Assembly: GCA_017549505.1 (NCBI GenBank)
Contig: JAFYUS010000030.1
Coordinates: forward strand, 88,625-152,624
Length of the DNA stretch: 64,000 nt
Direction of reading: 5' to 3'
Source of the DNA: Bacteroidales bacterium
GTDB taxonomy: Bacteria; Bacteroidota; Bacteroidia; Bacteroidales; UBA932
The notes beneath the pieces are model-generated. The model was not told where the DNA came from and did no database searches. It saw only the letters and a list, made by a program, of their open reading frames with translations. Position 1 is the first letter of the stretch. Each line of letters starts with the position of its first letter. The position numbers were made by a program, and so were the translations under genes. Positions 1-64,000 of the stretch are shown one piece after another.

Positions 1-763
1 TGTCGCACACCTTGCTCCTGAGGCAGTATGGGGCTATTCGGTCCTCTCTCTTCCAAGCGTGAACAAGGCTCTGTATGACCGCATCAGTTATGATGACTTC
101 CGCAGGATGTCATGGCTTGACCCTGATTATACATGGCATCCGGGACATGAGAACTATAATCCGAACAACGGATATCAGTTCGCAGGTATGGATGACCCTA
201 TGTCAGGATATGAGATGTACGGCATTACAAACGCATACCAGTACTTCCTCAACTTCACCGCACCATACGTGAACATCAAGTTCCGTCCTGCAAGCGGACA
301 GTGCGTGGAGTACACAGAAGGAAACGTTGCCGACCACGTCCTCATGCGTGTAGAGGAAATGTACTTTCTCCAGATCGAGTCTGCTCTTTACAAGAGGACC
401 GGTGGCGGACTTGATGCTGCGAAGAAGCTCCTCAACGAGTTCATGCAGAGGTACCGTTACAGCAGCTACGACTGCAGCAACATCACATCAGAGACTGCAT
501 TCATCCAGGAGATGATGCTCCAGAAGAGAATCGAGTTCTGGGGCGAGGGTATCCTCTTCTTCGACTACAAGCGTCTGAACCAGGGCATCACCAGAGGTTA
601 CAGCGGAACAAACTTCCCGGCAGTGGCAAGATTCAATACAGACGGCCGCTCGCCTCAGTGGAACATAGTGATAACCAGGGGTGAGTATCAGGCAAACACA
701 GCTCTCAATCAGGAGCTTAACAACCCTGATCCTACCGAACTCCTCATTCCATGGTCAGAATAA
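1..763 (+). CDS. SusD/RagB-family outer-membrane lipoprotein, C-terminal part (cut by window edge)
   Basis: The reading frame is open from base 2 to the stop at 761-763, giving about 253 visible residues, so the start and lipobox lie outside the window. The visible part has the features of the SusD C-terminal half: an Arg-Val-Glu-Glu-Met-Tyr-Phe-Leu helix followed by a tetratricopeptide-like helix pair, a KRIEFWGEG segment and a FFDYKRLNQG segment, ending in LLIPWSE. SusD proteins sit on the cell surface and pass ligand to a SusC TonB-dependent porin, which should lie just upstream. The gene is followed after 11 nt by a large lipoprotein and a subtilisin-like protease, which suggests that the locus may handle peptide or protein rather than glycan, but substrate cannot be read from sequence. 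A GTG at 59 is in frame but is not the real start, because the frame and the fold continue upstream. Confidence 0.9.
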   Translation, partial: VAHLAPEAVWGYSVLSLPSVNKALYDRISYDDFRRMSWLDPDYTWHPGHENYNPNNGYQFAGMDDPMSGYEMYGITNAYQYFLNFTAPYVNIKFRPASGQCVEYTEGNVADHVLMRVEEMYFLQIESALYKRTGGGLDAAKKLLNEFMQRYRYSSYDCSNITSETAFIQEMMLQKRIEFWGEGILFFDYKRLNQGITRGYSGTNFPAVARFNTDGRSPQWNIVITRGEYQANTALNQELNNPDPTELLIPWSE

Positions 764-774
764 TCTAAACGGAA

Positions 775-3279
775 ATGAAGAATATGAAGACAATATTTAA
801 ATATATCCTTGCCGCTGCGGCCGTACTCTCATTCGCAGCATGTCAGGAGGAACCATATGCACCGGGAGAACCTGATCTTCTCGAGTGCCAGGGCCTGTTC
901 TTCCCGCAGGAGCAGGCAAAGAGCTATGAGGTCGCTCCTAACGGCGCCAAGTATCTGACATTCACTGTGGAGAGAAATCCTGCAGTCAAGAACTATTTCC
1001 CGGAGGCAGAGGTCCCTTACGAACTCACTTGCAGTGAGGAGGGCTTCTTCTCTCTCGAGGAGGATTTCATCTATTTCGATGAAGACCAGGAGAAGACTAC
1101 ATTCAAGGTGTATTTCTCTGATGAGTATGAGACAGGAAAGAAATATACAGGTACAATCAAGGTCACTGATCCTCTTTATGTTTCAAACTACGGTCTTTCA
1201 AGCAACGAGCTTACATTCTCGCTTACAATAGTACAGTGGAATCTTCTCGGCGAGGGACTTTGGAGAGATGACTTTGCATCGAGCTATTTCGTAGCCATCG
1301 GTGCCGAGATCGCTGCTCCTTACCAGGAGAAGAAGGTTAAGGTTTACGAGCGTGAGGATCTTCCTCGTTACTACAGGGTGGATGATGTCTATACTCCAGA
1401 CTATGTTTCTTATATCGTAGACGGAAACACAAAGAATGCTGACCTTTATGCAAAGTATTGCGATGCAAAGAGCGTATATATCGATGCATCTGATGTTAAT
1501 AAGGTATACATTCCTCTCCAGTATGCATTCACATGCCCAAGCGGACAGTACGGACTTGTCTACATGGGTTCTGACGTGGAGGAAGTATTCGATGCAGGAT
1601 ATTCAAACCAGTACGGAAAGCTCAAGGACGGATCTATCACTTTCCCTAAGAACTCTCTTGTAGCATATCTTCCTTCAGCAGGTGCGGCCTATGCTAATGC
1701 GGCAGGAAAGCACAGACTTGTTCTCCCTGGTTACCAGCCATACGACTATTCTGTGGAGGTTGAGTATAAGGATGCAGTGAAGGGTGTAATGCCGGTTACA
1801 TTCACTCTCGGTCCGGATGTGGCAAAGGTGAACTACCAGGTATTCCCTGGCCATGTTTCAGATGCAGAGATGGTTTCAAAGCTTGAGGAAGTGAAGTCTG
1901 GCATGAACGTCAAGACAGTCACTGAGTCAGGCGAATACGATTTCACAACTGACAAGACCGGTCTCTATACCCTTATCGCATGCTCATATGATGCAGCAGG
2001 CAATTTCAAGGAGTATACCTATATCAAGTTCGGTTATGACACTGCAGATGATCCTAAGGATGTGGATATCCATATCGGACTCATCGTGTCAGACAAGTTT
2101 GCCGGAGCAGGTCTTACCAAGGAGAATTCGATGGAGTTCTATCTTTACGGAAGCGAACTTACAAACGTGAAGGTCGCAATGTACAAGAAGGCTCATTATG
2201 AGGATTTCCGTGAGGCTATCGAGGCTGAGTTTGACTACTACATCGCACCTCTTGACCGTGAGACCCTCGCACAGGTGAATGCCGGAGGATTCTCGGGTGT
2301 GATCAACAATCTTTCTGCAGGTACGGAGTACATCCTTATCGCATATGCTGAAAACGGCTACCACAGCGGTGTGTTCACTACAACTGAATTCACTGCCGGC
2401 GAGTTCGACCTGATGGATTCGGAGTTCGGCATCTATGACCTTCCTAACAAGTTCCAGCCGGAAGATAAGTCAGCATACTTCAAGGAGTGGGACGTATGGT
2501 CTCTCGATCCATATCAGGCAAAGGCGTGGGGTAGAGAAAAGAGAGCCCATGCAGAATTCTCTGATGACAAGGACGTTCTGCTTGACGCCAACGGAAAGGT
2601 AACTGAAGATCCTGCCAAGGCCGAGACTACGATTGATTATGTGAAGCTTACCGGTATGTATCCGAATGCGGCGCAGAAGTACGGCTTCAAGGATGAGATC
2701 CAGCTTGAGTTCTACGAAGGTTTCGTATATACCATCATGACTCAGATGGAGCCAGGTGAGTACAACGGTAAGCCAATATATCCTACCAATGCATATCTCT
2801 TCTTCGACGGCACCGGCCTTACAGCCTTCCTTGAGAATGGTGCGATGATCGGAGGTTTCCTCACAGAGGAACAGGATGTCATCGGATTTGTTGGTAATCC
2901 AAGGACTGAAGCAGGTTCATATGGATATACATATGTAGCGATGATGCTCTGCTACTTCAATTCAGCAGACTATTCAGGTGAGGCTCCTCTCATTACCGAG
3001 GATGCTCATGCATACCCGCTTCTTGTGAGTCCGGACTCGAAGTATGCAGACTATGGTGCTGACGCTTCTTCGCTCAAGGCTCCAGCTGCATGCAACAAGG
3101 TTTCCGCTGAGCTTGGCAAGCCTCGTACAAACTATGTGGAGACAGACAGAGGATACATCAGGTCTGTAATCGACGGAATCAAGGGAACACCATATAACTA
3201 TATGCAGAACACTTTCAATGTTTCAGATATCTTCTTTGAAATAGAGCCGGTGTCGTTCACAATGACAAAGTCAAACTAA
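775..3279 (+). CDS. Large surface lipoprotein of a SusCD-type locus
   Basis: This 834-residue protein starts with a lipoprotein signal (LSFAAC, Cys23) followed by QEE, which resembles the acidic signal that sends Bacteroidota lipoproteins to the outside of the outer membrane. No enzyme motif is visible. The rest looks like beta-sandwich modules rich in Tyr, Asp and Gly, with an FN3-like stretch near residues 440-560 ending in a YILIAYAEN motif. The position directly after susD is where SusE/F-like ligand-binding lipoproteins or locus-specific binding proteins are found, so a substrate-binding role is the best guess. The ATG at 775 is used; an alternative ATG lies three codons later. It is followed after 6 nt by the S8 protease, so the two are probably cotranscribed. 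I do not recognise a named family. Confidence 0.75.
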   Translation: MKNMKTIFKYILAAAAVLSFAACQEEPYAPGEPDLLECQGLFFPQEQAKSYEVAPNGAKYLTFTVERNPAVKNYFPEAEVPYELTCSEEGFFSLEEDFIYFDEDQEKTTFKVYFSDEYETGKKYTGTIKVTDPLYVSNYGLSSNELTFSLTIVQWNLLGEGLWRDDFASSYFVAIGAEIAAPYQEKKVKVYEREDLPRYYRVDDVYTPDYVSYIVDGNTKNADLYAKYCDAKSVYIDASDVNKVYIPLQYAFTCPSGQYGLVYMGSDVEEVFDAGYSNQYGKLKDGSITFPKNSLVAYLPSAGAAYANAAGKHRLVLPGYQPYDYSVEVEYKDAVKGVMPVTFTLGPDVAKVNYQVFPGHVSDAEMVSKLEEVKSGMNVKTVTESGEYDFTTDKTGLYTLIACSYDAAGNFKEYTYIKFGYDTADDPKDVDIHIGLIVSDKFAGAGLTKENSMEFYLYGSELTNVKVAMYKKAHYEDFREAIEAEFDYYIAPLDRETLAQVNAGGFSGVINNLSAGTEYILIAYAENGYHSGVFTTTEFTAGEFDLMDSEFGIYDLPNKFQPEDKSAYFKEWDVWSLDPYQAKAWGREKRAHAEFSDDKDVLLDANGKVTEDPAKAETTIDYVKLTGMYPNAAQKYGFKDEIQLEFYEGFVYTIMTQMEPGEYNGKPIYPTNAYLFFDGTGLTAFLENGAMIGGFLTEEQDVIGFVGNPRTEAGSYGYTYVAMMLCYFNSADYSGEAPLITEDAHAYPLLVSPDSKYADYGADASSLKAPAACNKVSAELGKPRTNYVETDRGYIRSVIDGIKGTPYNYMQNTFNVSDIFFEIEPVSFTMTKSN

Positions 3280-3285
3280 CATAAT

Positions 3286-5367
3286 ATGCATTCCATTTCA
3301 ATCAATAGAGCGTTCGCGCTCTTGACATTGACGCTTCTTGCAGCTTCTTCCTGTGTGGAGGAGCTGCATGATGCTGTTAATACCCCTGTGTCAGCAGTAC
3401 CGGGAGCAGTAATGACCAAGGTCATAAATACTCCCGAAGATTCTGAAGAAGGAGCTCTTCTTCTCTGTCTTACTGAAGAGGCTTCAGATGCCTATGCATC
3501 AGGAGACTTGTCCCTGGCAGCCCAGTTTGCAGAAGACATCCAGGTGAAGTCTCTTAAGCCGGTCTTCACCATCGCTCCCGGCAAGGAGAAGGTGGCCAGA
3601 AGACATAATCTTCACAGATGGTTCAAGATAGAGTTCGAAGGCATGGACAAGTCAGTTGCCGCAGCACGCCTTACGACTTTCTCGGATGTGTGCCAGGTCC
3701 AGTACAACAAGACTGTCGTGCCTGCCTGTGACCTTTCGTTCACTCCTTACATACCATCCCGTACAGAGTTTGCAGACGGTGCCCTTCCTTTCAACGACCC
3801 TATGCTCAAGGATCAGTGGCATTACATCAACGATGGAAAGAATTCCGGATCAAACACAGCTGTAGCAGGTGCTGATATAGCAGTGAAGGATGCATGGAAG
3901 CTTACCGGAGGTGACCCTCGCGTGATCGTGGCTGTGCTTGACAGCCCTGTCAAGTATGATCATCCGGATCTTGCTGCAAATATGTGGAAGAACGAAAAAG
4001 AGATTCCTGGTAACGGCGAGGATGACGACAAGAACGGATACATTGACGATTACTATGGATGGAACTGCGAGCGAGAGAACGGAGATATCAATTGGGAGGG
4101 TGCCAGAGCTTCAGGACATGGTACCCATGTCGCTGGAGTCGTGGCTGCAGTCAACGGCAACGGTATCGGCGTCAGCGGAATCGCAGGTGGAACGGGAAAC
4201 AATGACGGAGTCCGCATCATGTCGTGCCAGATATTCGAAAACGGATATTCAACCAATCTCGACGCTTCAGCAAACGGTTTCGTATATGCTGCACAGAACG
4301 GTGCAAGTATCGCACAGTGCTCTTTCGGTCTGATCAACGGAAACTACACTTCAGATGCAGAATATGCAGGTCTTTATGGTGCCGAGTACGCAGGAGTGCA
4401 GTTCTTCCTTGACAAGGAGAACAACAACAGCGATATCCTTGACGGAAACATAATCATTGCTGCTGCAGGAAATGAGCGTGCAACGATTTCCAGCTATCCT
4501 GCCGCTCTTGAAGAAGTCGTATCGGTGACAGCACTTGGACCGGACTACCTTCCTGCAGTGGGTTATACCAACTATGGCCCTGGCTGTAATATCGCTGCTC
4601 CCGGTGGAGACTTCTATGCAGGTGACGTCACTTCTGTGGAGAACAACAGAAGCCGTGTCCTTTCTACATTCATCAATACCGCAAACGACGATAACGTCGG
4701 AACCGGTCATGACTATGTCTATATGCAGGGAACATCAATGGCTTGTCCTCATGTTTCAGGAGTTGCGGCACTCGGTCTTTCATATGCATATAAGGTAGGA
4801 AAGAAGTTCTCACGCGAAGAGTACATCTCCATGCTCCTCACTTCAGTCAACCATATTGAAGACGTCAATGCGAATTTCAAGGACGGTTACAAGGGCAAGT
4901 TCTACATCGAAGGCGGAAAATACAATTATGTGGACCTCGGAGCCTACAGAGGCGGCAAGATGGGTACTGGCGGTATCGATGCCTGGAAACTTCTCATGAA
5001 TGTCGAGGGAACACCTTCTATTTCCGTGAAGGTGCTCGGAGAAGATGAGAAGGCCAAGAGATATGACCTTACTGAGTATTTCGGTGGTGGTGCTACAGAC
5101 CTTACATATATCGGTGTGGAATGTGATGCCGCTACACGTCAGGCTCTCGGTCTTTCGGATGATGCCGCTTCACTCGAGATCAAATACGGCAAGCTCAGCA
5201 TCAAGCCTACGAAGGTGGGATCTGGCAAGATTACTGTCAAGGCTCTCGCCGGATACGACGAGGATGGTGTCGCTGACGGAAATACCCAGATAGGAGGTAT
5301 GGAGATTTCCAGAACTATCTCGATCGTTTCAAGAGGCGTTGCTGCCGGCAACGGAGGATGGCTTTAA
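3286..5367 (+). CDS. Subtilisin-like serine peptidase (S8 family) lipoprotein
   Basis: The protein has 693 residues and a lipobox (LAASSC, Cys23), so it is probably tethered to a membrane, likely on the surface. The S8 catalytic triad is complete: Asp219 in VAVLDSP, His278 in GHGTHVAG and Ser484 in GTSMACPHVSG, with the oxyanion Asn in AAAGNE. Residues about 40-180 form a prodomain-like region before the catalytic domain, and residues from about 560 form a C-terminal beta-rich extension with no recognised motif. The gene follows the SusD-type protein and a large lipoprotein with short gaps, so protein or peptide processing in the same uptake system is likely. A hairpin lies after the stop at 5381-5409. 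The peptidase assignment is firm; the substrate is unknown. Confidence 0.95.
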   Translation: MHSISINRAFALLTLTLLAASSCVEELHDAVNTPVSAVPGAVMTKVINTPEDSEEGALLLCLTEEASDAYASGDLSLAAQFAEDIQVKSLKPVFTIAPGKEKVARRHNLHRWFKIEFEGMDKSVAAARLTTFSDVCQVQYNKTVVPACDLSFTPYIPSRTEFADGALPFNDPMLKDQWHYINDGKNSGSNTAVAGADIAVKDAWKLTGGDPRVIVAVLDSPVKYDHPDLAANMWKNEKEIPGNGEDDDKNGYIDDYYGWNCERENGDINWEGARASGHGTHVAGVVAAVNGNGIGVSGIAGGTGNNDGVRIMSCQIFENGYSTNLDASANGFVYAAQNGASIAQCSFGLINGNYTSDAEYAGLYGAEYAGVQFFLDKENNNSDILDGNIIIAAAGNERATISSYPAALEEVVSVTALGPDYLPAVGYTNYGPGCNIAAPGGDFYAGDVTSVENNRSRVLSTFINTANDDNVGTGHDYVYMQGTSMACPHVSGVAALGLSYAYKVGKKFSREEYISMLLTSVNHIEDVNANFKDGYKGKFYIEGGKYNYVDLGAYRGGKMGTGGIDAWKLLMNVEGTPSISVKVLGEDEKAKRYDLTEYFGGGATDLTYIGVECDAATRQALGLSDDAASLEIKYGKLSIKPTKVGSGKITVKALAGYDEDGVADGNTQIGGMEISRTISIVSRGVAAGNGGWL

Positions 5368-5380
5368 TCTGTTAAACGTC

Positions 5381-5409
5381 ATTGCCAGGCCCGTCAGGGC
5401 CGTGGCAAT
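5381..5409 (+). terminator. Hairpin after the S8 peptidase gene
   Basis: ATTGCC and GGCCC pair with GGGCC and GGCAAT around a short GTCA loop, with small bulges. Only a weak T-rich stretch follows. It may be a terminator or a partial attenuator before the small lipoprotein at 5427. Confidence 0.5.
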
Positions 5410-5426
5410 CTTTATGTGATTTTATT

Positions 5427-5882
5427 ATGAAGACAATATCTAAGATAATCCTTGCAATCTCAGTCGTTATTGCAGCATTCTCATGCGGAGATCCTCAGTC
5501 AGACGGTCCTGTAGTGTCTGAGGAAATCGTTGCAGAGTGGCACCTTGTAAGTGTATCTGGCCTTTCTTCTACGCCACAGGTGTATGTTGATTTCCGCCAG
5601 GACCTTTCTTTCGAGCTTTATCAGAAGGTCGGAGAGGGCCGCTACCGTAAGTTCGACGGCACATATGCCGTATCCGGCACCACCCTTTCAGGCAAGTATT
5701 CTGATGGAGAGAAATGGGGTAGCGACTACGTTGTCTCTTTCGACGGCGAGAAGATGCTCCTGACTGCCCAGAATGGATCTGAAGAAGTATGTACATATGA
5801 AAAGAAAGCCTTGTCGGAGACCGACAAGGCAGAAGCTATTCTTGTGACCAAGTCCGCTCAGGACGGTCCTAGATTCCTTTAA
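5427..5882 (+). CDS. Small lipocalin-like lipoprotein
   Basis: The ATG at 5427 is chosen because it begins a clear lipoprotein signal (MKTISKII...AAFSC, Cys20); the frame is open 15 codons further upstream, but that part overlaps the hairpin and has no signal character. The mature part of about 130 residues begins with EEIVAEWHLVS, a pattern common at the start of the lipocalin-like domains of Bacteroidota lipoproteins, followed by alternating beta strands with the turn GTYAVSGTTLSGKYSDG. It probably binds a small ligand or acts as an accessory of the preceding locus, but no function can be stated. The stop overlaps the stop of the convergent aldo/keto reductase gene by 4 nt. Confidence 0.75.
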   Translation: MKTISKIILAISVVIAAFSCGDPQSDGPVVSEEIVAEWHLVSVSGLSSTPQVYVDFRQDLSFELYQKVGEGRYRKFDGTYAVSGTTLSGKYSDGEKWGSDYVVSFDGEKMLLTAQNGSEEVCTYEKKALSETDKAEAILVTKSAQDGPRFL

Positions 5883-7249
5883 AGCTTATCCTGCTTGAGA
5901 TTTTCGACATATCTGTCGATCTTATGCAGTTCTCTAGGAATATTGATGCTCTGAGGGCAGTGTGACATACACTGGTTGCAACCGATGCAACGCGATGCCT
6001 GACGGAGCTTTGGAACAGCCCGATCGTAGCTTACAAGGTAAGCGCGACGGGCTTTCTTGTATCCCTCGTCGTTGATGCTTGCTGCAACCTCTCCTGCATT
6101 CACACACTTGTTGTAGTGCAACAGGATTGCTGGAATATCGATTCCGTATGGACATGGCATGCAGTATTTGCAGTCGTTGCAAGGAATTGTCGGATATTTC
6201 TGCATGATTTCAGCTGTCTCGTCCAGGAATGTGAGTTCGTCTTCATCAAGCGGTACGAGAGGGGAGTAGGTCTTCACGTTGTCCTGAAGATGCTCCATGT
6301 ATGTCATTCCGCTGAGGACGGTCAGTACTCCTTCGTGAGTTCCTGCAAATCTGAATGCCCATGAGGCCACGCTTCCTTCAGGATTGCGTTCCTTCAGACG
6401 GTCTGCCACATACTGTGGAACCTTTGAAAGACGGCCTCCAAGAAGCGGCTCCATGATCACCGACTGGATGCCTCTCTTGTCGAGTTCCTGCTGGAGATAT
6501 TCTGCATCTGCATTTCTGCCGCTTGCATGTCTCCAGTCCACATAATTGAGCTGGATCTGGACGAAGTCCCAGTGGTATTTCTCGTGATATGTCATCATCT
6601 CATCGAATCCCTCCTTGCTTCCGTGGAATGAGAATCCGAGATTACGTATACGGCCTGCCTTGCGTTCTTCCATCAGGAAGTCCATGATGCCGTTGTCGAC
6701 AAATCTTTGTCTGAAACCGGCTTCGTTGCCGAGAGAATGAAGGAGATAGTAATCGATGTAGTCTGTCTGGAGATTCTCCATGGACTTTCTGTACATCTCG
6801 ATGGAATTCTCCCTGCTTGCGTTGCTGAAGTTGGAGAGCTTTGTAGCTATGTAGTAGCTTTCTCTAGGATATCTCTTGAGGGACTTTCCTGTAGCTGATT
6901 CACTCTGGCCCTGGAGATATACCGGAGCCGTGTCGAAATAGTTTACACCATGCTCGATGGCGTAATCGATCAGACGGTCAATAGCCTCCTGGTCGCATAT
7001 GTCCCTGCCGTTCTCATCCTTGATCATAGGCCAACGCATACATCCGTATCCGAGTATGCTGACCTTGTCACCTCTTACATTGTTTGTCCTGTAAGTCATC
7101 TCGCCGGATGTCGCGGTACCCGCTGCGCTTTCGGCAGCGCCCGCGCCTGATCCCTTGCATCCTGCGACGGCTCCCAGGCCTCCCATAACCATGGCTGCTG
7201 TTCCTGTCCTCTTGAGGAACTCTCTTCTGTCTATATTATTGTTCTTCAT
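5879..7249 (-). CDS. Tat-exported aldo/keto reductase with C-terminal 4Fe-4S clusters
   Basis: The 456-residue protein begins with a twin-arginine signal (DRREFLKRTG, residues 7-16, then a hydrophobic stretch), so it is exported folded. The aldo/keto reductase barrel follows, with the usual Asp and Tyr in NYFDTAPVY, Lys in IATKLS and His in YLLHS. The last 100 residues carry two ferredoxin-type motifs, CNDCKYCMPCPYGIDIP and CIGCNQCMSHCPQ, so electrons from iron-sulfur clusters can probably reach the active site. The upstream gene, 3 nt away, encodes a polyferredoxin membrane protein that is a likely electron donor. NADPH is the usual cofactor of this fold, but an exported enzyme would not have it unless it is loaded before export. 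The substrate is unknown. Confidence 0.9.
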   Translation of the reverse strand: MKNNNIDRREFLKRTGTAAMVMGGLGAVAGCKGSGAGAAESAAGTATSGEMTYRTNNVRGDKVSILGYGCMRWPMIKDENGRDICDQEAIDRLIDYAIEHGVNYFDTAPVYLQGQSESATGKSLKRYPRESYYIATKLSNFSNASRENSIEMYRKSMENLQTDYIDYYLLHSLGNEAGFRQRFVDNGIMDFLMEERKAGRIRNLGFSFHGSKEGFDEMMTYHEKYHWDFVQIQLNYVDWRHASGRNADAEYLQQELDKRGIQSVIMEPLLGGRLSKVPQYVADRLKERNPEGSVASWAFRFAGTHEGVLTVLSGMTYMEHLQDNVKTYSPLVPLDEDELTFLDETAEIMQKYPTIPCNDCKYCMPCPYGIDIPAILLHYNKCVNAGEVAASINDEGYKKARRAYLVSYDRAVPKLRQASRCIGCNQCMSHCPQSINIPRELHKIDRYVENLKQDKL

Positions 7250-7252
7250 AGC

Positions 7253-8746
7253 CTAGATCGTTTTATGTACTTCGTGTCCTTCCACATGTATTGCAGTAAA
7301 CGGCCTTGCAGGGCAGAGGTTCTCGCATGCACCGCATCCGATACATCTCTCCTCGTTCACCACAGGGATTCTGAGTGACTTAGGGTCGTCAGGATTCTTC
7401 CTTACCATGCTGATTGCTCCGGCAGGACAATGTCTTGCACAGTTGCCGCAGCTTACCTCGTCAGTGTTCACGACGCAGTTGTCAAGGCATACTACTGCAT
7501 GTCCGATCTGAGTCGATGACTTTTCCTCCACGCTAATAGGTCTGATTGCTCCGGCAGGACATACGTCAGAACATTTTGTACACTCAGGACGGCAATAACC
7601 TCTTTCATATGACATCTCAGGCTGCATAAGGGTCATCAACGAAGTGGATGGTCTCAATACCTGATTAGGGCACACGCTTACGCAGAGCTGGCAAGCTGTA
7701 CAATGGTCAGCGAAATTCTTCAGACTGAGGGAGCCGGCCGGAACGAGTCGTGTCTGCCTTTCAGGCTTGGCTGCTCGTTCGATTTCAGCAAGACCTCCGT
7801 CGACCTTCATCTCCTGGGCCTTGGCAGCCACGGCTGTCGTTGCGATTGCGGATGATACGAGGAAAGCTCTCTTGCTCTTGTCGACATTCCCCTGAGCTGG
7901 CGAAGGGGAGCCCTTCTTGCCGTATCGGCATGCATAATGTATCGCCCCTTCCTTGCATGTTTCTATACAGTCCATACATGCGACGCAGCGGCTGTAGTCG
8001 ATCTCATGTTCCTTCATGTTGATGCATGAAGACTTGCACTGCTTGCCGCAGAGGCCGCAGTTGCGGCATTTTTCTGTGTCTATCACAGGAGCGAATACGC
8101 TGAATCTCGAGAACAGGCCGAGGACCGATCCGACAGGGCAGATGGTGTTGCACCATGTTCTTCCGTGCTTCCATGCGAGGACTGCGATTACTGCGAATGT
8201 GGCTGCAGCAACTGCGAATGTGGCGCCAGACCTGATCCAGACCTCGGTGCTGTAGAATGCATAGCTTCCGGCTCTTTCCGCAATCCATGCGAAGAAATTA
8301 TTGCCAAGCTGATATACAGGAGCAAGGAGGTTCGACGCTATTCTGCCGTATGCGCTGTATGGAGCTACAAGAGCTACCAGCGAATGCAGACCGGCAATAA
8401 GTGCGATGATGAATAATGCCAGAACGCCGTATCTGAGCCAGTTGATGGCAGGGGAGTAGCTGAAGCGGAAGCGGTTCTTCTTCTTTGTCTTTCCATGAAT
8501 CCAAGAGATGATGTCCTGCATTACTCCGAGAGGGCATATTACCGAGCAGTAGACTCTTCCGAACAGAAGTGTCAGCACCAGAAGGACTGCCACTACGCCG
8601 AAATTAAGCGCCAGGACTGCAGGAAGGAACTGCACCTTCGCCATCCAGCCGAGCCATGCGTGGGCTGCTCCTGTGAAATCCAGGAACAGAAGCGTCACAC
8701 CTATAAAGAATACGGACGCCAGAATGATTCTGATTTTTCTTAGCAT
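7253..8746 (-). CDS. NapH/NapG-like polyferredoxin membrane protein
   Basis: The 497-residue protein has about five membrane helices in its first 220 residues, with the two CxxxCP motifs of the NapH/CcoG class (CSVICPLG and CNTICPVG). A soluble part follows with CRNCGLCGKQC and CVACMDCIETC, then a second hydrophobic segment introduced by KRAFLVSSA, which looks like a degenerate Tat signal, and then four more cluster motifs (CTACQLCVSVC, CTKCSDVC, CGNCARHC, CIGCGACENLC). This order equals a NapH-like protein joined to a NapG/MauM-like ferredoxin. The likely role is moving electrons from the membrane quinol pool to the periplasm, probably to the Tat-exported reductase encoded 3 nt downstream. 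It starts 4 nt after the patatin gene, so the three genes form one operon. Confidence 0.85.
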   Translation of the reverse strand: MLRKIRIILASVFFIGVTLLFLDFTGAAHAWLGWMAKVQFLPAVLALNFGVVAVLLVLTLLFGRVYCSVICPLGVMQDIISWIHGKTKKKNRFRFSYSPAINWLRYGVLALFIIALIAGLHSLVALVAPYSAYGRIASNLLAPVYQLGNNFFAWIAERAGSYAFYSTEVWIRSGATFAVAAATFAVIAVLAWKHGRTWCNTICPVGSVLGLFSRFSVFAPVIDTEKCRNCGLCGKQCKSSCINMKEHEIDYSRCVACMDCIETCKEGAIHYACRYGKKGSPSPAQGNVDKSKRAFLVSSAIATTAVAAKAQEMKVDGGLAEIERAAKPERQTRLVPAGSLSLKNFADHCTACQLCVSVCPNQVLRPSTSLMTLMQPEMSYERGYCRPECTKCSDVCPAGAIRPISVEEKSSTQIGHAVVCLDNCVVNTDEVSCGNCARHCPAGAISMVRKNPDDPKSLRIPVVNEERCIGCGACENLCPARPFTAIHVEGHEVHKTI

Positions 8747-8750
8747 ATAG

Positions 8751-9740
8751 TTAGAGTTTAGTTTCGTATCTGTCCAAAGCTTCTTTCATGAGTCTTCTTC
8801 CTGCTTCGGAGATCTCACGTGCATTTGCGTAATCGGATATCTCTCCGTAGGCATCGAAAGGCATCTTGACCAGCACATCCGGCCTGTATCTTTCTGCCGC
8901 TTCCTTTGCCAGAACATGGTTCATTATCGAGAACGTCCTGGAGAGAATGCTGTAGTAGCTCTCTTCATAGGCCAGTTCAGGCTCCGGGTCTTCATCGTTC
9001 CATTTGTGGGATATTATTTTCTGACCATGTGTACCTGCCAGCTTTATCTTTTCGAAAAATGTGAGGTTGGAGTCGTTTCTGATGGCATTCACCACTTCCC
9101 GTGTCTCCTGGTTCAGCGCCTTCTCCTCCGCCTGTCTCTCTTCCTCTTCTCTTGCGTCATCTATAAGCGACTGCCTGATACTGTCGACGTCGATGTCATT
9201 CACGTCGAATGCGACCAGTATGTCACCTTCGCTTCGTATCACCCTGCTTATCGGCATCGTATTTACGATACCTCCGTCGACAAGGGTTCTGAAACCATAT
9301 TTTACCGGGCGGAAAAGCGAAGGGATGGATATCGATGCCCTTATTGCATCGAAAAGTGGCCCACGGTCGAAAACGACCTCTTCGCCAGTATAAAGATCCG
9401 CGGCTACCGCGCGGTAGGGGATCTGAAGGTCTTCAATGTTGACGTCGGGGACTATCTCCTTGAGGGCGTTTATGACCTTGTCGCCCTTTACAAGATGGTT
9501 CATGCTCAAGGATATGTCCATGAGGCTGAAAACTTTCCATGCGTCAAGGCTGAAAAGCCATTCCTTAAGGTCATGGAGCTTTCCGGTGGCATAAATACCT
9601 CCGATCAGGGAACCTATGGAGGTTCCGGCTACAGACCTGATTCTGTATCCGCGGCTCTCGAGTTCTTCGATTGCTCCTATGTATGCCCATCCGCGCGGAC
9701 CTCCGCTGGACAGGACAAGTGCGACATCCTTACCGTTCAT
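8751..9740 (-). CDS. Patatin-like phospholipase (RssA/YlbK type)
   Basis: The 329-residue protein has the patatin oxyanion loop SGGPRGWAYIG, the nucleophile Ser41 in GTSIGS and the Asp partner in DGGIVNTMPI. It has no signal peptide, so it is probably a cytoplasmic or inner-membrane-associated lipid acyl hydrolase. I use the ATG at 9740 rather than the in-frame GTG at 9746, because the GTG lies inside a good -7 box (9746-9753) and because the ATG places the Gly-rich motif as in the family. It heads a three-gene operon with the polyferredoxin protein and the exported reductase; a functional link between lipid hydrolysis and these redox proteins is not obvious. Confidence 0.9.
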   Translation of the reverse strand: MNGKDVALVLSSGGPRGWAYIGAIEELESRGYRIRSVAGTSIGSLIGGIYATGKLHDLKEWLFSLDAWKVFSLMDISLSMNHLVKGDKVINALKEIVPDVNIEDLQIPYRAVAADLYTGEEVVFDRGPLFDAIRASISIPSLFRPVKYGFRTLVDGGIVNTMPISRVIRSEGDILVAFDVNDIDVDSIRQSLIDDAREEEERQAEEKALNQETREVVNAIRNDSNLTFFEKIKLAGTHGQKIISHKWNDEDPEPELAYEESYYSILSRTFSIMNHVLAKEAAERYRPDVLVKMPFDAYGEISDYANAREISEAGRRLMKEALDRYETKL

Positions 9741-9745
9741 AACCA

Positions 9746-9753
9746 CAAATATA
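9746..9753 (-). promoter_or_regulatory. -7 box for the patatin operon
   Basis: On the minus strand the sequence is TATATTTG, which fits TAnnTTTG. It ends 5 nt before the chosen ATG, so the transcript would be almost leaderless. No TTTG is visible at the -33 position, which is occupied by the pfl terminator. Confidence 0.45.
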
Positions 9754-9759
9754 ACAAAA

Positions 9760-9783
9760 AAAAGAACCTCGGGAGGTTCTTTT
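9760..9783 (-). terminator. Intrinsic terminator of pflB-pflA
   Basis: AAGAACCT (9762-9769) pairs with AGGTTCTT (9774-9781) around CGGG, and the pairing extends by two A-T pairs. On the minus strand the stem is followed by a run of Ts. It lies 3 nt after the pflA stop. Confidence 0.85.
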
Positions 9784-9786
9784 CAG

Positions 9787-10512
9787 TTAATTCAGTATCA
9801 CGCAGTCAAAATATTCCTTGAATATCTCAGTCGCTCTGTCGAGCTGCTGTGGAGTGTTGGAAGGAGTTCCTTCCAGCTTGTATTCCCATCCGAGAGACTC
9901 ATACTTGTGCTTTCCTAGGGTATGGTATGGAAGAATCTCCACTCTTTGGAGCATCCTGAAGTTTCTGAAATGTTCTCCAAGGGCTCTGATGTCTTCCTCG
10001 AAGTCGCTGATTCCGGGAACCAGGACATATCTGAGCCAGAAAGGCTTTCCGTTATCCTCAAGCCATTGTGCGGTCTTCAATGTCTGCTCGTTGCTGCGTC
10101 CTGTAAGAGCTTCATGTCTGGCATTGTTGAACTGCTTGCAGTCAAGAAGTACCAGGTCAGTCTGCTTCAGGAGCTCTTCGATATCGCTGTTCCACGCTCC
10201 GCCGTTGGTGTCCAGACATATGTTTATGCCTTCCTCCTTCAGCCTTGCGAACAGAGGCAGAAGTTCCTTTGCCTGCATTGTAGGTTCTCCGCCGGAGAAT
10301 GTGACACCGCCTCTTCTGCCGAAGAAAGGCTTCTGGTTCACGGCCATCTTCACGATATGTTCGGTTTCGGTAGGAGTACCGCCATCAAAGCTTATCGTAT
10401 CCGGGTTCGCGCAGTAAAGACAACGGAACGGACATCCTTGAAGAAATACGACGAGCCTGAGGCCAGGTCCGTCGTATGTTCCCATTGATTCGTATGAATG
10501 TACCTTTATCAT
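9787..10512 (-). CDS. pflA: Pyruvate formate-lyase activating enzyme (radical SAM)
   Basis: The 241-residue protein has the radical SAM cluster motif CxxxCxxC at Cys27, Cys31 and Cys34 (GCPFRCLYC) and the glycine-rich FSGGEPTMQ segment. It cleaves S-adenosylmethionine and uses the resulting radical to abstract a hydrogen from the glycine of PFL. The gene is in the expected place: its ATG overlaps the pflB stop by one base (TAATG), which implies translational coupling, and a strong terminator follows. Length and motifs are typical and nothing is missing. Confidence 0.96.
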   Translation of the reverse strand: MIKVHSYESMGTYDGPGLRLVVFLQGCPFRCLYCANPDTISFDGGTPTETEHIVKMAVNQKPFFGRRGGVTFSGGEPTMQAKELLPLFARLKEEGINICLDTNGGAWNSDIEELLKQTDLVLLDCKQFNNARHEALTGRSNEQTLKTAQWLEDNGKPFWLRYVLVPGISDFEEDIRALGEHFRNFRMLQRVEILPYHTLGKHKYESLGWEYKLEGTPSNTPQQLDRATEIFKEYFDCVILN

Positions 10513-12734
10513 TACATTGACTCGTGGAATGTTCTTGAAATCACCTCGAGCTGCTGCTCACGGCTGAGTCTGATGAAGTTTACAGCGTATCCTGAAACTC
10601 GGATAGTAAGCTGCGGATACTTCTCAGGATGCTCCATCGCATCTTCAAGCATCTCCCTGTTGAGGACGTTCACGTTGAGGTGGTGTGCACCCTTTGTGAA
10701 GTAACCGTCCATCATTGTGATGAGGTTGTCGATCTTGTCCTCCTCAGTAGGACCGAGCGACTTAGGCACGATGGAGAATGTATTTGAGATACCGTCCTTT
10801 GAATCGTGGTAGTCAAGCTTTGCTACCGATGAGAGTGAAGCGATGGCTCCGTGGGTGTCGCGTCCGTGCATAGGGTTTGCACCTGGTGCGAATGCCACTC
10901 CCTTGGCACGTCCGTCAGGTGTAGCACCTGTCTTTCTTCCGTACATCACGTTAGATGTGATTGTAAGGAGCGAGAGTGTAGGCTCGGCGCCCTTGTATAC
11001 CTTGTGTGTGCAGAGCTCTGTATTGAAGAACTGTACGACGTCTCTTGCAAGAACGTCAACGAGGTCGTTGTCGTTACCGAACATCGGGAATGTTCCCTCG
11101 ATGTCGAAGCCGTCAGTAAGTCCTTCTGCGTTACGGCGTGCCGTAACCTTTGCGTACTTGATCGCTGAAAGCGAGTCTGCTACGATTGAAAGTCCTGCTA
11201 CACCGTATGCGAGGTTGATCTTAGGATTTGTATCGATGAACGCCATCTGTGACTTCTCATAGTCATACTTGTCATGCATGAAGTGGATGATGTTCATTGT
11301 CTCGTTGTATACACGTGCTACTTCGTGAAGTACCTTCTTGTAGTTCTCCATTACCTCGTCGAAGTCAAGAACATCGCTCTTGAGAGGCTTGATGCCCTCT
11401 ACGATAAGTGTTCCGGTGTTTTCGCAACGTCCGCCGTTGAGAGCGAGAAGAAGTGCCTTTGCGAGGTTGGCGCGTGCTCCGAAGAACTGGATTGCCTTAC
11501 CGATCGCCTGGTATGATACGCAGCATGCGATACCGTAGTCGTCGCAACCTCTTACCTTGCGCATGAGGGAGTCGTTCTCGTACTGGACTGAGCTGGTCTC
11601 GATGGAAACCTTTGCGCAGAACTCCTTGAATCCCTCAGGAAGTTCAGGGTGCCAGAGAACCGTCATGTTTGGCTCAGGTGCAGGTCCGAGGTTGTAGAGA
11701 GTCTGGAGGAAGCGGAAAGATGTCTTTGTCACCTTGCTCTTACCGCCTGTGAAGCGGCCTCCGATAGACTCGGTGATCCAGGTAGGGTCTCCTGCAAAAA
11801 GGTCGTTGTATGAGTTCATTCTCAGGTGACGTACCATTCTGAGCTTCATTACGAACTGGTCGATGAGCTCCTGTGCGAATGTCTCGTCGATGAGGTTGTG
11901 GTCGAGGTCATACTGGATGTAGATGTCGAGGAAAGACGATACGTTTCCGAGAGACATCGCTGCTCCGTCCTGCTCCTTCACTGCTGCGAGGTATGCCATG
12001 TAAAGCCACTGGACAGCCTCCTGTGCATTTGTTGCAGGTCTGCTGAGGTCGAGTCCGTAGTATGAACCCATCACCTTGATCTCCTGGAGGGCGCGGATCT
12101 GCTCTGCAACCTCCTCGCGGAGAGTGATGCGTGAGCGGGTCATTGTACCTGTGAGGTTCCTGAGGTCCTCTCTCTTTGCCTCGATAAGTCTGTCGATACC
12201 GTAGAGGGCAAGTCTTCTGTAGTCACCGATGATACGTCCTCTTGAGTAATTGTCAGGAAGTCCTGTGAGGAATCCGAGAGACCTGTACTTGCGGATCTCC
12301 TCTGTATATACGTCAAAAACTCCGTCGTTGTGGGTCTTTCTGTAATGTGTGAAGATCTCCTTTACCTTAGGGTCGAGTTCCACACCGTTCTCAAGACATG
12401 CCTTTTCGACCACCTTGAGACCTCCGAAAGGCTTGATTGCCCTTCTGAGAAGCTCGTCGGTCTGGAGACCTACGATGAGCTCGTTCTCCTTGTCGATATA
12501 ACCTGCTGCGTGAGATGTTATGGTAGAGATTGTCTTTGCATCGATTGAACGGACACCGCCGTTGGCTCTTTCTTCTGCGAGAGCCTCAAGGCATTTGTTC
12601 CAAAGCTTCTTTGTGCGCTCAGTTGCGCCTGCGAGGAAGGATGCGTCTCCTTCATAAGGGGTGATGTTGTTGTAAACGAAATCTGCAACATCGATTCTGC
12701 GGCTCCATCTGCCGTCATTGAACTTCTGCGTCAT
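10512..12734 (-). CDS. pflB: Pyruvate formate-lyase (formate C-acetyltransferase)
   Basis: The enzyme converts pyruvate and CoA to acetyl-CoA and formate in the absence of oxygen. The 740-residue protein has the paired active-site cysteines Cys404-Cys405 (IACCVSY) and the glycyl-radical site Gly715 in RVSGYAVNF near the C-terminus. The ATG at 12734 ([10 protein letters not shown]) is chosen because the family starts this way and because an upstream extension of the frame would run through the promoter. The promoter is well formed (TTG at 12801-12803, 20 nt, TATCTTTG at 12773-12780). A 14-bp inverted repeat lies directly upstream of the -33 element and could be a regulator site or the end of ssb. 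Codon use is like its neighbours. Confidence 0.97.
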
Positions 12735-12772
12735 AAATCCAATATTTAAATATCTTCTTTCAAAAACGCTGG

Positions 12773-12803
12773 CAAAGATACTTTCTATCGGATATATACG
12801 CAA
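12773..12803 (-). promoter_or_regulatory. Promoter of pflB-pflA
   Basis: On the minus strand TTG (12801-12803), a 20-nt spacer and TATCTTTG (12773-12780) match the Bacteroidota pattern TTTG...TAnnTTTG. The transcript would start about 30 nt before the pflB ATG. Confidence 0.75.
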
Positions 12804-12806
12804 TCC

Positions 12807-12851
12807 AATCAGGCGCGATTATGTTAAATAAATATTAAATCGCGCCTGATT
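12807..12851. repeat. 14-bp perfect inverted repeat between ssb and pflB
   Basis: AATCAGGCGCGATT (12807-12820) and AATCGCGCCTGATT (12838-12851) are perfect reverse complements around a 17-nt AT-rich loop. It starts 10 nt after the ssb stop and ends 3 nt before the pflB -33 element. There is no T-run after the stem on the minus strand, so it is either a T-less terminator of ssb or an operator for pflB. Confidence 0.8.
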
Positions 12852-12860
12852 CCTTAACTC

Positions 12861-13196
12861 TTATGCGGCTTCTTCTTCCGAAAGGATGCGTATCTTGTAT
12901 GCAATTACCTCATGTAGCTGTTTTTCAACGCCTTCCGCGTTGGTGTACTTGAATGTCCTGAGGCGTCCGGTCACATTGACCGGAGTGCCTCTTGTTATTG
13001 TACTCAGGTCCGGCATGTCCCTGCCTTCCCATGCAGTGACCTGATGCCATGTCGTCTCATTTGCCGCTCCTCCATCACGTGTCTTATAGAGGTATTCTGT
13101 GACCAGTGAAAAGTTCGCCACCATGTTGTCCCCTACGATGTTGGTCCTGATTGTTCCGACCCTGCCCTGCAGTTCGATTCTGTTGATGTGCTCCAT
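12861..13196 (-). CDS. ssb: Short single-stranded DNA-binding protein
   Basis: The 111-residue protein is one OB fold of the SSB type (MEHINRIELQGRVGTI..., WHQVTAW, INVTGRLR-like strand). The ATG at 13196 is chosen because the family starts there; 16 further codons upstream are open but unlike the family. Normal bacterial SSB has a disordered tail ending in an acidic DDDIPF-like tip that recruits repair proteins. Here the protein stops right after the OB fold with SEEEAA, so the tail is missing or reduced to three Glu. It is therefore more likely an accessory SSB than the main replication SSB, which would be elsewhere. It is divergent from a zinc-ribbon protein gene. Confidence 0.85.
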   Translation of the reverse strand: MEHINRIELQGRVGTIRTNIVGDNMVANFSLVTEYLYKTRDGGAANETTWHQVTAWEGRDMPDLSTITRGTPVNVTGRLRTFKYTNAEGVEKQLHEVIAYKIRILSEEEAA

Positions 13197-13378
13197 AAAA
13201 TTTTCTTTCTTTTGTCTGTTAATGATCTGATTGTCTGTTCCCACATCTTATGCGCACTCGATATGTTGAGTCCAAAGTAAGTCAATGTTTTGGTCCGGAT
13301 CATAAATTTTCACGCGATGCAAAGAATTGTTTTTCCGTTTTTTATAATCATCTCACTTTTTTTATGATGCATGGATTT

Positions 13379-13396
13379 ATTTTATCATGCTAAAAT
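13379..13396. promoter_or_regulatory. Near-palindromic site, possible operator
   Basis: ATTTTATCATGCTAAAAT is symmetric at 16 of 18 positions. It lies upstream of the direct repeat pair and of the zinc-ribbon gene. A binding role is inferred from symmetry only. Confidence 0.4.
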
Positions 13397-13417
13397 TTAT
13401 TTTAGTCTTGGGCCGAT

Positions 13418-13457
13418 GATAAGAAAAGGAAAAACTTTTGATAAGAAAAGGAAAAAC
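13418..13457 (+). repeat. Two 18-bp direct repeats, 22-nt period
   Basis: The 18-base unit GATAAGAAAAGGAAAAAC occurs perfectly at 13418-13435 and 13440-13457, separated by TTTT. The period is close to two helical turns, so both copies face the same side of the DNA, as expected for paired protein sites. It lies 65 nt before the zinc-ribbon gene ATG. Confidence 0.75.
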
Positions 13458-13521
13458 CGTGATCCGGCTATTTGATATCTCATGTCAGCCCATGATATTT
13501 GCCGACAAAAAGAGGTTGGCA

Positions 13522-13902
13522 ATGGTATACAAAAAGTATGAAAGGCATATTCCCGTATGTCTGGAGTGTGGGGATCAGATACGGTATGGACGTACCGACA
13601 AGAAGTTCTGCTGCGACGAGTGCCGGACAAAGAACTACAATGAGCGTACGAGGAAGAGCAGGGCGTTCAAGAGGCGGGTACTTAATGTCCTTGCCCGCAA
13701 TTATGACCTCCTTGATAATCTTATAAAGTCAGATGTCGATTCGGTCGACCTCATGTCGCTTGCTTCTCTGGGATTTGTTCCCTCACTGATGACTTCATTC
13801 AGAAAATGCGGAAAGCATGATGAGTGCTGCTGTTTTGACATCAGATACATCATGACCGGCACGCGTATATATTCCATATCGAAAATAGAAAACTTTGACT
13901 AA
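13522..13902 (+). CDS. Zinc-ribbon protein of unknown function
   Basis: The 126-residue protein (from ATG 13522; an upstream TTG start at 13438 would overlap the direct repeats) has a four-Cys zinc ribbon at its start: VCLECGDQIRYGRTDKKFCCDEC, residues about 14-36. A basic segment (RTRKSRAFKRR) and a helical region follow, then a Cys-rich patch CGKHDECCCFD and a C-terminal stretch ending in ISKIENFD. The zinc ribbon plus basic patch suggests nucleic-acid binding. I recall similar short proteins only as hypothetical proteins of Bacteroidales. It is divergent from the short ssb, which may mean shared regulation. Confidence 0.7.
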   Translation: MVYKKYERHIPVCLECGDQIRYGRTDKKFCCDECRTKNYNERTRKSRAFKRRVLNVLARNYDLLDNLIKSDVDSVDLMSLASLGFVPSLMTSFRKCGKHDECCCFDIRYIMTGTRIYSISKIENFD

Positions 13903-13907
13903 CTTTG
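13900..13907 (+). promoter_or_regulatory. -7 box for the M3 peptidase gene
   Basis: TAACTTTG fits TAnnTTTG and overlaps the stop codon of the preceding gene; the ATG of the peptidase is 36 nt further. No clear TTTG is seen at -33. Confidence 0.5.
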
Positions 13908-13942
13908 CATCCCGGTATGGAATTATCATAAACAACATAAAA

Positions 13943-16033
13943 ATGAAGAAATTACTTATTGCAGGCGCTGCGCTTGCACTTATCACTGGATGCAACATGA
14001 AGACCAATCCGCTTCTTACAGAGTCATCCGCACCGTTCGGAGCTCCTCAGTTCGACAAGATCGAGAACGAACATTACCTTCCGGCCTTCGAGACAGCCAT
14101 CGCTGAGGCTAAGGCCGAAATCGATGCAATCATTGCGAATGAGGAAGAGCCTACATTCGAGAACACAATCGAGGCTATGGAATATGCCGGCGAAACCTTC
14201 GGCAACGTGGCAAGCATATTCTACAACCTGATGGAGGCGAATACAAACGATCAGATGCAGGAAATCGCCGAACAGCTTTCTCCGATGCTTACAGAGTATG
14301 AGATGTATGTTTCCCTCAATCCTGTCCTTTTTGAAAAGGTGAAGACAGTATATGAGAAGAGAAACGAACTCGGCCTCGCACAGGACCAGATGAAGCTCCT
14401 TGAGGACAACTACAAGGGCTTTGTGCGTGGTGGAGCAAACCTTTCTGATGAAGACAAGGAACTCTACAGCAAGTGGTCTGAGGAACTGTCCCTTACTACT
14501 CTCCAGTTCAGCAAGAATGTTCTTGCTGCTACAAATGCCTATGTGCTTAATATTACAGATGAGGCAGACCTTGCAGGCCTTCCTGACTTTGTAAGGACTA
14601 TGGCAGCAGAGACTGCTGCCGAGAAGGGTCTCGAGGGTTGGGCTTTCACCCTTCAGGCTCCTAGCTACAGTCCGTTCCTCAAGTACAGCGAGAACCGTGA
14701 GCTTCGCAGACAGATCTGGACAGCATACAATACAAGAGCGATCGGTGGTGAATTTGACAATACCGAGATCGTAAAGAAGATCGTTGACCTCAGGATCAAG
14801 ATCGCCAACATCCTTGGTTATGAGACATATGCTGACTATGCACTTGAAGAGAGAATGGCCAAGAACAAGCAGACTGTGACTGAGTTCATCATGAACCTTC
14901 TCGAGCCTTCGCTCCCATTCGCAAAGAAGGATGTAGCTGATGTGTTCGCATATGCAAAGAAGAACGGCTTCGAGGGCAAGAGACTCGAGTCATGGGATTT
15001 CAGCTACTGGTCAGAGAAGTACCAGCAGGCTGAGTACTCGCTCAGCGCTGAGGAACTCAAGCCTTATTTCCAGCTTGAGAGCTGCATAGATGCAGTCTTC
15101 GGTCTTGCAACCCGTCTTTACGGTATCTCTTTCACAGAGCTTGACAATGTTCCTGTATATCATGAGGATGTAAAGGTATATGAAGTAAAGGACGCTGACG
15201 GCAGCCACCTTGCACTCTTCTATGCTGACTTCTTCCCACGCGCAAGCAAGAGAGGCGGTGCATGGATGACAGAGTTCCGTGGCCAGAGCATCAAGGACGG
15301 TGTCGAGAAGAGACCTTTCATCAGCATAGTATGCAATTTCACAAAGCCTACAGCAGACGCTCCGTCACTCATCACCCACGATGAGCTCACTACATTCCTC
15401 CACGAGTTCGGACACGCTCTCCACGGTATCTTCGCACAGGGACGTTACGGTTCGCTTACCGGAACCAATGTAAGCCGCGACTTCGTCGAGCTTCCTTCGC
15501 AGATCATGGAGAACTGGGCGTTCGAGCCAGAGTACCTCAACTCATTTGCAAAGCACTATCAGACAGGCGAGCCTATCCCTGCAGACCTTATCGAGAAGAT
15601 CGTTGCAGCAAAGAACTACCTTGCCGGTTATGCTCAGGTACGTCAGCTCCATTATGGACTTCTTGACATGTCATGGCATACTCTCACAGCAGTTCCTGAA
15701 GAAGGAACCGTAGAGTTTGAGAGCAAGTCTCTTGCTCCATACGCTGTGATGCCTGCAGTAGAGGGCACAGCCTTCTCAGGTTCATTCTCGCATATCTTCA
15801 GCGGCGGATACTCAGCAGGTTACTACTCATACAAGTGGGCAGAGGTTCTCGAGGCAGACGCATTCTCACTCTTCAAGGAGAAGGGCATCTTCAATACAGA
15901 AGTTGCAGCATCTTTCCGTGAGAACATCCTTTCAAAGGGCGGCGCGCAGGATGAAGCCGTGATCTACCGCAACTTCCGCGGCCACGACCCGCAGCCTGAA
16001 GCCCTCATGCAGAAGCTCGGACTTACAAAGTAA
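13943..16033 (+). CDS. dcp: M3 family peptidyl-dipeptidase, lipoprotein form
   Basis: The 696-residue protein is a thermolysin-fold M3 metallopeptidase with the zinc motif HEFGH at residues 487-491 (FLHEFGHALHG) and the further conserved segments GTNVSRDFVELPSQIMENW and GYYSYKWAE. Enzymes of this type (Dcp) release dipeptides from the C-terminus of small peptides. The ATG at 13943 is chosen because it begins a lipoprotein signal (LALITGC, Cys17), which would anchor the enzyme in the envelope rather than leave it cytoplasmic. An earlier in-frame ATG at 13895 lies upstream of the -7 box and is unlikely. It is monocistronic, followed by a large hairpin repeat. Confidence 0.95.
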   Translation: MKKLLIAGAALALITGCNMKTNPLLTESSAPFGAPQFDKIENEHYLPAFETAIAEAKAEIDAIIANEEEPTFENTIEAMEYAGETFGNVASIFYNLMEANTNDQMQEIAEQLSPMLTEYEMYVSLNPVLFEKVKTVYEKRNELGLAQDQMKLLEDNYKGFVRGGANLSDEDKELYSKWSEELSLTTLQFSKNVLAATNAYVLNITDEADLAGLPDFVRTMAAETAAEKGLEGWAFTLQAPSYSPFLKYSENRELRRQIWTAYNTRAIGGEFDNTEIVKKIVDLRIKIANILGYETYADYALEERMAKNKQTVTEFIMNLLEPSLPFAKKDVADVFAYAKKNGFEGKRLESWDFSYWSEKYQQAEYSLSAEELKPYFQLESCIDAVFGLATRLYGISFTELDNVPVYHEDVKVYEVKDADGSHLALFYADFFPRASKRGGAWMTEFRGQSIKDGVEKRPFISIVCNFTKPTADAPSLITHDELTTFLHEFGHALHGIFAQGRYGSLTGTNVSRDFVELPSQIMENWAFEPEYLNSFAKHYQTGEPIPADLIEKIVAAKNYLAGYAQVRQLHYGLLDMSWHTLTAVPEEGTVEFESKSLAPYAVMPAVEGTAFSGSFSHIFSGGYSAGYYSYKWAEVLEADAFSLFKEKGIFNTEVAASFRENILSKGGAQDEAVIYRNFRGHDPQPEALMQKLGLTK

Positions 16034-16063
16034 TCTGACTTAAGAAACAGAATCTTAACATAT

Positions 16064-16132
16064 AAAGCCACAATCCCCCGACCGTCGGAAAGCAGAAGAC
16101 TAAGGTAAATGCTTTCCTCCCGGTCGGGGGAT
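16064..16132 (+). repeat. Palindromic repeat R1 (left copy), also hairpin after the M3 peptidase
   Basis: A long imperfect hairpin: CCCCCGACCG near the start pairs with CGGTCGGGGG near the end, with AAAGCA/TGCTTT inside. It is followed by ATATTATTTTT and so could stop transcription from the peptidase gene. Bases 16065-16132 match the reverse complement of 20261-20328 at 67 of 68 positions. Confidence 0.85.
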
Positions 16133-16169
16133 ATTATTTTTAATGCTGGTCAGGAGTAGATCAGATCGT

Positions 16170-16373
16170 TTCTGTCCGGAGATTCGCCCAGATTTCCGGA
16201 CGGACGGCATCAAATCAGCCTTCTGTTCGGATATTCCTACCCATTCCCGGACGACTCGCCTCAAAAACGATACCTATCCTTAAATTCCTGCTGATTCCCG
16301 GACAACCTGCCTTGGATCCGCCTTCTGTCCGGATTTAGCGCTGATATTCCGGACGGGAATCGAATCTAGTAGC
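16170..16373 (+). repeat. Four degenerate 51-bp tandem repeats
   Basis: Units start at 16170, 16221, 16272 and 16323, exactly 51 nt apart. Units 1, 2 and 4 begin TTCTGTCCGGA or TTCTGTTCGGA, and all four have TTCCGGAC or TTCCCGGAC about 20 nt later. In units 1 and 4 GTCCGGA and TCCGGAC can pair as a small hairpin. Unit 3 is the most decayed. No reading frame or family supports a protein. Confidence 0.75.
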
Positions 16374-16410
16374 AATATATAAGTAATTGATAGATAGTAC
16401 TTTACAAGAA

Positions 16411-16438
16411 CTGCGTGCCGCCAAAGGGGAGCACGCAG
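16411..16438 (-). repeat. Palindromic repeat R2 (left copy), hairpin after the nucleoside permease
   Basis: CTGCGTGC and GCACGCAG form an 8-bp stem around a 12-nt loop. It lies 28 nt beyond the stop of the permease gene and may end its transcript. The same 28 bases occur inverted at 20150-20177. Confidence 0.8.
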
Positions 16439-16466
16439 TTTCTGTAAAATGTTGGTATTTAATTGA

Positions 16467-17747
16467 TTACGCGATCTTCTCGTCTGTCTTAGGAGCCTTG
16501 AAGAGGATCATGAAGAGGATTGCCACTACAAGGGCGTAGGCAGCAAAGGTGTACCATGCTGCGCTCCAGTTCGGCTCGGCAGCGTTGTATACGAAGTGGT
16601 TCACTACGGCCTGGGCGCTGAGGGTACCGATTGTAGCTCCGATACCGTTTGTCATCAGCATGAAGAGGCCCTGTGCGCTGTTCTGAAGCTTGTCGCTTGT
16701 ACGCATGTTGGTGTAGAGGGCACCTGAAATGTTGAAGAAGTCGAAGGCAACGCCGTAAACGATCATCGAAAGGATAAGCATCCATACGCCTGAACCCGGA
16801 TCACCGGCTCCGAAGAGTCCGAAACGGAGTACCCAAGCGAACATGGCGATGAGCATTACTCTCTTGATTCCGAACAGTCTCATTGCGGCAGGGATAAGGA
16901 GGATGCCGAGAGTCTCTGAAATCTGAGAGATGGAGATGAGGGCGTTTGCGTTACGCGCACCCCATGTATCTGCAAATTCTGGAACTTCCTGGAAGTGTGA
17001 TATGAATGGGTTTGCAAAACCGTTGGTAATCTGGAGTGCAACACCAAGAAGCATAGAGAAGATGAAGAAAATTGCCATCTGTCTGTCCTTGAACAGTGAG
17101 AATGCATTGAGGCCGAAGCGCTCCGCAAGAGTCTGTCCTTCAGTGGCGTTCTTGTTGCATGGACATGCCGGAAGAGTGAAGCAATAGATGAGCATCGCCA
17201 ATCCGAGAACACCTGAAACGATGAACTGGTTGTATGAGTGCTGATACTGTACGCCTGCTCCGTTTTTCATGAAGTTCACGAAGAGCATTGCGATGATGAA
17301 GCCTACTGTTCCGAATACGCGGATAGGAGGGAAGTCCTTTACAGTATCATATCCGTTTCTTTCAAGAATACCGAAAGCTACAGAGTTCGAGAGTGCGATT
17401 GTCGGCATGTAGAAGGCTACGCTTACCGCATAAAGGCCGAATAGGATGCTGAATGAGACATCTGCTCCTGCAGTCATTCCGTAGAGACCGGCTCCGGCCA
17501 TTGCTGCTCCGGCAATACCGTGGCAAAGTCCGAGAAGTTTCTGTCCGGGGATGAACTTGTCAGCCACGATGCCCATGAGGGTAGGCATGAAGATGGAAAC
17601 GATTCCCTGCATTGAATAGAAGATACCGATACGTGTAGCGAGTCCGACTGATGCAAGATAGCTTCCCATCGAAGTGAGGTATGATCCCCATACAGCCCAC
17701 TGGATGATGTTCATCACGATCAGCCTTAATTTGATTGATTTGTTCAT
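16467..17747 (-). CDS. Nucleoside:H+ symporter (MFS, NupG family)
   Basis: The 426-residue protein has about twelve membrane helices and the start typical of the NupG/XapB group (LRLIVMNIIQWAVWGSYLTSMG), with GIVADKFIP in the first cytoplasmic loop. It imports nucleosides in symport with protons across the inner membrane. The gene is divergent from tgt, with both -7 boxes within 40 nt of each other, so the two could share control; since Tgt is a guanine-exchange enzyme on tRNA this pairing may or may not be meaningful. The gene lies inside the segment flanked by nested inverted repeats. Which nucleosides are carried cannot be told. Confidence 0.85.
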   Translation of the reverse strand: MNKSIKLRLIVMNIIQWAVWGSYLTSMGSYLASVGLATRIGIFYSMQGIVSIFMPTLMGIVADKFIPGQKLLGLCHGIAGAAMAGAGLYGMTAGADVSFSILFGLYAVSVAFYMPTIALSNSVAFGILERNGYDTVKDFPPIRVFGTVGFIIAMLFVNFMKNGAGVQYQHSYNQFIVSGVLGLAMLIYCFTLPACPCNKNATEGQTLAERFGLNAFSLFKDRQMAIFFIFSMLLGVALQITNGFANPFISHFQEVPEFADTWGARNANALISISQISETLGILLIPAAMRLFGIKRVMLIAMFAWVLRFGLFGAGDPGSGVWMLILSMIVYGVAFDFFNISGALYTNMRTSDKLQNSAQGLFMLMTNGIGATIGTLSAQAVVNHFVYNAAEPNWSAAWYTFAAYALVVAILFMILFKAPKTDEKIA

Positions 17748-17790
17748 GATGTTATTACGTGTTATTATTTACCTATGATTTCTCGGGTCA

Positions 17791-17798
17791 CAAATATA
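17791..17798 (-). promoter_or_regulatory. -7 box for the nucleoside permease
   Basis: The minus strand reads TATATTTG (fits TAnnTTTG), 43 nt before the permease ATG. No TTTG is visible at the -33 spacing. Confidence 0.5.
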
Positions 17799-17820
17799 CA
17801 AGATTTTGACTAAAAGTTAG

Positions 17821-17828
17821 TATCTTTG
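17821..17828 (+). promoter_or_regulatory. -7 box for tgt
   Basis: TATCTTTG, 18 nt before the tgt ATG. A TTTG occurs at 17805-17808, but only 12 nt upstream, shorter than the usual 19-21 nt spacer. Confidence 0.5.
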
Positions 17829-17846
17829 ACGGCTAAATTGTTTTGA

Positions 17847-18977
17847 ATGAAATTCGTAAAGACACATAACGATCCGAACTCCGCTGCAAGATGCGGCGTC
17901 ATCACGACTGACCATGGTCAGATCGAGACCCCCATCTTCATGCCCGTAGGTACGGTAGGTTCGGTCAAAGGCATATATCATAGAGATCTCAAGGAAGATA
18001 TCAAGGCCGAGATCATCCTCGGCAATACATACCATCTTTATCTCCGTCCAGGACTTGATGTCCTCAAGGCAGCCGGCGGTCTCCATAAGTTCGAATCATG
18101 GGACAGACCTATCCTCACAGACAGCGGCGGATTCCAGGTCTTCAGTCTCAGCCCGATCCGTAAGCTGACCGAGGACGGATGCATCTTCCGTTCCCACATC
18201 GACGGATCGAAGCATATCTTCACCCCAGAAAACAACATGGACACCCAGCGTATCATCGGAGCCGACATCGTAATGGCTCTCGACGAGTGCTGCCCGGGTG
18301 ATGCCGACTACAAATATGCAAAGAAGTCTCTCGCACTTACACAGAGATGGCTGGAGCGCTGCGTGAAGCATTTCGATGAGACAGAGCCTCTCTACGGATA
18401 TTCCCAGGCACTTTTCCCTATCATACAGGGCTGCGTCTATCCTGACCTCCGCCGTGCGGCGGTCGATCACGCAGCCGCCCTCGATCGCGAAGGATACGCG
18501 ATCGGCGGCCTCGCAGTCGGCGAGCCGACTGAGCAGATGTATGAGATGCTCGAAGTTGTGTGCCCGATTCTGCCGGAGGATAAGCCACGTTACCTGATGG
18601 GAGTCGGAACGCCGGCGAACATTCTGGAAGGAATCGCACGCGGAGTGGACATGTTCGACTGCGTGATGCCTACCCGCAACGGCCGCAACGGCATGCTGTT
18701 CACATGGGACGGTATCATGAACATGAAGAACAAGAAGTGGGCGGACGACTTCTCTCCTCTCGATCCGAAAGGTACGTCGTTCGTGGACCATGCGTATTCG
18801 AAGGCATATGTGCGCCATCTGTTCGTGGCGGGTGAGATATTTGCAGGCCAGATCGCCAGCGAGCACAACCTTGCATTCTACCTTGATCTTGTGCGTGAGG
18901 CGCGCAAACATATCAAGGCCGGTGACTTCAAGCAGTGGAAGGACGAAACCGTACGCAGAATAACGACTAGACTTTAA
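17847..18977 (+). CDS. tgt: tRNA-guanine (queuine/preQ1) transglycosylase
   Basis: The enzyme swaps guanine 34 in GUN anticodons for the queuosine precursor preQ1. The 376-residue protein has the substrate-binding TDSGGFQVFSL segment, the GGLAVGEP loop and the nucleophile Asp271 in FDCVMPTRNGRNG. In E. coli a zinc site (CxCxxC...H) follows near residue 302; here the matching stretch is GTSFVDHAYSKAYVRHL, with no cysteines. I believe Bacteroides Tgt sequences also lack them, so this is probably a lineage trait rather than damage. A permease of the LptF/LptG family starts 5 nt downstream, so they are cotranscribed. Confidence 0.96.
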   Translation: MKFVKTHNDPNSAARCGVITTDHGQIETPIFMPVGTVGSVKGIYHRDLKEDIKAEIILGNTYHLYLRPGLDVLKAAGGLHKFESWDRPILTDSGGFQVFSLSPIRKLTEDGCIFRSHIDGSKHIFTPENNMDTQRIIGADIVMALDECCPGDADYKYAKKSLALTQRWLERCVKHFDETEPLYGYSQALFPIIQGCVYPDLRRAAVDHAAALDREGYAIGGLAVGEPTEQMYEMLEVVCPILPEDKPRYLMGVGTPANILEGIARGVDMFDCVMPTRNGRNGMLFTWDGIMNMKNKKWADDFSPLDPKGTSFVDHAYSKAYVRHLFVAGEIFAGQIASEHNLAFYLDLVREARKHIKAGDFKQWKDETVRRITTRL

Positions 18978-18982
18978 CGGAA

Positions 18983-20080
18983 ATGGAGTTTGATCTCAGA
19001 CCAAAGAAACTGGATGTATACATCGTCTCGAAGTTCATAACGACCTTCTTCGTGGCGTTGTTGCTGATCATCGGTATCGTGATCATCTTCGACGTCAGCG
19101 AGAAGATCGACAATTTCGTCGAGAAGGAAGCCCCTCTGCGGGCCATCATCTTTGACTATTATGTGAACTTCGTTCCGTACTTCATGAACATGTTCAGTCC
19201 TCTGTTCGTGTTCATTACAGTTATCTTCTTTACATCGAAGATGGCCTCCGATACGGAGATCGTGGCCATCCTCTCCTGCGGAGTAAGTTTCCACAGGATG
19301 ATGGTGCCGTACATATTCTCCGCGACCTTGATCGCTCTTTTCTCGTTGACTCTCAATCTGTTCGTGATTCCGGACTCCAATAAGGAACGAATAGCTTTCG
19401 AGACCAAATACGTCAAGGACAAGACAAAGAACGTCGGACGTAACGTCCATTATCAGATATCTCCGGGAGAATTCGCATTTGCAGAGTCGTTCAGTTCATG
19501 GAACAACACTGCCTACCGCTTCACCCTTGAGAGGATAGAAGACAACAAGCTCATTTCAAAGATTACCGCTGAGACAGCTGTCTACGATACGACCAGGAAC
19601 GTATGGCGTCTCAAGAAGTATTTCATCCGTGACTATAACGAAGACCTGACCGACAACATCCGCAGCGGAAAACAGCTTGACACTACCCTTGCCCTTTCCG
19701 TGAACGACTTCTACTGGAATCCCGAGTCTGTCGAAACATACAACTACTTCGAGCTGAACGAACTGATCGAACTACAGAAGATGAGGGGAGATGCCAATGT
19801 GAAATACTCGCTTATCCAGAAGAACAACCGTTTCGCACTTCCATTCTCCGCATTCATACTTACGATCATGGGAGTTGCCCTGTCATCGAAGAAGCGAAGG
19901 GGAGGAATCGGATGGAACATCGGAGCAGGTATCGCCCTGGCCTTCACCTACATCCTCTTCATGAAGTTCAGCGAGATGTTCGTCTATACAGACACCCTCT
20001 CGCCAGCACTGGCCCTATGGCTCCCGAACATAGTCTTCACATTCATCGCCATCGTACTCTACCGCCTTGCTCCGAAGTAG
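18983..20080 (+). CDS. LptF/LptG-family (YjgP/YjgQ) LPS export permease
   Basis: The 365-residue protein has the family layout: three N-terminal membrane helices (LDVYIVSKFITTFFVALLLI..., SPLFVFITVIFFTSKMAS), a periplasmic beta-jellyroll from about residue 110 to 270, and three C-terminal helices (LPFSAFILTIMGVALSSKKRRGGIG...). LptF and LptG form the inner-membrane part of the Lpt machine that pulls LPS out of the membrane. Since the protein fused to Fmt at 23402-25864 is the other family member, the two would make the LptFG pair; this one is more like LptG in length, but the split is uncertain. It is cotranscribed with tgt. Confidence 0.85.
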   Translation: MEFDLRPKKLDVYIVSKFITTFFVALLLIIGIVIIFDVSEKIDNFVEKEAPLRAIIFDYYVNFVPYFMNMFSPLFVFITVIFFTSKMASDTEIVAILSCGVSFHRMMVPYIFSATLIALFSLTLNLFVIPDSNKERIAFETKYVKDKTKNVGRNVHYQISPGEFAFAESFSSWNNTAYRFTLERIEDNKLISKITAETAVYDTTRNVWRLKKYFIRDYNEDLTDNIRSGKQLDTTLALSVNDFYWNPESVETYNYFELNELIELQKMRGDANVKYSLIQKNNRFALPFSAFILTIMGVALSSKKRRGGIGWNIGAGIALAFTYILFMKFSEMFVYTDTLSPALALWLPNIVFTFIAIVLYRLAPK

Positions 20081-20149
20081 CAGCGCCAGGCTTCTAACAG
20101 AGATATAGCCACATCATATAAAGTACTATCAATCAACATATTAAGCAAA

Positions 20150-20177
20150 CTGCGTGCTCCCCTTTGGCGGCACGCAG
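20150..20177 (+). repeat. Palindromic repeat R2 (right copy, inverted)
   Basis: These 28 bases are the exact reverse complement of 16411-16438. They form the same stem 70 nt after the LptF/LptG gene and may end its transcript. The flanking TTTCTGTAAAA and the nearby TACTATC motifs are also shared with the left copy. Confidence 0.85.
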
Positions 20178-20260
20178 TTTCTGTAAAATACTATCTATCA
20201 GCTATTTAGATGTTAAGCCTATATCTTTCGCTGGTAGGATCCAGAGGGCAGAAAGCCACA

Positions 20261-20328
20261 ATCCCCCGACCGGGAGGAAAGCATTTACCTTAGTTTTCTG
20301 CTTTCCGACGGTCGGGGGATTGTGGCTT
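20261..20328 (-). repeat. Palindromic repeat R1 (right copy, inverted)
   Basis: Reverse complement of 16065-16132 with one mismatch in 68. It stands between the convergent LptF/LptG and ilvE genes and can fold into the same long hairpin, so it may end both transcripts. The region 20081-20349 holds no gene. Confidence 0.85.
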
Positions 20329-20349
20329 ATTTAACAGGATTCTGTTACA

Positions 20350-21384
20350 CTAGTCAACGAAGACATTCCAGCCGAAGACGTCTTCGGTCTCGCCGCGCTG
20401 GATGGCCTTGATGTAGTTGTAGAGCTTGAGGGACTTAGGACCGCACTGGCCGTCACCGTAAGTGTAGACTGTCTCCTCTTCTGACTCGAGGAAAGGCTTG
20501 TCGACAAGCTTGTGGACAGGAGTGATCACGACAGCTGTTCCGCACTCTCCGACTTCTTCGAATGTGCTGAGTTCCTCTACTGGAACAGGTCTTCTCTCTA
20601 CCTCCATACCCAGGTGGGCGGCAACGGTCTCGAGAGACATGTTGGTGATGGATGGGAGGATAGAGTCTGACTTAGGAGTGATATAAGTGTTGCCCTTGAT
20701 CGCGAAGAAGTTCGATGAGTTGAACTCGTCGATGTGGGTCTTTGTTGCAGGATCAAGGTAGAGTACGGCCTTGTAACCGAGTTCATGAGCTACATTGAGG
20801 GAGTATAGTGAACAAGCATAGTTTCCACCTACCTTGAACGCACCTGAACCGTTAGGAGCGGCTCTGTCGTAGTTTCTTGCGATTACTACGTCCACAGCGT
20901 CAAGAGCACCGCCTACATATGCTCCAACAGGCGAGCAGAGAATCATGAATGTGCTCTCTTTTGATGACTGAACACCAAGCTGCGGGTTAGAACCGATAAG
21001 GGTAGGACGAAGGTAGAGTGATGCTCCAGCCTCCTCATATGGAGGGAGGTAGTCGATGTTCTCGAGCACGACTCTCTTGCACATCTCGACAAACATCTCT
21101 ACAGATGGAGCCTCGATGCCAAGGTATTTAGCCGATCTGATCAGTCGTTTTGCATTTTCCTCAGGTCTGAACAGTCTGATTCTGCCGTCCTTGCCTCTGA
21201 AAGCCTTGAGACCCTCGAAGCACTCGATTGCATAATGGAAGGCACCGCAGAAAGTGCTTACCTTCATATAATCATCGGTGTGGCTTTCTACAGGCGACCA
21301 TTTGCCGTCCTTGAAAGTTGTCGTGAGGATTGTGTTAGTCTTTGTGTAGGAAAATGTAAGTTTGCTCCAGTCAATGTTTGCCAT
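20350..21384 (-). CDS. ilvE: Branched-chain amino acid aminotransferase
   Basis: The 344-residue protein is a fold-type IV PLP enzyme of the BCAT group, with the PLP lysine at Lys184 in GAFKVGGNYACS, and the conserved AFHYAIECFEGLKAFRG and LYLRPTLIGS segments. It exchanges the amino group between glutamate and the keto acids of leucine, isoleucine and valine. It follows ilvA by 7 nt on the same strand, so both act in isoleucine formation and are cotranscribed. A palindromic repeat lies after its stop. Confidence 0.95.
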   Translation of the reverse strand: MANIDWSKLTFSYTKTNTILTTTFKDGKWSPVESHTDDYMKVSTFCGAFHYAIECFEGLKAFRGKDGRIRLFRPEENAKRLIRSAKYLGIEAPSVEMFVEMCKRVVLENIDYLPPYEEAGASLYLRPTLIGSNPQLGVQSSKESTFMILCSPVGAYVGGALDAVDVVIARNYDRAAPNGSGAFKVGGNYACSLYSLNVAHELGYKAVLYLDPATKTHIDEFNSSNFFAIKGNTYITPKSDSILPSITNMSLETVAAHLGMEVERRPVPVEELSTFEEVGECGTAVVITPVHKLVDKPFLESEEETVYTYGDGQCGPKSLKLYNYIKAIQRGETEDVFGWNVFVD

Positions 21385-21391
21385 GATTCTA

Positions 21392-22651
21392 TCAGATTAA
21401 TATTTCAAATAATTGGTTGTTTTCGTTGATGTATTCGTATTTGATGCCGAGGGCATTCATCCTTTCGATAAGCGGTTCGAAATCTTCCTTTGATGCAAGT
21501 TCGATTCCGATAAGTGCAGGTCCGAAGTTCTTGTTGGTCTTCTTGATGTACTGGATGTACACGAGGTCATCGGACGGTCCGATCACGTTGTTGATGAATG
21601 AAACGATGACTCCCGGCTTCTGAGGGAACTCTACGATGAAGTAATGCTTGAGACCTTCATAAAGCAGAGACTTCTCACGGATCTCCTCCATTCTTGTGAT
21701 GTCGTTGTTGCTTCCGCTTACGATGCAGGCTACCTTCTTTCCCTTGATCTTGTCGGCATAGAACCTCAGAGCTGCGCTTGAAAGAGCTCCTGCAGGCTCG
21801 ACTACGATAGCACTCTTGTTGTACATCTGGATGATGGTCGTACATACTGCTCCTTCAGGAACTATCACGATATCGTCAAGGACCTCTCTGCAGACCTCGT
21901 ATGTCTTGGCTCCTGCTTTCTTAACGGCTGCGCCGTCCACAAACTTGTCGATCTCTTCGAGCTCGACCGGACCTCCGTTCTCGATCGCAGCTTTCATACA
22001 AGGTGCACCACCCGGTTCGACACCGATTATCTTGGTCTCAGGTGACATTGCCTTGATATATGAACCAAGTCCTGACGCAAGTCCGCCACCTCCGATAGGA
22101 ACGAAGATATAGTCGAGCTTGTCCGGCGCCTGACTGAGGATCTCCTTTCCGATTGTGCCCTGTCCTTCCATTACCTTAGGGTGGTCGAACGGCGGGATGA
22201 AAGTCTTGCCGTTTTCCTCGGCATATCTGATGGCTGCAGAGTTGGCTGCGTCGAATGTATCTCCAGTTAGAACGATTTCAATGAATTCCTTTCCGAACAT
22301 CCTTACCTGCTCGATCTTCTGTTTAGGCGTTGTGACCGGCATGAAGATGGAGCCTACAATCTTGAGTTTGCTGCAGGAGAATGCTACTCCCTGTGCATGG
22401 TTGCCGGCGCTGGCGCAGACGATGCCGTTTTTGAGTGATTCCGCAGAAAGCGAACGTATCATATTGTATGCACCCCTGATCTTGTAGGATCTCACCATCT
22501 GGAGATCTTCTCGCTTGAGGTATACCTCGGCATCATAGATGTCGGAGAGGTGGTTGTTCTTCATGAACGGTGTGGGTTCAAGAATCTCCGAAAGCACTGT
22601 GGCTGCATGGTCAATTGCCTCGGTGGTAGGGATGTACTTGGTAGTGTCCAT
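21392..22651 (-). CDS. ilvA: Threonine ammonia-lyase (threonine dehydratase)
   Basis: The 419-residue protein is a fold-type II PLP enzyme with Lys57 in VRSYKIRGAYN as the PLP lysine, SAGNHAQGVA for phosphate and substrate binding, and GGGGLASGLG as the PLP phosphate loop. It turns threonine into 2-oxobutanoate, the first step to isoleucine. From about residue 330 (HYFIVEFPQKPGVIVSFINNV) there is one ACT-like regulatory domain, so feedback control by isoleucine is likely, as in the shorter IlvA class. The ilvE gene follows directly. Confidence 0.94.
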   Translation of the reverse strand: MDTTKYIPTTEAIDHAATVLSEILEPTPFMKNNHLSDIYDAEVYLKREDLQMVRSYKIRGAYNMIRSLSAESLKNGIVCASAGNHAQGVAFSCSKLKIVGSIFMPVTTPKQKIEQVRMFGKEFIEIVLTGDTFDAANSAAIRYAEENGKTFIPPFDHPKVMEGQGTIGKEILSQAPDKLDYIFVPIGGGGLASGLGSYIKAMSPETKIIGVEPGGAPCMKAAIENGGPVELEEIDKFVDGAAVKKAGAKTYEVCREVLDDIVIVPEGAVCTTIIQMYNKSAIVVEPAGALSSAALRFYADKIKGKKVACIVSGSNNDITRMEEIREKSLLYEGLKHYFIVEFPQKPGVIVSFINNVIGPSDDLVYIQYIKKTNKNFGPALIGIELASKEDFEPLIERMNALGIKYEYINENNQLFEILI

Positions 22652-22688
22652 TTTGTAATGAATTTAAATCGTAATTCGATTTATGGGT

Positions 22689-22696
22689 CAAAAATA
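22689..22696 (-). promoter_or_regulatory. -7 box for ilvA-ilvE
   Basis: The minus strand reads TATTTTTG (fits TAnnTTTG), 38 nt before the ilvA ATG, in an AT-rich intergenic region. No -33 TTTG is clear. Confidence 0.4.
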
Positions 22697-22743
22697 TAAT
22701 TTAAATCAGTGAAATCCTAATAAATCTAAAAAGATTTGGCGGA

Positions 22744-23409
22744 TTAATCCATCATTATCAATGCTATGGACCTGTGGCTGAATTTCAGCTTGACATGGTC
22801 CTGAGAAGCCCTGTTAAGTGTAGCTTTCCACCAGTTGTCGAAGACAACCTCGTCTGTAGGCCATTCCAGACCCTCTGACTTTATCCGGAGGCTGTTGTCC
22901 GGACTGAAGATCGAAATCCTTCTGCCTTCCCCGCAGTCCACCTCACATGTGTCCGTCACTGCGAAGATGGTAGCATGGTCTGAAACCATCTCCACATTGA
23001 TCCCTCTGCCTTCCAGATCGTATGTCCTGGCATATTCCATCAGCAGGGATATGTTGCCGATTGTGTGGTCCTCTCTTTCTCCGGTCGCTCCGAGGATGTA
23101 GATCTGAGATATGTCTTCTACATTTTCAAGGGCCCATCTGAAGGCCTTTGTCTGGTCATTATGCTCCTGTTCGTCGATCTGGACGATTATGTCGCTGTGC
23201 TTCTTGCGAAGCGACGGCGACAGCGAGTCCATATCACCGACCACCACATCAGGAAGCCTCTTTTCTCCGAAAATCGCTTCGCTGGCGCGGATGAATTTCT
23301 GAAGCGCTCCGTCGCAGCAGATGATGAAATCTGCCGTACGGACCAGATAGCGTGGATAGTCCGATTTCGGAAACCTTCCGTCGCAGATTATGACAACTGT
23401 CTTAAGCAT
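22744..23409 (-). CDS. Thiamine pyrophosphokinase
   Basis: The 221-residue protein matches thiamine diphosphokinase: an N-terminal CDGALQKF and VVGDMDSLS motif (metal and ATP binding), then EHNDQTKAFRWAL and LGATGEREDHTIGN, then a C-terminal beta-sandwich. It makes thiamine diphosphate from thiamine and ATP in the cytoplasm. Its ATG overlaps the end of the lptF-fmt fusion gene by 8 nt, so it is translated from the alaS/lptF-fmt transcript. Length is typical. Confidence 0.92.
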   Translation of the reverse strand: MLKTVVIICDGRFPKSDYPRYLVRTADFIICCDGALQKFIRASEAIFGEKRLPDVVVGDMDSLSPSLRKKHSDIIVQIDEQEHNDQTKAFRWALENVEDISQIYILGATGEREDHTIGNISLLMEYARTYDLEGRGINVEMVSDHATIFAVTDTCEVDCGEGRRISIFSPDNSLRIKSEGLEWPTDEVVFDNWWKATLNRASQDHVKLKFSHRSIALIMMD

Positions 23410-25864
23410 GCTTTCCTGTTATCTGTGATGATGTTCCCTGAGTGGTTCCGTATGATTCCGGCTCTCTGAATCCGATGAGGAAATCCTTCACGGCCATCTT
23501 CTTCTTGCCTGCCAGCTGGAGCTCGGTAACCGAGATCGCGCCGTCGGCTGTCGCGACGGCGAGATAAGTCTTTCCATCGGAAAGCACCGTACCCGGTGCC
23601 GCACTCTCAAGCCCCGAAGCAGAAAGCATTGCAGCATATTCCTCTCCGGTAACCTTGAGGGTCCTGTATATCTTCATCTGAAGGACCTTGTCGTCCTTTG
23701 TGAGTTCTGTGAATGCAGCAGGATATGGACTCAGACCGCGGATAAGGTTGTAGATGTCCTTGGTCTTGCCGTTCCAGTCTATGTGGCAGAGCTCGCGGGT
23801 TATCTTCGGTGCAGGTCTGAGGATCTCAGATCCCTGGATGAAACTTCTCTGTACGCGGAGCTCCACATTGTTCTCTATGATTGCCTCGACTGTATTGACA
23901 ACGAGTTTCGAACCGAGATCCATGAGCTTGTCGTGTACTTCTCCTACAGTTTCATCAGGTTCGATGCGGCAGTCATATCTGTACATGATGCCGCCGGTGT
24001 CCATACCATCGTCGATCATGAATGTCGTCACACCCGTAGTCTTGTCTCCGTTGATCACGGCCCAGTTGATCGGTGCTGCACCGCGGTACTGAGGGAGGAG
24101 GGCGGCGTGGAGGTTGAATGTGCCGAGTTTCGGCATTGACCATACGACCTTCGGAAGCATTCGGAATGCCACGACCACGAACAGGTCTGCCTTCCATGCC
24201 TTCAGAGCTTCAAGGAACTCAGGATCCTTGAGCGAAAGCGGCTGAAGCACAGGGATGTTGTGTTCCACAGCATACTTCTTTACGGCGCTTTCGTTGACCT
24301 TGAGTCCTCGGCCGCTCGCCTTGTCGGCTACTGTCACCACTCCTACGATGTTATATCCGTTCTTTATGAGTTCGTCCAGAGGAGCCACCGCGAATTCCGG
24401 CGTACCCATGTAGACGATTCTTGTCTTCTTGAACATGTCCATGATCTTGGTCTTTATTTTTCTGAATCCGCTCTTTATCGAATCCAGGTTGAAGAATGTC
24501 GAGTCGTTGATTGCCTTCCACGAAAGGAAGAGTCCGGTAGGGAAGAGCACGTAGCTGGAGAAGAATACTCCGAAGACAGGTCCTACAGCTCCGTCTCTTG
24601 CCAGTTTGGTTCCGGCAATGTCGATCACATAGTACGCTACAAAGAAGAGTACGGATATGATCGCCGAGGCTCCAAGTCCTCCTTTTCGGATGATAGCTCC
24701 CAGAGGCGCACCGATGAAGAAGAAGATAAAGCAGGCGATTGCCAGTGCAAACTTCTTATAGATCTCGATGTCGATAAGCCTGAGGATATAAGTGTGGTGA
24801 TATCTTTCCCTAGAATATGTGTTCAGTGTGTTTTCCAGCTCTTCTGCATGGGTCCTGGCCTTTCTTGCTCCTTCGAGTTCCTTCTCCAGAGTCTTCCACT
24901 TGTTGAGGCCCTCAGGTACGAAAGGAGTTGTCCTTACAGTCTTGGATGCTGTATCCAGCTGTGAATTGTATCTCAATGACCTTGAATTTCCCAGAGATGC
25001 AATGTTCTTTTTCTTTCCCTCGGCATTTATGGTACCGATGGAATCCTCGCTTTCATGCAGCTGCTTGAGATTCATTGACTTGACCTGGTCGCCGAACCTG
25101 CTGGAATCGGATTTCTGGAACGAGTAGTTTTCCAGAGGGATGATCAGTTCCTGTCTTTTGAAGTCGATCTTCTGGAACTGAAGGGTTGTGTCACGATATT
25201 TTCTGTTGTTGGTCTCCTCGTAGTTGGAACCGCTGAACATGATGAATGAAAGGTATGACTTGTCCTTTGACATCTTCATCATGGCTGAATCTGCAAGGGT
25301 AAGGCTTGTGTTGCCCTTGTTCTTCGTGTGGTTGTATACCATGACGCCGTGCATTATGCCGGTCTCGTCATTTCTTTCCTCCACACGGAGCATGTATCCT
25401 TCGATACCGTTGTAGAAAGTCTTGGTCGGAATCTTGATCTCGTCCTTTGTCTTTCCGATGTCTGCCCTGAGCTGATAGATCTTGTTGTATGCTACCGGAA
25501 TCAGGTCGTTCGATACGAAGAAGGCTCCGACACTGATGCCCAGACATACGACAGCAAGAGGAATCATCATTCTCTGAAGGGAGATACCTGCAGCCTTGAC
25601 GGCCAGAAGCTCATTGTTCTCTCCCAGCTGTCCCATGGTCATCATGGCGGACAGAAGGGTGGACAAAGGAAGGGACAGGGGAAGCATGGTGATGCAACCC
25701 CAGCCTAGGAATTCCATTATGACTTTGAAACTCAGACCCTTACCGACGAGTTCGTCGATATAGAGCCAGAGAAACTGCATCATCAGGATGAATACGACGA
25801 CCAGCAGGATCGCTACAAACGGTCCTATGAACGACTTCAATATGAACTGGTCTAACTTCTTCAT
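23402..25864 (-). CDS. LptF/LptG-family permease fused to methionyl-tRNA formyltransferase
   Basis: One uninterrupted frame of 820 residues joins two complete proteins. Residues 1 to about 474 are an LptF-type LPS export permease: three N-terminal helices ([24 protein letters not shown]..., LPLSLPLSTLLSAMMTMGQLGENNE), a periplasmic domain of about 270 residues with a coiled-coil-like part, and three C-terminal helices. Residues about 478-820 are Fmt: IVYMGTPEFAV, then Asn and His in FNLHAALLPQYRGAAPINWA and Asp in DDGMDTGG, the formyl-transfer residues, and a C-terminal OB-like domain. Fmt formylates initiator Met-tRNA. Two Met codons (475 and 477) lie at the junction and could start a free Fmt. 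Both halves would face the cytoplasm at the joint. The ATG overlaps the alaS stop (TAATG). Confidence 0.9.
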   Translation of the reverse strand: MKKLDQFILKSFIGPFVAILLVVVFILMMQFLWLYIDELVGKGLSFKVIMEFLGWGCITMLPLSLPLSTLLSAMMTMGQLGENNELLAVKAAGISLQRMMIPLAVVCLGISVGAFFVSNDLIPVAYNKIYQLRADIGKTKDEIKIPTKTFYNGIEGYMLRVEERNDETGIMHGVMVYNHTKNKGNTSLTLADSAMMKMSKDKSYLSFIMFSGSNYEETNNRKYRDTTLQFQKIDFKRQELIIPLENYSFQKSDSSRFGDQVKSMNLKQLHESEDSIGTINAEGKKKNIASLGNSRSLRYNSQLDTASKTVRTTPFVPEGLNKWKTLEKELEGARKARTHAEELENTLNTYSRERYHHTYILRLIDIEIYKKFALAIACFIFFFIGAPLGAIIRKGGLGASAIISVLFFVAYYVIDIAGTKLARDGAVGPVFGVFFSSYVLFPTGLFLSWKAINDSTFFNLDSIKSGFRKIKTKIMDMFKKTRIVYMGTPEFAVAPLDELIKNGYNIVGVVTVADKASGRGLKVNESAVKKYAVEHNIPVLQPLSLKDPEFLEALKAWKADLFVVVAFRMLPKVVWSMPKLGTFNLHAALLPQYRGAAPINWAVINGDKTTGVTTFMIDDGMDTGGIMYRYDCRIEPDETVGEVHDKLMDLGSKLVVNTVEAIIENNVELRVQRSFIQGSEILRPAPKITRELCHIDWNGKTKDIYNLIRGLSPYPAAFTELTKDDKVLQMKIYRTLKVTGEEYAAMLSASGLESAAPGTVLSDGKTYLAVATADGAISVTELQLAGKKKMAVKDFLIGFREPESYGTTQGTSSQITGKHA

Positions 25865-28479
25865 TATGCAGTTGCGAGTTCAACCAATCTGGTTATTGCT
25901 GCGGAAAGACCGCCAAGGTCCTTTCCGCCGGCGGTAGCCAGACCTGGCTGTCCGCCGCCGCCGCCCATGATGAGCTTTGCAGCCTCACGAACGTCTGCTC
26001 CTGCATTCTTTCCGCCCTTCACAAGGTCCTCTGAGTACATGACGAGAAGCTGTGGCTTGCCTGCAAATTCGAAGGCAGCGACGATGGCGAACTTCTCTGT
26101 CTCCTTCTGGAGCATGAAGGCAGCGTTCTTGAGCATTGCAGGATCCATGCTGTAGTCCACGACTACGAGCTTTATGCCGTTCTGCTCCTTTGCAACTTCC
26201 TTGAAGCTGTTCTTGAGGGTAATGGTCTTCTCCTTTACGATCTCATCTATCTGCTTCTTGTAAGCCTCGTTCTCATCAACCATCTTCTGGATTGCAGCTG
26301 CAAGGTCAGGAGCGTTGTTGAAGAATGCCTTTGCGATTCGGAGGGATGTTTCCATTCCGTCCACGATGATTTCTGCATATACGCCGGTAGTTGCCTCGAT
26401 GCGTCGTACTCCTGCTGCGATTGCTGACTCGGCTGTGATCTTGAAGAATCCGATCTGGCCGGTAGCGGCAGCATGTGTACCTCCACAGAGCTCGCATGAC
26501 TGTCCGAACTTAACTACGCGTACCTTGTCGCCGTACTTCTCTCCGAAGAGTGCCATGGCGCCCATCTCCTGAGCTTCTTCCATGGTTGCGTTCCTGTTTT
26601 CATCGAGAGGGTAGTTCGCTCTGATGAGTGCGTTGACGCGCTTCTCGACTGCGTCGATCTGCTCGTCGGTGAGTTTCTCGAAGTGCGAGAAGTCGAAGCG
26701 GAAATATTTGTCACATACATATGAACCCTTCTGCTCCACATGTGTTCCGAGGATCTCGCGGAGCGCCTGGTGAAGGAGGTGGGTTGCGGTATGGTTGTTC
26801 TCGATCTGTTTTCTTCTTTCAGTATCTACATGGAGACTGAAGCTCTCAGTGCAGTCTGCAGGGATGCGCTCTGCAACGTGGATGGTGAGGTTGTTCTCCT
26901 TGATTGTGTTGACGATGCTGATCTTCTCACCGCTCTCTGAAAGGATATATCCTGTATCACCTACCTGTCCTCCCATCTCTGCGTAGAAAGGAGTACGCTC
27001 GAACACGAGCTGGTACATTGTCTTGTTCTTCGCCTTTACGGTACGATGACGTGTGAGCTGTACGCCTTCGAGTTCAGTGCAGTCATATCCGAGGAACTCG
27101 ATGTTGTCGCAGTGTGCGAATTCTACCCAGTCGCCTGATTCGATTGCAGTTGCGTTACGTGCCCTGTCCTTCTGCTTCTGGAGCTCTACCTGGAATCCTT
27201 CGAGGTCGATCTTGTATCCCTTCTCTGAAGCGATGAGCTCGGAAAGGTCGATAGGGAAGCCGAATGTGTCGTAAAGTACGAATGCATCCTCTCCTGAGAT
27301 CACCTTTGTCTCTGAAGACTTCGCCATGATGTTGTCCATCAGGCGGATACCTCTGTCAAGAGTGCGGAGGAAAGCCATCTCCTCTTCCTTGATGACGCGC
27401 TCGATGAGGGTCTGCTGCTTTACGATCTCAGGATAGAACTCTCCCATGTCGTCCACGAGCTGTCCTACCAGACGGCAGAGGAAAGGCTCATTGAATCCGA
27501 GGAATGTATATCCGTAACGGACTGCACGACGGAGGATTCGACGGATCACATATCCTGCCTTTACATTCGAAGGCAGCTGGCCGTCTGCAATCGAGAAGCT
27601 GATTGCACGGATGTGGTCAGCGATCACACGCATGGCTACATCCTCTTCTGTAGTGACTCCGTACTTGTGTCCTGAAAGTTCCTCGATCTTTGAGATCATT
27701 CCTGTGAATACGTCTGTGTCATAGTTGGACTGCTTGCCCTGGAGAGCCATGCAGAGACGTTCGAATCCCATACCTGTGTCGACGTTCTTGTTAGGAAGGA
27801 GCTCGAGTTCTCCGTTTGCCTTGCGGTTGTACTGCATGAACACGTTGTTCCAGATCTCGATCACGAGATGGTGGTCCTTGTTCACGAGTGATGCTCCCGG
27901 AACGGCTGCCCTTTCCTCGTCGCTGCGGAGGTCGATGTGGATCTCCGAGCATGGTCCGCAAGGACCTGTATCGCCCATTTCCCAGAAGTTGTCCTTCTTG
28001 TTTCCGAGGAGGATGCGGTCTTCAGGAAGATGTCTCTTCCATGCTTCCATGGCCTCGACGTCAAGCTGTGTGCCGTCTGCCTCAGAGCCCTCGAACACTG
28101 TAGCATAAAGTCTGTCCTTATCGAGCTTGTAAACCTCTGTGAGGAGTTCCCATGCCCAGTCGATGGCCTCGTTCTTGAAATAGTCGCCGAAGCTCCAGTT
28201 TCCGAGCATCTCGAACATTGTGTGGTGGTATGTATCGCGTCCGACCTCTTCAAGGTCGTTATGTTTTCCGCTTACGCGGAGACATTTCTGACTGTCTGCT
28301 ACCCTCTTCCATTTTGCAGGGCTGTTTCCGAGGAACCAGTCCTTGAACTGATTCATTCCGGCATTGGTGAACATAAGTGTGGGGTCGTTCTTCACGACCA
28401 TAGGTGCCGATGGCACGATCTGGTGACCCTTCGAAGCGAAGAAGTCCAGAAATGCTTTTCTGATTTCTTTGGAAGTCAT
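25864..28479 (-). CDS. alaS: Alanyl-tRNA synthetase
   Basis: The 871-residue protein has the class II catalytic domain at its start ([19 protein letters not shown], then [15 protein letters not shown]), the editing domain zinc ligands in [11 protein letters not shown] and CELCGGTHA, and a C-terminal Gly-rich C-Ala domain ([16 protein letters not shown]). It charges tRNA-Ala and removes wrongly attached Ser and Gly. It heads a probable operon with the lptF-fmt fusion and thiamine pyrophosphokinase, joined by overlapping stop/start codons, so formylation of initiator tRNA and alanine charging are expressed together. Confidence 0.97.
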
Positions 28480-28540
28480 ATCCTGTGTGTGTTTATATCA
28501 AACTGTAAGGCTACAATTCAGGCAGCCGCAAAATAACTCG

Positions 28541-28548
28541 CAAAATTA
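28541..28548 (-). promoter_or_regulatory. -7 box for the alaS operon
   Basis: The minus strand reads TAATTTTG (fits TAnnTTTG), about 60 nt before the alaS ATG. A second weaker match (TTATTTTG) lies at 28529-28536. The 178-nt region 28480-28657 is a divergent promoter region with no gene. Confidence 0.4.
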
Positions 28549-28642
28549 CAAATTATATCCGGAATAATCCAGAGAAAACGCCACTTTCGTGCGCAGGTGT
28601 TTAAAAATTATTATTTTTTATAGAAGAATATGAGATTTTGTA

Positions 28643-28650
28643 TATCTTTG
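28643..28650 (+). promoter_or_regulatory. -7 box for the M23 peptidase pair
   Basis: TATCTTTG ends 7 nt before the ATG at 28658, so the transcript would have a leader of only a few bases. No TTTG is seen at the usual -33 spacing. Confidence 0.5.
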
Positions 28651-28657
28651 CGCTCGT

Positions 28658-29680
28658 ATGTCCAAAAGTAAAAACTATATTTTCAATGATCAGACGCTTA
28701 TGTATGAGATACGTAAGCGCTCGAAGCTGTCGCGTATAATCAAGTCCGCGACTGTCTTTGCTGCAAGTCTGGGCATGGCTGTTCTTTATTTCTGGCTGTA
28801 TACGTCTGTCTTCGGTCTGGAACTGCCGAAGACTGCGCTCCTGAAGAAGCAGAATGCGGAGTGGTGCTCGAAGATGGAGGTCATGAACAGACAGTTGGAC
28901 GGTTACGAGGATGTCCTCGCTTCCCTTCAGATGAGGGATGACGACATATATAGGTCGATTTTCGGTATGCATGAGATACCTGCGGAGGTCCGCAATGCCG
29001 GCTTCGGTGGTGTAAACAGATATGCCCACCTTGAGGGCGTAGACCAAGGCGGTCTGCTCAAGAGCACGACCTTGAGGATGGATATCCTTACAAAGAAGTC
29101 CTATGTCCAGAGCAAGTCGTTCGATGAAGTGGCCCAGCTTTCCAGAAGGGCCGGAGACATGGCTTCATGCATTCCGGCAATTCCTCCGATAAATCCTGAT
29201 CCGACAAAATACCGTCTTTCCAGCAGCTTCGGATACAGGACCGACCCTGTGTACGGAAGATCTGCACGCCATACCGGTGTTGACTTCGCCATGAAGCCGG
29301 GCAACCCGATCTACTCCACAGGCGACGGTGTAGTGGAAAGCGTGAAGTTCGAATTCTTCGGATATGGAAACCAGGTCGTGATCGACCACGGTTTCGGATA
29401 TAAGACCAGGTATGCCCATCTGAGGAACATCGGAGTCGTGGAAGGAATGAAGGTGAAGAGGGGAGAGTGCATCGGAGAAAGCGGAAATTCCGGAAAATCG
29501 ACAGGTCCTCATCTCCATTACGAGGTCATCTACAAGGGCAGTCCGGTCAATCCGAGCAATTATTACGACCTGACGATAACGACGGAGGAGTATGCAACCA
29601 TGGTTCAGAATACGGCGGACATGTCGGAAAAGCTGACTCTCCACCCTTCGCACAGGCCTAAATCCCAGACCCGCTCATGA
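28658..29680 (+). CDS. M23 family metallopeptidase, membrane-anchored (first of a pair)
   Basis: The 340-residue protein has one membrane helix near residues 30-50 (IIKSATVFAASLGMAVLYFWLYTSVFG), a helical linker and a C-terminal M23 (LytM-type) domain with the zinc ligands in RHTGVDFA and HLHYE. Such enzymes cut peptide cross-links in peptidoglycan or activate amidases. The motif residues are all present, so it may be active. It overlaps the next gene by 4 nt (ATGA), and that gene encodes a paralogue of the same layout; the shared feature RDDDIY(R/S)xIF lies before both catalytic domains. Confidence 0.93.
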   Translation: MSKSKNYIFNDQTLMYEIRKRSKLSRIIKSATVFAASLGMAVLYFWLYTSVFGLELPKTALLKKQNAEWCSKMEVMNRQLDGYEDVLASLQMRDDDIYRSIFGMHEIPAEVRNAGFGGVNRYAHLEGVDQGGLLKSTTLRMDILTKKSYVQSKSFDEVAQLSRRAGDMASCIPAIPPINPDPTKYRLSSSFGYRTDPVYGRSARHTGVDFAMKPGNPIYSTGDGVVESVKFEFFGYGNQVVIDHGFGYKTRYAHLRNIGVVEGMKVKRGECIGESGNSGKSTGPHLHYEVIYKGSPVNPSNYYDLTITTEEYATMVQNTADMSEKLTLHPSHRPKSQTRS

Positions 29681-30627
29681 GTCGCAGATACATATTCGAC
29701 AAGGACGGAATAAGGTTCAGAAGAAAGAAGACATCAGTGTGGACTGTCGTGCGCAGGATACTGATGTTTTTTGTCGCATCCTTATCTCTGGCTGTGGTCT
29801 ATTATGTGATTTTCTCTCTTGTCTTCAGTACGGACGAAGAGAAGAAGCTAAGGCAGGAGAACAGGATGTATGCCAGGGAATACCCGGAACTGGAAAGGAA
29901 GGAACAGCTTCTGTCAGATGTGGTGGACGGTCTCATGGTCAGGGACGACGATATCTATTCAGAGATATTCCACACCTCGGCTCCGGACGTGAATCCTCTT
30001 TCATCCATCGATTTCCTTTCGGGATATGATTCCATTCCTGACCACGATATAGTGCTCCGTTCAGCGGCCAAGCTGGACCTGGCCGGCGCAAGCGCGGCCA
30101 GAGTGGAAGAGAATTTCCGGAGGATAGCGCAGGTGCTCGGAGAAGAGGGATATTCCATCCCTCCGATGACCAATCCGCTGAAGAACTACTCGTTCGCGCA
30201 GACTGGCGCATCGACGGGAAGCAGAATGAATCCTTTCTATAAAGTGTCCATGCAGCATAACGGACTGGATATGATAGCTCCTTCCGGAGAGCCTGTATAT
30301 GCGGCTGCAGACGGAACGGTAAGCAATGTGATACGTTCCCGCAAGGGCCTGGGAAATGTGGTCGAGATCGATCATGGCAACGGATACATGACGCGATACG
30401 GCCATCTTGCGGACGTCGAAGTCCGCAAGGGCCGTAAGCTCACGAAGGGAACGCGCATAGGATATGTGGGAGTGTCGGGCAACTCGTTCGCCCCTCATCT
30501 CCATTATGAGGTGATAAAGGACACACTGGTCATGGACCCTGTGAACTACATGTTCGCTTCCGTGACGCCAGAAGAATATGTAAACATGCTGGTCATGTCA
30601 GTGATGACCGGTCAGTCAATGGATTGA
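29677..30627 (+). CDS. M23 family metallopeptidase, membrane-anchored (second of a pair)
   Basis: The 316-residue protein repeats the layout of its upstream neighbour: basic N-terminus, one membrane helix (ILMFFVASLSLAVVYYVIFSLVF), a helical stretch with RDDDIYSEIF, then an M23 domain with QHNGLDMIAP and HLHYEVI. The zinc ligands are intact. Tandem duplication from a common ancestor is likely, and the two may form a heteromer or act at different sites of the wall. Its ATG overlaps the preceding stop, so the two are translationally coupled. Confidence 0.93.
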   Translation: MSRRYIFDKDGIRFRRKKTSVWTVVRRILMFFVASLSLAVVYYVIFSLVFSTDEEKKLRQENRMYAREYPELERKEQLLSDVVDGLMVRDDDIYSEIFHTSAPDVNPLSSIDFLSGYDSIPDHDIVLRSAAKLDLAGASAARVEENFRRIAQVLGEEGYSIPPMTNPLKNYSFAQTGASTGSRMNPFYKVSMQHNGLDMIAPSGEPVYAAADGTVSNVIRSRKGLGNVVEIDHGNGYMTRYGHLADVEVRKGRKLTKGTRIGYVGVSGNSFAPHLHYEVIKDTLVMDPVNYMFASVTPEEYVNMLVMSVMTGQSMD

Positions 30628-30687
30628 CGCGCAGCGTTATCCCGAGGACCGTAGGGACGTGGGGATCTCTACGAAAATGGAAAGATT

Positions 30688-31005
30688 ATGGAAAAGTATT
30701 TGTACACAATCGGCGAAGTTGCTGAAATCCTGGAAGAAAGCACGTCTCTCGTGCGTTTCTGGGCCAATGAGTTTCCGAAATTCATCAAGCCTCAGAGGAA
30801 TGCCAAGGGCAACCGCCTCTTTACGAAGGAGGATGTGGAAACTTTCAAGCACATCCATCTTCTTGTCAAGGTGGAAGGTCTGACTCTGGAGGGAGCGGCC
30901 AAAAGGCTCAAAGGCGAGAAGAAGGATGTCATCAACAAGGCCAAGGTCCTGGAGTCCCTCAGGAATATCCGTCAGCAGCTCGAGGAAATCAAGGATACGT
31001 TATGA
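30688..31005 (+). CDS. MerR-type transcriptional regulator (short form)
   Basis: The 105-residue protein starts with the MerR winged helix (YLYTIGEVAEILEESTSLVRFWANEFPKFIKPQRN) and continues with a helical tail ending in a coiled-coil-like EIKDTL. There is no effector-binding domain, as in the short MerR proteins common in Bacteroidota. It lies 60 nt after the M23 pair and its end overlaps the Nif3 gene by 4 nt. The regulated genes are not known; nearby peptidases or Nif3 are candidates. Confidence 0.9.
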   Translation: MEKYLYTIGEVAEILEESTSLVRFWANEFPKFIKPQRNAKGNRLFTKEDVETFKHIHLLVKVEGLTLEGAAKRLKGEKKDVINKAKVLESLRNIRQQLEEIKDTL

Positions 31006-31778
31006 AAGTAAAGGAAGTAATAAAGGTCATCGAGGACTTCGCACCTCTTTCCATCCAGGAAGGATGGGATAACAGCGGTCTGTGCATCGGTTCCCCCGAT
31101 GCGGAAGTGACCTCTGTCCTTCTGGGGCTGGACTGTACCCCAGAACTGGTTGATGAAGCCATAGCGTGCGGAGCTGACATGATCGTTACCCATCACCCTC
31201 TGATATTCTCCGGTCTGAAGAAGATATCCCCTGACGACCAGGTCGGAGGAGCGGTTATCAAGGCTATCAAGGCGGGCATCAGCATCTACGCCGCCCACAC
31301 GAATGCAGACAAGGTCATCGCCGGCGTAAGCGGCGCGATGGCGGCAAGACTCGGCCTGGAGAATGTGTCCATATTGGACGAGGACGGCGATGGAACGGGA
31401 CTCGGAGTGGTCGGAGACCTCCCTCGTCCTCTTTCTGCCGAAGAAGCGGTCGCTCTTGTCAAGGAGAAATTCTCTCTCAAGGCCATGAGGACATCGCGCC
31501 CGGTCGAAGGACCGGTATCGCGTGTGGCGATGTGCGGCGGTTCGGGCGGATCGCTGATAAAGGCGGCCATGGCTTCCGGAGCACAGCTGTACATAAGCGG
31601 CGACATATCCTACCATAATTTCTTCACCCGTGAAGGCTTCATGATCATGGATATAGGCCATTATGAGAGTGAAATAGAGATAGTTGATATTTTATTTTCA
31701 TTGTTAAGGAAAAATTTTCCTACCTTTGCAGTTCGCATTACGCAGAATATATATAGTAACCCGATATTTTATTTTTAA
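31002..31778 (+). CDS. Nif3-like dinuclear metal-centre protein
   Basis: The 258-residue protein has the Nif3/YbgI pattern: WDNSGLCIG at the start, the metal ligands in MIVTHHPLIF, the AAHTNAD segment and the C-terminal GHYESE ligands. These proteins form hexamers with two metal ions per subunit; their reaction is still unclear, though links to GTP cyclohydrolase-like activity and NIF3 have been proposed. The length is the short form without an inserted PII-like domain. The 3' end (NFPTFAVRITQNIYSNPIFYF) is family-like and at the same time contains the likely promoter of the next operon. Confidence 0.92.
   Translation: MKVKEVIKVIEDFAPLSIQEGWDNSGLCIGSPDAEVTSVLLGLDCTPELVDEAIACGADMIVTHHPLIFSGLKKISPDDQVGGAVIKAIKAGISIYAAHTNADKVIAGVSGAMAARLGLENVSILDEDGDGTGLGVVGDLPRPLSAEEAVALVKEKFSLKAMRTSRPVEGPVSRVAMCGGSGGSLIKAAMASGAQLYISGDISYHNFFTREGFMIMDIGHYESEIEIVDILFSLLRKNFPTFAVRITQNIYSNPIFYF
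31701..31728 (+). promoter_or_regulatory. Promoter of the coiled-coil/dnaB/rnf operon inside the Nif3 gene
   Basis: TACCTTTG at 31721-31728 fits TAnnTTTG, with TTG at 31701-31703 about 17 nt upstream. Both elements lie inside the last codons of the Nif3 gene; the ATG of the next gene is 56 nt further. Confidence 0.5.
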
Positions 31779-31783
31779 GCGAT

Positions 31784-32593
31784 ATGGCTAAAAAGACAAA
31801 GAAAATCGAGACTCCGATCGACAAAAGAGAAACCTTCGTGTCGATTCAGAAGAGCTTTGCCGACTCGGATCTCAGTGTAGGTGAGAAACTTAAGACCCTT
31901 TATGCCCTCCAGCAGGCTGATACAGCCATCGACAAGATCCTCCAGCTCAGAGGTGAACTTCCTGTCGAGGTTGAGAATCTTGAAACAGAGATCGCTGAGC
32001 TTACAGCCAAGGCAGAGAGGATTGCGGAGCTCATCGAGGAATATACAAGATCGATAAGCGAGAACAAGCTCAACATCGCAGAGTGTGACGATCAGATCGA
32101 GAAGTACAAGGCGCAGCTCGACAAGGTTGCGAACAGCCGTGAGTACGACTCCCTTAACAAGGAGATCGAGAACGTAGGCCTTCTCAGACAGATCGCAGAG
32201 AAGAACATTTCCGAGATCAAGGAGCGTATCTTCGAGAAGAGAAACGAACTCGAAGTAGTGAAGGAGAAGATCGCTGTAAGGACAGAAGACCTCAAGGCTA
32301 AGCAGCAGGAGCTCGCGACAATCGTAGAGTCTACTTCCAAGGAGGAGGAGATCCTCCGTGCGAACAGAGAAGAGTGCGCACAGAAGATCGACGAAAGAAC
32401 AATGAGCGCCTATGACCATATCCGTCATAGCAGCAGCAACCACCTCGCAGTGGTTTCAGTATTCAACGGTGACTCTTGCGGAGGCTGCTTCAACACAATC
32501 GCACCGCAGAGACTGATCGACATCGCATCAAACAGAAAGATGATCATCTGCGAATACTGCGGAAGAATTCTGGTAAACCCTGATTTTGAATAA
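31784..32593 (+). CDS. Coiled-coil protein with C4 zinc ribbon (CdsZ/zf-RING_7 type)
   Basis: The 269-residue protein is mostly one long coiled coil (residues about 40-200, rich in Glu, Lys, Ala and Leu) followed by a C-terminal zinc ribbon, with CGGCFNTIAP and CEYCGRILV giving the four cysteines. This is the architecture of the HP0958/CdsZ family, thought to work as adaptors with RNA or protein partners. The gene starts 5 nt after the Nif3 stop but has its own probable promoter, and is followed after 8 nt by dnaB. Its role here is not known. Confidence 0.9.
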   Translation: MAKKTKKIETPIDKRETFVSIQKSFADSDLSVGEKLKTLYALQQADTAIDKILQLRGELPVEVENLETEIAELTAKAERIAELIEEYTRSISENKLNIAECDDQIEKYKAQLDKVANSREYDSLNKEIENVGLLRQIAEKNISEIKERIFEKRNELEVVKEKIAVRTEDLKAKQQELATIVESTSKEEEILRANREECAQKIDERTMSAYDHIRHSSSNHLAVVSVFNGDSCGGCFNTIAPQRLIDIASNRKMIICEYCGRILVNPDFE

Positions 32594-32601
32594 TCCTGCC
32601 T

Positions 32602-34125
32602 ATGGCTGACGAGGGAATCAAGAGAACCCCGGCCAGAAGGAAGAAACAGTCAGTTGATTTAGATACGCTAGGGCTTGAGATGGGAAACAGACCGCCTCAG
32701 GCTCTTGACGTAGAGGAGGCTGTCCTAGGTGCCCTTCTGATTGAGCCGAACTGTATCGACGAAGCCATGGATGAGCTTACGCCGAACTGTTTCTATAGTG
32801 AAAAGCACCGTATGATATTCGAGGCGATGCGTTCGCTTACAAACGAGCACATTCCTCTTGACCTGCTTGCCGTTTCTCAGAAGCTGAAGGCTTCCGGTAA
32901 CCTCGACGTAGTCGGAGGTACCGTTGCCCTTGTGCAGCTTTCGCAGAAGATCGGCGCAGCCGCTCATATCGAATATTATATAAGGATACTGAAGCAGAAG
33001 TGTATCCAGAGGGAACTCATCACGGCTTCTTATGACATCCTGAAGTCTTCTTACGATGAGGCCACAAACGTGGACGACCTTATCGACATGGCCCAGACAA
33101 AGGTGTTCGCGGCGATCCAGAACAATGTCAAGAAGGATGTGCAGGAAATCGGAAAGGTCATAAACGATGCCCTTGATGACATCCAGCGTCTTCAGAACAC
33201 TTCAGGACTCAGCGGTGTACCTTCGGGTTTCCCTTCGGTAGACAAGATCACTCTCGGATGGCAGGCTTCGGACCTTATTATCCTTGCAGCCCGCCCATCT
33301 GTCGGAAAGACCGCGTTCGTGCTCAACCTTGCGCGAAATGCTGCCGTCGACCATAACATGCCAGTAGCTTTCTTCTCGCTTGAAATGCCGGCCATCCAGC
33401 TTGTAAAGCGTATGATGGTTTCCGAGACAAGACTCAGCGCAGATAAGATCAAGGGTGGTGTCAAGCTCGAAAACTGGGAGTGGGAACAGCTCGATATCCA
33501 GCTCAAGAGGCTGGCGAAGGCACCTATATATATAGATGACACGCCTTCTCTTCCTGTGATGGAGTTCCGTTCGAAGGTCAAGAAGCTTGTAAAGCAGAAG
33601 GGTGTGCGACTGATTGTCGTCGACTACCTCCAGCTGATGCAGGGTCCTGCTGAGCTTCGAGGCATGCGTGAGCAGGAAGTCGCTGCCATCTCCCGTACCC
33701 TAAAGGCTACGGCCAAGGAAATGAACGTTCCGATAATCGCCCTCTCGCAGCTGTCGCGACAGTCGGAGAACAGGCAGGGAAGCAACCGTCGTCCTCAGCT
33801 GAGCGACCTTCGAGAATCCGGCTCAATCGAGCAGGATGCCGATATGGTAATATTTATCCACCGATATGACTATCAGGGACTTTCGGACAATCCTGATGAT
33901 ATCGGAAGGACCCAGATCATCATCGCGAAGCACCGTAATGGTGCCATTGCCGACATCGACATGCGTTTCCGTGCGGAGGAAGTGCGTTTCGTGGATGAGT
34001 CGGAGAGCCTGGTGAACCAGATGGACGGAATTTCGTATGCATCTGCGATGAACGACGATATTCCTCCGTTCGGCCCCGATTCTTCCGGTGGCGGAGACTT
34101 CGGTGTGAACATGGATTTCATGTAA
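32602..34125 (+). CDS. dnaB: Replicative DNA helicase DnaB
   Basis: The 507-residue protein has the helical N-terminal DnaB domain (PPQALDVEEAVLGALLIEP), the linker and the RecA-like motor with Walker A at residues 233-237 (ARPSVGKTAF), Walker B in IVVDYLQLM and the conserved SQLSRQSENR and DLRESGSIEQDADM segments. No intein is present. It unwinds DNA ahead of the replication fork. Its position in one transcription unit with the rnf genes is not functional as far as known, but the spacings (8 nt before, 4 nt after) support cotranscription. Confidence 0.97.
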   Translation: MADEGIKRTPARRKKQSVDLDTLGLEMGNRPPQALDVEEAVLGALLIEPNCIDEAMDELTPNCFYSEKHRMIFEAMRSLTNEHIPLDLLAVSQKLKASGNLDVVGGTVALVQLSQKIGAAAHIEYYIRILKQKCIQRELITASYDILKSSYDEATNVDDLIDMAQTKVFAAIQNNVKKDVQEIGKVINDALDDIQRLQNTSGLSGVPSGFPSVDKITLGWQASDLIILAARPSVGKTAFVLNLARNAAVDHNMPVAFFSLEMPAIQLVKRMMVSETRLSADKIKGGVKLENWEWEQLDIQLKRLAKAPIYIDDTPSLPVMEFRSKVKKLVKQKGVRLIVVDYLQLMQGPAELRGMREQEVAAISRTLKATAKEMNVPIIALSQLSRQSENRQGSNRRPQLSDLRESGSIEQDADMVIFIHRYDYQGLSDNPDDIGRTQIIIAKHRNGAIADIDMRFRAEEVRFVDESESLVNQMDGISYASAMNDDIPPFGPDSSGGGDFGVNMDFM

Positions 34126-34129
34126 TCCG

Positions 34130-34999
34130 ATGAAATATATCAGATATATAATGATTCTCCTGTGTACATGTATGACAGCCAGTCTGTTGCATGCACAGGA
34201 GAATACTGTTTCCAAGGGAACGTCATGTGTGCCTGTAAGGACGACTTCCGAGGAAGAACTCGCCTTCCGTTCGGGCGAAAGGATGGATTTCATTCTCCAC
34301 TATAAATGGGGCTCGATCAATACGGATGTAGGTACTGCGACCGTGACCCTGGACTCGCTGACATTCAACGGGCAGAAGGCGTTCAGATGTACTGCCTCCG
34401 GAAGGACGAAGAAGTTTTTCGACGTGTTCTTCAAGGTTCGTGAGAACTTCAGCTCGTGGTTCACAAGAGAAGGCATGAGGCCCCTGAAGTTTACCCGCGA
34501 CACATACGAAGGCGGATACGAGGCACGCAACACATATCTGTACAAGTGGGATGCGGCCGAGCCGTATATCGCTGCGGATGTGTATACGTCGAAGATGGGC
34601 CAGAAGTCCCTGCAGCTGCCTTTGACTCCATGTACATATGACCTCCCGGCCCTTTTCTTTTTCGCCAGGAACATGGATGTGGAGAATGTCGAGCCCGGAA
34701 AGAGATATCCGATGACCTTCGCCATCGACGAAGAGATATACAACGTATATTTCATCCTTCATGGAAGGGAGACGATAAAGGTCAAGGGGCTGGGAACCGT
34801 CAATACGATAAGGTTTGCGGCTAAGCTGCTCGAAGGCGAGGTTTTCAAAGGAGAGGAAGACATGACGATATGGGTGTCGGATGACGAAAACAGGCTTCCT
34901 GTCTATTTTGAGGCCCCTCTACGTGTAGGAGTCGCGGCAGGAAGGATGAGCGGATATGGAGGACTTAAGTCTCCGTTTACATCATTGGTAAAGAAATAA
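34130..34999 (+). CDS. DUF3108 domain protein, exported
   Basis: The 289-residue protein has a signal peptide (MKYIRYIMILLCTCMTASLLHAQ) and a single DUF3108-type domain from about residue 45, recognised by FRSGERMDFILHYKWGSINTDVGTATV at its start and IWVSDDENRLPVYFEA near its end. It is probably a periplasmic or outer-membrane-associated beta-rich protein of unknown function. It sits 4 nt after dnaB and 6 nt before the RseC-type gene. Confidence 0.85.
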   Translation: MKYIRYIMILLCTCMTASLLHAQENTVSKGTSCVPVRTTSEEELAFRSGERMDFILHYKWGSINTDVGTATVTLDSLTFNGQKAFRCTASGRTKKFFDVFFKVRENFSSWFTREGMRPLKFTRDTYEGGYEARNTYLYKWDAAEPYIAADVYTSKMGQKSLQLPLTPCTYDLPALFFFARNMDVENVEPGKRYPMTFAIDEEIYNVYFILHGRETIKVKGLGTVNTIRFAAKLLEGEVFKGEEDMTIWVSDDENRLPVYFEAPLRVGVAAGRMSGYGGLKSPFTSLVKK

Positions 35000-35005
35000 T
35001 CGATT

Positions 35006-35422
35006 ATGGCAAAGAAAAACGAAATAATACATTCGGGAAAGATACTTGAGATAACTCCCGATTTCACTACCGTGCAGATACTTGTGTCATCTGCATGTGC
35101 ATCATGTCATGCAAAGGCAATGTGCGGCATGTCGGAAGAGGAAGAAAAGGTTATAATGGTACCGACCGACCCATATGCTGACCATAAGGTAGGTGACGAG
35201 GTGCAGGTCATGACGAAAATGAGCATGGGATTGAAGGCTGTGTGGATATCTTATGTGATTCCGTTGGCCATTTTAATGATTTTAATATTATCTTTGTCCG
35301 GTTTTATAGATAGCGAACTTGTGCGCGGACTCGTTGCGATAGCGGGCGTGGCACTGTATTATTTCTGCATCTGGCTCTTCAGGGACAGATTGGCAGACGA
35401 ATTTGTATTTTATATCAAATAA
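35006..35422 (+). CDS. RseC/MucC-family membrane protein (SoxR-reducing type)
   Basis: The 138-residue protein has a cytoplasmic part with a Cys cluster (CASCHAKAMCGM, about residues 31-42) followed by two membrane helices (VIPLAILMILILSLSGF and GLVAIAGVALYYFCIWLF). This is the RseC/MucC family, often placed at the front of rnf operons, where it is linked to SoxR reduction or to insertion of clusters into the complex. Here it lies 11 nt before rnfB, which supports that link. Confidence 0.9.
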   Translation: MAKKNEIIHSGKILEITPDFTTVQILVSSACASCHAKAMCGMSEEEEKVIMVPTDPYADHKVGDEVQVMTKMSMGLKAVWISYVIPLAILMILILSLSGFIDSELVRGLVAIAGVALYYFCIWLFRDRLADEFVFYIK

Positions 35423-35433
35423 ACCCTAATATA

Positions 35434-36336
35434 ATGACAACTACAATTATCTGGACTATTGCAATCCTTACCGTCCTCGGTGCGTTGCTTGCGGTGGTTC
35501 TCTACATCGTGGCTGAAAAGTTCAAGGTAGAGGAAGACCCTAGGATCGATGAGGTCGAAAAGGTTTTGCCTGGTGCTAACTGCGGAGGCTGCGGACAGGC
35601 CGGCTGTCGCGCCTTTGCGCAGTTCTGTGTGGAGTCGTCTCCGAACCTGGACAAATGTTTCTGTCCTGTCGGAGGTAACGACGGTATGCAGAAGGTTGCT
35701 GCCGTACTTGGTGTGGAGGTTGCCGCAAAGGAACCTCAGGTCGCTGTGGTACGCTGCAACGGAACATGTGAGAACCGTCCTCGTACAAACGAGTACGGCG
35801 GATATCAGTCTTGCCGTGTGAAGGCTACTCTCTACAGTGGTGACACAGGCTGTTCTTTCGGATGTCTCGGCTGCGGTGACTGTGTCGCTGCATGTCAGTT
35901 CGGTGCAATCTCCATGGACCCTGCTACAGGTCTTCCTGTCGTGGACGAAGAGAAATGTACTGCCTGTGGAGCCTGTGTGAAGGCTTGCCCTAAGAACATC
36001 ATCGAGCTTCGCAACAAGGGACGCAGGAATATGCGCGTCTTCGTTTCATGCGTGAACAAGGACAAGGGCGCTGTTGCCCGCAAAGCCTGCAAGGCTGCCT
36101 GCATCGGTTGCAGCAAGTGTGCGAAGGTCTGTCCTTTCGAGGCCATCACAGTTGAGAACAACGTGGCTTACATCGACTTCACAAAGTGCAAGCTTTGCAA
36201 GAAGTGTGTTGCCGAGTGTCCTACAGGTGCCATCCACGCAGTCAACTTCCCGGTAGTGAAACCTAAGCCAGAGGCAGCTCCTGCACCGAAACCTGCAGAA
36301 GCTCCCGCAGCAGAAACAGTAAAGAAGGAGGAATAG
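35434..36336 (+). CDS. rnfB: Rnf complex subunit B, polyferredoxin
   Basis: The 300-residue protein has an N-terminal membrane helix, the Fe-S motif CGGCGQAGCRAFAQFC, and then several ferredoxin motifs (CLGCGDCVAACQF, CTACGACVKACP, CIGCSKCAKVCP, CKLCKKCVAECP). It takes electrons from reduced ferredoxin and passes them to the other Rnf subunits, which pump Na+ or H+ while reducing NAD+. The C-terminal tail is rich in Pro, Ala and Glu. It opens the structural part of the operon. Confidence 0.96.
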   Translation: MTTTIIWTIAILTVLGALLAVVLYIVAEKFKVEEDPRIDEVEKVLPGANCGGCGQAGCRAFAQFCVESSPNLDKCFCPVGGNDGMQKVAAVLGVEVAAKEPQVAVVRCNGTCENRPRTNEYGGYQSCRVKATLYSGDTGCSFGCLGCGDCVAACQFGAISMDPATGLPVVDEEKCTACGACVKACPKNIIELRNKGRRNMRVFVSCVNKDKGAVARKACKAACIGCSKCAKVCPFEAITVENNVAYIDFTKCKLCKKCVAECPTGAIHAVNFPVVKPKPEAAPAPKPAEAPAAETVKKEE

Positions 36337-36340
36337 GACT

Positions 36341-37687
36341 ATGATGAAGACATTTTCAATAGGTGGTATCCACCCGAGTGACAGCAAGATCTCGAAAGAC
36401 TGCAAGATCGAGGTCCTTCCTGTTCCTTCGAAGGTATTCATTTCAGTAGCTCAGCACCTTGGTGCCCCTGCGACTCCTGTCGTCAAGGCAGGTGACCAGG
36501 TGAAGGTGGGCCAGATCATTGCAGAGCCGGCAGGATTCATTTCCGCTTATGTACATTCTTCTGTGTCAGGTACCGTAAAGTCTGTAGGACCACGCAAGGA
36601 CCTTGCAGGAAACAATGTGACCCATATCGAGATCGATGTTGAAGGAGACGAGTGGGCAGAAGGTATCGACCTTACAGACACTCTCGTTACAGAGATTCCG
36701 TCAGACAACAAGGCCATCCTTGAGAAGATCAAGATGAATGGTGTAGTAGGTCTCGGTGGTGCGACTTTCCCTGCACATGTGAAGCTCTGCCCGCCTCCGG
36801 GCAAGAAGGCGGACTGCCTTATCCTCAACGGTGCGGAGTGTGAGCCTTATCTTACCTCAGACTACCGCATCATGCTCGAAAGAAGCAAGGAAATCGTAAT
36901 CGGAGCTGCCATCATGAAGCAGGTTCTCGGAGGTTGTCCTGCAGTAATCGGTATCGAGGAGAACAAGCCTGAGGCCATCAAGGCGATGAGCGCAGCTGTT
37001 GCTGAACTTGGTTATCCGGGCATCTCGGTAATGACCCTCAAGAAGAAATATCCACAGGGTGGTGAGAAGCAGCTTATCGATGCTGTGATGGGCCGTCAGG
37101 TGAAGTCCATGGGCCTTCCTATCGATGTGGGAGCTGTAGTTCAGAACGTTGCCACTTCACTCGCAGTATACGAGGCTGTCCAGAAGAACATGCCGCTCAT
37201 CACAAACGTGCTTACCGTGACCGGAGACTGCCTCCCTATGGACAAGCAGCACAACTACAAGTTCCGTATCGGTATGCCGCTCTCATATGTGGCTGAAGTT
37301 GCAGGCGGTGTTCCTAAGGAGGCTGCGAAGATCATCAGCGGCGGTCCGATGATGGGTAAGGCTATCGCCAATCTTGATGCGACTACAGTGAAGGGATCTT
37401 CATCGCTGCTTTATCTGACTGCAGAGCAGACAGTTCGCGGCGTCGAGTCAGCATGTATCCGTTGCGGAAAGTGCGCAGAGGCCTGCCCTATGGGTCTTGA
37501 GCCGTTCCTTCTCCAGAAGTATGCACGCAATAACATGATGGACGAACTCGAAGAGAATGCGGTACAGGATTGTATCGAGTGCGGATGCTGTCTCTACAGC
37601 TGTCCTGCGAACATTCCGCTTCTTGATATCATCCGTCTTGCCAAAGGCGACGTAATCAGAATTATAAGAGGCAGGGGACAAAAGTAA
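36341..37687 (+). CDS. rnfC: Rnf complex subunit C, NADH-side flavoprotein
   Basis: The 448-residue protein has the Rnf-C start (TFSIGGIHPSDSKISKDCKIEVLP), the nucleotide-binding segment VGLGGATFPAHVK and two C-terminal ferredoxin motifs (CIRCGKCAEACPMG and CIECGCCLYSCPANIP). It is the peripheral subunit that exchanges electrons with NAD+. The gene has two in-frame ATGs (36341 and 36344); either may be used. A 117-nt gap with hairpins separates it from rnfD, the longest gap in the operon. Confidence 0.96.
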   Translation: MMKTFSIGGIHPSDSKISKDCKIEVLPVPSKVFISVAQHLGAPATPVVKAGDQVKVGQIIAEPAGFISAYVHSSVSGTVKSVGPRKDLAGNNVTHIEIDVEGDEWAEGIDLTDTLVTEIPSDNKAILEKIKMNGVVGLGGATFPAHVKLCPPPGKKADCLILNGAECEPYLTSDYRIMLERSKEIVIGAAIMKQVLGGCPAVIGIEENKPEAIKAMSAAVAELGYPGISVMTLKKKYPQGGEKQLIDAVMGRQVKSMGLPIDVGAVVQNVATSLAVYEAVQKNMPLITNVLTVTGDCLPMDKQHNYKFRIGMPLSYVAEVAGGVPKEAAKIISGGPMMGKAIANLDATTVKGSSSLLYLTAEQTVRGVESACIRCGKCAEACPMGLEPFLLQKYARNNMMDELEENAVQDCIECGCCLYSCPANIPLLDIIRLAKGDVIRIIRGRGQK

Positions 37688-37700
37688 AAACTTAATCCCT

Positions 37701-37766
37701 CCCACGCCTTCGGCGCGGGCCCCTCCCGTTCACAATGGCCACGGGCGGCCATGGTTTTTACCTTTG
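37701..37766 (+). promoter_or_regulatory. Hairpins and possible internal promoter between rnfC and rnfD
   Basis: The 117-nt gap has a GC-rich hairpin (37701-37719: CCC/GGG and CGCC/GGCG around TTC), a second stem ATGGCC/GGCCAT (37735-37752) and a TACCTTTG at 37759-37766 that fits TAnnTTTG. It may set a different level for rnfDGEA, or be a relic of a palindromic repeat. Confidence 0.45.
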
Positions 37767-37804
37767 CCCCCTGCCACTTAAATTGATAACTAAAAAAAGC
37801 AAAA

Positions 37805-38767
37805 ATGAATAAACTATTGGTTTCACCGTCGCCGCATCTTCATACAAAGACTTCGACAAAGTCTTTGATGCGTGACGTTGTGATCGCTCTGCTTCCTGCA
37901 GTGGTGGTTTCCGTTCTCTGCTACGGCTGGTCGGAACTCCTCGTTCTCGGAGTGAGCGTTGCTTCATGCGTACTGCTGGAGTACCTTATCACAAAATATC
38001 TCCTGAAGGGCACATGCACCATCGGAGACTGGTCTGCAGTCATCACTGGTGTGCTCCTTGCCCTTAACCTTCCTGCATCGACCCCTTGGTGGGTTGTATT
38101 CATCGGTGCTGTAGTAGCTATCGGTGTTGCAAAGATGACTTTCGGAGGACTTGGACAGAACCTCTTCAACCCTGCAATCGTAGGCCGTGTGTTCCTTCTG
38201 ATCTCCTTCCCTACATACATGACAGACTGGACCAAGCCTCAGGGCTTCATCGGCAATTTCGATGCATACACCGGTGCAACTCCTCTTGGAATCGCCAAGG
38301 AAGGCGGTATCGCTGCAATAGAAGGTCTTGACTATATGGACATGCTTTTCGTCAATATCGGAGGTTCTGCAGGTGAGCTTTCTGCGCTCGCTCTTATCGC
38401 CGGATTCATCTACCTCCTTGCGCGCAGGGTCATCCGTCCGTACATCACTCTTTCTATCCTTGCGACAGTCGCTGTATTCTCAGGTATCTTCTGGGCTATC
38501 GATCCTATGACATACACAGACCCTGTGTTCAACCTTCTTACAGGAGGTATGCTTCTCGGTTCGATCTTCATGGCAACCGACTATGTCACTTCTCCTATGA
38601 GCAACTGGGGTGGTGTCGTGTTCGGTATCGGTATCGGTCTGATCACCATGCTTATCCGTTACTTCGGCGCATATCCTGAAGGTATGTCGTTCGCTATCCT
38701 TATCATGAACTCTGTGGTTCCTCTTCTCAACAAGTGGTTCCATGCCAAAAAGTACGGGAGGGCATAA
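37805..38767 (+). CDS. rnfD: Rnf complex subunit D, FMN-binding membrane subunit
   Basis: The 320-residue protein starts with LLVSPSPHLHTKTSTKSLMRDV and has about nine membrane helices. The covalent FMN site is in the loop DAYTGATPLG, with Thr159 as the expected attachment residue. It forms the membrane core that couples electron flow to ion transport together with RnfA, RnfE and RnfG. Length and sequence are typical. Confidence 0.96.
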   Translation: MNKLLVSPSPHLHTKTSTKSLMRDVVIALLPAVVVSVLCYGWSELLVLGVSVASCVLLEYLITKYLLKGTCTIGDWSAVITGVLLALNLPASTPWWVVFIGAVVAIGVAKMTFGGLGQNLFNPAIVGRVFLLISFPTYMTDWTKPQGFIGNFDAYTGATPLGIAKEGGIAAIEGLDYMDMLFVNIGGSAGELSALALIAGFIYLLARRVIRPYITLSILATVAVFSGIFWAIDPMTYTDPVFNLLTGGMLLGSIFMATDYVTSPMSNWGGVVFGIGIGLITMLIRYFGAYPEGMSFAILIMNSVVPLLNKWFHAKKYGRA

Positions 38768-38770
38768 GCT

Positions 38771-39355
38771 ATGGCAGTAAAATCATCATTCAAGAATATG
38801 GTCATATGCCTTTTCGCGATCTGTATCGTGTGCTCTTCGCTTCTTGCAGGTGTTTACGCTCTTACCAAGGAGCCTATCGATGCAGCTGCAAAGGCTAAGA
38901 ACGAGGCTGCCATCAAGGAAGTGCTTCCTCCTTCAGCTGTCGCTATCGAGGAAGAGAGGACAGTGGATTTCGAAGGTGCATCATACTCATACAACCTCGC
39001 TTATGACGAGCAGGGCAATACAGTGGGATGTGCAATCAATGTTGCTCCTGTAGGTTTCGGAGGCCCTATCGCAATCAAGGTGGGCTTCGACGCGAACGGA
39101 GTAATCTGGAATACAAAGGTTCTTTCACAGGCAGAGACTCCTGGTCTCGGTGCAAAATGTACTGAACCTGCTTTTGCAGAGCAGTTCAAGGGCTTCGATC
39201 CTTCTGCAAAGAAACTTGCTGTGAAGAAGGACGGTGGAGATGTAGATGCCATCACAGCATCGACCATCACCTCTCGTGCATACGCTGACGGTCTTGCTCT
39301 TGCAGTAAAGGTGTTCAACGCAATAGGTCAGACTCCTATGCTTCTTAACGAATAA
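38771..39355 (+). CDS. rnfG: Rnf complex subunit G, FMN-binding
   Basis: The 194-residue protein has one N-terminal membrane helix and an exported FMN-binding domain. The motif DAITASTITSR holds the Thr (residue 165) to which FMN is expected to be bound covalently. It starts 3 nt after rnfD. Confidence 0.94.
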   Translation: MAVKSSFKNMVICLFAICIVCSSLLAGVYALTKEPIDAAAKAKNEAAIKEVLPPSAVAIEEERTVDFEGASYSYNLAYDEQGNTVGCAINVAPVGFGGPIAIKVGFDANGVIWNTKVLSQAETPGLGAKCTEPAFAEQFKGFDPSAKKLAVKKDGGDVDAITASTITSRAYADGLALAVKVFNAIGQTPMLLNE

Positions 39356-39369
39356 CGGAGGAACAGAAT

Positions 39370-39960
39370 ATGGGAAAATTTCAACTTATAACTAAAGGCC
39401 TCATCAAGGAGAACCCTACTTTCGTCCTCCTTCTGGGTATGTGTCCTACTTTGGCTACAACCACTTCGGCCATCAACGGTATGAGCATGGGACTTGCCAC
39501 AACATTCGTCCTCATTCTCTCCAACATCGTAATCTCTGCAATCGCTGCATATATTCCTGACAAGGTGCGTATCCCTTCATACATCGTTGTGATCGCGACC
39601 TTCGTGACTGTACTTCAGTTCGTCATGCAGGCATATGTACCTGATGTATACGAGACTCTCGGTCTGTTCATCCCGCTCATCGTTGTGAACTGTATCGTTC
39701 TCGGCCGTGCAGAGGCATTCGCAAACAAGAATTCTGTAGGTGATTCCGCTCTTGACGGTATCGGTATCGGACTTGGCTTCACATGTTCTCTTACTGTTCT
39801 CGGTCTCGTGCGCGAGATTCTCGGAAGCGGTTCTGCATTCGGTTTCAAGTTCATCGAAGGTGACGGTATCCTTGCATTCGTGCTTGCTCCGGGTGCCTTC
39901 CTTGCTCTCGGTTACCTCATCGTGATCTTCAGAAAGTTAACATCTAAAAAGGCTGAGTAA
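39370..39960 (+). CDS. rnfE: Rnf complex subunit E, membrane subunit
   Basis: The 196-residue protein has about six membrane helices and the conserved start KGLIKENPTFVLLLGMCPTLA. It pairs with RnfA in the membrane; the two are related and carry conserved cysteines (GMCPTLA here) that can hold an Fe-S cluster between them. It starts 14 nt after rnfG. Confidence 0.95.
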   Translation: MGKFQLITKGLIKENPTFVLLLGMCPTLATTTSAINGMSMGLATTFVLILSNIVISAIAAYIPDKVRIPSYIVVIATFVTVLQFVMQAYVPDVYETLGLFIPLIVVNCIVLGRAEAFANKNSVGDSALDGIGIGLGFTCSLTVLGLVREILGSGSAFGFKFIEGDGILAFVLAPGAFLALGYLIVIFRKLTSKKAE

Positions 39961-39962
39961 TT

Positions 39963-40562
39963 ATGGAATATATACTTATCATCATTTCAGCGATATTCGT
40001 AAACAATATCCTGCTGTCACAGTTCCTTGGTATATGTCCGTTCCTCGGCGTATCCAACAAGCTCAGCACTGCATCCGGCATGTCCATGGCGGTATGCTTC
40101 GTGATCACGCTTGCAACTGTCGTGACTTATCTGTTGAACTCGCTTCTCGTCAAGTTCGGACTTGAGTTCCTCCAGACCATCTCGTTCATCCTCGTGATCG
40201 CTGCCCTTGTGCAGATGGTGGAGATCGTCCTCAAGAAGATCAGCCCTGCGCTTTATGCATCGCTCGGTATCTTCCTTCCTCTGATCACTACTAACTGCGC
40301 CGTTCTCGGTGTTGCCCTTACAGTGGTACAGAAGTCGTCTCCGTTTGCAGCTGCTGCCAACGGTATGATGAACCTCGGTGAGGCTACCGTGTATGCTTTC
40401 GCTACATCGCTTGGTTTCGGTCTGGCTATGGTGCTCTTTGCTGGTCTTCGTGAGCAGCTTGCGCTTAACAATGTTCCTAAGTCGTTCAAGGGTATTCCTA
40501 TCGCGCTGGTTACTGCGGGTATTTTGGCTATGGCCTTCATGGGATTCTCGGGACTGGTTTAG
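39963..40562 (+). CDS. rnfA: Rnf complex subunit A, membrane subunit
   Basis: The 199-residue protein has about six membrane helices and the start LIIISAIFVNNILLSQFLGICPFLGVSNKL typical of RnfA, with the cysteine that matches the one in RnfE and LITTNCAVLGVAL in the second half. It ends the operon and is followed by a repeat-rich non-coding region. Confidence 0.95.
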   Translation: MEYILIIISAIFVNNILLSQFLGICPFLGVSNKLSTASGMSMAVCFVITLATVVTYLLNSLLVKFGLEFLQTISFILVIAALVQMVEIVLKKISPALYASLGIFLPLITTNCAVLGVALTVVQKSSPFAAAANGMMNLGEATVYAFATSLGFGLAMVLFAGLREQLALNNVPKSFKGIPIALVTAGILAMAFMGFSGLV

Positions 40563-40585
40563 AATTTATATTTCAGCTGGTTAAC

Positions 40586-40682
40586 AAAACGACGGAGTTG
40601 TCTCCGATGACCCCCTGTCCTCTTCGAGGACTGTCCCCCTAGCCGGGGGTGGCATGTCATCTCCGACAATCTCCGTCGTTTT
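40586..40682 (+). repeat. Long imperfect palindrome after rnfA
   Basis: The left arm (40586-40611) starts AAAACGACGGAG and the right arm (40656-40682) ends CTCCGTCGTTTT; the arms are complementary with a few mismatches over about 26 bases, and the centre contains GTCCTC/GAGGAC and CCCCC/GGGGG stems. The right end is a T-run, so it can stop rnf transcription; its size is more like a palindromic intergenic repeat element. Confidence 0.75.
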
Positions 40683-40689
40683 GTTTGTT

Positions 40690-40819
40690 ATATAAAAGGT
40701 TCCAAACCAGACCCTTCGTTGCGCTCGGGGGGGGGGTGGCATGTCTCCTACAATACTACCCTGTCTTTATCGCAATATAAAAGGTTCCAAACCAGACCGC
40801 TCGTTAACGCGGGGGGGGG
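40690..40819 (+). repeat. Direct repeat pair with poly-G tracts
   Basis: A perfect 24-bp repeat (starting ATATAAAAGGTTCC and ending CCAGACC) occurs at 40690-40713 and 40775-40798. Each copy is followed by a TCGTT segment and then by a run of 10 Gs (40727-40736) or 9 Gs (40811-40819). The string GGTGGCATGTC after a G-run occurs at two places in this region (near 40650 and 40737), with a partial copy after the last G-run. Confidence 0.8.
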
Positions 40820-40862
40820 TATGTGGCACCTAAGAGTTTGATAATTAATTGATTAAAGGGTG

Positions 40863-40889
40863 ATGCCTGCTGCATTTTGCAGCAGGCAT
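40863..40889 (+). other. 12-bp hairpin before the small gene at 40949
   Basis: ATGCCTGCTGCA pairs perfectly with TGCAGCAGGCAT around TTT. No T-run follows, so it is more likely an RNA structure in the leader of the next gene than a terminator. Confidence 0.6.
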
Positions 40890-40948
40890 CGGATGCTAAA
40901 CTGCTGAACAATAGCGTTTTAGCTGCCATGCATAATGTGAAGATTAAT

Positions 40949-41149
40949 ATGAGTAAAAGTGCAAAAGAATTGCTGGAGCAGGCGGAAGAGCTGAGGCGGA
41001 ACAACCGTTTCGGCGATGCTATCAATGTTTACAGAGCTGCAGCAGCCGCTCCGGATGCAACTGAAGATATAATCCGCAAAGCCCTTGCATCAGTCGAGCT
41101 GATGCAGGAGATCAACGGCTTCGTAAACGTTGACCTTATGAATCCGTAA
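40949..41149 (+). CDS. Small helical protein of unknown function
   Basis: The 66-residue protein (MSKSAKELLEQAEELRRNNRFGDAINVY...) looks like a pair of tetratricopeptide-type helices followed by a third helix, ending in VNVDLMNP. It has no signal peptide. An in-frame ATG at 40928 would add seven residues. It is monocistronic, between the repeat region and the promoter of the lipoprotein array. The clean amphipathic pattern and the normal codon use support a real gene; I do not recognise a named family. Confidence 0.6.
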   Translation: MSKSAKELLEQAEELRRNNRFGDAINVYRAAAAAPDATEDIIRKALASVELMQEINGFVNVDLMNP

Positions 41150-41164
41150 ACGGCTGGTCAAATC

Positions 41165-41196
41165 TTTGGAAATGACGTAACTAGTTATTAACTTTG
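41165..41196 (+). promoter_or_regulatory. Promoter of the surface-lipoprotein array
   Basis: TTTG (41165-41168), a 20-nt spacer and TAACTTTG (41189-41196) match the Bacteroidota consensus very well. The ATG of the first gene is 34 nt further. It is the best-formed promoter in the window. Confidence 0.8.
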
Positions 41197-41229
41197 TAGG
41201 TAATAGTCTTGTAAACATCCTCGTTCGAT

Positions 41230-44200
41230 ATGCCTGACCTAAAACTTAAATATATCTACAGTCTTATTACATGCCTGTTCGTGCTGTCTGTTTTCTCTTC
41301 ATGCAAAACAGATGAAATAGAGCTCACGGGTAGTATCACGGGGGTAGTAACGGATAGCTATACAAAGGAACCGATAAGGGGCGCTCAGGTAAGAAATCTG
41401 ACAGTTGAGCAGGCATGCCAGACCGGTTCCGATGGAAGTTATACTTTCAGGGATCTTAAGGTCCTTGCCGGTAACAAACATGTCATACAAGTGATGGCAG
41501 ATGGATATGAGACAGACCAAAAATCAATACTGCTGGATACAGGAGACGATAATCGTCTGGATTTCGCACTGAACTCATCCAAGCCCGTTCTTGAATTGAG
41601 CGAGGAGACTTTGGATTTTGAGAAGACCTATACCACCCATACGGTTTCCATTAAGAATGTCGGTCTGGCGGATCTTGAGTGGGAAGCCAATGAAGATATG
41701 GAATGGCTCTCCTGCTCTCCTACAAGTGGTACTGTCAGAAAAGGTGCTCAAGTTTCTTTGGAAATCAAAGTAGATCGTTCTGGTCTCAAGGAAGGTCCTT
41801 ATACGGCAAGTGTCTCAATTTCTTCCAATGGTGGTTCAAAGCAGATAGTGGTCAAAATGCATGTGGAAGGAATGTCTGTTTCGGTGACACCTACTGAGCT
41901 CGATTTCGGAGAAACAGTCACGACTTATTCCCTGAAGCTGGCGAGCAACAAGGAAGTGAAATATTTTCTTGAGCCGTCGAATTCCTGGATCATTCCAAGC
42001 AAGACCGAGGGACTTTTCATCGGTACGGAACATGTGACCGTGGTGGTAGACAGAACAAATGTATCTCCCGGAAAGTATGAAGGATCTCTGACCCTCAGAG
42101 TAGGTGCTGCAATCAAGACGATTCCTGTGAGGATGACTAAGCCGACCAAGCAGGCTCCTCAGGTGGCTTTCTATTCAGTCGGCGATGTGACATATGGAAG
42201 TGCGATGTTCAGCGGTGCTGTTATAAACGTAGGCAGTTCGAAAATCACAAGACATGGCTTCTGTTGGTCAGAGGAAAAGATACCGGATATAAATACCTGG
42301 TTCAAATGTGATTTCGGAGATCTTCAGGAGGCTGGCAACATGCCTTCGTATGAAGCGTCTAATCTGAAGCCAAGTACAAGATACTATGTATGTAGTTATG
42401 CGGAGAACTCAGAGGGACTCTCATATAGTGATGTGGCTGAGTTTACGACCAGGGCTCTTCCATCCGCTCCTGCCATCGAGACAGGAAACATCAGCAAGAT
42501 AACCCACAATTCCGCAACAGTTTCAGGCAATGTCCTGAATATTGGAAATGATACCGGAATTACCGACCATGGCCATGTATGGTCTACATCGCCAGCTCCT
42601 ACAGTCGATAATCTCAAGACTTCATTGGGAAAGAAAAACCAGGCGGGAGTGTTCTCATCGGAACTGAAGGGTCTGTCTCCGAATGTCACATATTATATAC
42701 GTGCATATGCCGTCAACAGCATCGGCATGTCATATGGCGAGGAGAAGACATTCACAACTCTGCCGGACGAAATGAAGATATCGACATCTTCGGTGGAAAG
42801 CATAACCCACAATTGTGCAACTTTGGGAGGACAGATCACCTATGATGGAGGTAATGTAGTGGCTGAAAGGGGAGTCTGCTGGTCGCAGAGCAAGAATCCG
42901 ACAGTTGACGGCAGCCATCAGATGTCCCTTGATCAGGGTGAAAAATTTTCGGTAAGGGTCGAGACATTGGAACCTCTGACTTCATATTATTACAGGGCAT
43001 ATGTTATTGCCGAGACAGGTACGGTGTATTACGGAAACGATGTGTTCTTTACGACAACCCACGAGATATTTGTACCGAAGGCCTCAGCGGTAACGGTGTC
43101 CTCTGTCCAGACCAAGTCAGCGACCGTATCATCCTCTATTGCCGATGACGGAAAAGGAAGTGTTTCTGACAAGGGATTCGTGTACTCGAAATCGATAAAT
43201 CCTACTGTAAACGATTTCAAGGTAAGCTGTGCGACGCAGGGAGAGGACTTCTCTGCGACTTTGACTGACCTCGAGGACAATACGACCTACTACGTAAGGT
43301 CTTATGCGGTCAATGAGGCAGGTACCGGATATGGAGAAGAAACGTTCTTCACGACTTTGGAAATCAAGGTTCCGTCGTTGTCGTCTACAGAAGTATCCTC
43401 TGTGACATACAATTCTGCAACCTTCTCTGCAAATGTGATAGATCTCAATAACGGCTCTCTCAAAGATGCCGGATTCGTGTATTCTTCCGTATCTTCTGAA
43501 CCGGACCTTAATGCATCCAGAATCAGTTGCGGATATTCGGCAATGCTGCTTACCACGACAGCGACATCTCTTACTGCCAATACGAAATACTATGTAAGGG
43601 CGTATGCGACAAACGAGAAGGGAACAGCTTACGGCGAGATACAGACCTTCACTACCAACGAAGCCCCTCAGCCACCTGTTGTAAAGACCGGTGATGTGTC
43701 AGAAATAACATGTGCTTCTGCAGTTGTTGCCGGAGAGATTGTGAAACTGGGCGTGGACGAAGGCGTGACTCAATACGGACATGTCTGGTCCTTGTCGTCA
43801 GCTCCAACTACTTCCGATTTCAAGACCGAAAAGGGAAAGAGCTCTGACACCTCAATCTATAATTCTGCACTCAATGATCTTCTTCCAAACAGGACATACT
43901 ATGTCAGAGCATATGCGGAGAACAAGCTGGGTACAGCTTATGGAAATGAGGTCACATTCACGACCCTTCCGGATGTCATGACCTTGACAACGTCTGCCGC
44001 AAGCGATGTGACCCATAATGCTGCAACTTTGGGAGGAACAGTCACATATTACGGAGGTAATGCGGTAAAGGAATACGGAGTCTGCTGGTCAGAATCTCCT
44101 GACCCGGTGATTACGGGTGCGCATAAGTCTGCTCCTGTAGACGGCGACACTTTCACCGTACGTGCGGAAGGACTCAAGGAAAAGACCGCATACCACTATC

Positions 44201-44928
44201 GTTCATATGTGGTTTCTGAATTCGACGAAGTCTACTACGGACCGGATCAGACATTCACCACCACCCATGAAATATTCATTCCGAAGGTATCCGATATTTC
44301 TGTATCCGACCTGAAGGTTACCGGAGCCAAAGTGACAGCAAACGTAACTTCGGACGGTGAAGGTAATGTATCAGATGCGGGATTCATATGGTCGCAGTCA
44401 GAGGATGTGCCGGTATCAGGTACGAAGATAAGTCTGGGAGCGATGTCGTCGGCTTTATCATATGTGTTTGAGTCTCTGACCGAGAACACAACTTACTATG
44501 TATGTGCATATGTCGTGAATGAAGCCGGTACCGGGTATAGTCCTGTGACTTCATTCAAGACTTTGGAGATACTCCTTCCGGAGGTTTCGGAGGTGACGGT
44601 CGTGTCATGTACCCACAGGTCTGCGACATTCTCGGCTGATGTGAGATCGCTGAATCACGGTACGATGCTCGATGCCGGTTTTGTATATTCGGATTCACCG
44701 GAGCCTACCCTTGATGACAATGCCGTCAGAAGCGCATCAGCAGATATGCATCTGTCCGGCAAGGCGACGCCGCTCGAACCTCTTACCAAGTATTACGTGA
44801 GAGCATTCGTTACCAATGAAAAGGGTACGGTGTACAGCACCCAGACTGAGTTCACTACCAAGGAGAAGTCTGACGGCAGCGACTTTGATATGGGAGGATT
44901 CGACGGCGAAGACAATGACTGGAACTGA
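41230..44928 (+). CDS. Giant surface lipoprotein with BACON and nine FN3-like modules
   Basis: The 1232-residue protein has a lipobox (VFSSC, Cys25) followed by KTDE, an export-type acidic signal. The order of parts is: a carboxypeptidase-regulatory-like beta-sandwich (about 33-115), two BACON-like domains (about 117-215 and 216-305), nine FN3-like modules of about 95-100 residues from about residue 310, and an acidic tail ending in DGEDNDWN. Each module ends in a TYYVRAYA...G..YG....F.T pattern. Modules 2-5 and 6-9 match pairwise, so a block of four was duplicated about 1206 nt apart. The first gene of an eight-gene array, it is probably a long stalk on the cell surface. No enzyme motif is seen, and ligand is unknown. 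Confidence 0.85.
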   Translation: MPDLKLKYIYSLITCLFVLSVFSSCKTDEIELTGSITGVVTDSYTKEPIRGAQVRNLTVEQACQTGSDGSYTFRDLKVLAGNKHVIQVMADGYETDQKSILLDTGDDNRLDFALNSSKPVLELSEETLDFEKTYTTHTVSIKNVGLADLEWEANEDMEWLSCSPTSGTVRKGAQVSLEIKVDRSGLKEGPYTASVSISSNGGSKQIVVKMHVEGMSVSVTPTELDFGETVTTYSLKLASNKEVKYFLEPSNSWIIPSKTEGLFIGTEHVTVVVDRTNVSPGKYEGSLTLRVGAAIKTIPVRMTKPTKQAPQVAFYSVGDVTYGSAMFSGAVINVGSSKITRHGFCWSEEKIPDINTWFKCDFGDLQEAGNMPSYEASNLKPSTRYYVCSYAENSEGLSYSDVAEFTTRALPSAPAIETGNISKITHNSATVSGNVLNIGNDTGITDHGHVWSTSPAPTVDNLKTSLGKKNQAGVFSSELKGLSPNVTYYIRAYAVNSIGMSYGEEKTFTTLPDEMKISTSSVESITHNCATLGGQITYDGGNVVAERGVCWSQSKNPTVDGSHQMSLDQGEKFSVRVETLEPLTSYYYRAYVIAETGTVYYGNDVFFTTTHEIFVPKASAVTVSSVQTKSATVSSSIADDGKGSVSDKGFVYSKSINPTVNDFKVSCATQGEDFSATLTDLEDNTTYYVRSYAVNEAGTGYGEETFFTTLEIKVPSLSSTEVSSVTYNSATFSANVIDLNNGSLKDAGFVYSSVSSEPDLNASRISCGYSAMLLTTTATSLTANTKYYVRAYATNEKGTAYGEIQTFTTNEAPQPPVVKTGDVSEITCASAVVAGEIVKLGVDEGVTQYGHVWSLSSAPTTSDFKTEKGKSSDTSIYNSALNDLLPNRTYYVRAYAENKLGTAYGNEVTFTTLPDVMTLTTSAASDVTHNAATLGGTVTYYGGNAVKEYGVCWSESPDPVITGAHKSAPVDGDTFTVRAEGLKEKTAYHYRSYVVSEFDEVYYGPDQTFTTTHEIFIPKVSDISVSDLKVTGAKVTANVTSDGEGNVSDAGFIWSQSEDVPVSGTKISLGAMSSALSYVFESLTENTTYYVCAYVVNEAGTGYSPVTSFKTLEILLPEVSEVTVVSCTHRSATFSADVRSLNHGTMLDAGFVYSDSPEPTLDDNAVRSASADMHLSGKATPLEPLTKYYVRAFVTNEKGTVYSTQTEFTTKEKSDGSDFDMGGFDGEDNDWN

Positions 44929-44943
44929 TAAAGGGGAAAGACT

Positions 44944-46287
44944 ATGAAGACAATCATCAGAAATATCACACATGTTCTGCTCGCGGTCCTTGCAGTCGTC
45001 TCCTGCTCGGATATCAGGGAGGAAGGTACGTCTGCGCAGAAGCATGTCTACAAGATGTGTCTGGAAGGAGGAATGGAAGGCTCATGGACTGCTGAGACGA
45101 AATCTTCCCATGCATGGGAAGACGGAAGTGTCATATATCTTCAGTTCATGAAGGATTCATATCTGGTCCAGGGTACGGCTGTCTACTGCTATGAGGATGA
45201 CGAATGGACTGTAGAGACCGATGAGGAACTTGAGGAAACTGACGAGGATGGATGCGAGGCCTGGCATTTTGTGGGAGCGGAGTCTGCGACAGCCCTCAAG
45301 GTCTATCTCAATGACCAGACAGCTTCCTATTGTGATAGGCTTGCAACTTATTCTCTTGAAGGAGAGAAGCTTACTGTAAGAGTATATCTCACTCCTCATA
45401 CGTCACGTATAAAGTTCAAGGGCGCTCCGGGTTCAGTCATAACATTGTCTGGAATCAAGACTTTCCAGACATACAACCTGACAGTAAACGACTTTACGGA
45501 ATATACGGAAAAGAAGACCATAACTTTGGACGAGAACGGATCTTCAGAGTACATCCATGCCGTGTTTACCGATCCTCAGGAAAGAGAGATAGTCTTCTAC
45601 GACGAAGGTAAGAGGGCTTTCGTAAGGAAGTTCCCGGAGAATGTGCTGGCTGTAGGTACAAGCGGATTCCTGAATGTTCCTACTCTTGATGCGATGAAAG
45701 GATGGACTGTAGTAAATGTTGACAATATGGAGGAGGTAACTCTTCCTGTATTCGGAGAGGTATCAATCCTTGAGATCAAGAGTAAATCCATAAAGATTTC
45801 CGCCAAGGTGATAGATTTGGGTAACGGAAACCTCCTTAAGATGGGATTCATATGCTCGACCAGCAGCAAGCCTTCGTTCGAGAACGGTCAGGACTATCCT
45901 TGTGATCCTTCGCAGGACGTGCTTTTCAGACTCCGCGGTCTTGAACCTGAGACCAGGTACTACCTCAGGGCCTATGTCATCAATGAGAGGGGTGTTACAT
46001 ATGGAGACCAGATACGTTTCGTGACGATTTCTGAAGAAGACGAAGGTGCGAGCGTTCATTATGACAAGTACGGTGAGGATGAAAACTGGGGTGGAAATCC
46101 ACCTGTGGACGACGATTTTGGCAAGGACGATTACCCTGAAGATGAAAACTGGGGCGGAAATCCTCCGGTCGATGACGACGATTTCGGCAAGGATGATTAT
46201 CCGGACGACGAGAATTGGGGAGGCGAACCTCCGGTCGATGACGGAATGGATAAGGATGGTTATGAGGAAGATGAAGATTGGAATTAA
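44944..46287 (+). CDS. Fimbrillin-like/FN3 lipoprotein with acidic repeat tail
   Basis: The 447-residue protein has a lipobox (LAVVSC, Cys21), a fimbrillin-like beta domain (about 25-260) that is clearly related to the N-terminal domain of the next gene (shared pieces: VYLQF, FPENV followed by AxGxSG(F/Y)LNxPT), one FN3-like module like those of the giant protein (about 270-365), and a tail of three repeats of about 22-24 residues with the core DENWGGNPPVDDD and ending EEDEDWN. The tail is extremely acidic and Trp-rich. It is therefore a chimera of parts from both neighbours. A surface fibre or adhesive role is inferred from domain types. Confidence 0.8.
   Translation: MKTIIRNITHVLLAVLAVVSCSDIREEGTSAQKHVYKMCLEGGMEGSWTAETKSSHAWEDGSVIYLQFMKDSYLVQGTAVYCYEDDEWTVETDEELEETDEDGCEAWHFVGAESATALKVYLNDQTASYCDRLATYSLEGEKLTVRVYLTPHTSRIKFKGAPGSVITLSGIKTFQTYNLTVNDFTEYTEKKTITLDENGSSEYIHAVFTDPQEREIVFYDEGKRAFVRKFPENVLAVGTSGFLNVPTLDAMKGWTVVNVDNMEEVTLPVFGEVSILEIKSKSIKISAKVIDLGNGNLLKMGFICSTSSKPSFENGQDYPCDPSQDVLFRLRGLEPETRYYLRAYVINERGVTYGDQIRFVTISEEDEGASVHYDKYGEDENWGGNPPVDDDFGKDDYPEDENWGGNPPVDDDDFGKDDYPDDENWGGEPPVDDGMDKDGYEEDEDWN
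46066..46287 (+). repeat. Tandem coding repeats of the acidic tail
   Basis: Three in-frame units of about 66-72 nt encode the core ENWGG(N/E)PPVDD followed by GKDDYP-type linkers, plus a shortened last unit ending DEDWN. The DNA units are similar enough for slipped-strand length change. Confidence 0.75.
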
Positions 46288-46307
46288 TAAGGAAAAACTA
46301 ATATAAG

Positions 46308-47876
46308 ATGAAGACTATCAGAATTTTCAGCATTGTGGCAGGATTGGTCATGGGGACAGCGGCTTTCATGTCCTGCGAACGGGAAGGTATCGAACCTTCT
46401 CCTGAGGACAATACTGCACCGGTGCTCAGCAAGGCTTCGATGAGGCTTGTAGGCGACATGCCTTCATATGAGTCTGCTACAAAGGCAGACGAGACAGAAG
46501 GGGAGTGGGCTGACAAGTCCAAGGTCTATCTCCAGTTCGCTGTGGGCGACAAGATGGTAAGCGGCTCCGCTACATACGACCTTCTGGAAGATATCTGGTC
46601 CCTTGAGTATGCCGGTACTCTCAATACAGTAGAGTCGGCACTCTGCCATGCATATTATTTCGAGAACGCCGGTGAGGCGACCTTCGAGGAAGTGCCTATG
46701 AATGAAAAGACAGCGGTTTACATCGATACGACCGCTACATACTCCTTTTCCTTTGAGGACAATCTTATCGTCCTCAAGGCGCATCTGAAGCCGTATCTTA
46801 GCCGTGTCCGTCTCGAGGGTAAGCACAAGCAGGGCTACAGTTTCGACGGTCCTCTCCATTATACTTCCTACAATATGCTGGAGAACAAGTTCGTCTCTTC
46901 GACCAAGATGATCTGCGGCACCATTCCTGAAAGCGGAAAGACAGACTACTACTACCTGTTCTTCAAGGACCCGAACAAGAAGCAGATGTACTTCTACGAC
47001 TATGTGACAGGCGACAAGTTCACGAGGACCTTCCCGGAGAATGTCTTCGCGATGGGAAAGAGCGGCTATCTCAATGCTCCGACAGCCGAGGCATACAGCG
47101 GCTGGGAAGCAGAGAAACTCTACATCGATGTCAAGGTATATAACGAGACCGTAAGGATGATCCGCGTCGAGCCCGGCACGTTCATGATGGGTATGGTTAC
47201 CACGACAGAAACTGACGCCATGCCGGTCCATCAGGTCACAATTACAAAGCCATATTATATTTCTGAAACAGAAGTGACCAATGCCGTATGGTATGCGGTC
47301 CAGGGCTCTAATCCGTCAAAGTATACCGGATCAAGCCGCCCTGTCCAGAATGTCACCTGGAATGACTGCTCGACATTCATCACCAATCTGAACAAGCATA
47401 CAGGAAAGAAGTTCAGTTTTCCTACTGAAGCTCAATGGGAGTTTGCTGCCAGAGGAGGTAATATGTCGAAAGGATACAAATATTATAGTGGTAGTAATGC
47501 TTATAAAGATGTTGCTGTTTTTGGTCGCAGCGGTAAATTAGGTACTTCTTCATACTCGAGTTATGATTATGGCCCATTGGATGTAAAGACGATGAAACCC
47601 AATGAATTGGGAATATATGATATGTCCGGCAATGTGTCGGAATGGTGTTCTGATTGGTATGGAGCTTACTCGTCATCAGCGCAGACAAACCCAAGTGGAC
47701 CAGATTCAAATAGCGGCAATTATAAGGTAAATCGTGGTGGAAGTTGGTGGGATGGTAGTCTTTATATGACAACTCGTGCAAAATACGTTTATACATCATA
47801 CGATAAATATTATTCTTCTTCTGCTGCTGCTTATTATTATGGTATGCAAGGTCTCCGTCTGGTAATGGAACCCTAA
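46308..47876 (+). CDS. Fimbrillin-like lipoprotein with C-terminal FGE/SUMF-fold domain
   Basis: The 522-residue protein has a lipobox (AFMSC, Cys23), an N-terminal fimbrillin-like domain (about 30-265) and, from about residue 284 (MIRVEPGTFMMGM), a formylglycine-generating-enzyme (C-type lectin-like) fold with ETEVTNAVWYAV, FPTEAQWEFAARGG, LGIYDMSGNVSEWC and VNRGGSW. The cysteine of true FGE enzymes near the C-terminus is absent, so this is a binding module and not a sulfatase activator. From about 47450 the DNA shifts to AT-rich codons, unlike the first part of the gene. Near the end, twelve codons in a row end in T and read Tyr-Tyr-Ser-Ser-Ser-Ala-Ala-Ala-Tyr-Tyr-Tyr-Gly. Tip adhesin is the most likely role. 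Confidence 0.85.
   Translation: MKTIRIFSIVAGLVMGTAAFMSCEREGIEPSPEDNTAPVLSKASMRLVGDMPSYESATKADETEGEWADKSKVYLQFAVGDKMVSGSATYDLLEDIWSLEYAGTLNTVESALCHAYYFENAGEATFEEVPMNEKTAVYIDTTATYSFSFEDNLIVLKAHLKPYLSRVRLEGKHKQGYSFDGPLHYTSYNMLENKFVSSTKMICGTIPESGKTDYYYLFFKDPNKKQMYFYDYVTGDKFTRTFPENVFAMGKSGYLNAPTAEAYSGWEAEKLYIDVKVYNETVRMIRVEPGTFMMGMVTTTETDAMPVHQVTITKPYYISETEVTNAVWYAVQGSNPSKYTGSSRPVQNVTWNDCSTFITNLNKHTGKKFSFPTEAQWEFAARGGNMSKGYKYYSGSNAYKDVAVFGRSGKLGTSSYSSYDYGPLDVKTMKPNELGIYDMSGNVSEWCSDWYGAYSSSAQTNPSGPDSNSGNYKVNRGGSWWDGSLYMTTRAKYVYTSYDKYYSSSAAAYYYGMQGLRLVMEP
47748..47876 (+). other. Candidate variable region at the end of the FGE-fold protein
   Basis: The final 43 codons after GGSW consist largely of NNT or NNC codons at solvent-exposed positions of the FGE fold, the place where diversity-generating retroelements write variable residues. 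No reverse transcriptase or template repeat is present in this window, so the call is a hypothesis only. Confidence 0.35.
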
Positions 47877-47918
47877 ATAATCAAGAAATAATCTATTAAC
47901 AACTAAACAATAATCGTT

Positions 47919-48530
47919 ATGAAAAAGATCTTTACTTTTGCGGCAGTCGTATGTACTGCCTTGATGATGGTTTCTTGCGGTGCATCCAAGAAGGTTGCTC
48001 AGGTGGCTCCGGCTCAGCCTGGTAACCCTTTCGGTGGTGGTGATATTTATGAAGCACCTTGTGCTGACGCTGATACAAGGGACTACTTTGCAGCTACCGG
48101 TATCGCTATCGGAGCTAAGGCAAGAATCGCTGAGCTTCAGCTCATGGCTCTTGAGAATGCGAAGCAGATGATCCGCCAGAAGATGCAGCATGCATATAAG
48201 GGCGCGATCGACAACTACATGAACACTGTAGGAACAAATGCCGGAAATGATATCGAGGCTAAGCTTGAGGCTGGCGGTACTCAGATCATCGACCTTATCG
48301 TGGATGAAGTATCGGCAACTTGCGGCCCTAAGTATTCGTCTGTAGATGAGAGAGGTGATGTTACCTGCTTCATCGGAATCCGTATCCCTAAGAGAGCTCT
48401 TGCAGAGACTATCGTAGATAACGTAAGAGATAACGTTTCGGAGGATGAGGAACTTAAGATCCGCTTCAAGGAGGATGAGTTCCGCAAGAGAACTCTTGAG
48501 AACTTCGAGAGATTCAAAGCACAGGAGTAA
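47919..48530 (+). CDS. LPP20-type lipoprotein
   Basis: The 203-residue protein has a lipobox (LMMVSC, Cys20) followed by a short linker and an LPP20-like alpha/beta domain (RDYFAATGIAIGAKARIAELQLMALENAKQMIRQKM), then a helical tail. LPP20 lipoproteins occur on the cell surface of several bacteria, with unknown function. Its stop overlaps the ATG of the next gene (TAATG), whose product also has an N-terminal domain of this kind, so the two are probably partners. Confidence 0.75.
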   Translation: MKKIFTFAAVVCTALMMVSCGASKKVAQVAPAQPGNPFGGGDIYEAPCADADTRDYFAATGIAIGAKARIAELQLMALENAKQMIRQKMQHAYKGAIDNYMNTVGTNAGNDIEAKLEAGGTQIIDLIVDEVSATCGPKYSSVDERGDVTCFIGIRIPKRALAETIVDNVRDNVSEDEELKIRFKEDEFRKRTLENFERFKAQE

Positions 48531-49339
48531 TGAAGAGATTCTTATGTCTGATAGGTCTTGTGCTGGTCGCTTTCTCAGCAGGCGCCCAGTACAGACCTTC
48601 ATCTTATTATTCAGCATCTGCAAGACCTGACTGGGTCGATGGAGATACATTCAAGGACGGAAGGAATTCATATGTGGAAGTCATATCCGGAACAGGATAT
48701 GACGAGTCGGAAGCCAGACAGGATGCCTTGGAGATGATAGCTCTTCGCAGGGGTTTTGCTACAGGAACCAGAGTCAAGGTCGGAGCCAGCGGATCCATTT
48801 CATTCGCAGGCGGTAATGAACTTACTGTAAAGGCACGTGTTCTTGACGAGTATGCCGAGCATCTTGGTCCGGGACGTTGGCGCGTGACCCTTCTGGTCCA
48901 GACTGCCAAGCATCCAGAGTATCCTTTCGAGAGAGTTGAGGTTACTGACAAGTATCCTGTTTCAGCCAGAATACTTATTCCCGGTATGGCTCAGCTCCAT
49001 AAGGGAAGCACGGTTAAGGGTGTTTCCTTCATGGTGGGTGAGGTCGCTCTTGTAGGTGGTATCGTTTTTTCTGAAGCTATGCGTGTTACTAACGTGAAAC
49101 TTATGCAGACTACCCATGATACCAACACTCTCAAGACCTACCTCAGCAGAAGTCAGACATGGTCCACTACAAGGAATATATGCATTGCAGGTGCAGCGGC
49201 TTTATATGTCTGGAATCTTGTAGATGGCGTAGCGGCGAGAGGCAAGTCAAGACTTGTTGTCGGAGAATATGCTTCTCTTGATTTCAATCCGTATGCTGAT
49301 ACGCGTTCTGCTGGTGTGGCTCTTGCTCTTAATTTCTGA
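48530..49339 (+). CDS. Exported protein with LPP20-like and DUF5683-like parts
   Basis: The 269-residue protein has a cleavable signal peptide (MKRFLCLIGLVLVAFSAGAQ). The N-terminal part (GTGYDESEARQDALEMIALRRGFATGTRV) resembles the LPP20 domain of the gene before it. The second part begins with the PGMAQLHKG motif and has two hydrophobic helices (GVSFMVGEVALVGGIVFSEA and ICIAGAAALYVWNLVDGVA), the pattern of the DUF5683 family. Membrane location and contact with the lipoprotein are likely. Function is unknown. Confidence 0.7.
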   Translation: MKRFLCLIGLVLVAFSAGAQYRPSSYYSASARPDWVDGDTFKDGRNSYVEVISGTGYDESEARQDALEMIALRRGFATGTRVKVGASGSISFAGGNELTVKARVLDEYAEHLGPGRWRVTLLVQTAKHPEYPFERVEVTDKYPVSARILIPGMAQLHKGSTVKGVSFMVGEVALVGGIVFSEAMRVTNVKLMQTTHDTNTLKTYLSRSQTWSTTRNICIAGAAALYVWNLVDGVAARGKSRLVVGEYASLDFNPYADTRSAGVALALNF

Positions 49340-49395
49340 TCTATATTCCAAGTTCTTTGACCGGGACTTGGATTACCAAAATTAACATGTTGACC

Positions 49396-50499
49396 ATGAA
49401 AAGATTATTTGTTGCTTTACTGATTGCAGCTATATCTCTGTCCATATCGGCCCAGAACAAATCCACTTCGTACGAGGAATATATAAAATCGAAGCAGGCT
49501 GGATTTGATGCATACAAGAAGAAGTATGAGAAAGGTCTGTATGAGTCGATGGAAGCATATCTGGCCTTCGAGAAGAAGCACAATGACGATTATGAAGCCT
49601 ACAAGAAGAAGGTCATGGGTATGTGGGGAGACGATGAGATGGTCGACAGCACACCTAAGACATGGGTGGATTATTCAAAAGATCTAACATCGAGGTCGAA
49701 TGTCGATTTTGAGAAAGGTGAGGTTGAGATAGAGGTTCTTGTAGATGTCAATCAGACTGAGAAAGATATCAACAAGAAACTCAAGGACGCTGTAGTCGAT
49801 CTTGTCGAGGCAAAGGATACCCTTACAGGCAATACCATCCTGAAGGATCAGCTTGAGGTGAAGAAGGAAGTCGTGGATACTGTCAAGCAGGAAGTCAAGA
49901 AGGTGCAGACAGACAATGGAGAGAAAAAGGTTGTGAAAATCAAGATGGAGCTTGCAGAGGACCATCTTTCTGTCCGTGCAGCTCAGTTCAAGGACATCGT
50001 GAAGAAGAACTCGGACAGATTTGATATTGACCAGCCTCTCATTTATGCGGTCATTGAACAGGAATCTGCCTTCAATCCTAAGGCCAAGTCACATGCTCCT
50101 GCATACGGACTCATGCAGCTAGTCCCTAAGTCAGGCGGAAGAGATGCATTCCGTCATGTGCATAAAAGGGATGTCATACCTGCTCCTGCATATCTTTATG
50201 TCCCTGAAAATAATGTGGAGCTTGGTACAGGATATCTGAATCTTCTGATGACACAGACATTCGCCCAGGTGAAGGATCCACAGTGCAGGATGCTTTGTGC
50301 GATTGCCGCTTATAACACTGGTGCAGGAAACGTAAGCCGCGCCATCAATGGAGGAAGGTCTGTTTCCAAGGCTGTCCCTGCAATCAATGCGATGAGTTAT
50401 GACAAGCTGTACTCCCATCTGAAGCGTCATCTCCCACATGATGAGACACGTAACTACATCCAGAAGGTTACAGAAAAAATGAATAAATACAAGAAATAA
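49396..50499 (+). CDS. MltC-type lytic transglycosylase with N-terminal helical domain
   Basis: The 367-residue protein (from ATG 49396; the frame opens 13 codons earlier) has a signal peptide (MKRLFVALLIAAISLSISAQ), a charged helical segment SYEEYIKSKQAGFDAYKKKYEK..., an MltC-like segment (WVDYSKDLTSRSNVDFEKGEVEIEVLVD) and a C-terminal SLT domain with catalytic Glu223 in IEQESAFNPKA, and AYGLMQL and AIAAYNTGAGN. It cuts glycan strands of peptidoglycan. There is no lipobox, unlike E. coli MltC. Its N-terminal helices resemble those of the transglutaminase-like protein two genes later. Confidence 0.9.
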   Translation: MKRLFVALLIAAISLSISAQNKSTSYEEYIKSKQAGFDAYKKKYEKGLYESMEAYLAFEKKHNDDYEAYKKKVMGMWGDDEMVDSTPKTWVDYSKDLTSRSNVDFEKGEVEIEVLVDVNQTEKDINKKLKDAVVDLVEAKDTLTGNTILKDQLEVKKEVVDTVKQEVKKVQTDNGEKKVVKIKMELAEDHLSVRAAQFKDIVKKNSDRFDIDQPLIYAVIEQESAFNPKAKSHAPAYGLMQLVPKSGGRDAFRHVHKRDVIPAPAYLYVPENNVELGTGYLNLLMTQTFAQVKDPQCRMLCAIAAYNTGAGNVSRAINGGRSVSKAVPAINAMSYDKLYSHLKRHLPHDETRNYIQKVTEKMNKYKK

Positions 50500-50502
50500 G
50501 AT

Positions 50503-52956
50503 ATGAAGAACCGTTTAGCGATATTGTCAGCTTTGCTGATTATTCTTGCTGGTTGTACCCAGCCGGTTGTTGAGATGTTTGGAGGGATTTCAGGAGTCGT
50601 CAAGGACTCTCAGTCAGGTGCTGTCCTCTCAGGAGTGAAGGTAACCCTTTCTCCCGGAGGTCATTCTCAGCTGACCGGCAACGACGGAACCTTCTCCTTT
50701 GAAGAACTTGATCCTACGGAATATACTGTATCCTTCGTGAAGGACGGATATATGGATGAGAGCCAGAAGGTCTCCGTGAAAGCCGGAATGATTTCCAGCG
50801 TCCAGGTGTCGATGACCCCTGTCCAGCCAGTGATAAAGGTTACTCCGGAGATTCTGGATTTTGGAGGAGAGAACACAACTCTTGCCTTTGAGATCCTTAA
50901 CGTTGGCAAGGGTACCTTGTACTGGGATATCGCTGAAGATATTTCATGGCTCACCTGCAGCAAGCTGGAAGGAGAGACTACCGGTCAGGTGTCATCAGTT
51001 GTGGTTACAGTATCCAGAGACGGTATGGATAAGGGAAGCTACTCGGAATCCATCGTTGTCACGTCAAACGGAGGTACGGCAGTCGTAAAGGTAAAGATGT
51101 CGGTCGATGCCATCAAGCTTTCTGTAGAGCCTGGACTCCTTGATTTCGGTACTTTGGAAACTTCGCTTCAGGTCAAGCTGCTGAATACCGGAAACGGATC
51201 GATCAAATATACGGCCAGCGCAGAGAACAGCTGGCTGACCCTCAGCAAGACAACAGGTACTGTGACAGACAGTGATTACCTCAATGTGATACTCTCACGC
51301 GCCGGACTTGCTGCTGGAAAATACAATTCTTCAGTAACCTTCTATGCAGACGGAGGAGAAATATCGGTACCGGTAAAGATGGAAGTACCGGTGTTGAGCG
51401 CTCCTGCCGTAGTTATGGAAAGCGTTTCTGACATCACTTATGACGGTGTGGTACTCAAGGGAACCGTTACATCTATCGGTAGTTCGGTGATCACCCGTCA
51501 TGGTTTCTGTTACGGCAAGAACTCAGAACCGACAGTCGGCGACAAGATAGCAAATCTTGGAGACTGCAAGTCGCCATGCTCGATGACAACCACTTTGTCC
51601 GGACTTGAAAACTCAACTAAATATTATGTCAGGGCGTTCGCAGAGAATGCGGAAGGAACAGCATACAGCAGCGAAGTACTCTCGTTCACTACCTCTGCCC
51701 TCCCTGTTGCTCCGGAAGTCCTCACAGTGATGGATGTTGCGGATGTGACAAGCAATTCTGCGACAGCCAAGGGTATGCTTGTTTCTGACGGAGGCGGAAA
51801 GATCTCTGCCTATGGTCATGTATGGAACACAACCGGTAATCCTACCTTGACCAACGGTAGCAAGACCGACCTCGGCGCTGCTACCTCCATGTCCTCATTC
51901 ACAAGTGAGCTCAAATCCCTTCAGTCGGATACCAAGTATTATGTAAGAGCATATGCCGTCAACGAAATGGGAACCACATATGGTGACCAGACCTCGTTCA
52001 GAACAGAGAAGACACCTGTCCAGATCGTGACAGCAGTGAACGACTATACATACAGGTCGGCGGACCTCTCGGCATCGATAACCGCATATAACGGACATAC
52101 CGTTACGGAAATGGGTTTCTGCTGGAATAAGACAGGTGTCCCGTCGATATCTGACCAGCATGTCGTTGCTGACGATATGTTCACAGCGTCGGCGACGGGA
52201 CTGGATCCTGAAACCAGGTACTATGTTTCGGCATATGTGAAGACATCCGAGGGCAAGGTGTTCTATGGCAACGACGTTGTCTTCACGACTAATGCTGCAC
52301 CTGCGAATCATACCTCCGGTCTTTATGTATACTATAATTTCGAAGGCAACTGCAAGAATTCTGTCGACGGCGGTTATGATGGTGTCGGCATCAATGAGCC
52401 GAAGTTCGTGGAAGGAATGAACGGCACAAAGGCAATCAAATTGGACTCCAAGAGTTATGTGAATATTCCTGAATCAATGATTGATACATATTATTATACT
52501 GTCTCCTTCTGGGTCAAAGGCCTTTCAGATGGCCATATCTTCCATGTGGAGTCAAGTAAAGATCATAAGATGTCGGATGGTCTGATTATGAATGGAGGCA
52601 AGTTGAAATATATGCAGGACGGATACAGTCTGATGTATTTCCCTTATTATCAGGTCGGCAATGACTTTTCTCATCCTTCATTTGATTCTGATGAATGGAC
52701 ACATATTGTGATTACTGTCTCGATGGAAAGATATGTTTCCGATATAGTATGTCTTTATGTTAATGGAAACCTGATAGACAGACAGAGCATAGCAGGACGT
52801 GACTATAATTATGTAGGTAAAGGAACCAAGTTTATTTTCGGTGGATCATACGAAAAGGCTGATGGTGCCATGATGACGGTTGACAACCTGAGAATATATA
52901 AGACACGCGCTTTGTCAGATGATGAGGTAAGACAGATTTACGAATACGAAAGGTAA
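50503..52956 (+). CDS. BACON/FN3/LamG surface lipoprotein
   Basis: The 817-residue protein has a lipobox (IILAGC, Cys18), a carboxypeptidase-regulatory-like domain (about 25-105), two BACON-like domains (about 108-200 and 201-298), three FN3-like modules (about 300-600) and a C-terminal LamG/concanavalin-type jellyroll (from about 605, YVYYNFEGNCKNSVDG..., MMTVDNLRIYKTRALSDDEV). Its three FN3-like modules match modules 1, 2 and 3 of the giant protein at 41230 in the same order, so the two are paralogues with different ends. The LamG domain may bind sugar or protein. It starts 3 nt after the lytic transglycosylase gene. Confidence 0.85.
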   Translation: MKNRLAILSALLIILAGCTQPVVEMFGGISGVVKDSQSGAVLSGVKVTLSPGGHSQLTGNDGTFSFEELDPTEYTVSFVKDGYMDESQKVSVKAGMISSVQVSMTPVQPVIKVTPEILDFGGENTTLAFEILNVGKGTLYWDIAEDISWLTCSKLEGETTGQVSSVVVTVSRDGMDKGSYSESIVVTSNGGTAVVKVKMSVDAIKLSVEPGLLDFGTLETSLQVKLLNTGNGSIKYTASAENSWLTLSKTTGTVTDSDYLNVILSRAGLAAGKYNSSVTFYADGGEISVPVKMEVPVLSAPAVVMESVSDITYDGVVLKGTVTSIGSSVITRHGFCYGKNSEPTVGDKIANLGDCKSPCSMTTTLSGLENSTKYYVRAFAENAEGTAYSSEVLSFTTSALPVAPEVLTVMDVADVTSNSATAKGMLVSDGGGKISAYGHVWNTTGNPTLTNGSKTDLGAATSMSSFTSELKSLQSDTKYYVRAYAVNEMGTTYGDQTSFRTEKTPVQIVTAVNDYTYRSADLSASITAYNGHTVTEMGFCWNKTGVPSISDQHVVADDMFTASATGLDPETRYYVSAYVKTSEGKVFYGNDVVFTTNAAPANHTSGLYVYYNFEGNCKNSVDGGYDGVGINEPKFVEGMNGTKAIKLDSKSYVNIPESMIDTYYYTVSFWVKGLSDGHIFHVESSKDHKMSDGLIMNGGKLKYMQDGYSLMYFPYYQVGNDFSHPSFDSDEWTHIVITVSMERYVSDIVCLYVNGNLIDRQSIAGRDYNYVGKGTKFIFGGSYEKADGAMMTVDNLRIYKTRALSDDEVRQIYEYER

Positions 52957-52962
52957 TCAAAG

Positions 52963-54453
52963 ATGAAAAAGTTCATTATAGCTTTCATTTTGCTGACGGC
53001 AGGCATGGCTTGTCTTCAGGCTCAGTCCTTTGAGGAATATAAGAAGAAACAGCAGGAAAAATTCAATTCTTACAAGACTCAGAAGGAAGCTGATTTTGAG
53101 GCTTATCGTGCCAGAGTCAACGCTGAGTATGCTGAATATATGAGACGATATTGGGTCTGGCTTGAGTCAAGGAAACCTGTCGCTGACCCACGTCTGAAGA
53201 TCAAGGATATCGGTCCTGTCGATCTGCCCGACCTGTCAGATTTCGAAATGGATGATGATACTGAACTCGACAACGTAACTATTCTCCCGATCCAGATAAA
53301 GACAGAACCTATTACTGTCCCGCCGATCAGATACAAGGCGAAGACAGCAGAAAAGAGAATCCGGTTCATGTTTTATGGAACGCCGTGCGAAGTCCGTTTC
53401 GACCCGACAAAGAAGACCAGCCTCGCCAATGCCAGGGAGAATGCTGTCGCTGACATGTGGAAGGCGCTTTCAACAGACGATTACAACAACGTCATTTATG
53501 ATCTGCTTCAGCTTCGCAAGAAGCTTCAGCTTTGCGACTGGGCCTATCTTAAACTGACTGAGACTGCCGCTGAAACCATCTATGGTACCGGAACCAACGA
53601 AGCGGTTGTGATGAGCGCATTCGTCATGACACAGTCCGGCTACAAGGTAAGGATGGGACGTACAAACGATGAGAAGATACACCTTCTTGTCGCTTCTGCA
53701 GACGGAATGTACAGCAGGACATATTGGACACAGAATGGAAGCGATTATTACCTTTCAAAGAATTCCGATGTAAAGAGTCTGTATTTCTTTGATTATGAAT
53801 TCCCTGATGAGAAGTCTATAAGTCTGGCTATAAATCAGGAGCAGCTTTTCCTGAAGAAGGATACAAAGCCGCGTGCACTTCGTTCGAAGAAGAATACGGA
53901 TATATCGTTCACCGCTACTTTCAACGAGAATACCCTGCAGTTCTATACTGACTATCCGAAGCCTTTCCCAAAGAACAACCCTGGCGACCAGTATTACTAT
54001 CTGGCAAACACTCCTGTCAGTCAGGATATCAAGGATACAGTGTATCCATATCTGAAGAGGGCCATCGCAGGAAAGAGCGAAGAAGAAGCAGGTAATATAA
54101 TCATAAACTTCATGCAGACTGCCCTGGTGTATGAGTATGACGACAAGGTATGGGGTGCCCATAGGGCTTTCTTCCCTGAAGAGACGCTTTTCTATCCATA
54201 CTGTGACTGCGAAGACAGGGCCATCCTGTTTACGCGACTTGTAAGGGACCTGATGGGACTGGAAGCTGTCATCCTGCATGTACCTGGACATGCATTAGCT
54301 GCCGTCCATTTCCATGAGGATATAAAAGGAACCTATATAATGCTTGACGGCAAGAAGTTCCTGGTGTGTGAACCTACCTTCCTGAGTGCTATGCCTATCG
54401 GTACTACCGGAAGTAATTTCGATATATCACAGGTCAAGGTGGAAGTCCTTTGA
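52963..54453 (+). CDS. Transglutaminase-like protein with N-terminal helical domain
   Basis: The 496-residue protein has a signal peptide (ending LQAQ) followed by SFEEYKKKQQEKFNSYKTQKEAD, a helical segment similar to the start of the lytic transglycosylase three genes earlier in the array. The C-terminal part has a transglutaminase-like triad: Cys416 in CDCEDRAILFTRLVRDLMGL, His443 in VPGHALAAVHF and Asp462 in MLDGKKFLV. Such folds act as amide-forming or peptide-cutting enzymes. The last gene of the array, it may cross-link or process the surface proteins, but this is inference. Its stop touches the stop of the convergent gene (TGATCA). Confidence 0.8.
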   Translation: MKKFIIAFILLTAGMACLQAQSFEEYKKKQQEKFNSYKTQKEADFEAYRARVNAEYAEYMRRYWVWLESRKPVADPRLKIKDIGPVDLPDLSDFEMDDDTELDNVTILPIQIKTEPITVPPIRYKAKTAEKRIRFMFYGTPCEVRFDPTKKTSLANARENAVADMWKALSTDDYNNVIYDLLQLRKKLQLCDWAYLKLTETAAETIYGTGTNEAVVMSAFVMTQSGYKVRMGRTNDEKIHLLVASADGMYSRTYWTQNGSDYYLSKNSDVKSLYFFDYEFPDEKSISLAINQEQLFLKKDTKPRALRSKKNTDISFTATFNENTLQFYTDYPKPFPKNNPGDQYYYLANTPVSQDIKDTVYPYLKRAIAGKSEEEAGNIIINFMQTALVYEYDDKVWGAHRAFFPEETLFYPYCDCEDRAILFTRLVRDLMGLEAVILHVPGHALAAVHFHEDIKGTYIMLDGKKFLVCEPTFLSAMPIGTTGSNFDISQVKVEVL

Positions 54454-55035
54454 TCAGAACCTGTATCGCACGGACAGGTGAGGGATGAATCCCCTCAACA
54501 GTCCGTGTGTGTACATTCCGGACTTGCTTTCGAATTCAACTGTGAGGTTTGTCGCAGGATCGCGGAACCTGCCGTCGTTGACGTGCGTTCCGATCATCGG
54601 TCTGATGTCGAGGGAAACCATGAGCGGGAAATGGAAATCAAAGCTGTATTCCACACCGGCCTGACCTCCTACGGCGAACACGAATCCGTTGTCAGGGTAT
54701 AATATCTTTTCACCTAGTACTTCGTACGCAACATTGTCGTATACATTGCCTAATGCCATAGCAGGACCGGCGTAGAGAGCCCATGAACCTGTATTGGTCC
54801 ATGCGGGACGTGCCAGTATGATGTTGTATGCAGCTGTAAGCTTGAATCCGGCACCTCCTTTGGCTCCGAAGTCCAGGCCTATGCCTCCTTCTATGAATTC
54901 CTCCCTGTTGAGGTTATACTGATATACTGCATCAATGCCGGTAGCTCCTATTCTTACTCCTGCTGATCTATGCTGAGCGGAAGCAGCTGTTGCTGCTGCA
55001 AGCAGGATGGTGAGTGTGATGAAGAATCTTCTCAT
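54454..55035 (-). CDS. Small outer-membrane beta-barrel protein
   Basis: The 193-residue protein has a signal peptide (MRRFFITLTILLAAATAASAQ) and alternating strands with aromatic ends, finishing with HLSVRYRF, the C-terminal Phe pattern of outer-membrane barrels. It is related to the next gene on this strand (shared start G(V/L)RIG and VEYSFDFHFPLMVSLDIRP). A small barrel of eight strands is likely. Its function is unknown. Confidence 0.8.
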   Translation of the reverse strand: MRRFFITLTILLAAATAASAQHRSAGVRIGATGIDAVYQYNLNREEFIEGGIGLDFGAKGGAGFKLTAAYNIILARPAWTNTGSWALYAGPAMALGNVYDNVAYEVLGEKILYPDNGFVFAVGGQAGVEYSFDFHFPLMVSLDIRPMIGTHVNDGRFRDPATNLTVEFESKSGMYTHGLLRGFIPHLSVRYRF

Positions 55036-55065
55036 GTCTTGATCTTTTTTTTAGTTTGCAGACAT

Positions 55066-55073
55066 CAAAGATA
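55066..55073 (-). promoter_or_regulatory. -7 box for the barrel protein at 54454
   Basis: The minus strand reads TATCTTTG, 31 nt before the ATG at 55035. The -33 element is weak (TTG within the terminator stem). Confidence 0.45.
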
Positions 55074-55080
55074 CACAAAA

Positions 55081-55111
55081 AAATGACGGCCACTGCAAGT
55101 GACCGTCATTT
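55081..55111 (-). terminator. Terminator between the two barrel genes
   Basis: AATGACGG (55082-55089) pairs with CCGTCATT (55103-55110), with an inner CACT/AGTG stem and a 3-nt loop. Runs of A and T on both sides allow it to work in either direction; it follows the stop of the barrel gene at 55127. Confidence 0.85.
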
Positions 55112-55126
55112 TTGTATGTGTTCAGA

Positions 55127-55549
55127 CTAGAAGTTGTATCTTACACCGATGTGTGGATACCATCCTACAAGACCTACTCCCATGAAGTCGAAATATGGTC
55201 TTACGTCAACTGAAATGTTGACTGGAGCGGATGCGAAGTTGTATTCAACTCCAGCCTGTCCGGCTACTCCTACCATGAGGCTTTCAGCAAATCCGAGTCC
55301 GATACCAGGACCTGCGTAGAACTTGAAGCCGTCTCCGAACTCTGCGATAGAGAAGTTGTAAGTCGCTGCTACTCCGAGGTTCTTGAAGCTCTCGAGTCCG
55401 AGGTCAGCCTCGATGAAGTTTGCACCTACATTGTGCTGGTAGCTGAGTTCAGCACCACCTCCGATACGGAGACCGATAGCCTTCGGCTGAGCCGATGCAG
55501 CTGCTGCAAAACCAAGTACAAGAGCTGCGATTAAGATGATCTTTTTCAT
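55127..55549 (-). CDS. Small outer-membrane beta-barrel protein, paralogue
   Basis: The 140-residue protein starts at ATG 55549 (MKKIILIAALVLGFAAAASAQ); the frame opens ten codons earlier, but the signal peptide fixes the start. It has the same strand pattern as the protein at 54454 (GLRIGGGAELSYQHNVG, VGVAGQAGVEYNFASAPVNISVDVRPY) and ends HIGVRYNF. It is shorter by about 50 residues. Its function is unknown. Confidence 0.8.
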   Translation of the reverse strand: MKKIILIAALVLGFAAAASAQPKAIGLRIGGGAELSYQHNVGANFIEADLGLESFKNLGVAATYNFSIAEFGDGFKFYAGPGIGLGFAESLMVGVAGQAGVEYNFASAPVNISVDVRPYFDFMGVGLVGWYPHIGVRYNF

Positions 55550-55592
55550 AATATTGTAGATTTTGGTTAAAGTATCCAACGTTTATCAGATA

Positions 55593-55600
55593 CAAATATA
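55593..55600 (-). promoter_or_regulatory. -7 box for the barrel protein at 55127
   Basis: The minus strand reads TATATTTG, 44 nt before the ATG at 55549, in an AT-rich gap. Confidence 0.5.
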
Positions 55601-55610
55601 TGAAAAAATA

Positions 55611-57629
55611 TTAGTTTTCGAAAACTACAGTGTATGTCTTCACAACTCCGTTGTAGTCGAATGTAACGACTGCCTTGCCGTCGGCAGGCTGTCCTACATT
55701 GATCTTCATGGCCTTGTCAGCGCTTGCCTTTATCTTTGCGCCTTCAGCCGGCATAGGACACTTGACCTCGTACTGGTCGTAAGTCACCAGACCGTTCTCG
55801 TTTGTAGACCTTACAGGAACTGCAGGCATCTCGAGAGCCTGTCCGTTTACAGAGATGCTTACGACAGGAGCGGCAGGGAACTTCATCTTCTTGCCGTCCT
55901 TTGTGAAACCGAGTCCCATGAGAGTGCAGAGGTCGCCTTCGCCTTCAGCCACGAGATAGATGGCGTGCTTTCCTGCGAGACCCTCGACGGCCTCAGCCAC
56001 GTCGATTGTATATCCTGTAACCTTCTCGGCTGAGCCTGCAGGAACAACGATCTCACCGATCTTGGTTCCCTTCCATGCGTCGTTAGACCATGGACCGTCG
56101 ATCCATACGTTGACCTTGAACGAAGCGTCAGTCTTTGGAGTGAGGAATACGTTGAGCATTGTCTTGTTGCCCTTCTTTGCGCCTTCGAACGGCATGAGAC
56201 CGTCCTTAGCCTCTGCAAGACCCTCGAAACCGAAGTACTTGAATCCTACGATGTCGCCGTCTGAAACCTCTACAGGCATGCTGTTATCCCAGATATCCCA
56301 TGAGTCCTGCTGGCTTCTGCCGTCAGAATAGTAGCATGCATAACCAGCTGAATAGTACTTGTATGGATCGAGACCGTAGATCTGGAAACCTTCTGAAGTA
56401 ACCTCGGCACCGGTATAGTGGTCGCCGTTTGAAGCCTGTGCAGACCAGATGCCGTCCTCAGCATAAGGGTCATATCCGCGGATAACGACCTGACCGCCTT
56501 CAGCAACCGGCTTCTCGTCCCATGTGATGGTTACAGGAGCTACCATCGGCTGGCGTGCGAAACCGAATCCGCGTGGCGGACGGTGATAGAATGCATACCA
56601 TTTGCCGTTGATCTGCTCGATCGAACCGTGGGTATTGTGGCCTGAGTTGGTCTCTGTGAGGGCTGTTCCGTCCTGGTTGAGGACGATACCGCGTGAGTCT
56701 ACGAGTACACCGCCGCTTCTCCAAGGACCGAGAGGGGAGTCACCGTAAGCATAACGGAGAGTCGAGTTAGAGCTGCCTACTCCGTAGTCAGGACCTGAGT
56801 ATCCTGAGAAGATCATCACATACTTGTTGCCTACCTTGCGGATTGAAGATGCCTCGAAGAAGTTGAAGTCTTCTGGCTTCTGATCCTTGTAGAGTGCAGG
56901 ATATTCCTTTACTCCAGGGACCTTTCTCACGACTCCGTAGCGGAAGCTTGCAGGGATGAAGTAAGGGATGTATGTACCGCCAGGTCTTGGCGAATACATG
57001 GTGTTCTGATCGAGCTCCACTGCCGATGACCTCTGGAATCCCCAGTATCCGTATGCGCGGAATCCGATGTTGTAGTCAGGATCTGCAGGATCTGTGATCT
57101 GCTCCACGAAGATCGAAGGGTCGAAGCCGAGGATACTTCCCTCGACAGCTCTTCTGCCGTCTTCAGTCGCGTTGACTACAGTGAAAGGTCCGTCAGGACG
57201 GTCGCTCTTTGCAATGAGCGCCTCACGTCCCCAGCCGCGGCTGTGCGGATAGAGATAGTACTCCCTCTTTCCGTCCTTCCAGTTGACTTCCACGAGATCT
57301 GGAGCGTACATTACGTCCCACTGATTGTCGATATAATATGTGAAGATAGGACCTTCGTCTACCCATGCAGTGAGGTCTTCAACCGGTGCAGACCACATGC
57401 GGATGTCCGGACCGCAGTAGCTTCCGTATCTGAGGTCGTGCGATCCGATGATGTAAGCACGGTACTTGCCCGGATTGTCAGGGTCTTCGAATACGCGTGG
57501 CTCACCGTCAGGAAGGTGCTCCCAAAGAGGGAGATACGGGTTACCGGTTCCGATCACCGGCTCCACTGTCTGGGCACATCCTGCTGCAAGCGCGCAGGCT
57601 GCTGCCAAAGTAAAAATGATTCTTTTCAT
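55611..57629 (-). CDS. GH43 glycosidase with CBM6-like domain, lipoprotein
   Basis: The 672-residue protein starts at ATG 57629, the start of a lipobox (ACALAAGC, Cys18). The five-bladed beta-propeller of GH43 covers about residues 25-430, with the conserved segments DGEPRVFEDP, WDVMYAPDLVEV, FDPSIFVEQ and FFEASSIRKVGNKYVMIFSG (general acid Glu). A CBM6-like jellyroll follows (about 440-585), then a small beta domain. GH43 enzymes act on arabinose- or xylose-containing glycans. It lies 11 nt after a second GH43 gene, so both are made together; no SusCD pair is adjacent. Confidence 0.92.
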   Translation of the reverse strand: MKRIIFTLAAACALAAGCAQTVEPVIGTGNPYLPLWEHLPDGEPRVFEDPDNPGKYRAYIIGSHDLRYGSYCGPDIRMWSAPVEDLTAWVDEGPIFTYYIDNQWDVMYAPDLVEVNWKDGKREYYLYPHSRGWGREALIAKSDRPDGPFTVVNATEDGRRAVEGSILGFDPSIFVEQITDPADPDYNIGFRAYGYWGFQRSSAVELDQNTMYSPRPGGTYIPYFIPASFRYGVVRKVPGVKEYPALYKDQKPEDFNFFEASSIRKVGNKYVMIFSGYSGPDYGVGSSNSTLRYAYGDSPLGPWRSGGVLVDSRGIVLNQDGTALTETNSGHNTHGSIEQINGKWYAFYHRPPRGFGFARQPMVAPVTITWDEKPVAEGGQVVIRGYDPYAEDGIWSAQASNGDHYTGAEVTSEGFQIYGLDPYKYYSAGYACYYSDGRSQQDSWDIWDNSMPVEVSDGDIVGFKYFGFEGLAEAKDGLMPFEGAKKGNKTMLNVFLTPKTDASFKVNVWIDGPWSNDAWKGTKIGEIVVPAGSAEKVTGYTIDVAEAVEGLAGKHAIYLVAEGEGDLCTLMGLGFTKDGKKMKFPAAPVVSISVNGQALEMPAVPVRSTNENGLVTYDQYEVKCPMPAEGAKIKASADKAMKINVGQPADGKAVVTFDYNGVVKTYTVVFEN

Positions 57630-57640
57630 GTAATTATTGG

Positions 57641-59272
57641 TTAGTTGTTGATCTTTCTGTAGTCGAAATAGTCTACATCCACGTATCCTCCGGCTTCCTC
57701 GGTCGCATAGTTGAATATCGCGAACTTGGTTCCCATGAAGAACCTCTGCCAGTCGAATCTCATCCTGTAGTCCTCGCCGATCCTGTTCCACTCCTTGCCG
57801 TCAAGGCTGTACCAGAGCTTCGCTATGTCCCTTGTCTCTCCCGGACGGAAGTCCGCATCGATACGGAGCCATATCCTGTCCTTCTTCAAAGGCACTTCTG
57901 CTGTCACCTTCTTCTTCACGTCAAGCACTGCCTTGTTGTGAGGGTGGAGGCGTACGGATTCTTCAGTAAGGGTGAGGGTCTTCGCTCCGTCCTTCATCGA
58001 TACTCCGAGGACAGCGGCGTCGCTGTTGAATGCGCTGAATCCTGCTACATCACCATCCTTCATGCCCTTGAGGTCGATGCATACGGTTGCGGTGCTTTGA
58101 GGACCTTCCATGCGCTGGGTTATGGTGTTGCGTGCTGTGTAGATGCTCTCCACGACCTTGTTTGTCTTGAGTCGGAGGTAACCCGGACGCTCCGAAAGCG
58201 ACCATGCGTCGTCGACCGGATTGTGGTTCCACTGCCAGTGGAGACCGAGTTTGCCTTCCTTGAAGTCGTCGCTCTTCGTGATGCCTTTTACAGGCTCGCC
58301 CTGCAGCGGCTTCTGCATCCTTTCAGGGACCTTTCCGTCCTTGTCGCCGAGCATCGGCCAGCCGTCCACCCATGTACATGGCATCAGCATCGGTGCGCGG
58401 CCGAGGCCGTCCCTGTCCTGGAATATGAATCCATACCATTCGCCTTCCGGCGTGTCGAAGATCGTACCCTGTGCCACTCCGGCTCCGAGACCTCCGAAAG
58501 GAGTCTCGAGAATCACCTTCTTCTCGTACGGTCCTTCGATCCTGTCGGCGCGGTAGCAGACCTCGCGGCGGATGCCGCCTCTCGGCCATGATATCATGAG
58601 CAGGTAATATTTGCCGTCCTTCTTTATCATTCGGCTTCCTTCCAGGAGGCTGTTCTCCTCGCTGTCGCGTTCGAACAGCTGCATGTCCAGACCGCCTTCC
58701 TGTACGCCGGTGAGGTCCGGCTTGAGCTCACGGATAGCACCTGATCCATAGACCATGTACGCCTTGCCGTTGTCATCGAAGAAGAACGATGCGTCGTGGA
58801 AGTGCGGAAGCACCGAATAGAGCTCCCACTTTTCTGTCTTAGGATCTGTGGTTGAATATACCCAGCCCTTCGGCGGCTGGTCGTTAGGAGTGAAGTATGC
58901 GAAGAACCTTCCGTCCTTGTATCGGAGGGAGGTGGCCCACTGGCCGCGTCCGTATACTGTACCACCCTCCATGCTGTAGTATGGAGTCTCTTCGAGGCGG
59001 TCGAAGATATAGCTTACGATTTCCCAGTTCACCAGGTCCTTCGAGTGCATTATCGGCGCTCCTGGCATAAGGTGCATGGTGGTTGTCACGAGGTAATAGT
59101 CATCACCTACTCTGATAAGGTCAGGGTCGGGGCAGTCGCTCCAAAGGACGGGGTTTGTGAATGTGCCGTCTCCGTTGTCACTGGACTGTTCTGGTGCGAA
59201 TCTTACGTTGCCGCTGCATGCAGTCACGAGCGTGAGAGCCGAAAGCAGGGCGGAATAAAGGAATCTTTTCAT
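57641..59272 (-). CDS. GH43 xylosidase/arabinosidase-type lipoprotein
   Basis: The 543-residue protein has a lipobox (LTLVTAC, Cys19), the GH43 propeller with the catalytic base Asp in DCPDPDLIRVGDDYYL, the Asp in HDASFFFDDNGKAYMVYG and the acid Glu in LLEGSRMIKKDGKYYL, and a C-terminal beta-sandwich (from about 340, DDFKEGKLGLHWQWNHNP) of the type often found after GH43 in xylosidases. It is likely active on plant arabinoxylan side chains, but the subfamily is uncertain. It heads a two-gene operon with the other GH43. Confidence 0.93.
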   Translation of the reverse strand: MKRFLYSALLSALTLVTACSGNVRFAPEQSSDNGDGTFTNPVLWSDCPDPDLIRVGDDYYLVTTTMHLMPGAPIMHSKDLVNWEIVSYIFDRLEETPYYSMEGGTVYGRGQWATSLRYKDGRFFAYFTPNDQPPKGWVYSTTDPKTEKWELYSVLPHFHDASFFFDDNGKAYMVYGSGAIRELKPDLTGVQEGGLDMQLFERDSEENSLLEGSRMIKKDGKYYLLMISWPRGGIRREVCYRADRIEGPYEKKVILETPFGGLGAGVAQGTIFDTPEGEWYGFIFQDRDGLGRAPMLMPCTWVDGWPMLGDKDGKVPERMQKPLQGEPVKGITKSDDFKEGKLGLHWQWNHNPVDDAWSLSERPGYLRLKTNKVVESIYTARNTITQRMEGPQSTATVCIDLKGMKDGDVAGFSAFNSDAAVLGVSMKDGAKTLTLTEESVRLHPHNKAVLDVKKKVTAEVPLKKDRIWLRIDADFRPGETRDIAKLWYSLDGKEWNRIGEDYRMRFDWQRFFMGTKFAIFNYATEEAGGYVDVDYFDYRKINN

Positions 59273-59301
59273 ACGTGTGTCTTAGTGTTTGTGTGTATTT
59301 A

Positions 59302-59333
59302 CAAAGATATGAAATACTTGCTGATTCATCCAA
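59302..59333 (-). promoter_or_regulatory. Promoter of the GH43 pair
   Basis: On the minus strand TTG (59331-59333), about 21 nt, and TATCTTTG (59302-59309), 29 nt before the ATG. Good fit to the Bacteroidota consensus. Confidence 0.65.
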
Positions 59334-59368
59334 TCCGGAAATGTCAAAAATGAATCATAAAGTATAAA

Positions 59369-59397
59369 AAAGGCTACATCCTTGCGGTGTAGCCTTT
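59369..59397 (-). terminator. Terminator of the DUF4412 gene
   Basis: AAAGGCTACA (59369-59378) and TGTAGCCTTT (59388-59397) form a 10-bp stem with a 9-nt loop; the A-run to the left gives Ts after the stem on the minus strand. Confidence 0.85.
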
Positions 59398-59420
59398 GAA
59401 TCATATCTTGCCGGTGGTTT

Positions 59421-60023
59421 TTACCATCCGCCTCCGAACATGCTCATGTCCATGTCCTGTATCTTCACACCTTCAGGAACTGTGAAGGTCGAGGCAGGAA
59501 TCTCGACGTTTTCCTGGAGCTTTGTAGCGGTCTGAACCATTTCGCCGAAGTCGCTGCTGCTTGAGCTCTTGAGGGTGATGCCCTTGTAGACCCATACGGT
59601 CTGCTTCTGTGGCTGACCCATCATGAATACGGTTACAGAGTACTTCTTGCACTCCTTGCCGGCGATGGTCTCGGTGCCGAGTTCCTTTACCTTATACTTC
59701 TTGATTGTCTTCTCGTCGAGGTTGCTGAAGTTTACCTTCTCGCCCTGACCCATCATAGGCATCCTTGTAGCGGTCTTCTCAGCATCGTTAACCATTACGT
59801 TGGATCCGTCGATGACGAGCATCCTCATCTTGTTGCCGCCGAAGTTGGAAACTGTAGCCTGCTTTGCGCCATAGTCGTCGAAGAAGATCTCCTGAACCAT
59901 GGCCTGACCCATCATGTCCATTTCCATTGTAATAATGCCGGATTTTACCTCGTAGAGTTTCTCCTGCGCACCAGCTGCAAGGCATCCCGCCAAGAGAGCT
60001 GTAATGATCAAAAGTCTTTTCAT
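59421..60023 (-). CDS. DUF4412-type exported protein
   Basis: The 200-residue protein has a signal peptide (MKRLLIITALLAGCLAAGAQ) and a single beta-rich domain of the DUF4412 kind (GIITMEMDMMGQAMVQEIFFDDYGAKQ, then GTETIAGKECKKYSVTVF). It is rich in methionine in a few short patches (MEMDMMG, RMPMMGQ, MDMSMFGGGW). The function is unknown; a periplasmic or outer-membrane location is likely. A terminator follows. Confidence 0.8.
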   Translation of the reverse strand: MKRLLIITALLAGCLAAGAQEKLYEVKSGIITMEMDMMGQAMVQEIFFDDYGAKQATVSNFGGNKMRMLVIDGSNVMVNDAEKTATRMPMMGQGEKVNFSNLDEKTIKKYKVKELGTETIAGKECKKYSVTVFMMGQPQKQTVWVYKGITLKSSSSSDFGEMVQTATKLQENVEIPASTFTVPEGVKIQDMDMSMFGGGW

Positions 60024-60110
60024 CTTATCTTTAATTAGTGGTTGTATTCCTTTTTCCGAATCCTTTAGATGCTTTTTCTGCCGTAAGGTTTAATTGAGAG
60101 TTATTTTTCG

Positions 60111-60118
60111 TATCTTCG
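60111..60118 (+). promoter_or_regulatory. Weak -7 box for the metallophosphoesterase
   Basis: TATCTTCG differs from TAnnTTTG by one base; the ATG at 60125 is 6 nt further (a second ATG at 60137 is 18 nt further). Confidence 0.35.
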
Positions 60119-60124
60119 TGGGAA

Positions 60125-61276
60125 ATGACTGATGCTATGAAAAGACTGATGATGCTATTGCTGGCCTTGATGACCGGTATACAGGGATGGACAGGGAACA
60201 TCGCGTATGGACCTTGGGTGACTGAATCGCGTTCGGACCGCGTTACGATCTGCTGGATGAGCGAGGTGCCTGGTATGGCTTATGTGGAACTTTCCGACGG
60301 AACTCAGGTCTGGGAGACCTTTGCCGGCAGACGTATCTTCAAGCGCCTGCATTCTGTTCAGATCAATGGACTTGAACCTGGAGCGGAACTCTGTTACCGA
60401 GTCTGCGGACAGGATCTTACAGATGACAGCAACGCGCGCAATCCTCGCTTCGGGGATATCTATGAGGGACAATGGCAGCGGGTCAGGACCTTTGACCCGG
60501 AGGCCGAAACCTGTCGCTTCTCAGTTTTCAATGACATCCACAATCAGGTAGATGAATATAGCGCTCTGGCCGCGCAGGTCGACTCTGCCGCTACGGATTT
60601 CCTCTTCCTGAACGGCGATATCGTCAGTGCAGGCAACTATGTGGCTGATACGCTTGTCCGCTATGAACTTGAACCGCTCGGAACTCTTGCTGCCGGACTT
60701 CCTGTGCTCTTTGCCCGTGGTAACCATGAAGGCCGCGGCAACAATCCTCAGCTGGTCGCAGATATCTTCCCGAACGAAGATCCGGCTCCATTCTACTATA
60801 CCTTCCGGCAAGGTCCGGTCGCCTTCATCGTTGCCGATGGCGGCGAGACCGGCTATAGCCGGTCCATCCTCTACAGCGGCTCTGCCGTGTATGAGGATTA
60901 TATCAATGAGCAGATCCGATGGGCCCGCCAGGCGATGCAGGAGCCGCTTTTTGCCGACGCTCCGGTCAAGATCTGCCTGATACACGTCCCGATGATCGAC
61001 CATCCGGACAAGAACGATTATCTGCTCCAGCGCTGGCTCAATGTCCACTTCGTCCCTCTTCTGGACGAAGCCGGCATCGACCTGATGATCGGCGCAGACC
61101 TCCACGAATTCATGTATCTTACCCCAGGCACCATGAACAATCCGTTCCCTATACTCGTCAACGACGATGTCCGCCGCCTGGACTGCAGCTACGACTCAGG
61201 TAAGCTCACCCTGACGACGTTCAATGTCGCCGGTGAGATGGAATTCTCTACTGTGCTGGAAGTCGGATCCTTGTAG
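60125..61276 (+). CDS. Exported calcineurin-like metallophosphoesterase
   Basis: The 383-residue protein has a signal peptide (MKRLMMLLLALMTGIQGWTG; Met5 at 60137 is an equally good start), an FN3-like N-terminal domain as in purple acid phosphatases (about 25-125) and a metallophosphoesterase domain with FNDIHN, NGDIVSAGN, RGNHEGRG, LIHVPM and GADLHEFM. All metal ligands expected of the fold seem present, so it is likely an active phosphatase or phosphodiesterase of the periplasm or surface. Its stop lies 3 nt from the stop of the convergent purine permease gene. Confidence 0.9.
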   Translation: MTDAMKRLMMLLLALMTGIQGWTGNIAYGPWVTESRSDRVTICWMSEVPGMAYVELSDGTQVWETFAGRRIFKRLHSVQINGLEPGAELCYRVCGQDLTDDSNARNPRFGDIYEGQWQRVRTFDPEAETCRFSVFNDIHNQVDEYSALAAQVDSAATDFLFLNGDIVSAGNYVADTLVRYELEPLGTLAAGLPVLFARGNHEGRGNNPQLVADIFPNEDPAPFYYTFRQGPVAFIVADGGETGYSRSILYSGSAVYEDYINEQIRWARQAMQEPLFADAPVKICLIHVPMIDHPDKNDYLLQRWLNVHFVPLLDEAGIDLMIGADLHEFMYLTPGTMNNPFPILVNDDVRRLDCSYDSGKLTLTTFNVAGEMEFSTVLEVGSL

Positions 61277-61279
61277 TCT

Positions 61280-62572
61280 TTAGATCAGGATATATTTAAG
61301 GATAAACAGGACTGCAAGAATGTACATTGCAGGGGACAGCTTCTTGAATTTGCCGCAGATCATGTTCATGAGGACATAGGTGATCATTCCTATAAGGATT
61401 CCGTTGGAAATGGAGTATGTAAGCGGCATCATGAGCATACATACGAATGCGGGAATTGACTCTGAGAAATCGTCGAAATCTACATTCTTGATCTGTTCTA
61501 CCATCAACAATCCGACGATGACCAAGGCAGGAGCAGTGGCTGCAGAAGGAATTGAAAGGAACAGCGGTGAGAAGAACATTGCTATTACGAAGCAGCCTCC
61601 TACAACCAGAGCGGTCAATCCTGAGCGGCCTCCCTGAGCCACTCCGGCAGCACTTTCAACATATGTTGTAGTAGTGGAAGTTCCCAGCATCGCTCCTAGA
61701 GTCGTAGCTATGGAGTCTGCCATGAATGCCTGCTTCACTCTGTAGATATTACCGTTTTTATCTAACATCTTTGCTTTTGTACACACTCCGACAAGAGTTC
61801 CCACCGTATCAAACATATCAATGAAGAAGAAGGTGAAGACAACAACCAGCATGTCGACAGAGAAGATCTGATCGAACTCGAACTGGCAGAAGATCGGGGC
61901 TATGGATTCCGGCGCTGATACGATTCCCTTGAACTCGGTCACACCAAGAGGAATGCCGATGACCATAGTGATGATGATTCCCAGAAGTATTGCTCCCGGT
62001 ACATTACGGGAATACATGAAACCGGTGATGACCAGACCGATGAAAGCAAGAAGTGCAGATCCGGATGTGACGTCTCCAAGGGTCACAAGAGTTGCGCTGT
62101 CCGGTACTACGACACCTGCACTCTTCAGACCGATGAAAGCGATGAAGAGTCCGATGCCGGCTCCAATGGCATTCCTCAGACTCATAGGAATCGCATTCAC
62201 GATAGCTTCTCGTAAATTGGTAAGTGTCAATATTATAAAGATAAGACCTTCAATAAGAACTGCTGTAAGGGCGAACTGCCATGAATAGCCCATTCCCATG
62301 CACACACTGTATACGAAGAATGCGTTCAGGCCCATTCCCGGAGCAAGGCCAAACGGGAGCTTGCCGATAAAGGCCATCGCCAGGCATCCTGCTATGGCAG
62401 CCAGAGCGGTGGATGTAAATACAGAACCTACCGGCATGCCGTCAAGCTCGCCGAACATTGTCGGATTGACAGCAAGGATATATGACATGGTGAGGAAGGT
62501 AGTGATACCGGCAACGATCTCAGTGCGGACTGTTGTCTTTGTGGAATCAAATCCGAATAGTTTCTTAAGCAT
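61280..62572 (-). CDS. Purine permease of the NCS2/AzgA family
   Basis: The 430-residue protein has about twelve membrane helices and AzgA-type motifs (TEIVAGITTFLTMSYILAVNP at the start, GLAPGMGLNAFFVYSV, GTSTTTTYVESAAGVAQGGRSG). Members import guanine, hypoxanthine or adenine with protons. The gene follows the DUF5020 outer-membrane protein by 12 nt, so a two-step purine uptake route (outer then inner membrane) is likely. Confidence 0.92.
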   Translation of the reverse strand: MLKKLFGFDSTKTTVRTEIVAGITTFLTMSYILAVNPTMFGELDGMPVGSVFTSTALAAIAGCLAMAFIGKLPFGLAPGMGLNAFFVYSVCMGMGYSWQFALTAVLIEGLIFIILTLTNLREAIVNAIPMSLRNAIGAGIGLFIAFIGLKSAGVVVPDSATLVTLGDVTSGSALLAFIGLVITGFMYSRNVPGAILLGIIITMVIGIPLGVTEFKGIVSAPESIAPIFCQFEFDQIFSVDMLVVVFTFFFIDMFDTVGTLVGVCTKAKMLDKNGNIYRVKQAFMADSIATTLGAMLGTSTTTTYVESAAGVAQGGRSGLTALVVGGCFVIAMFFSPLFLSIPSAATAPALVIVGLLMVEQIKNVDFDDFSESIPAFVCMLMMPLTYSISNGILIGMITYVLMNMICGKFKKLSPAMYILAVLFILKYILI

Positions 62573-62584
62573 ATCGTTTTCAGT

Positions 62585-63295
62585 TTAGAAAGTCCATTTT
62601 GCACCTACGGCCGGCATCGCATGGAATCCTTTTGCAACAAAGTTTGCCGAAAGTTCCAGTTCTCCACCGACACTGAGATTGATCTTTTCCCATCCTTTGA
62701 TCTTATTCATGTTCACCCAGAACTGAGGTTCGGTCATGAAGATGAATTCCGTTCCTTGCCATGGACGATGTTCTCTCCAGAAATCGGCGAATCCGCTGAA
62801 CGTGCACCAGCCTTTCGCAAACTCGATTCCCCATACACCTGTAATCTGGAAATTGTGCATCTGACACTTGCCAAGAGCATCTACTGTTCCGGGAATTGCC
62901 TTATACATGGCAGAGACTGACCATGTCTTTGTAAAATCCTTGGAGTGACCGGAATATGTAAGACCTCCGAGGAATGAATTGTTGAAGGCAGTTCCTACGC
63001 TGAGTCCGCCGTTGTATTCCAGGTGGACTGACAGCCAGTCTACCTTGGAGTCCTGCCAGAAATTCAGTTCACGGGCGATTTCCCAATATGCTCCAGTGGC
63101 TTTGGGATTGTAGTCGAAGTCAATAAAGAAGAATGTGCTTCCGCCGGCATCAGGACGGAACATTTCCACCGTTGATGTGACGCATCCTCGACCGGCATCA
63201 TAGAACAGCTGCAAGTTCTGAGCCTGTGCTTTATTTATCCCTGATATGGAGATAATGGATAATAGCAGCATAGATGTAATGAATGGCTTTTTCAT
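62585..63295 (-). CDS. Tsx-like outer-membrane DUF5020 protein
   Basis: The 236-residue protein has a signal peptide (MKKPFITSMLLLSIISISGINKAQAQ) and an outer-membrane barrel ending in VGAKWTF. The start NLQLFYDAGRG and the segment FFFIDFDYNPKATGAYWEIARELNFW fit DUF5020, related to the nucleoside channel Tsx. Its operon partner is a purine permease, which supports a role in nucleobase or nucleoside passage. Confidence 0.85.
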   Translation of the reverse strand: MKKPFITSMLLLSIISISGINKAQAQNLQLFYDAGRGCVTSTVEMFRPDAGGSTFFFIDFDYNPKATGAYWEIARELNFWQDSKVDWLSVHLEYNGGLSVGTAFNNSFLGGLTYSGHSKDFTKTWSVSAMYKAIPGTVDALGKCQMHNFQITGVWGIEFAKGWCTFSGFADFWREHRPWQGTEFIFMTEPQFWVNMNKIKGWEKINLSVGGELELSANFVAKGFHAMPAVGAKWTF

Positions 63296-63353
63296 AAATT
63301 ACGGTTTGTCGATGTAAATATAGCAAATATGTGGCAACGTAGGAGGGGTTTTG

Positions 63354-63531
63354 GAAACTATTTCGGAAATAGCAGTCGGCGACCTCCTTGAAACCGTCGA
63401 GTGGGACTATCCGAATTTCCACCTTACGATGCATTGCTTCTTATGCACTCTTCTGTCCGAGTCGGTCAGCTTGAACGAACATGCGGCAGCAGCATGGCTT
63501 TGCCGGGAGAGCCTTCACTCCGTGAAGTCGC
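63354..63531 (+). pseudogene. Remnant of a mutT/Nudix hydrolase (C-terminal part only)
   Basis: The frame EIAVGDLLETVEWDYPNFHLTMHCFLC...LNEHAAAAWLCRESLHSV matches the second half of the 8-oxo-dGTP-type Nudix hydrolases, where the segment HDYP.FHLT.H.F and the final HE...W dyad are conserved. The first half with the Nudix box is missing and the DNA upstream does not encode it in any frame. The 3' end has lost the usual WLPAD ending. The old terminator still follows at 63556-63587. This is a truncated, decaying gene. Confidence 0.7.
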
Positions 63532-63555
63532 ATTGTAGGAAAAGTGAAGATTCAC

Positions 63556-63587
63556 CTCATCGAGTGTATAATTCGATGAGTTTTTTT
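63556..63587 (+). terminator. Intrinsic terminator after the Nudix remnant
   Basis: CTCATCGA (63556-63563) pairs with TCGATGAG (63573-63580) around 9 nt, followed by seven Ts. It argues against a gene starting at the ATG at 63574. Confidence 0.9.
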
Positions 63588-63650
63588 GTACTTGTCTATG
63601 ATAGATTCCCCCAATTCTTCACCTCTATCATAAAACAAAATCAAAGCGCT

Positions 63651-63761
63651 ATGTTAATTACACTTTGTCTGATCATATTGGGCTATATGATTGTTGGAAA
63701 GGATGTGAAGCCCTGGGTGGAGAAACTCAAGTCTGTGGATTGGAAGTCGAAGGCATTATAA
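63651..63761 (+). CDS. 36-residue single-helix membrane protein
   Basis: MLITLCLIILGYMIVGKDVKPWVEKLKSVDWKSKAL has one membrane helix and a basic tail. An in-frame start at 63574 is unlikely because it lies inside a terminator stem. The stop overlaps the ATG of the next gene (TAATG), which supports real translation. It is too short for family assignment, and its function is unknown. Confidence 0.5.
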   Translation: MLITLCLIILGYMIVGKDVKPWVEKLKSVDWKSKAL

Positions 63762-64000
63762 TGATGAAGACGATGAGTGTTACAAAAAGGATATTCGGAG
63801 TGCTGTCATGCCTTCTGGTGTATGTTGGAGCAGTTGCTCTGGATCTTTATAATGCCGCCCGTTATAAGGAGGTGGCCTATCTTAATGGAGAGCATCTTTA
63901 TACAAATTGGTATTCGGTTTATGATATACCGGAAGTTCATTGTATAGACGGCTTTGATATATTTTCTGCTTGTATTTGGTCGATGTTGTTGATACTGCCA
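63761..64000 (+). CDS. Membrane protein of unknown function, N-terminal part (cut by window edge)
   Basis: From the ATG at 63761 the frame is open for 80 codons to the window edge (MMKTMSVTKRIFGVLSCLLVYVGAVALDLYN...). It has a membrane helix near residues 12-28 and a second one beginning near residue 69. It is coupled to the preceding small gene by a TAATG overlap. No family is recognised. Confidence 0.6.
   Translation, partial: MMKTMSVTKRIFGVLSCLLVYVGAVALDLYNAARYKEVAYLNGEHLYTNWYSVYDIPEVHCIDGFDIFSACIWSMLLILP

Follow-up and report, generated by a model that had tools for sequence, protein, structure and literature searches.

The window analysed here, a stretch of 64,000 nt of Bacteroidales DNA, holds a real in-frame fusion of an lptF-type permease gene with fmt, the gene for methionyl-tRNA formyltransferase (Fmt), and its product is quite probably one bifunctional inner-membrane chain, in which an LptF-type exporter subunit would carry Fmt on its basic tail at the cytoplasmic face. 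The gene occupies positions 23402..25864 on the minus strand, as a single ATG-started frame of 820 aa with no internal stop. Its permease part, residues 7-450 (24515..25846, minus strand), matches the Pfam family PF03739 (LptF_LptG) over model positions 2-353 of 353 with 231 bits, and is about 90 residues longer than this 353-position model. It is followed by the Fmt catalytic domain at residues 482-658 (PF00551, Formyl_trans_N, 127 bits; 23891..24421, minus strand) and the Fmt C-terminal domain at residues 687-799 (PF02911, Formyl_trans_C; 23468..23806, minus strand). The original prediction of an 820-residue frame holding a whole LptF-type permease and a whole Fmt is confirmed by the position of the open reading frame and by the full-length domain matches. 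The Fmt half passes the cut-off of the NCBIfam fmt equivalog TIGR00460 (239.7 vs 201.5 bits), while the permease half, in which the EN.EL motif is conserved, fits the LptF_YjgP model TIGR04407 better than the LptG model (152.8 vs 94.6 bits) but stays below the TIGR04407 LptF equivalog cut-off of 230 bits, which makes "LptF-type permease" the more cautious label.

The formyltransferase signature (NLHAALLPQYRGAAP, MDTG) was found in the Fmt half. The formyltransfer Asn, His and Asp, already pointed out in the original prediction, belong to its N-x-H ... D-T-G pattern and are taken by us to be the catalytic residues; they are present in the window and do not vary across the 28 fused rows of a 54-row set, all of which also keep GRG of the tRNA-binding loop. 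Residue 588 (24101-24103) falls on the HxSLLP signature: its Ser, found in all 26 free rows, is replaced by Ala in 18 of the 28 fused ones. This conserved position is close to the active site, and the replacement follows part of the fused clade. Structure prediction of the fused protein reached moderate confidence (mean pLDDT 72, pTM 0.44).

In regard to the distribution of the fusion, 51 of 56 genomes of the same genus proved to be fused, with three cut by contig ends and two giving no fmt, and a free fmt was found in none of these 56. They come from two lists. The first, of 37 genomes with the window's own among them, gave 33 frames of 791-862 aa that span Fmt; G024 is also fused, but in a shorter frame of 601 aa because its lptF part is frame-broken, two genomes are cut at contig ends and one is without a match. 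The second added 19 genomes, of which 17 are fused and one is cut; the last, the 95% complete G367, gave no match at 1e-40, so an fmt may go undetected or be absent. At least 34 more genomes of the genus occur among the matches listed by a search whose tallies pool fused and free forms, 32 of them with frames of 803-874 aa; the other two frames have 637 aa and 363 aa, the latter beginning at a contig start. Furthermore, all 80 retained loci have the fused architecture, although these are the best 80 of 203 relatives of the fused query and give no frequency; among them, ten species of Candidatus Cryptobacteroides, placed in Bacteroidales by NCBI, carry the fusion. In the genus, family, order and phylum surveys the fused or free state was read from frame length, and an LptF match in the same frame as Fmt was checked for the fetched loci.

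The named carriers are metagenome-assembled genomes, which would suit an artefact of assembly or binning. Such an explanation is nevertheless extremely improbable and was ruled out, as the same architecture recurs in many independent assemblies and in several genera with divergent linkers, and this also excludes the single-base assembly error at the joint named beforehand as a possible refutation. Because the fusion recurs across genomes of one genus, it is neither chance nor an assembly error.

The family under study, which we take to be GTDB UBA932, is mixed outside the window's genus. The 39 genomes sampled from 24 other genera yielded 14 fusion-size frames and 23 free-size ones (319-389 aa), with one genome cut and one without a match. 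Some family rows of intermediate frame length were assigned to neither state; examples from the list with the 19 added genomes are G235, whose 293-aa frame lacks the start of Fmt, and G127 (684 aa). Fused rows were found in genera g26, g27, g29, g30, g39, g40, g41 and g47, with g26 and g47 holding fused and free states alike, and seven fused proteins from seven genera all had the three Pfam domains. In the order outside the family, no frame longer than 392 aa occurred among the matches listed, the order-wide re-search covering 80 of 82 lower rows chosen by E-value (G660 and G664 left out). No fusion-size frame was present among the matches listed for the phylum either; the largest Fmt frames there, 523 aa (G732:C77) and 457 aa (G755:C12), are too short for an LptF fusion.

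Upstream of the fusion lies alaS (25864..28479, minus strand; TIGR00344, 882 bits), and base 25864, within TAATG, is common to both open reading frames, which bears out the overlap claimed for this pair. On the other side, a thiamine diphosphokinase gene (22744..23409, minus strand) overlaps the 3′ end of the fusion by 8 bases. The order of divergent M23 peptidases, alaS, lptF, fmt and thiamine diphosphokinase is common, though not universal, in fused and unfused loci. An operon joining translation and envelope genes, as originally proposed, is thus present here but does not stem from the fusion: since unfused sister genera are also ordered alaS-lptF-fmt, the pairing, judged by gene order, predates it. 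In unfused relatives with lptF in reach, this gene is located directly upstream of fmt on the same strand, the two frames differ in 19 of 19 unfused family pairs found, and many of these pairs have an fmt start that coincides with or precedes the end of lptF; for some other members of the family, the 1.5 kb fetched holds no lptF.

The fused G119 and the free G083, both of genus g47, can be aligned well to either side of the joint; they differ in the lptF tail by indels that together shift the frame and do away with the stop. The lptF and fmt frames of g36 and g43 overlap inside the stretch that is linker elsewhere, with the fmt Met located inside the lptF tail in another frame (L049, L039, L042 and L165). 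Such an overlap looks like the result of a frameshift fission of a fused gene, or like an intermediate before fusion, and fission may have been the direction of change. A separate observation concerns the g26 genome G104 (L153/L187), where the lptF ahead of a free fmt is split over two frames, either as a broken gene or through an assembly error.

Trees were built from rows covering more than 60% of the query, which were 42 for AlaS, 51 for LptF and 54 for Fmt out of 54 loci; G119, G104 and G086 fell short of this coverage for AlaS and are absent from its tree, and the LptF+Fmt tree was made without the long-branch row G050 and with 8 of the 19 rows of the window's genus. In the AlaS tree, all 26 fused rows belong to a 29-row clade (100/98) that also encloses three free ones; this needs two changes of state, although the starred branches alone force only one. 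With LptF+Fmt, no fewer than three changes are required, and four in a larger quick tree. Free genes of g36, g43 and two g26 genomes are nested among fused ones, and the fusion is therefore not indispensable. One clade of all fused rows was rejected on the AlaS tree (p-AU 0.0037) and on LptF+Fmt (p-AU 3.6e-4; 2.5e-5 without G119), for groups that were named after the trees had been seen, a choice that the test's own note warns of. A single origin of the fusion without loss is rejected by the same tests. As far as these trees go, the fused/free state has changed repeatedly, and the g47 fusion is most simply regarded as separate from the main clade; within the main clade the pattern could stem from additional fusions or from reversals, gain and loss not being separable there.

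Regarding selection and function, the LptF and Fmt halves are, by substitution rates, under purifying selection, with median dN/dS of 0.048 for LptF, 0.028 for the Fmt N-terminal domain, 0.082 for the Fmt C-terminal domain and 0.10 for the linker (34 non-independent pairs, dS near saturation). A search for a second, free fmt, suggested beforehand as a check, found none in the window's own assembly (78% complete), and the near-complete genomes G082 and G101 (both 100%), G118 and G132 gave a single match each at E<=0.001 among the matches listed. Deformylase was present in 16 of 16 genomes examined, which is circumstantial evidence of Fmt activity. The Fmt half would presumably formylate Met-tRNA(fMet) from 10-formyl-THF. 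No tRNA gene was found within the 64,000 nt.

A second, unfused permease of the LptF/LptG type (PF03739) is located at 18983..20080 on the plus strand. It scores higher with the LptG than with the LptF model (153.8 vs 126.9 bits), both below the cut-offs (240 for LptG), and is called LptG-like. It lies directly behind tgt, the two together spanning 17847-20080 (+), and would be the expected partner of the fused LptF. In PMC11130926, genes of the LptG/F family were tried as candidates for a queuosine-precursor transporter and gave no complementation.

The junction, residues 452-480 (24425..24511, minus strand), is predicted to be a basic amphipathic stretch in which LptF's own cytosolic tail runs into Fmt. 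Its hydrophobic moment of 0.61 is at the 99.5th percentile of the protein, and the predicted structure has a helix at 460-478, with low confidence. Measured from the last hydrophobic stretch to the Met of Fmt's MGTPEF, 69 distinct fused linkers have a median length of 39 residues, against 37 for 15 unfused LptF tails, sequences failing the anchor pattern being left out of both counts. Linker lengths being so close to those of unfused tails, Fmt begins about where LptF ends. The unfused tails resemble the junction in length and charge, and linkers of different genera are likewise alike in both, less so in sequence, so the linker is, by this comparison, LptF's own tail and not a new sequence. 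In LptB2FG the LptF C-terminus is cytoplasmic; together with the basic tail, this topology makes the cytoplasmic joint assumed in the original prediction plausible.

The same stretch raises the question of whether Fmt is made only as part of the long chain. If the fused frame is translated, yet much Fmt is also made free by internal initiation in the linker, at Met475 in the window, the fusion would be partly nominal. Both codons put forward as internal starts are present here, Met475 (24440..24442, minus strand) and Met477 (24434..24436, minus strand). Met475, a possible relic of the start of a free fmt, is conserved in 59 of the 81 sequences aligned for the genus. Of 109 distinct fused linkers, 59 have an ATG that precedes the MGTPEF Met by 11 codons, close to where several free fmt genes begin (about 8-14 codons before that Met). 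Column 477, on the other hand, is poorly conserved, with K the commonest residue (17 of 81) and M outside the top four. Furthermore, 16 of the 109 linkers, from several genera, have no ATG, GTG or TTG within 20 codons (the other 93 have one), and the next Met, 486, is already inside the first Fmt strand (482-487 in the predicted structure). Relative synonymous diversity does not fall at the joint (0.91 around and 1.16 after it, vs 0.82 at the true start), but this is a weak test, since other stretches reach 0.86-0.88. Internal starts may therefore be possible in most species, the window's included, but as a general answer internal initiation was rejected; it is a minority rival for single species, and on the whole unlikely.

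In species with a startless linker, Fmt must come from the long chain, unless through a rare start codon or a protease. Cleavage of the full chain in the linker, after which the halves would work apart, would agree with the linker being basic and the least constrained of the four stretches compared, but no shared cut-site motif was noticed by eye among linkers of different genera, and we regard this as quite unlikely. It is very unlikely that the formyltransferase half has turned into a sugar (LPS) formyltransferase acting with the exporter. ArnA and related sugar formyltransferases were rejected as candidates, the scores lying far below the model cut-offs (NF005998, 138.8 vs 777; NF005755, 37.4 vs 238).

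The single bifunctional chain thus remains our preferred reading. Its residues 1 to about 450 would form the LptF-type subunit of the LPS exporter LptB2FG, and the basic amphipathic tail of about 30-40 residues, starting from a cytoplasmic C-terminus, would lead straight into an Fmt that formylates Met-tRNA(fMet) with 10-formyl-THF while anchored to the membrane. Translation as one chain, the activity of both halves when fused, and the topology and membrane position are all inferred from sequence, and so is the placing of Fmt next to the LPS exporter. The starting point would have been an alaS-lptF-fmt operon with lptF and fmt adjoining or overlapping out of frame, in which small indels within the tail of lptF did away with the stop and brought fmt into frame, as a merger in place. 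Because a small indel suffices, adjacency alone could explain a repeated origin. Alternatively, repeated origin could be a sign of benefit, such as a fixed stoichiometry or a link between initiation and the envelope. One more far-reaching version, which we consider doubtful, is that Fmt at the exporter's inner face couples the supply of formyl-Met-tRNA, and thereby 10-formyl-THF and initiation status, in place or amount to the building of the outer membrane, repeated origin then reflecting selection for this link and not just adjacency. The tethering of Fmt appears to be tolerated and not required.

If the chain is used whole, a normally soluble and widespread enzyme of translation initiation would be membrane-anchored across a large clade of uncultured gut Bacteroidales. 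Nature would thereby have tested whether the initiator tRNA can be formylated by an enzyme that does not diffuse freely, and what LptB2FG tolerates at the LptF C-terminus, and would show operon neighbours becoming one protein, apparently more than once. It also carries a warning for annotation, as a single product name leaves one housekeeping function of the two out of sight. In the open-access literature searched, no description of an LptF-Fmt fusion was found, with subscription papers, preprints, UniProt and InterPro outside the scope of the search, and a database entry may exist.

LptF and Fmt are each well known, and what appears to be new is the composite kept in a large clade. Like known Fmt proteins (TIGR00460; 1FMT/2FMT), the fused half has both domains, the active-site residues, the tRNA loop and the fold, and it is the only copy found in its own assembly. 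However, Fmt is free and of about 310-350 residues in most other Bacteroidales families sampled, and the window instead has it at the C-terminal end of a predicted membrane protein. Compared with the LptF/LptG permeases of LptB2FG (PF03739; TIGR04407), the other half is likewise a full-length permease with the EN.EL motif and one LptG-like paralogue elsewhere in the genome, but differs in its C-terminal enzyme domain, in the extra residues beyond the Pfam model and in its score below the TIGR04407 cut-off. ArnA is similar in being a natural fusion of a formyltransferase of the same superfamily connected with LPS. ArnA is, however, a soluble protein with its formylase N-terminal that acts on a nucleotide sugar, and it joins a formyltransferase to a dehydrogenase, so the fusion partners differ from those of LptF-Fmt.
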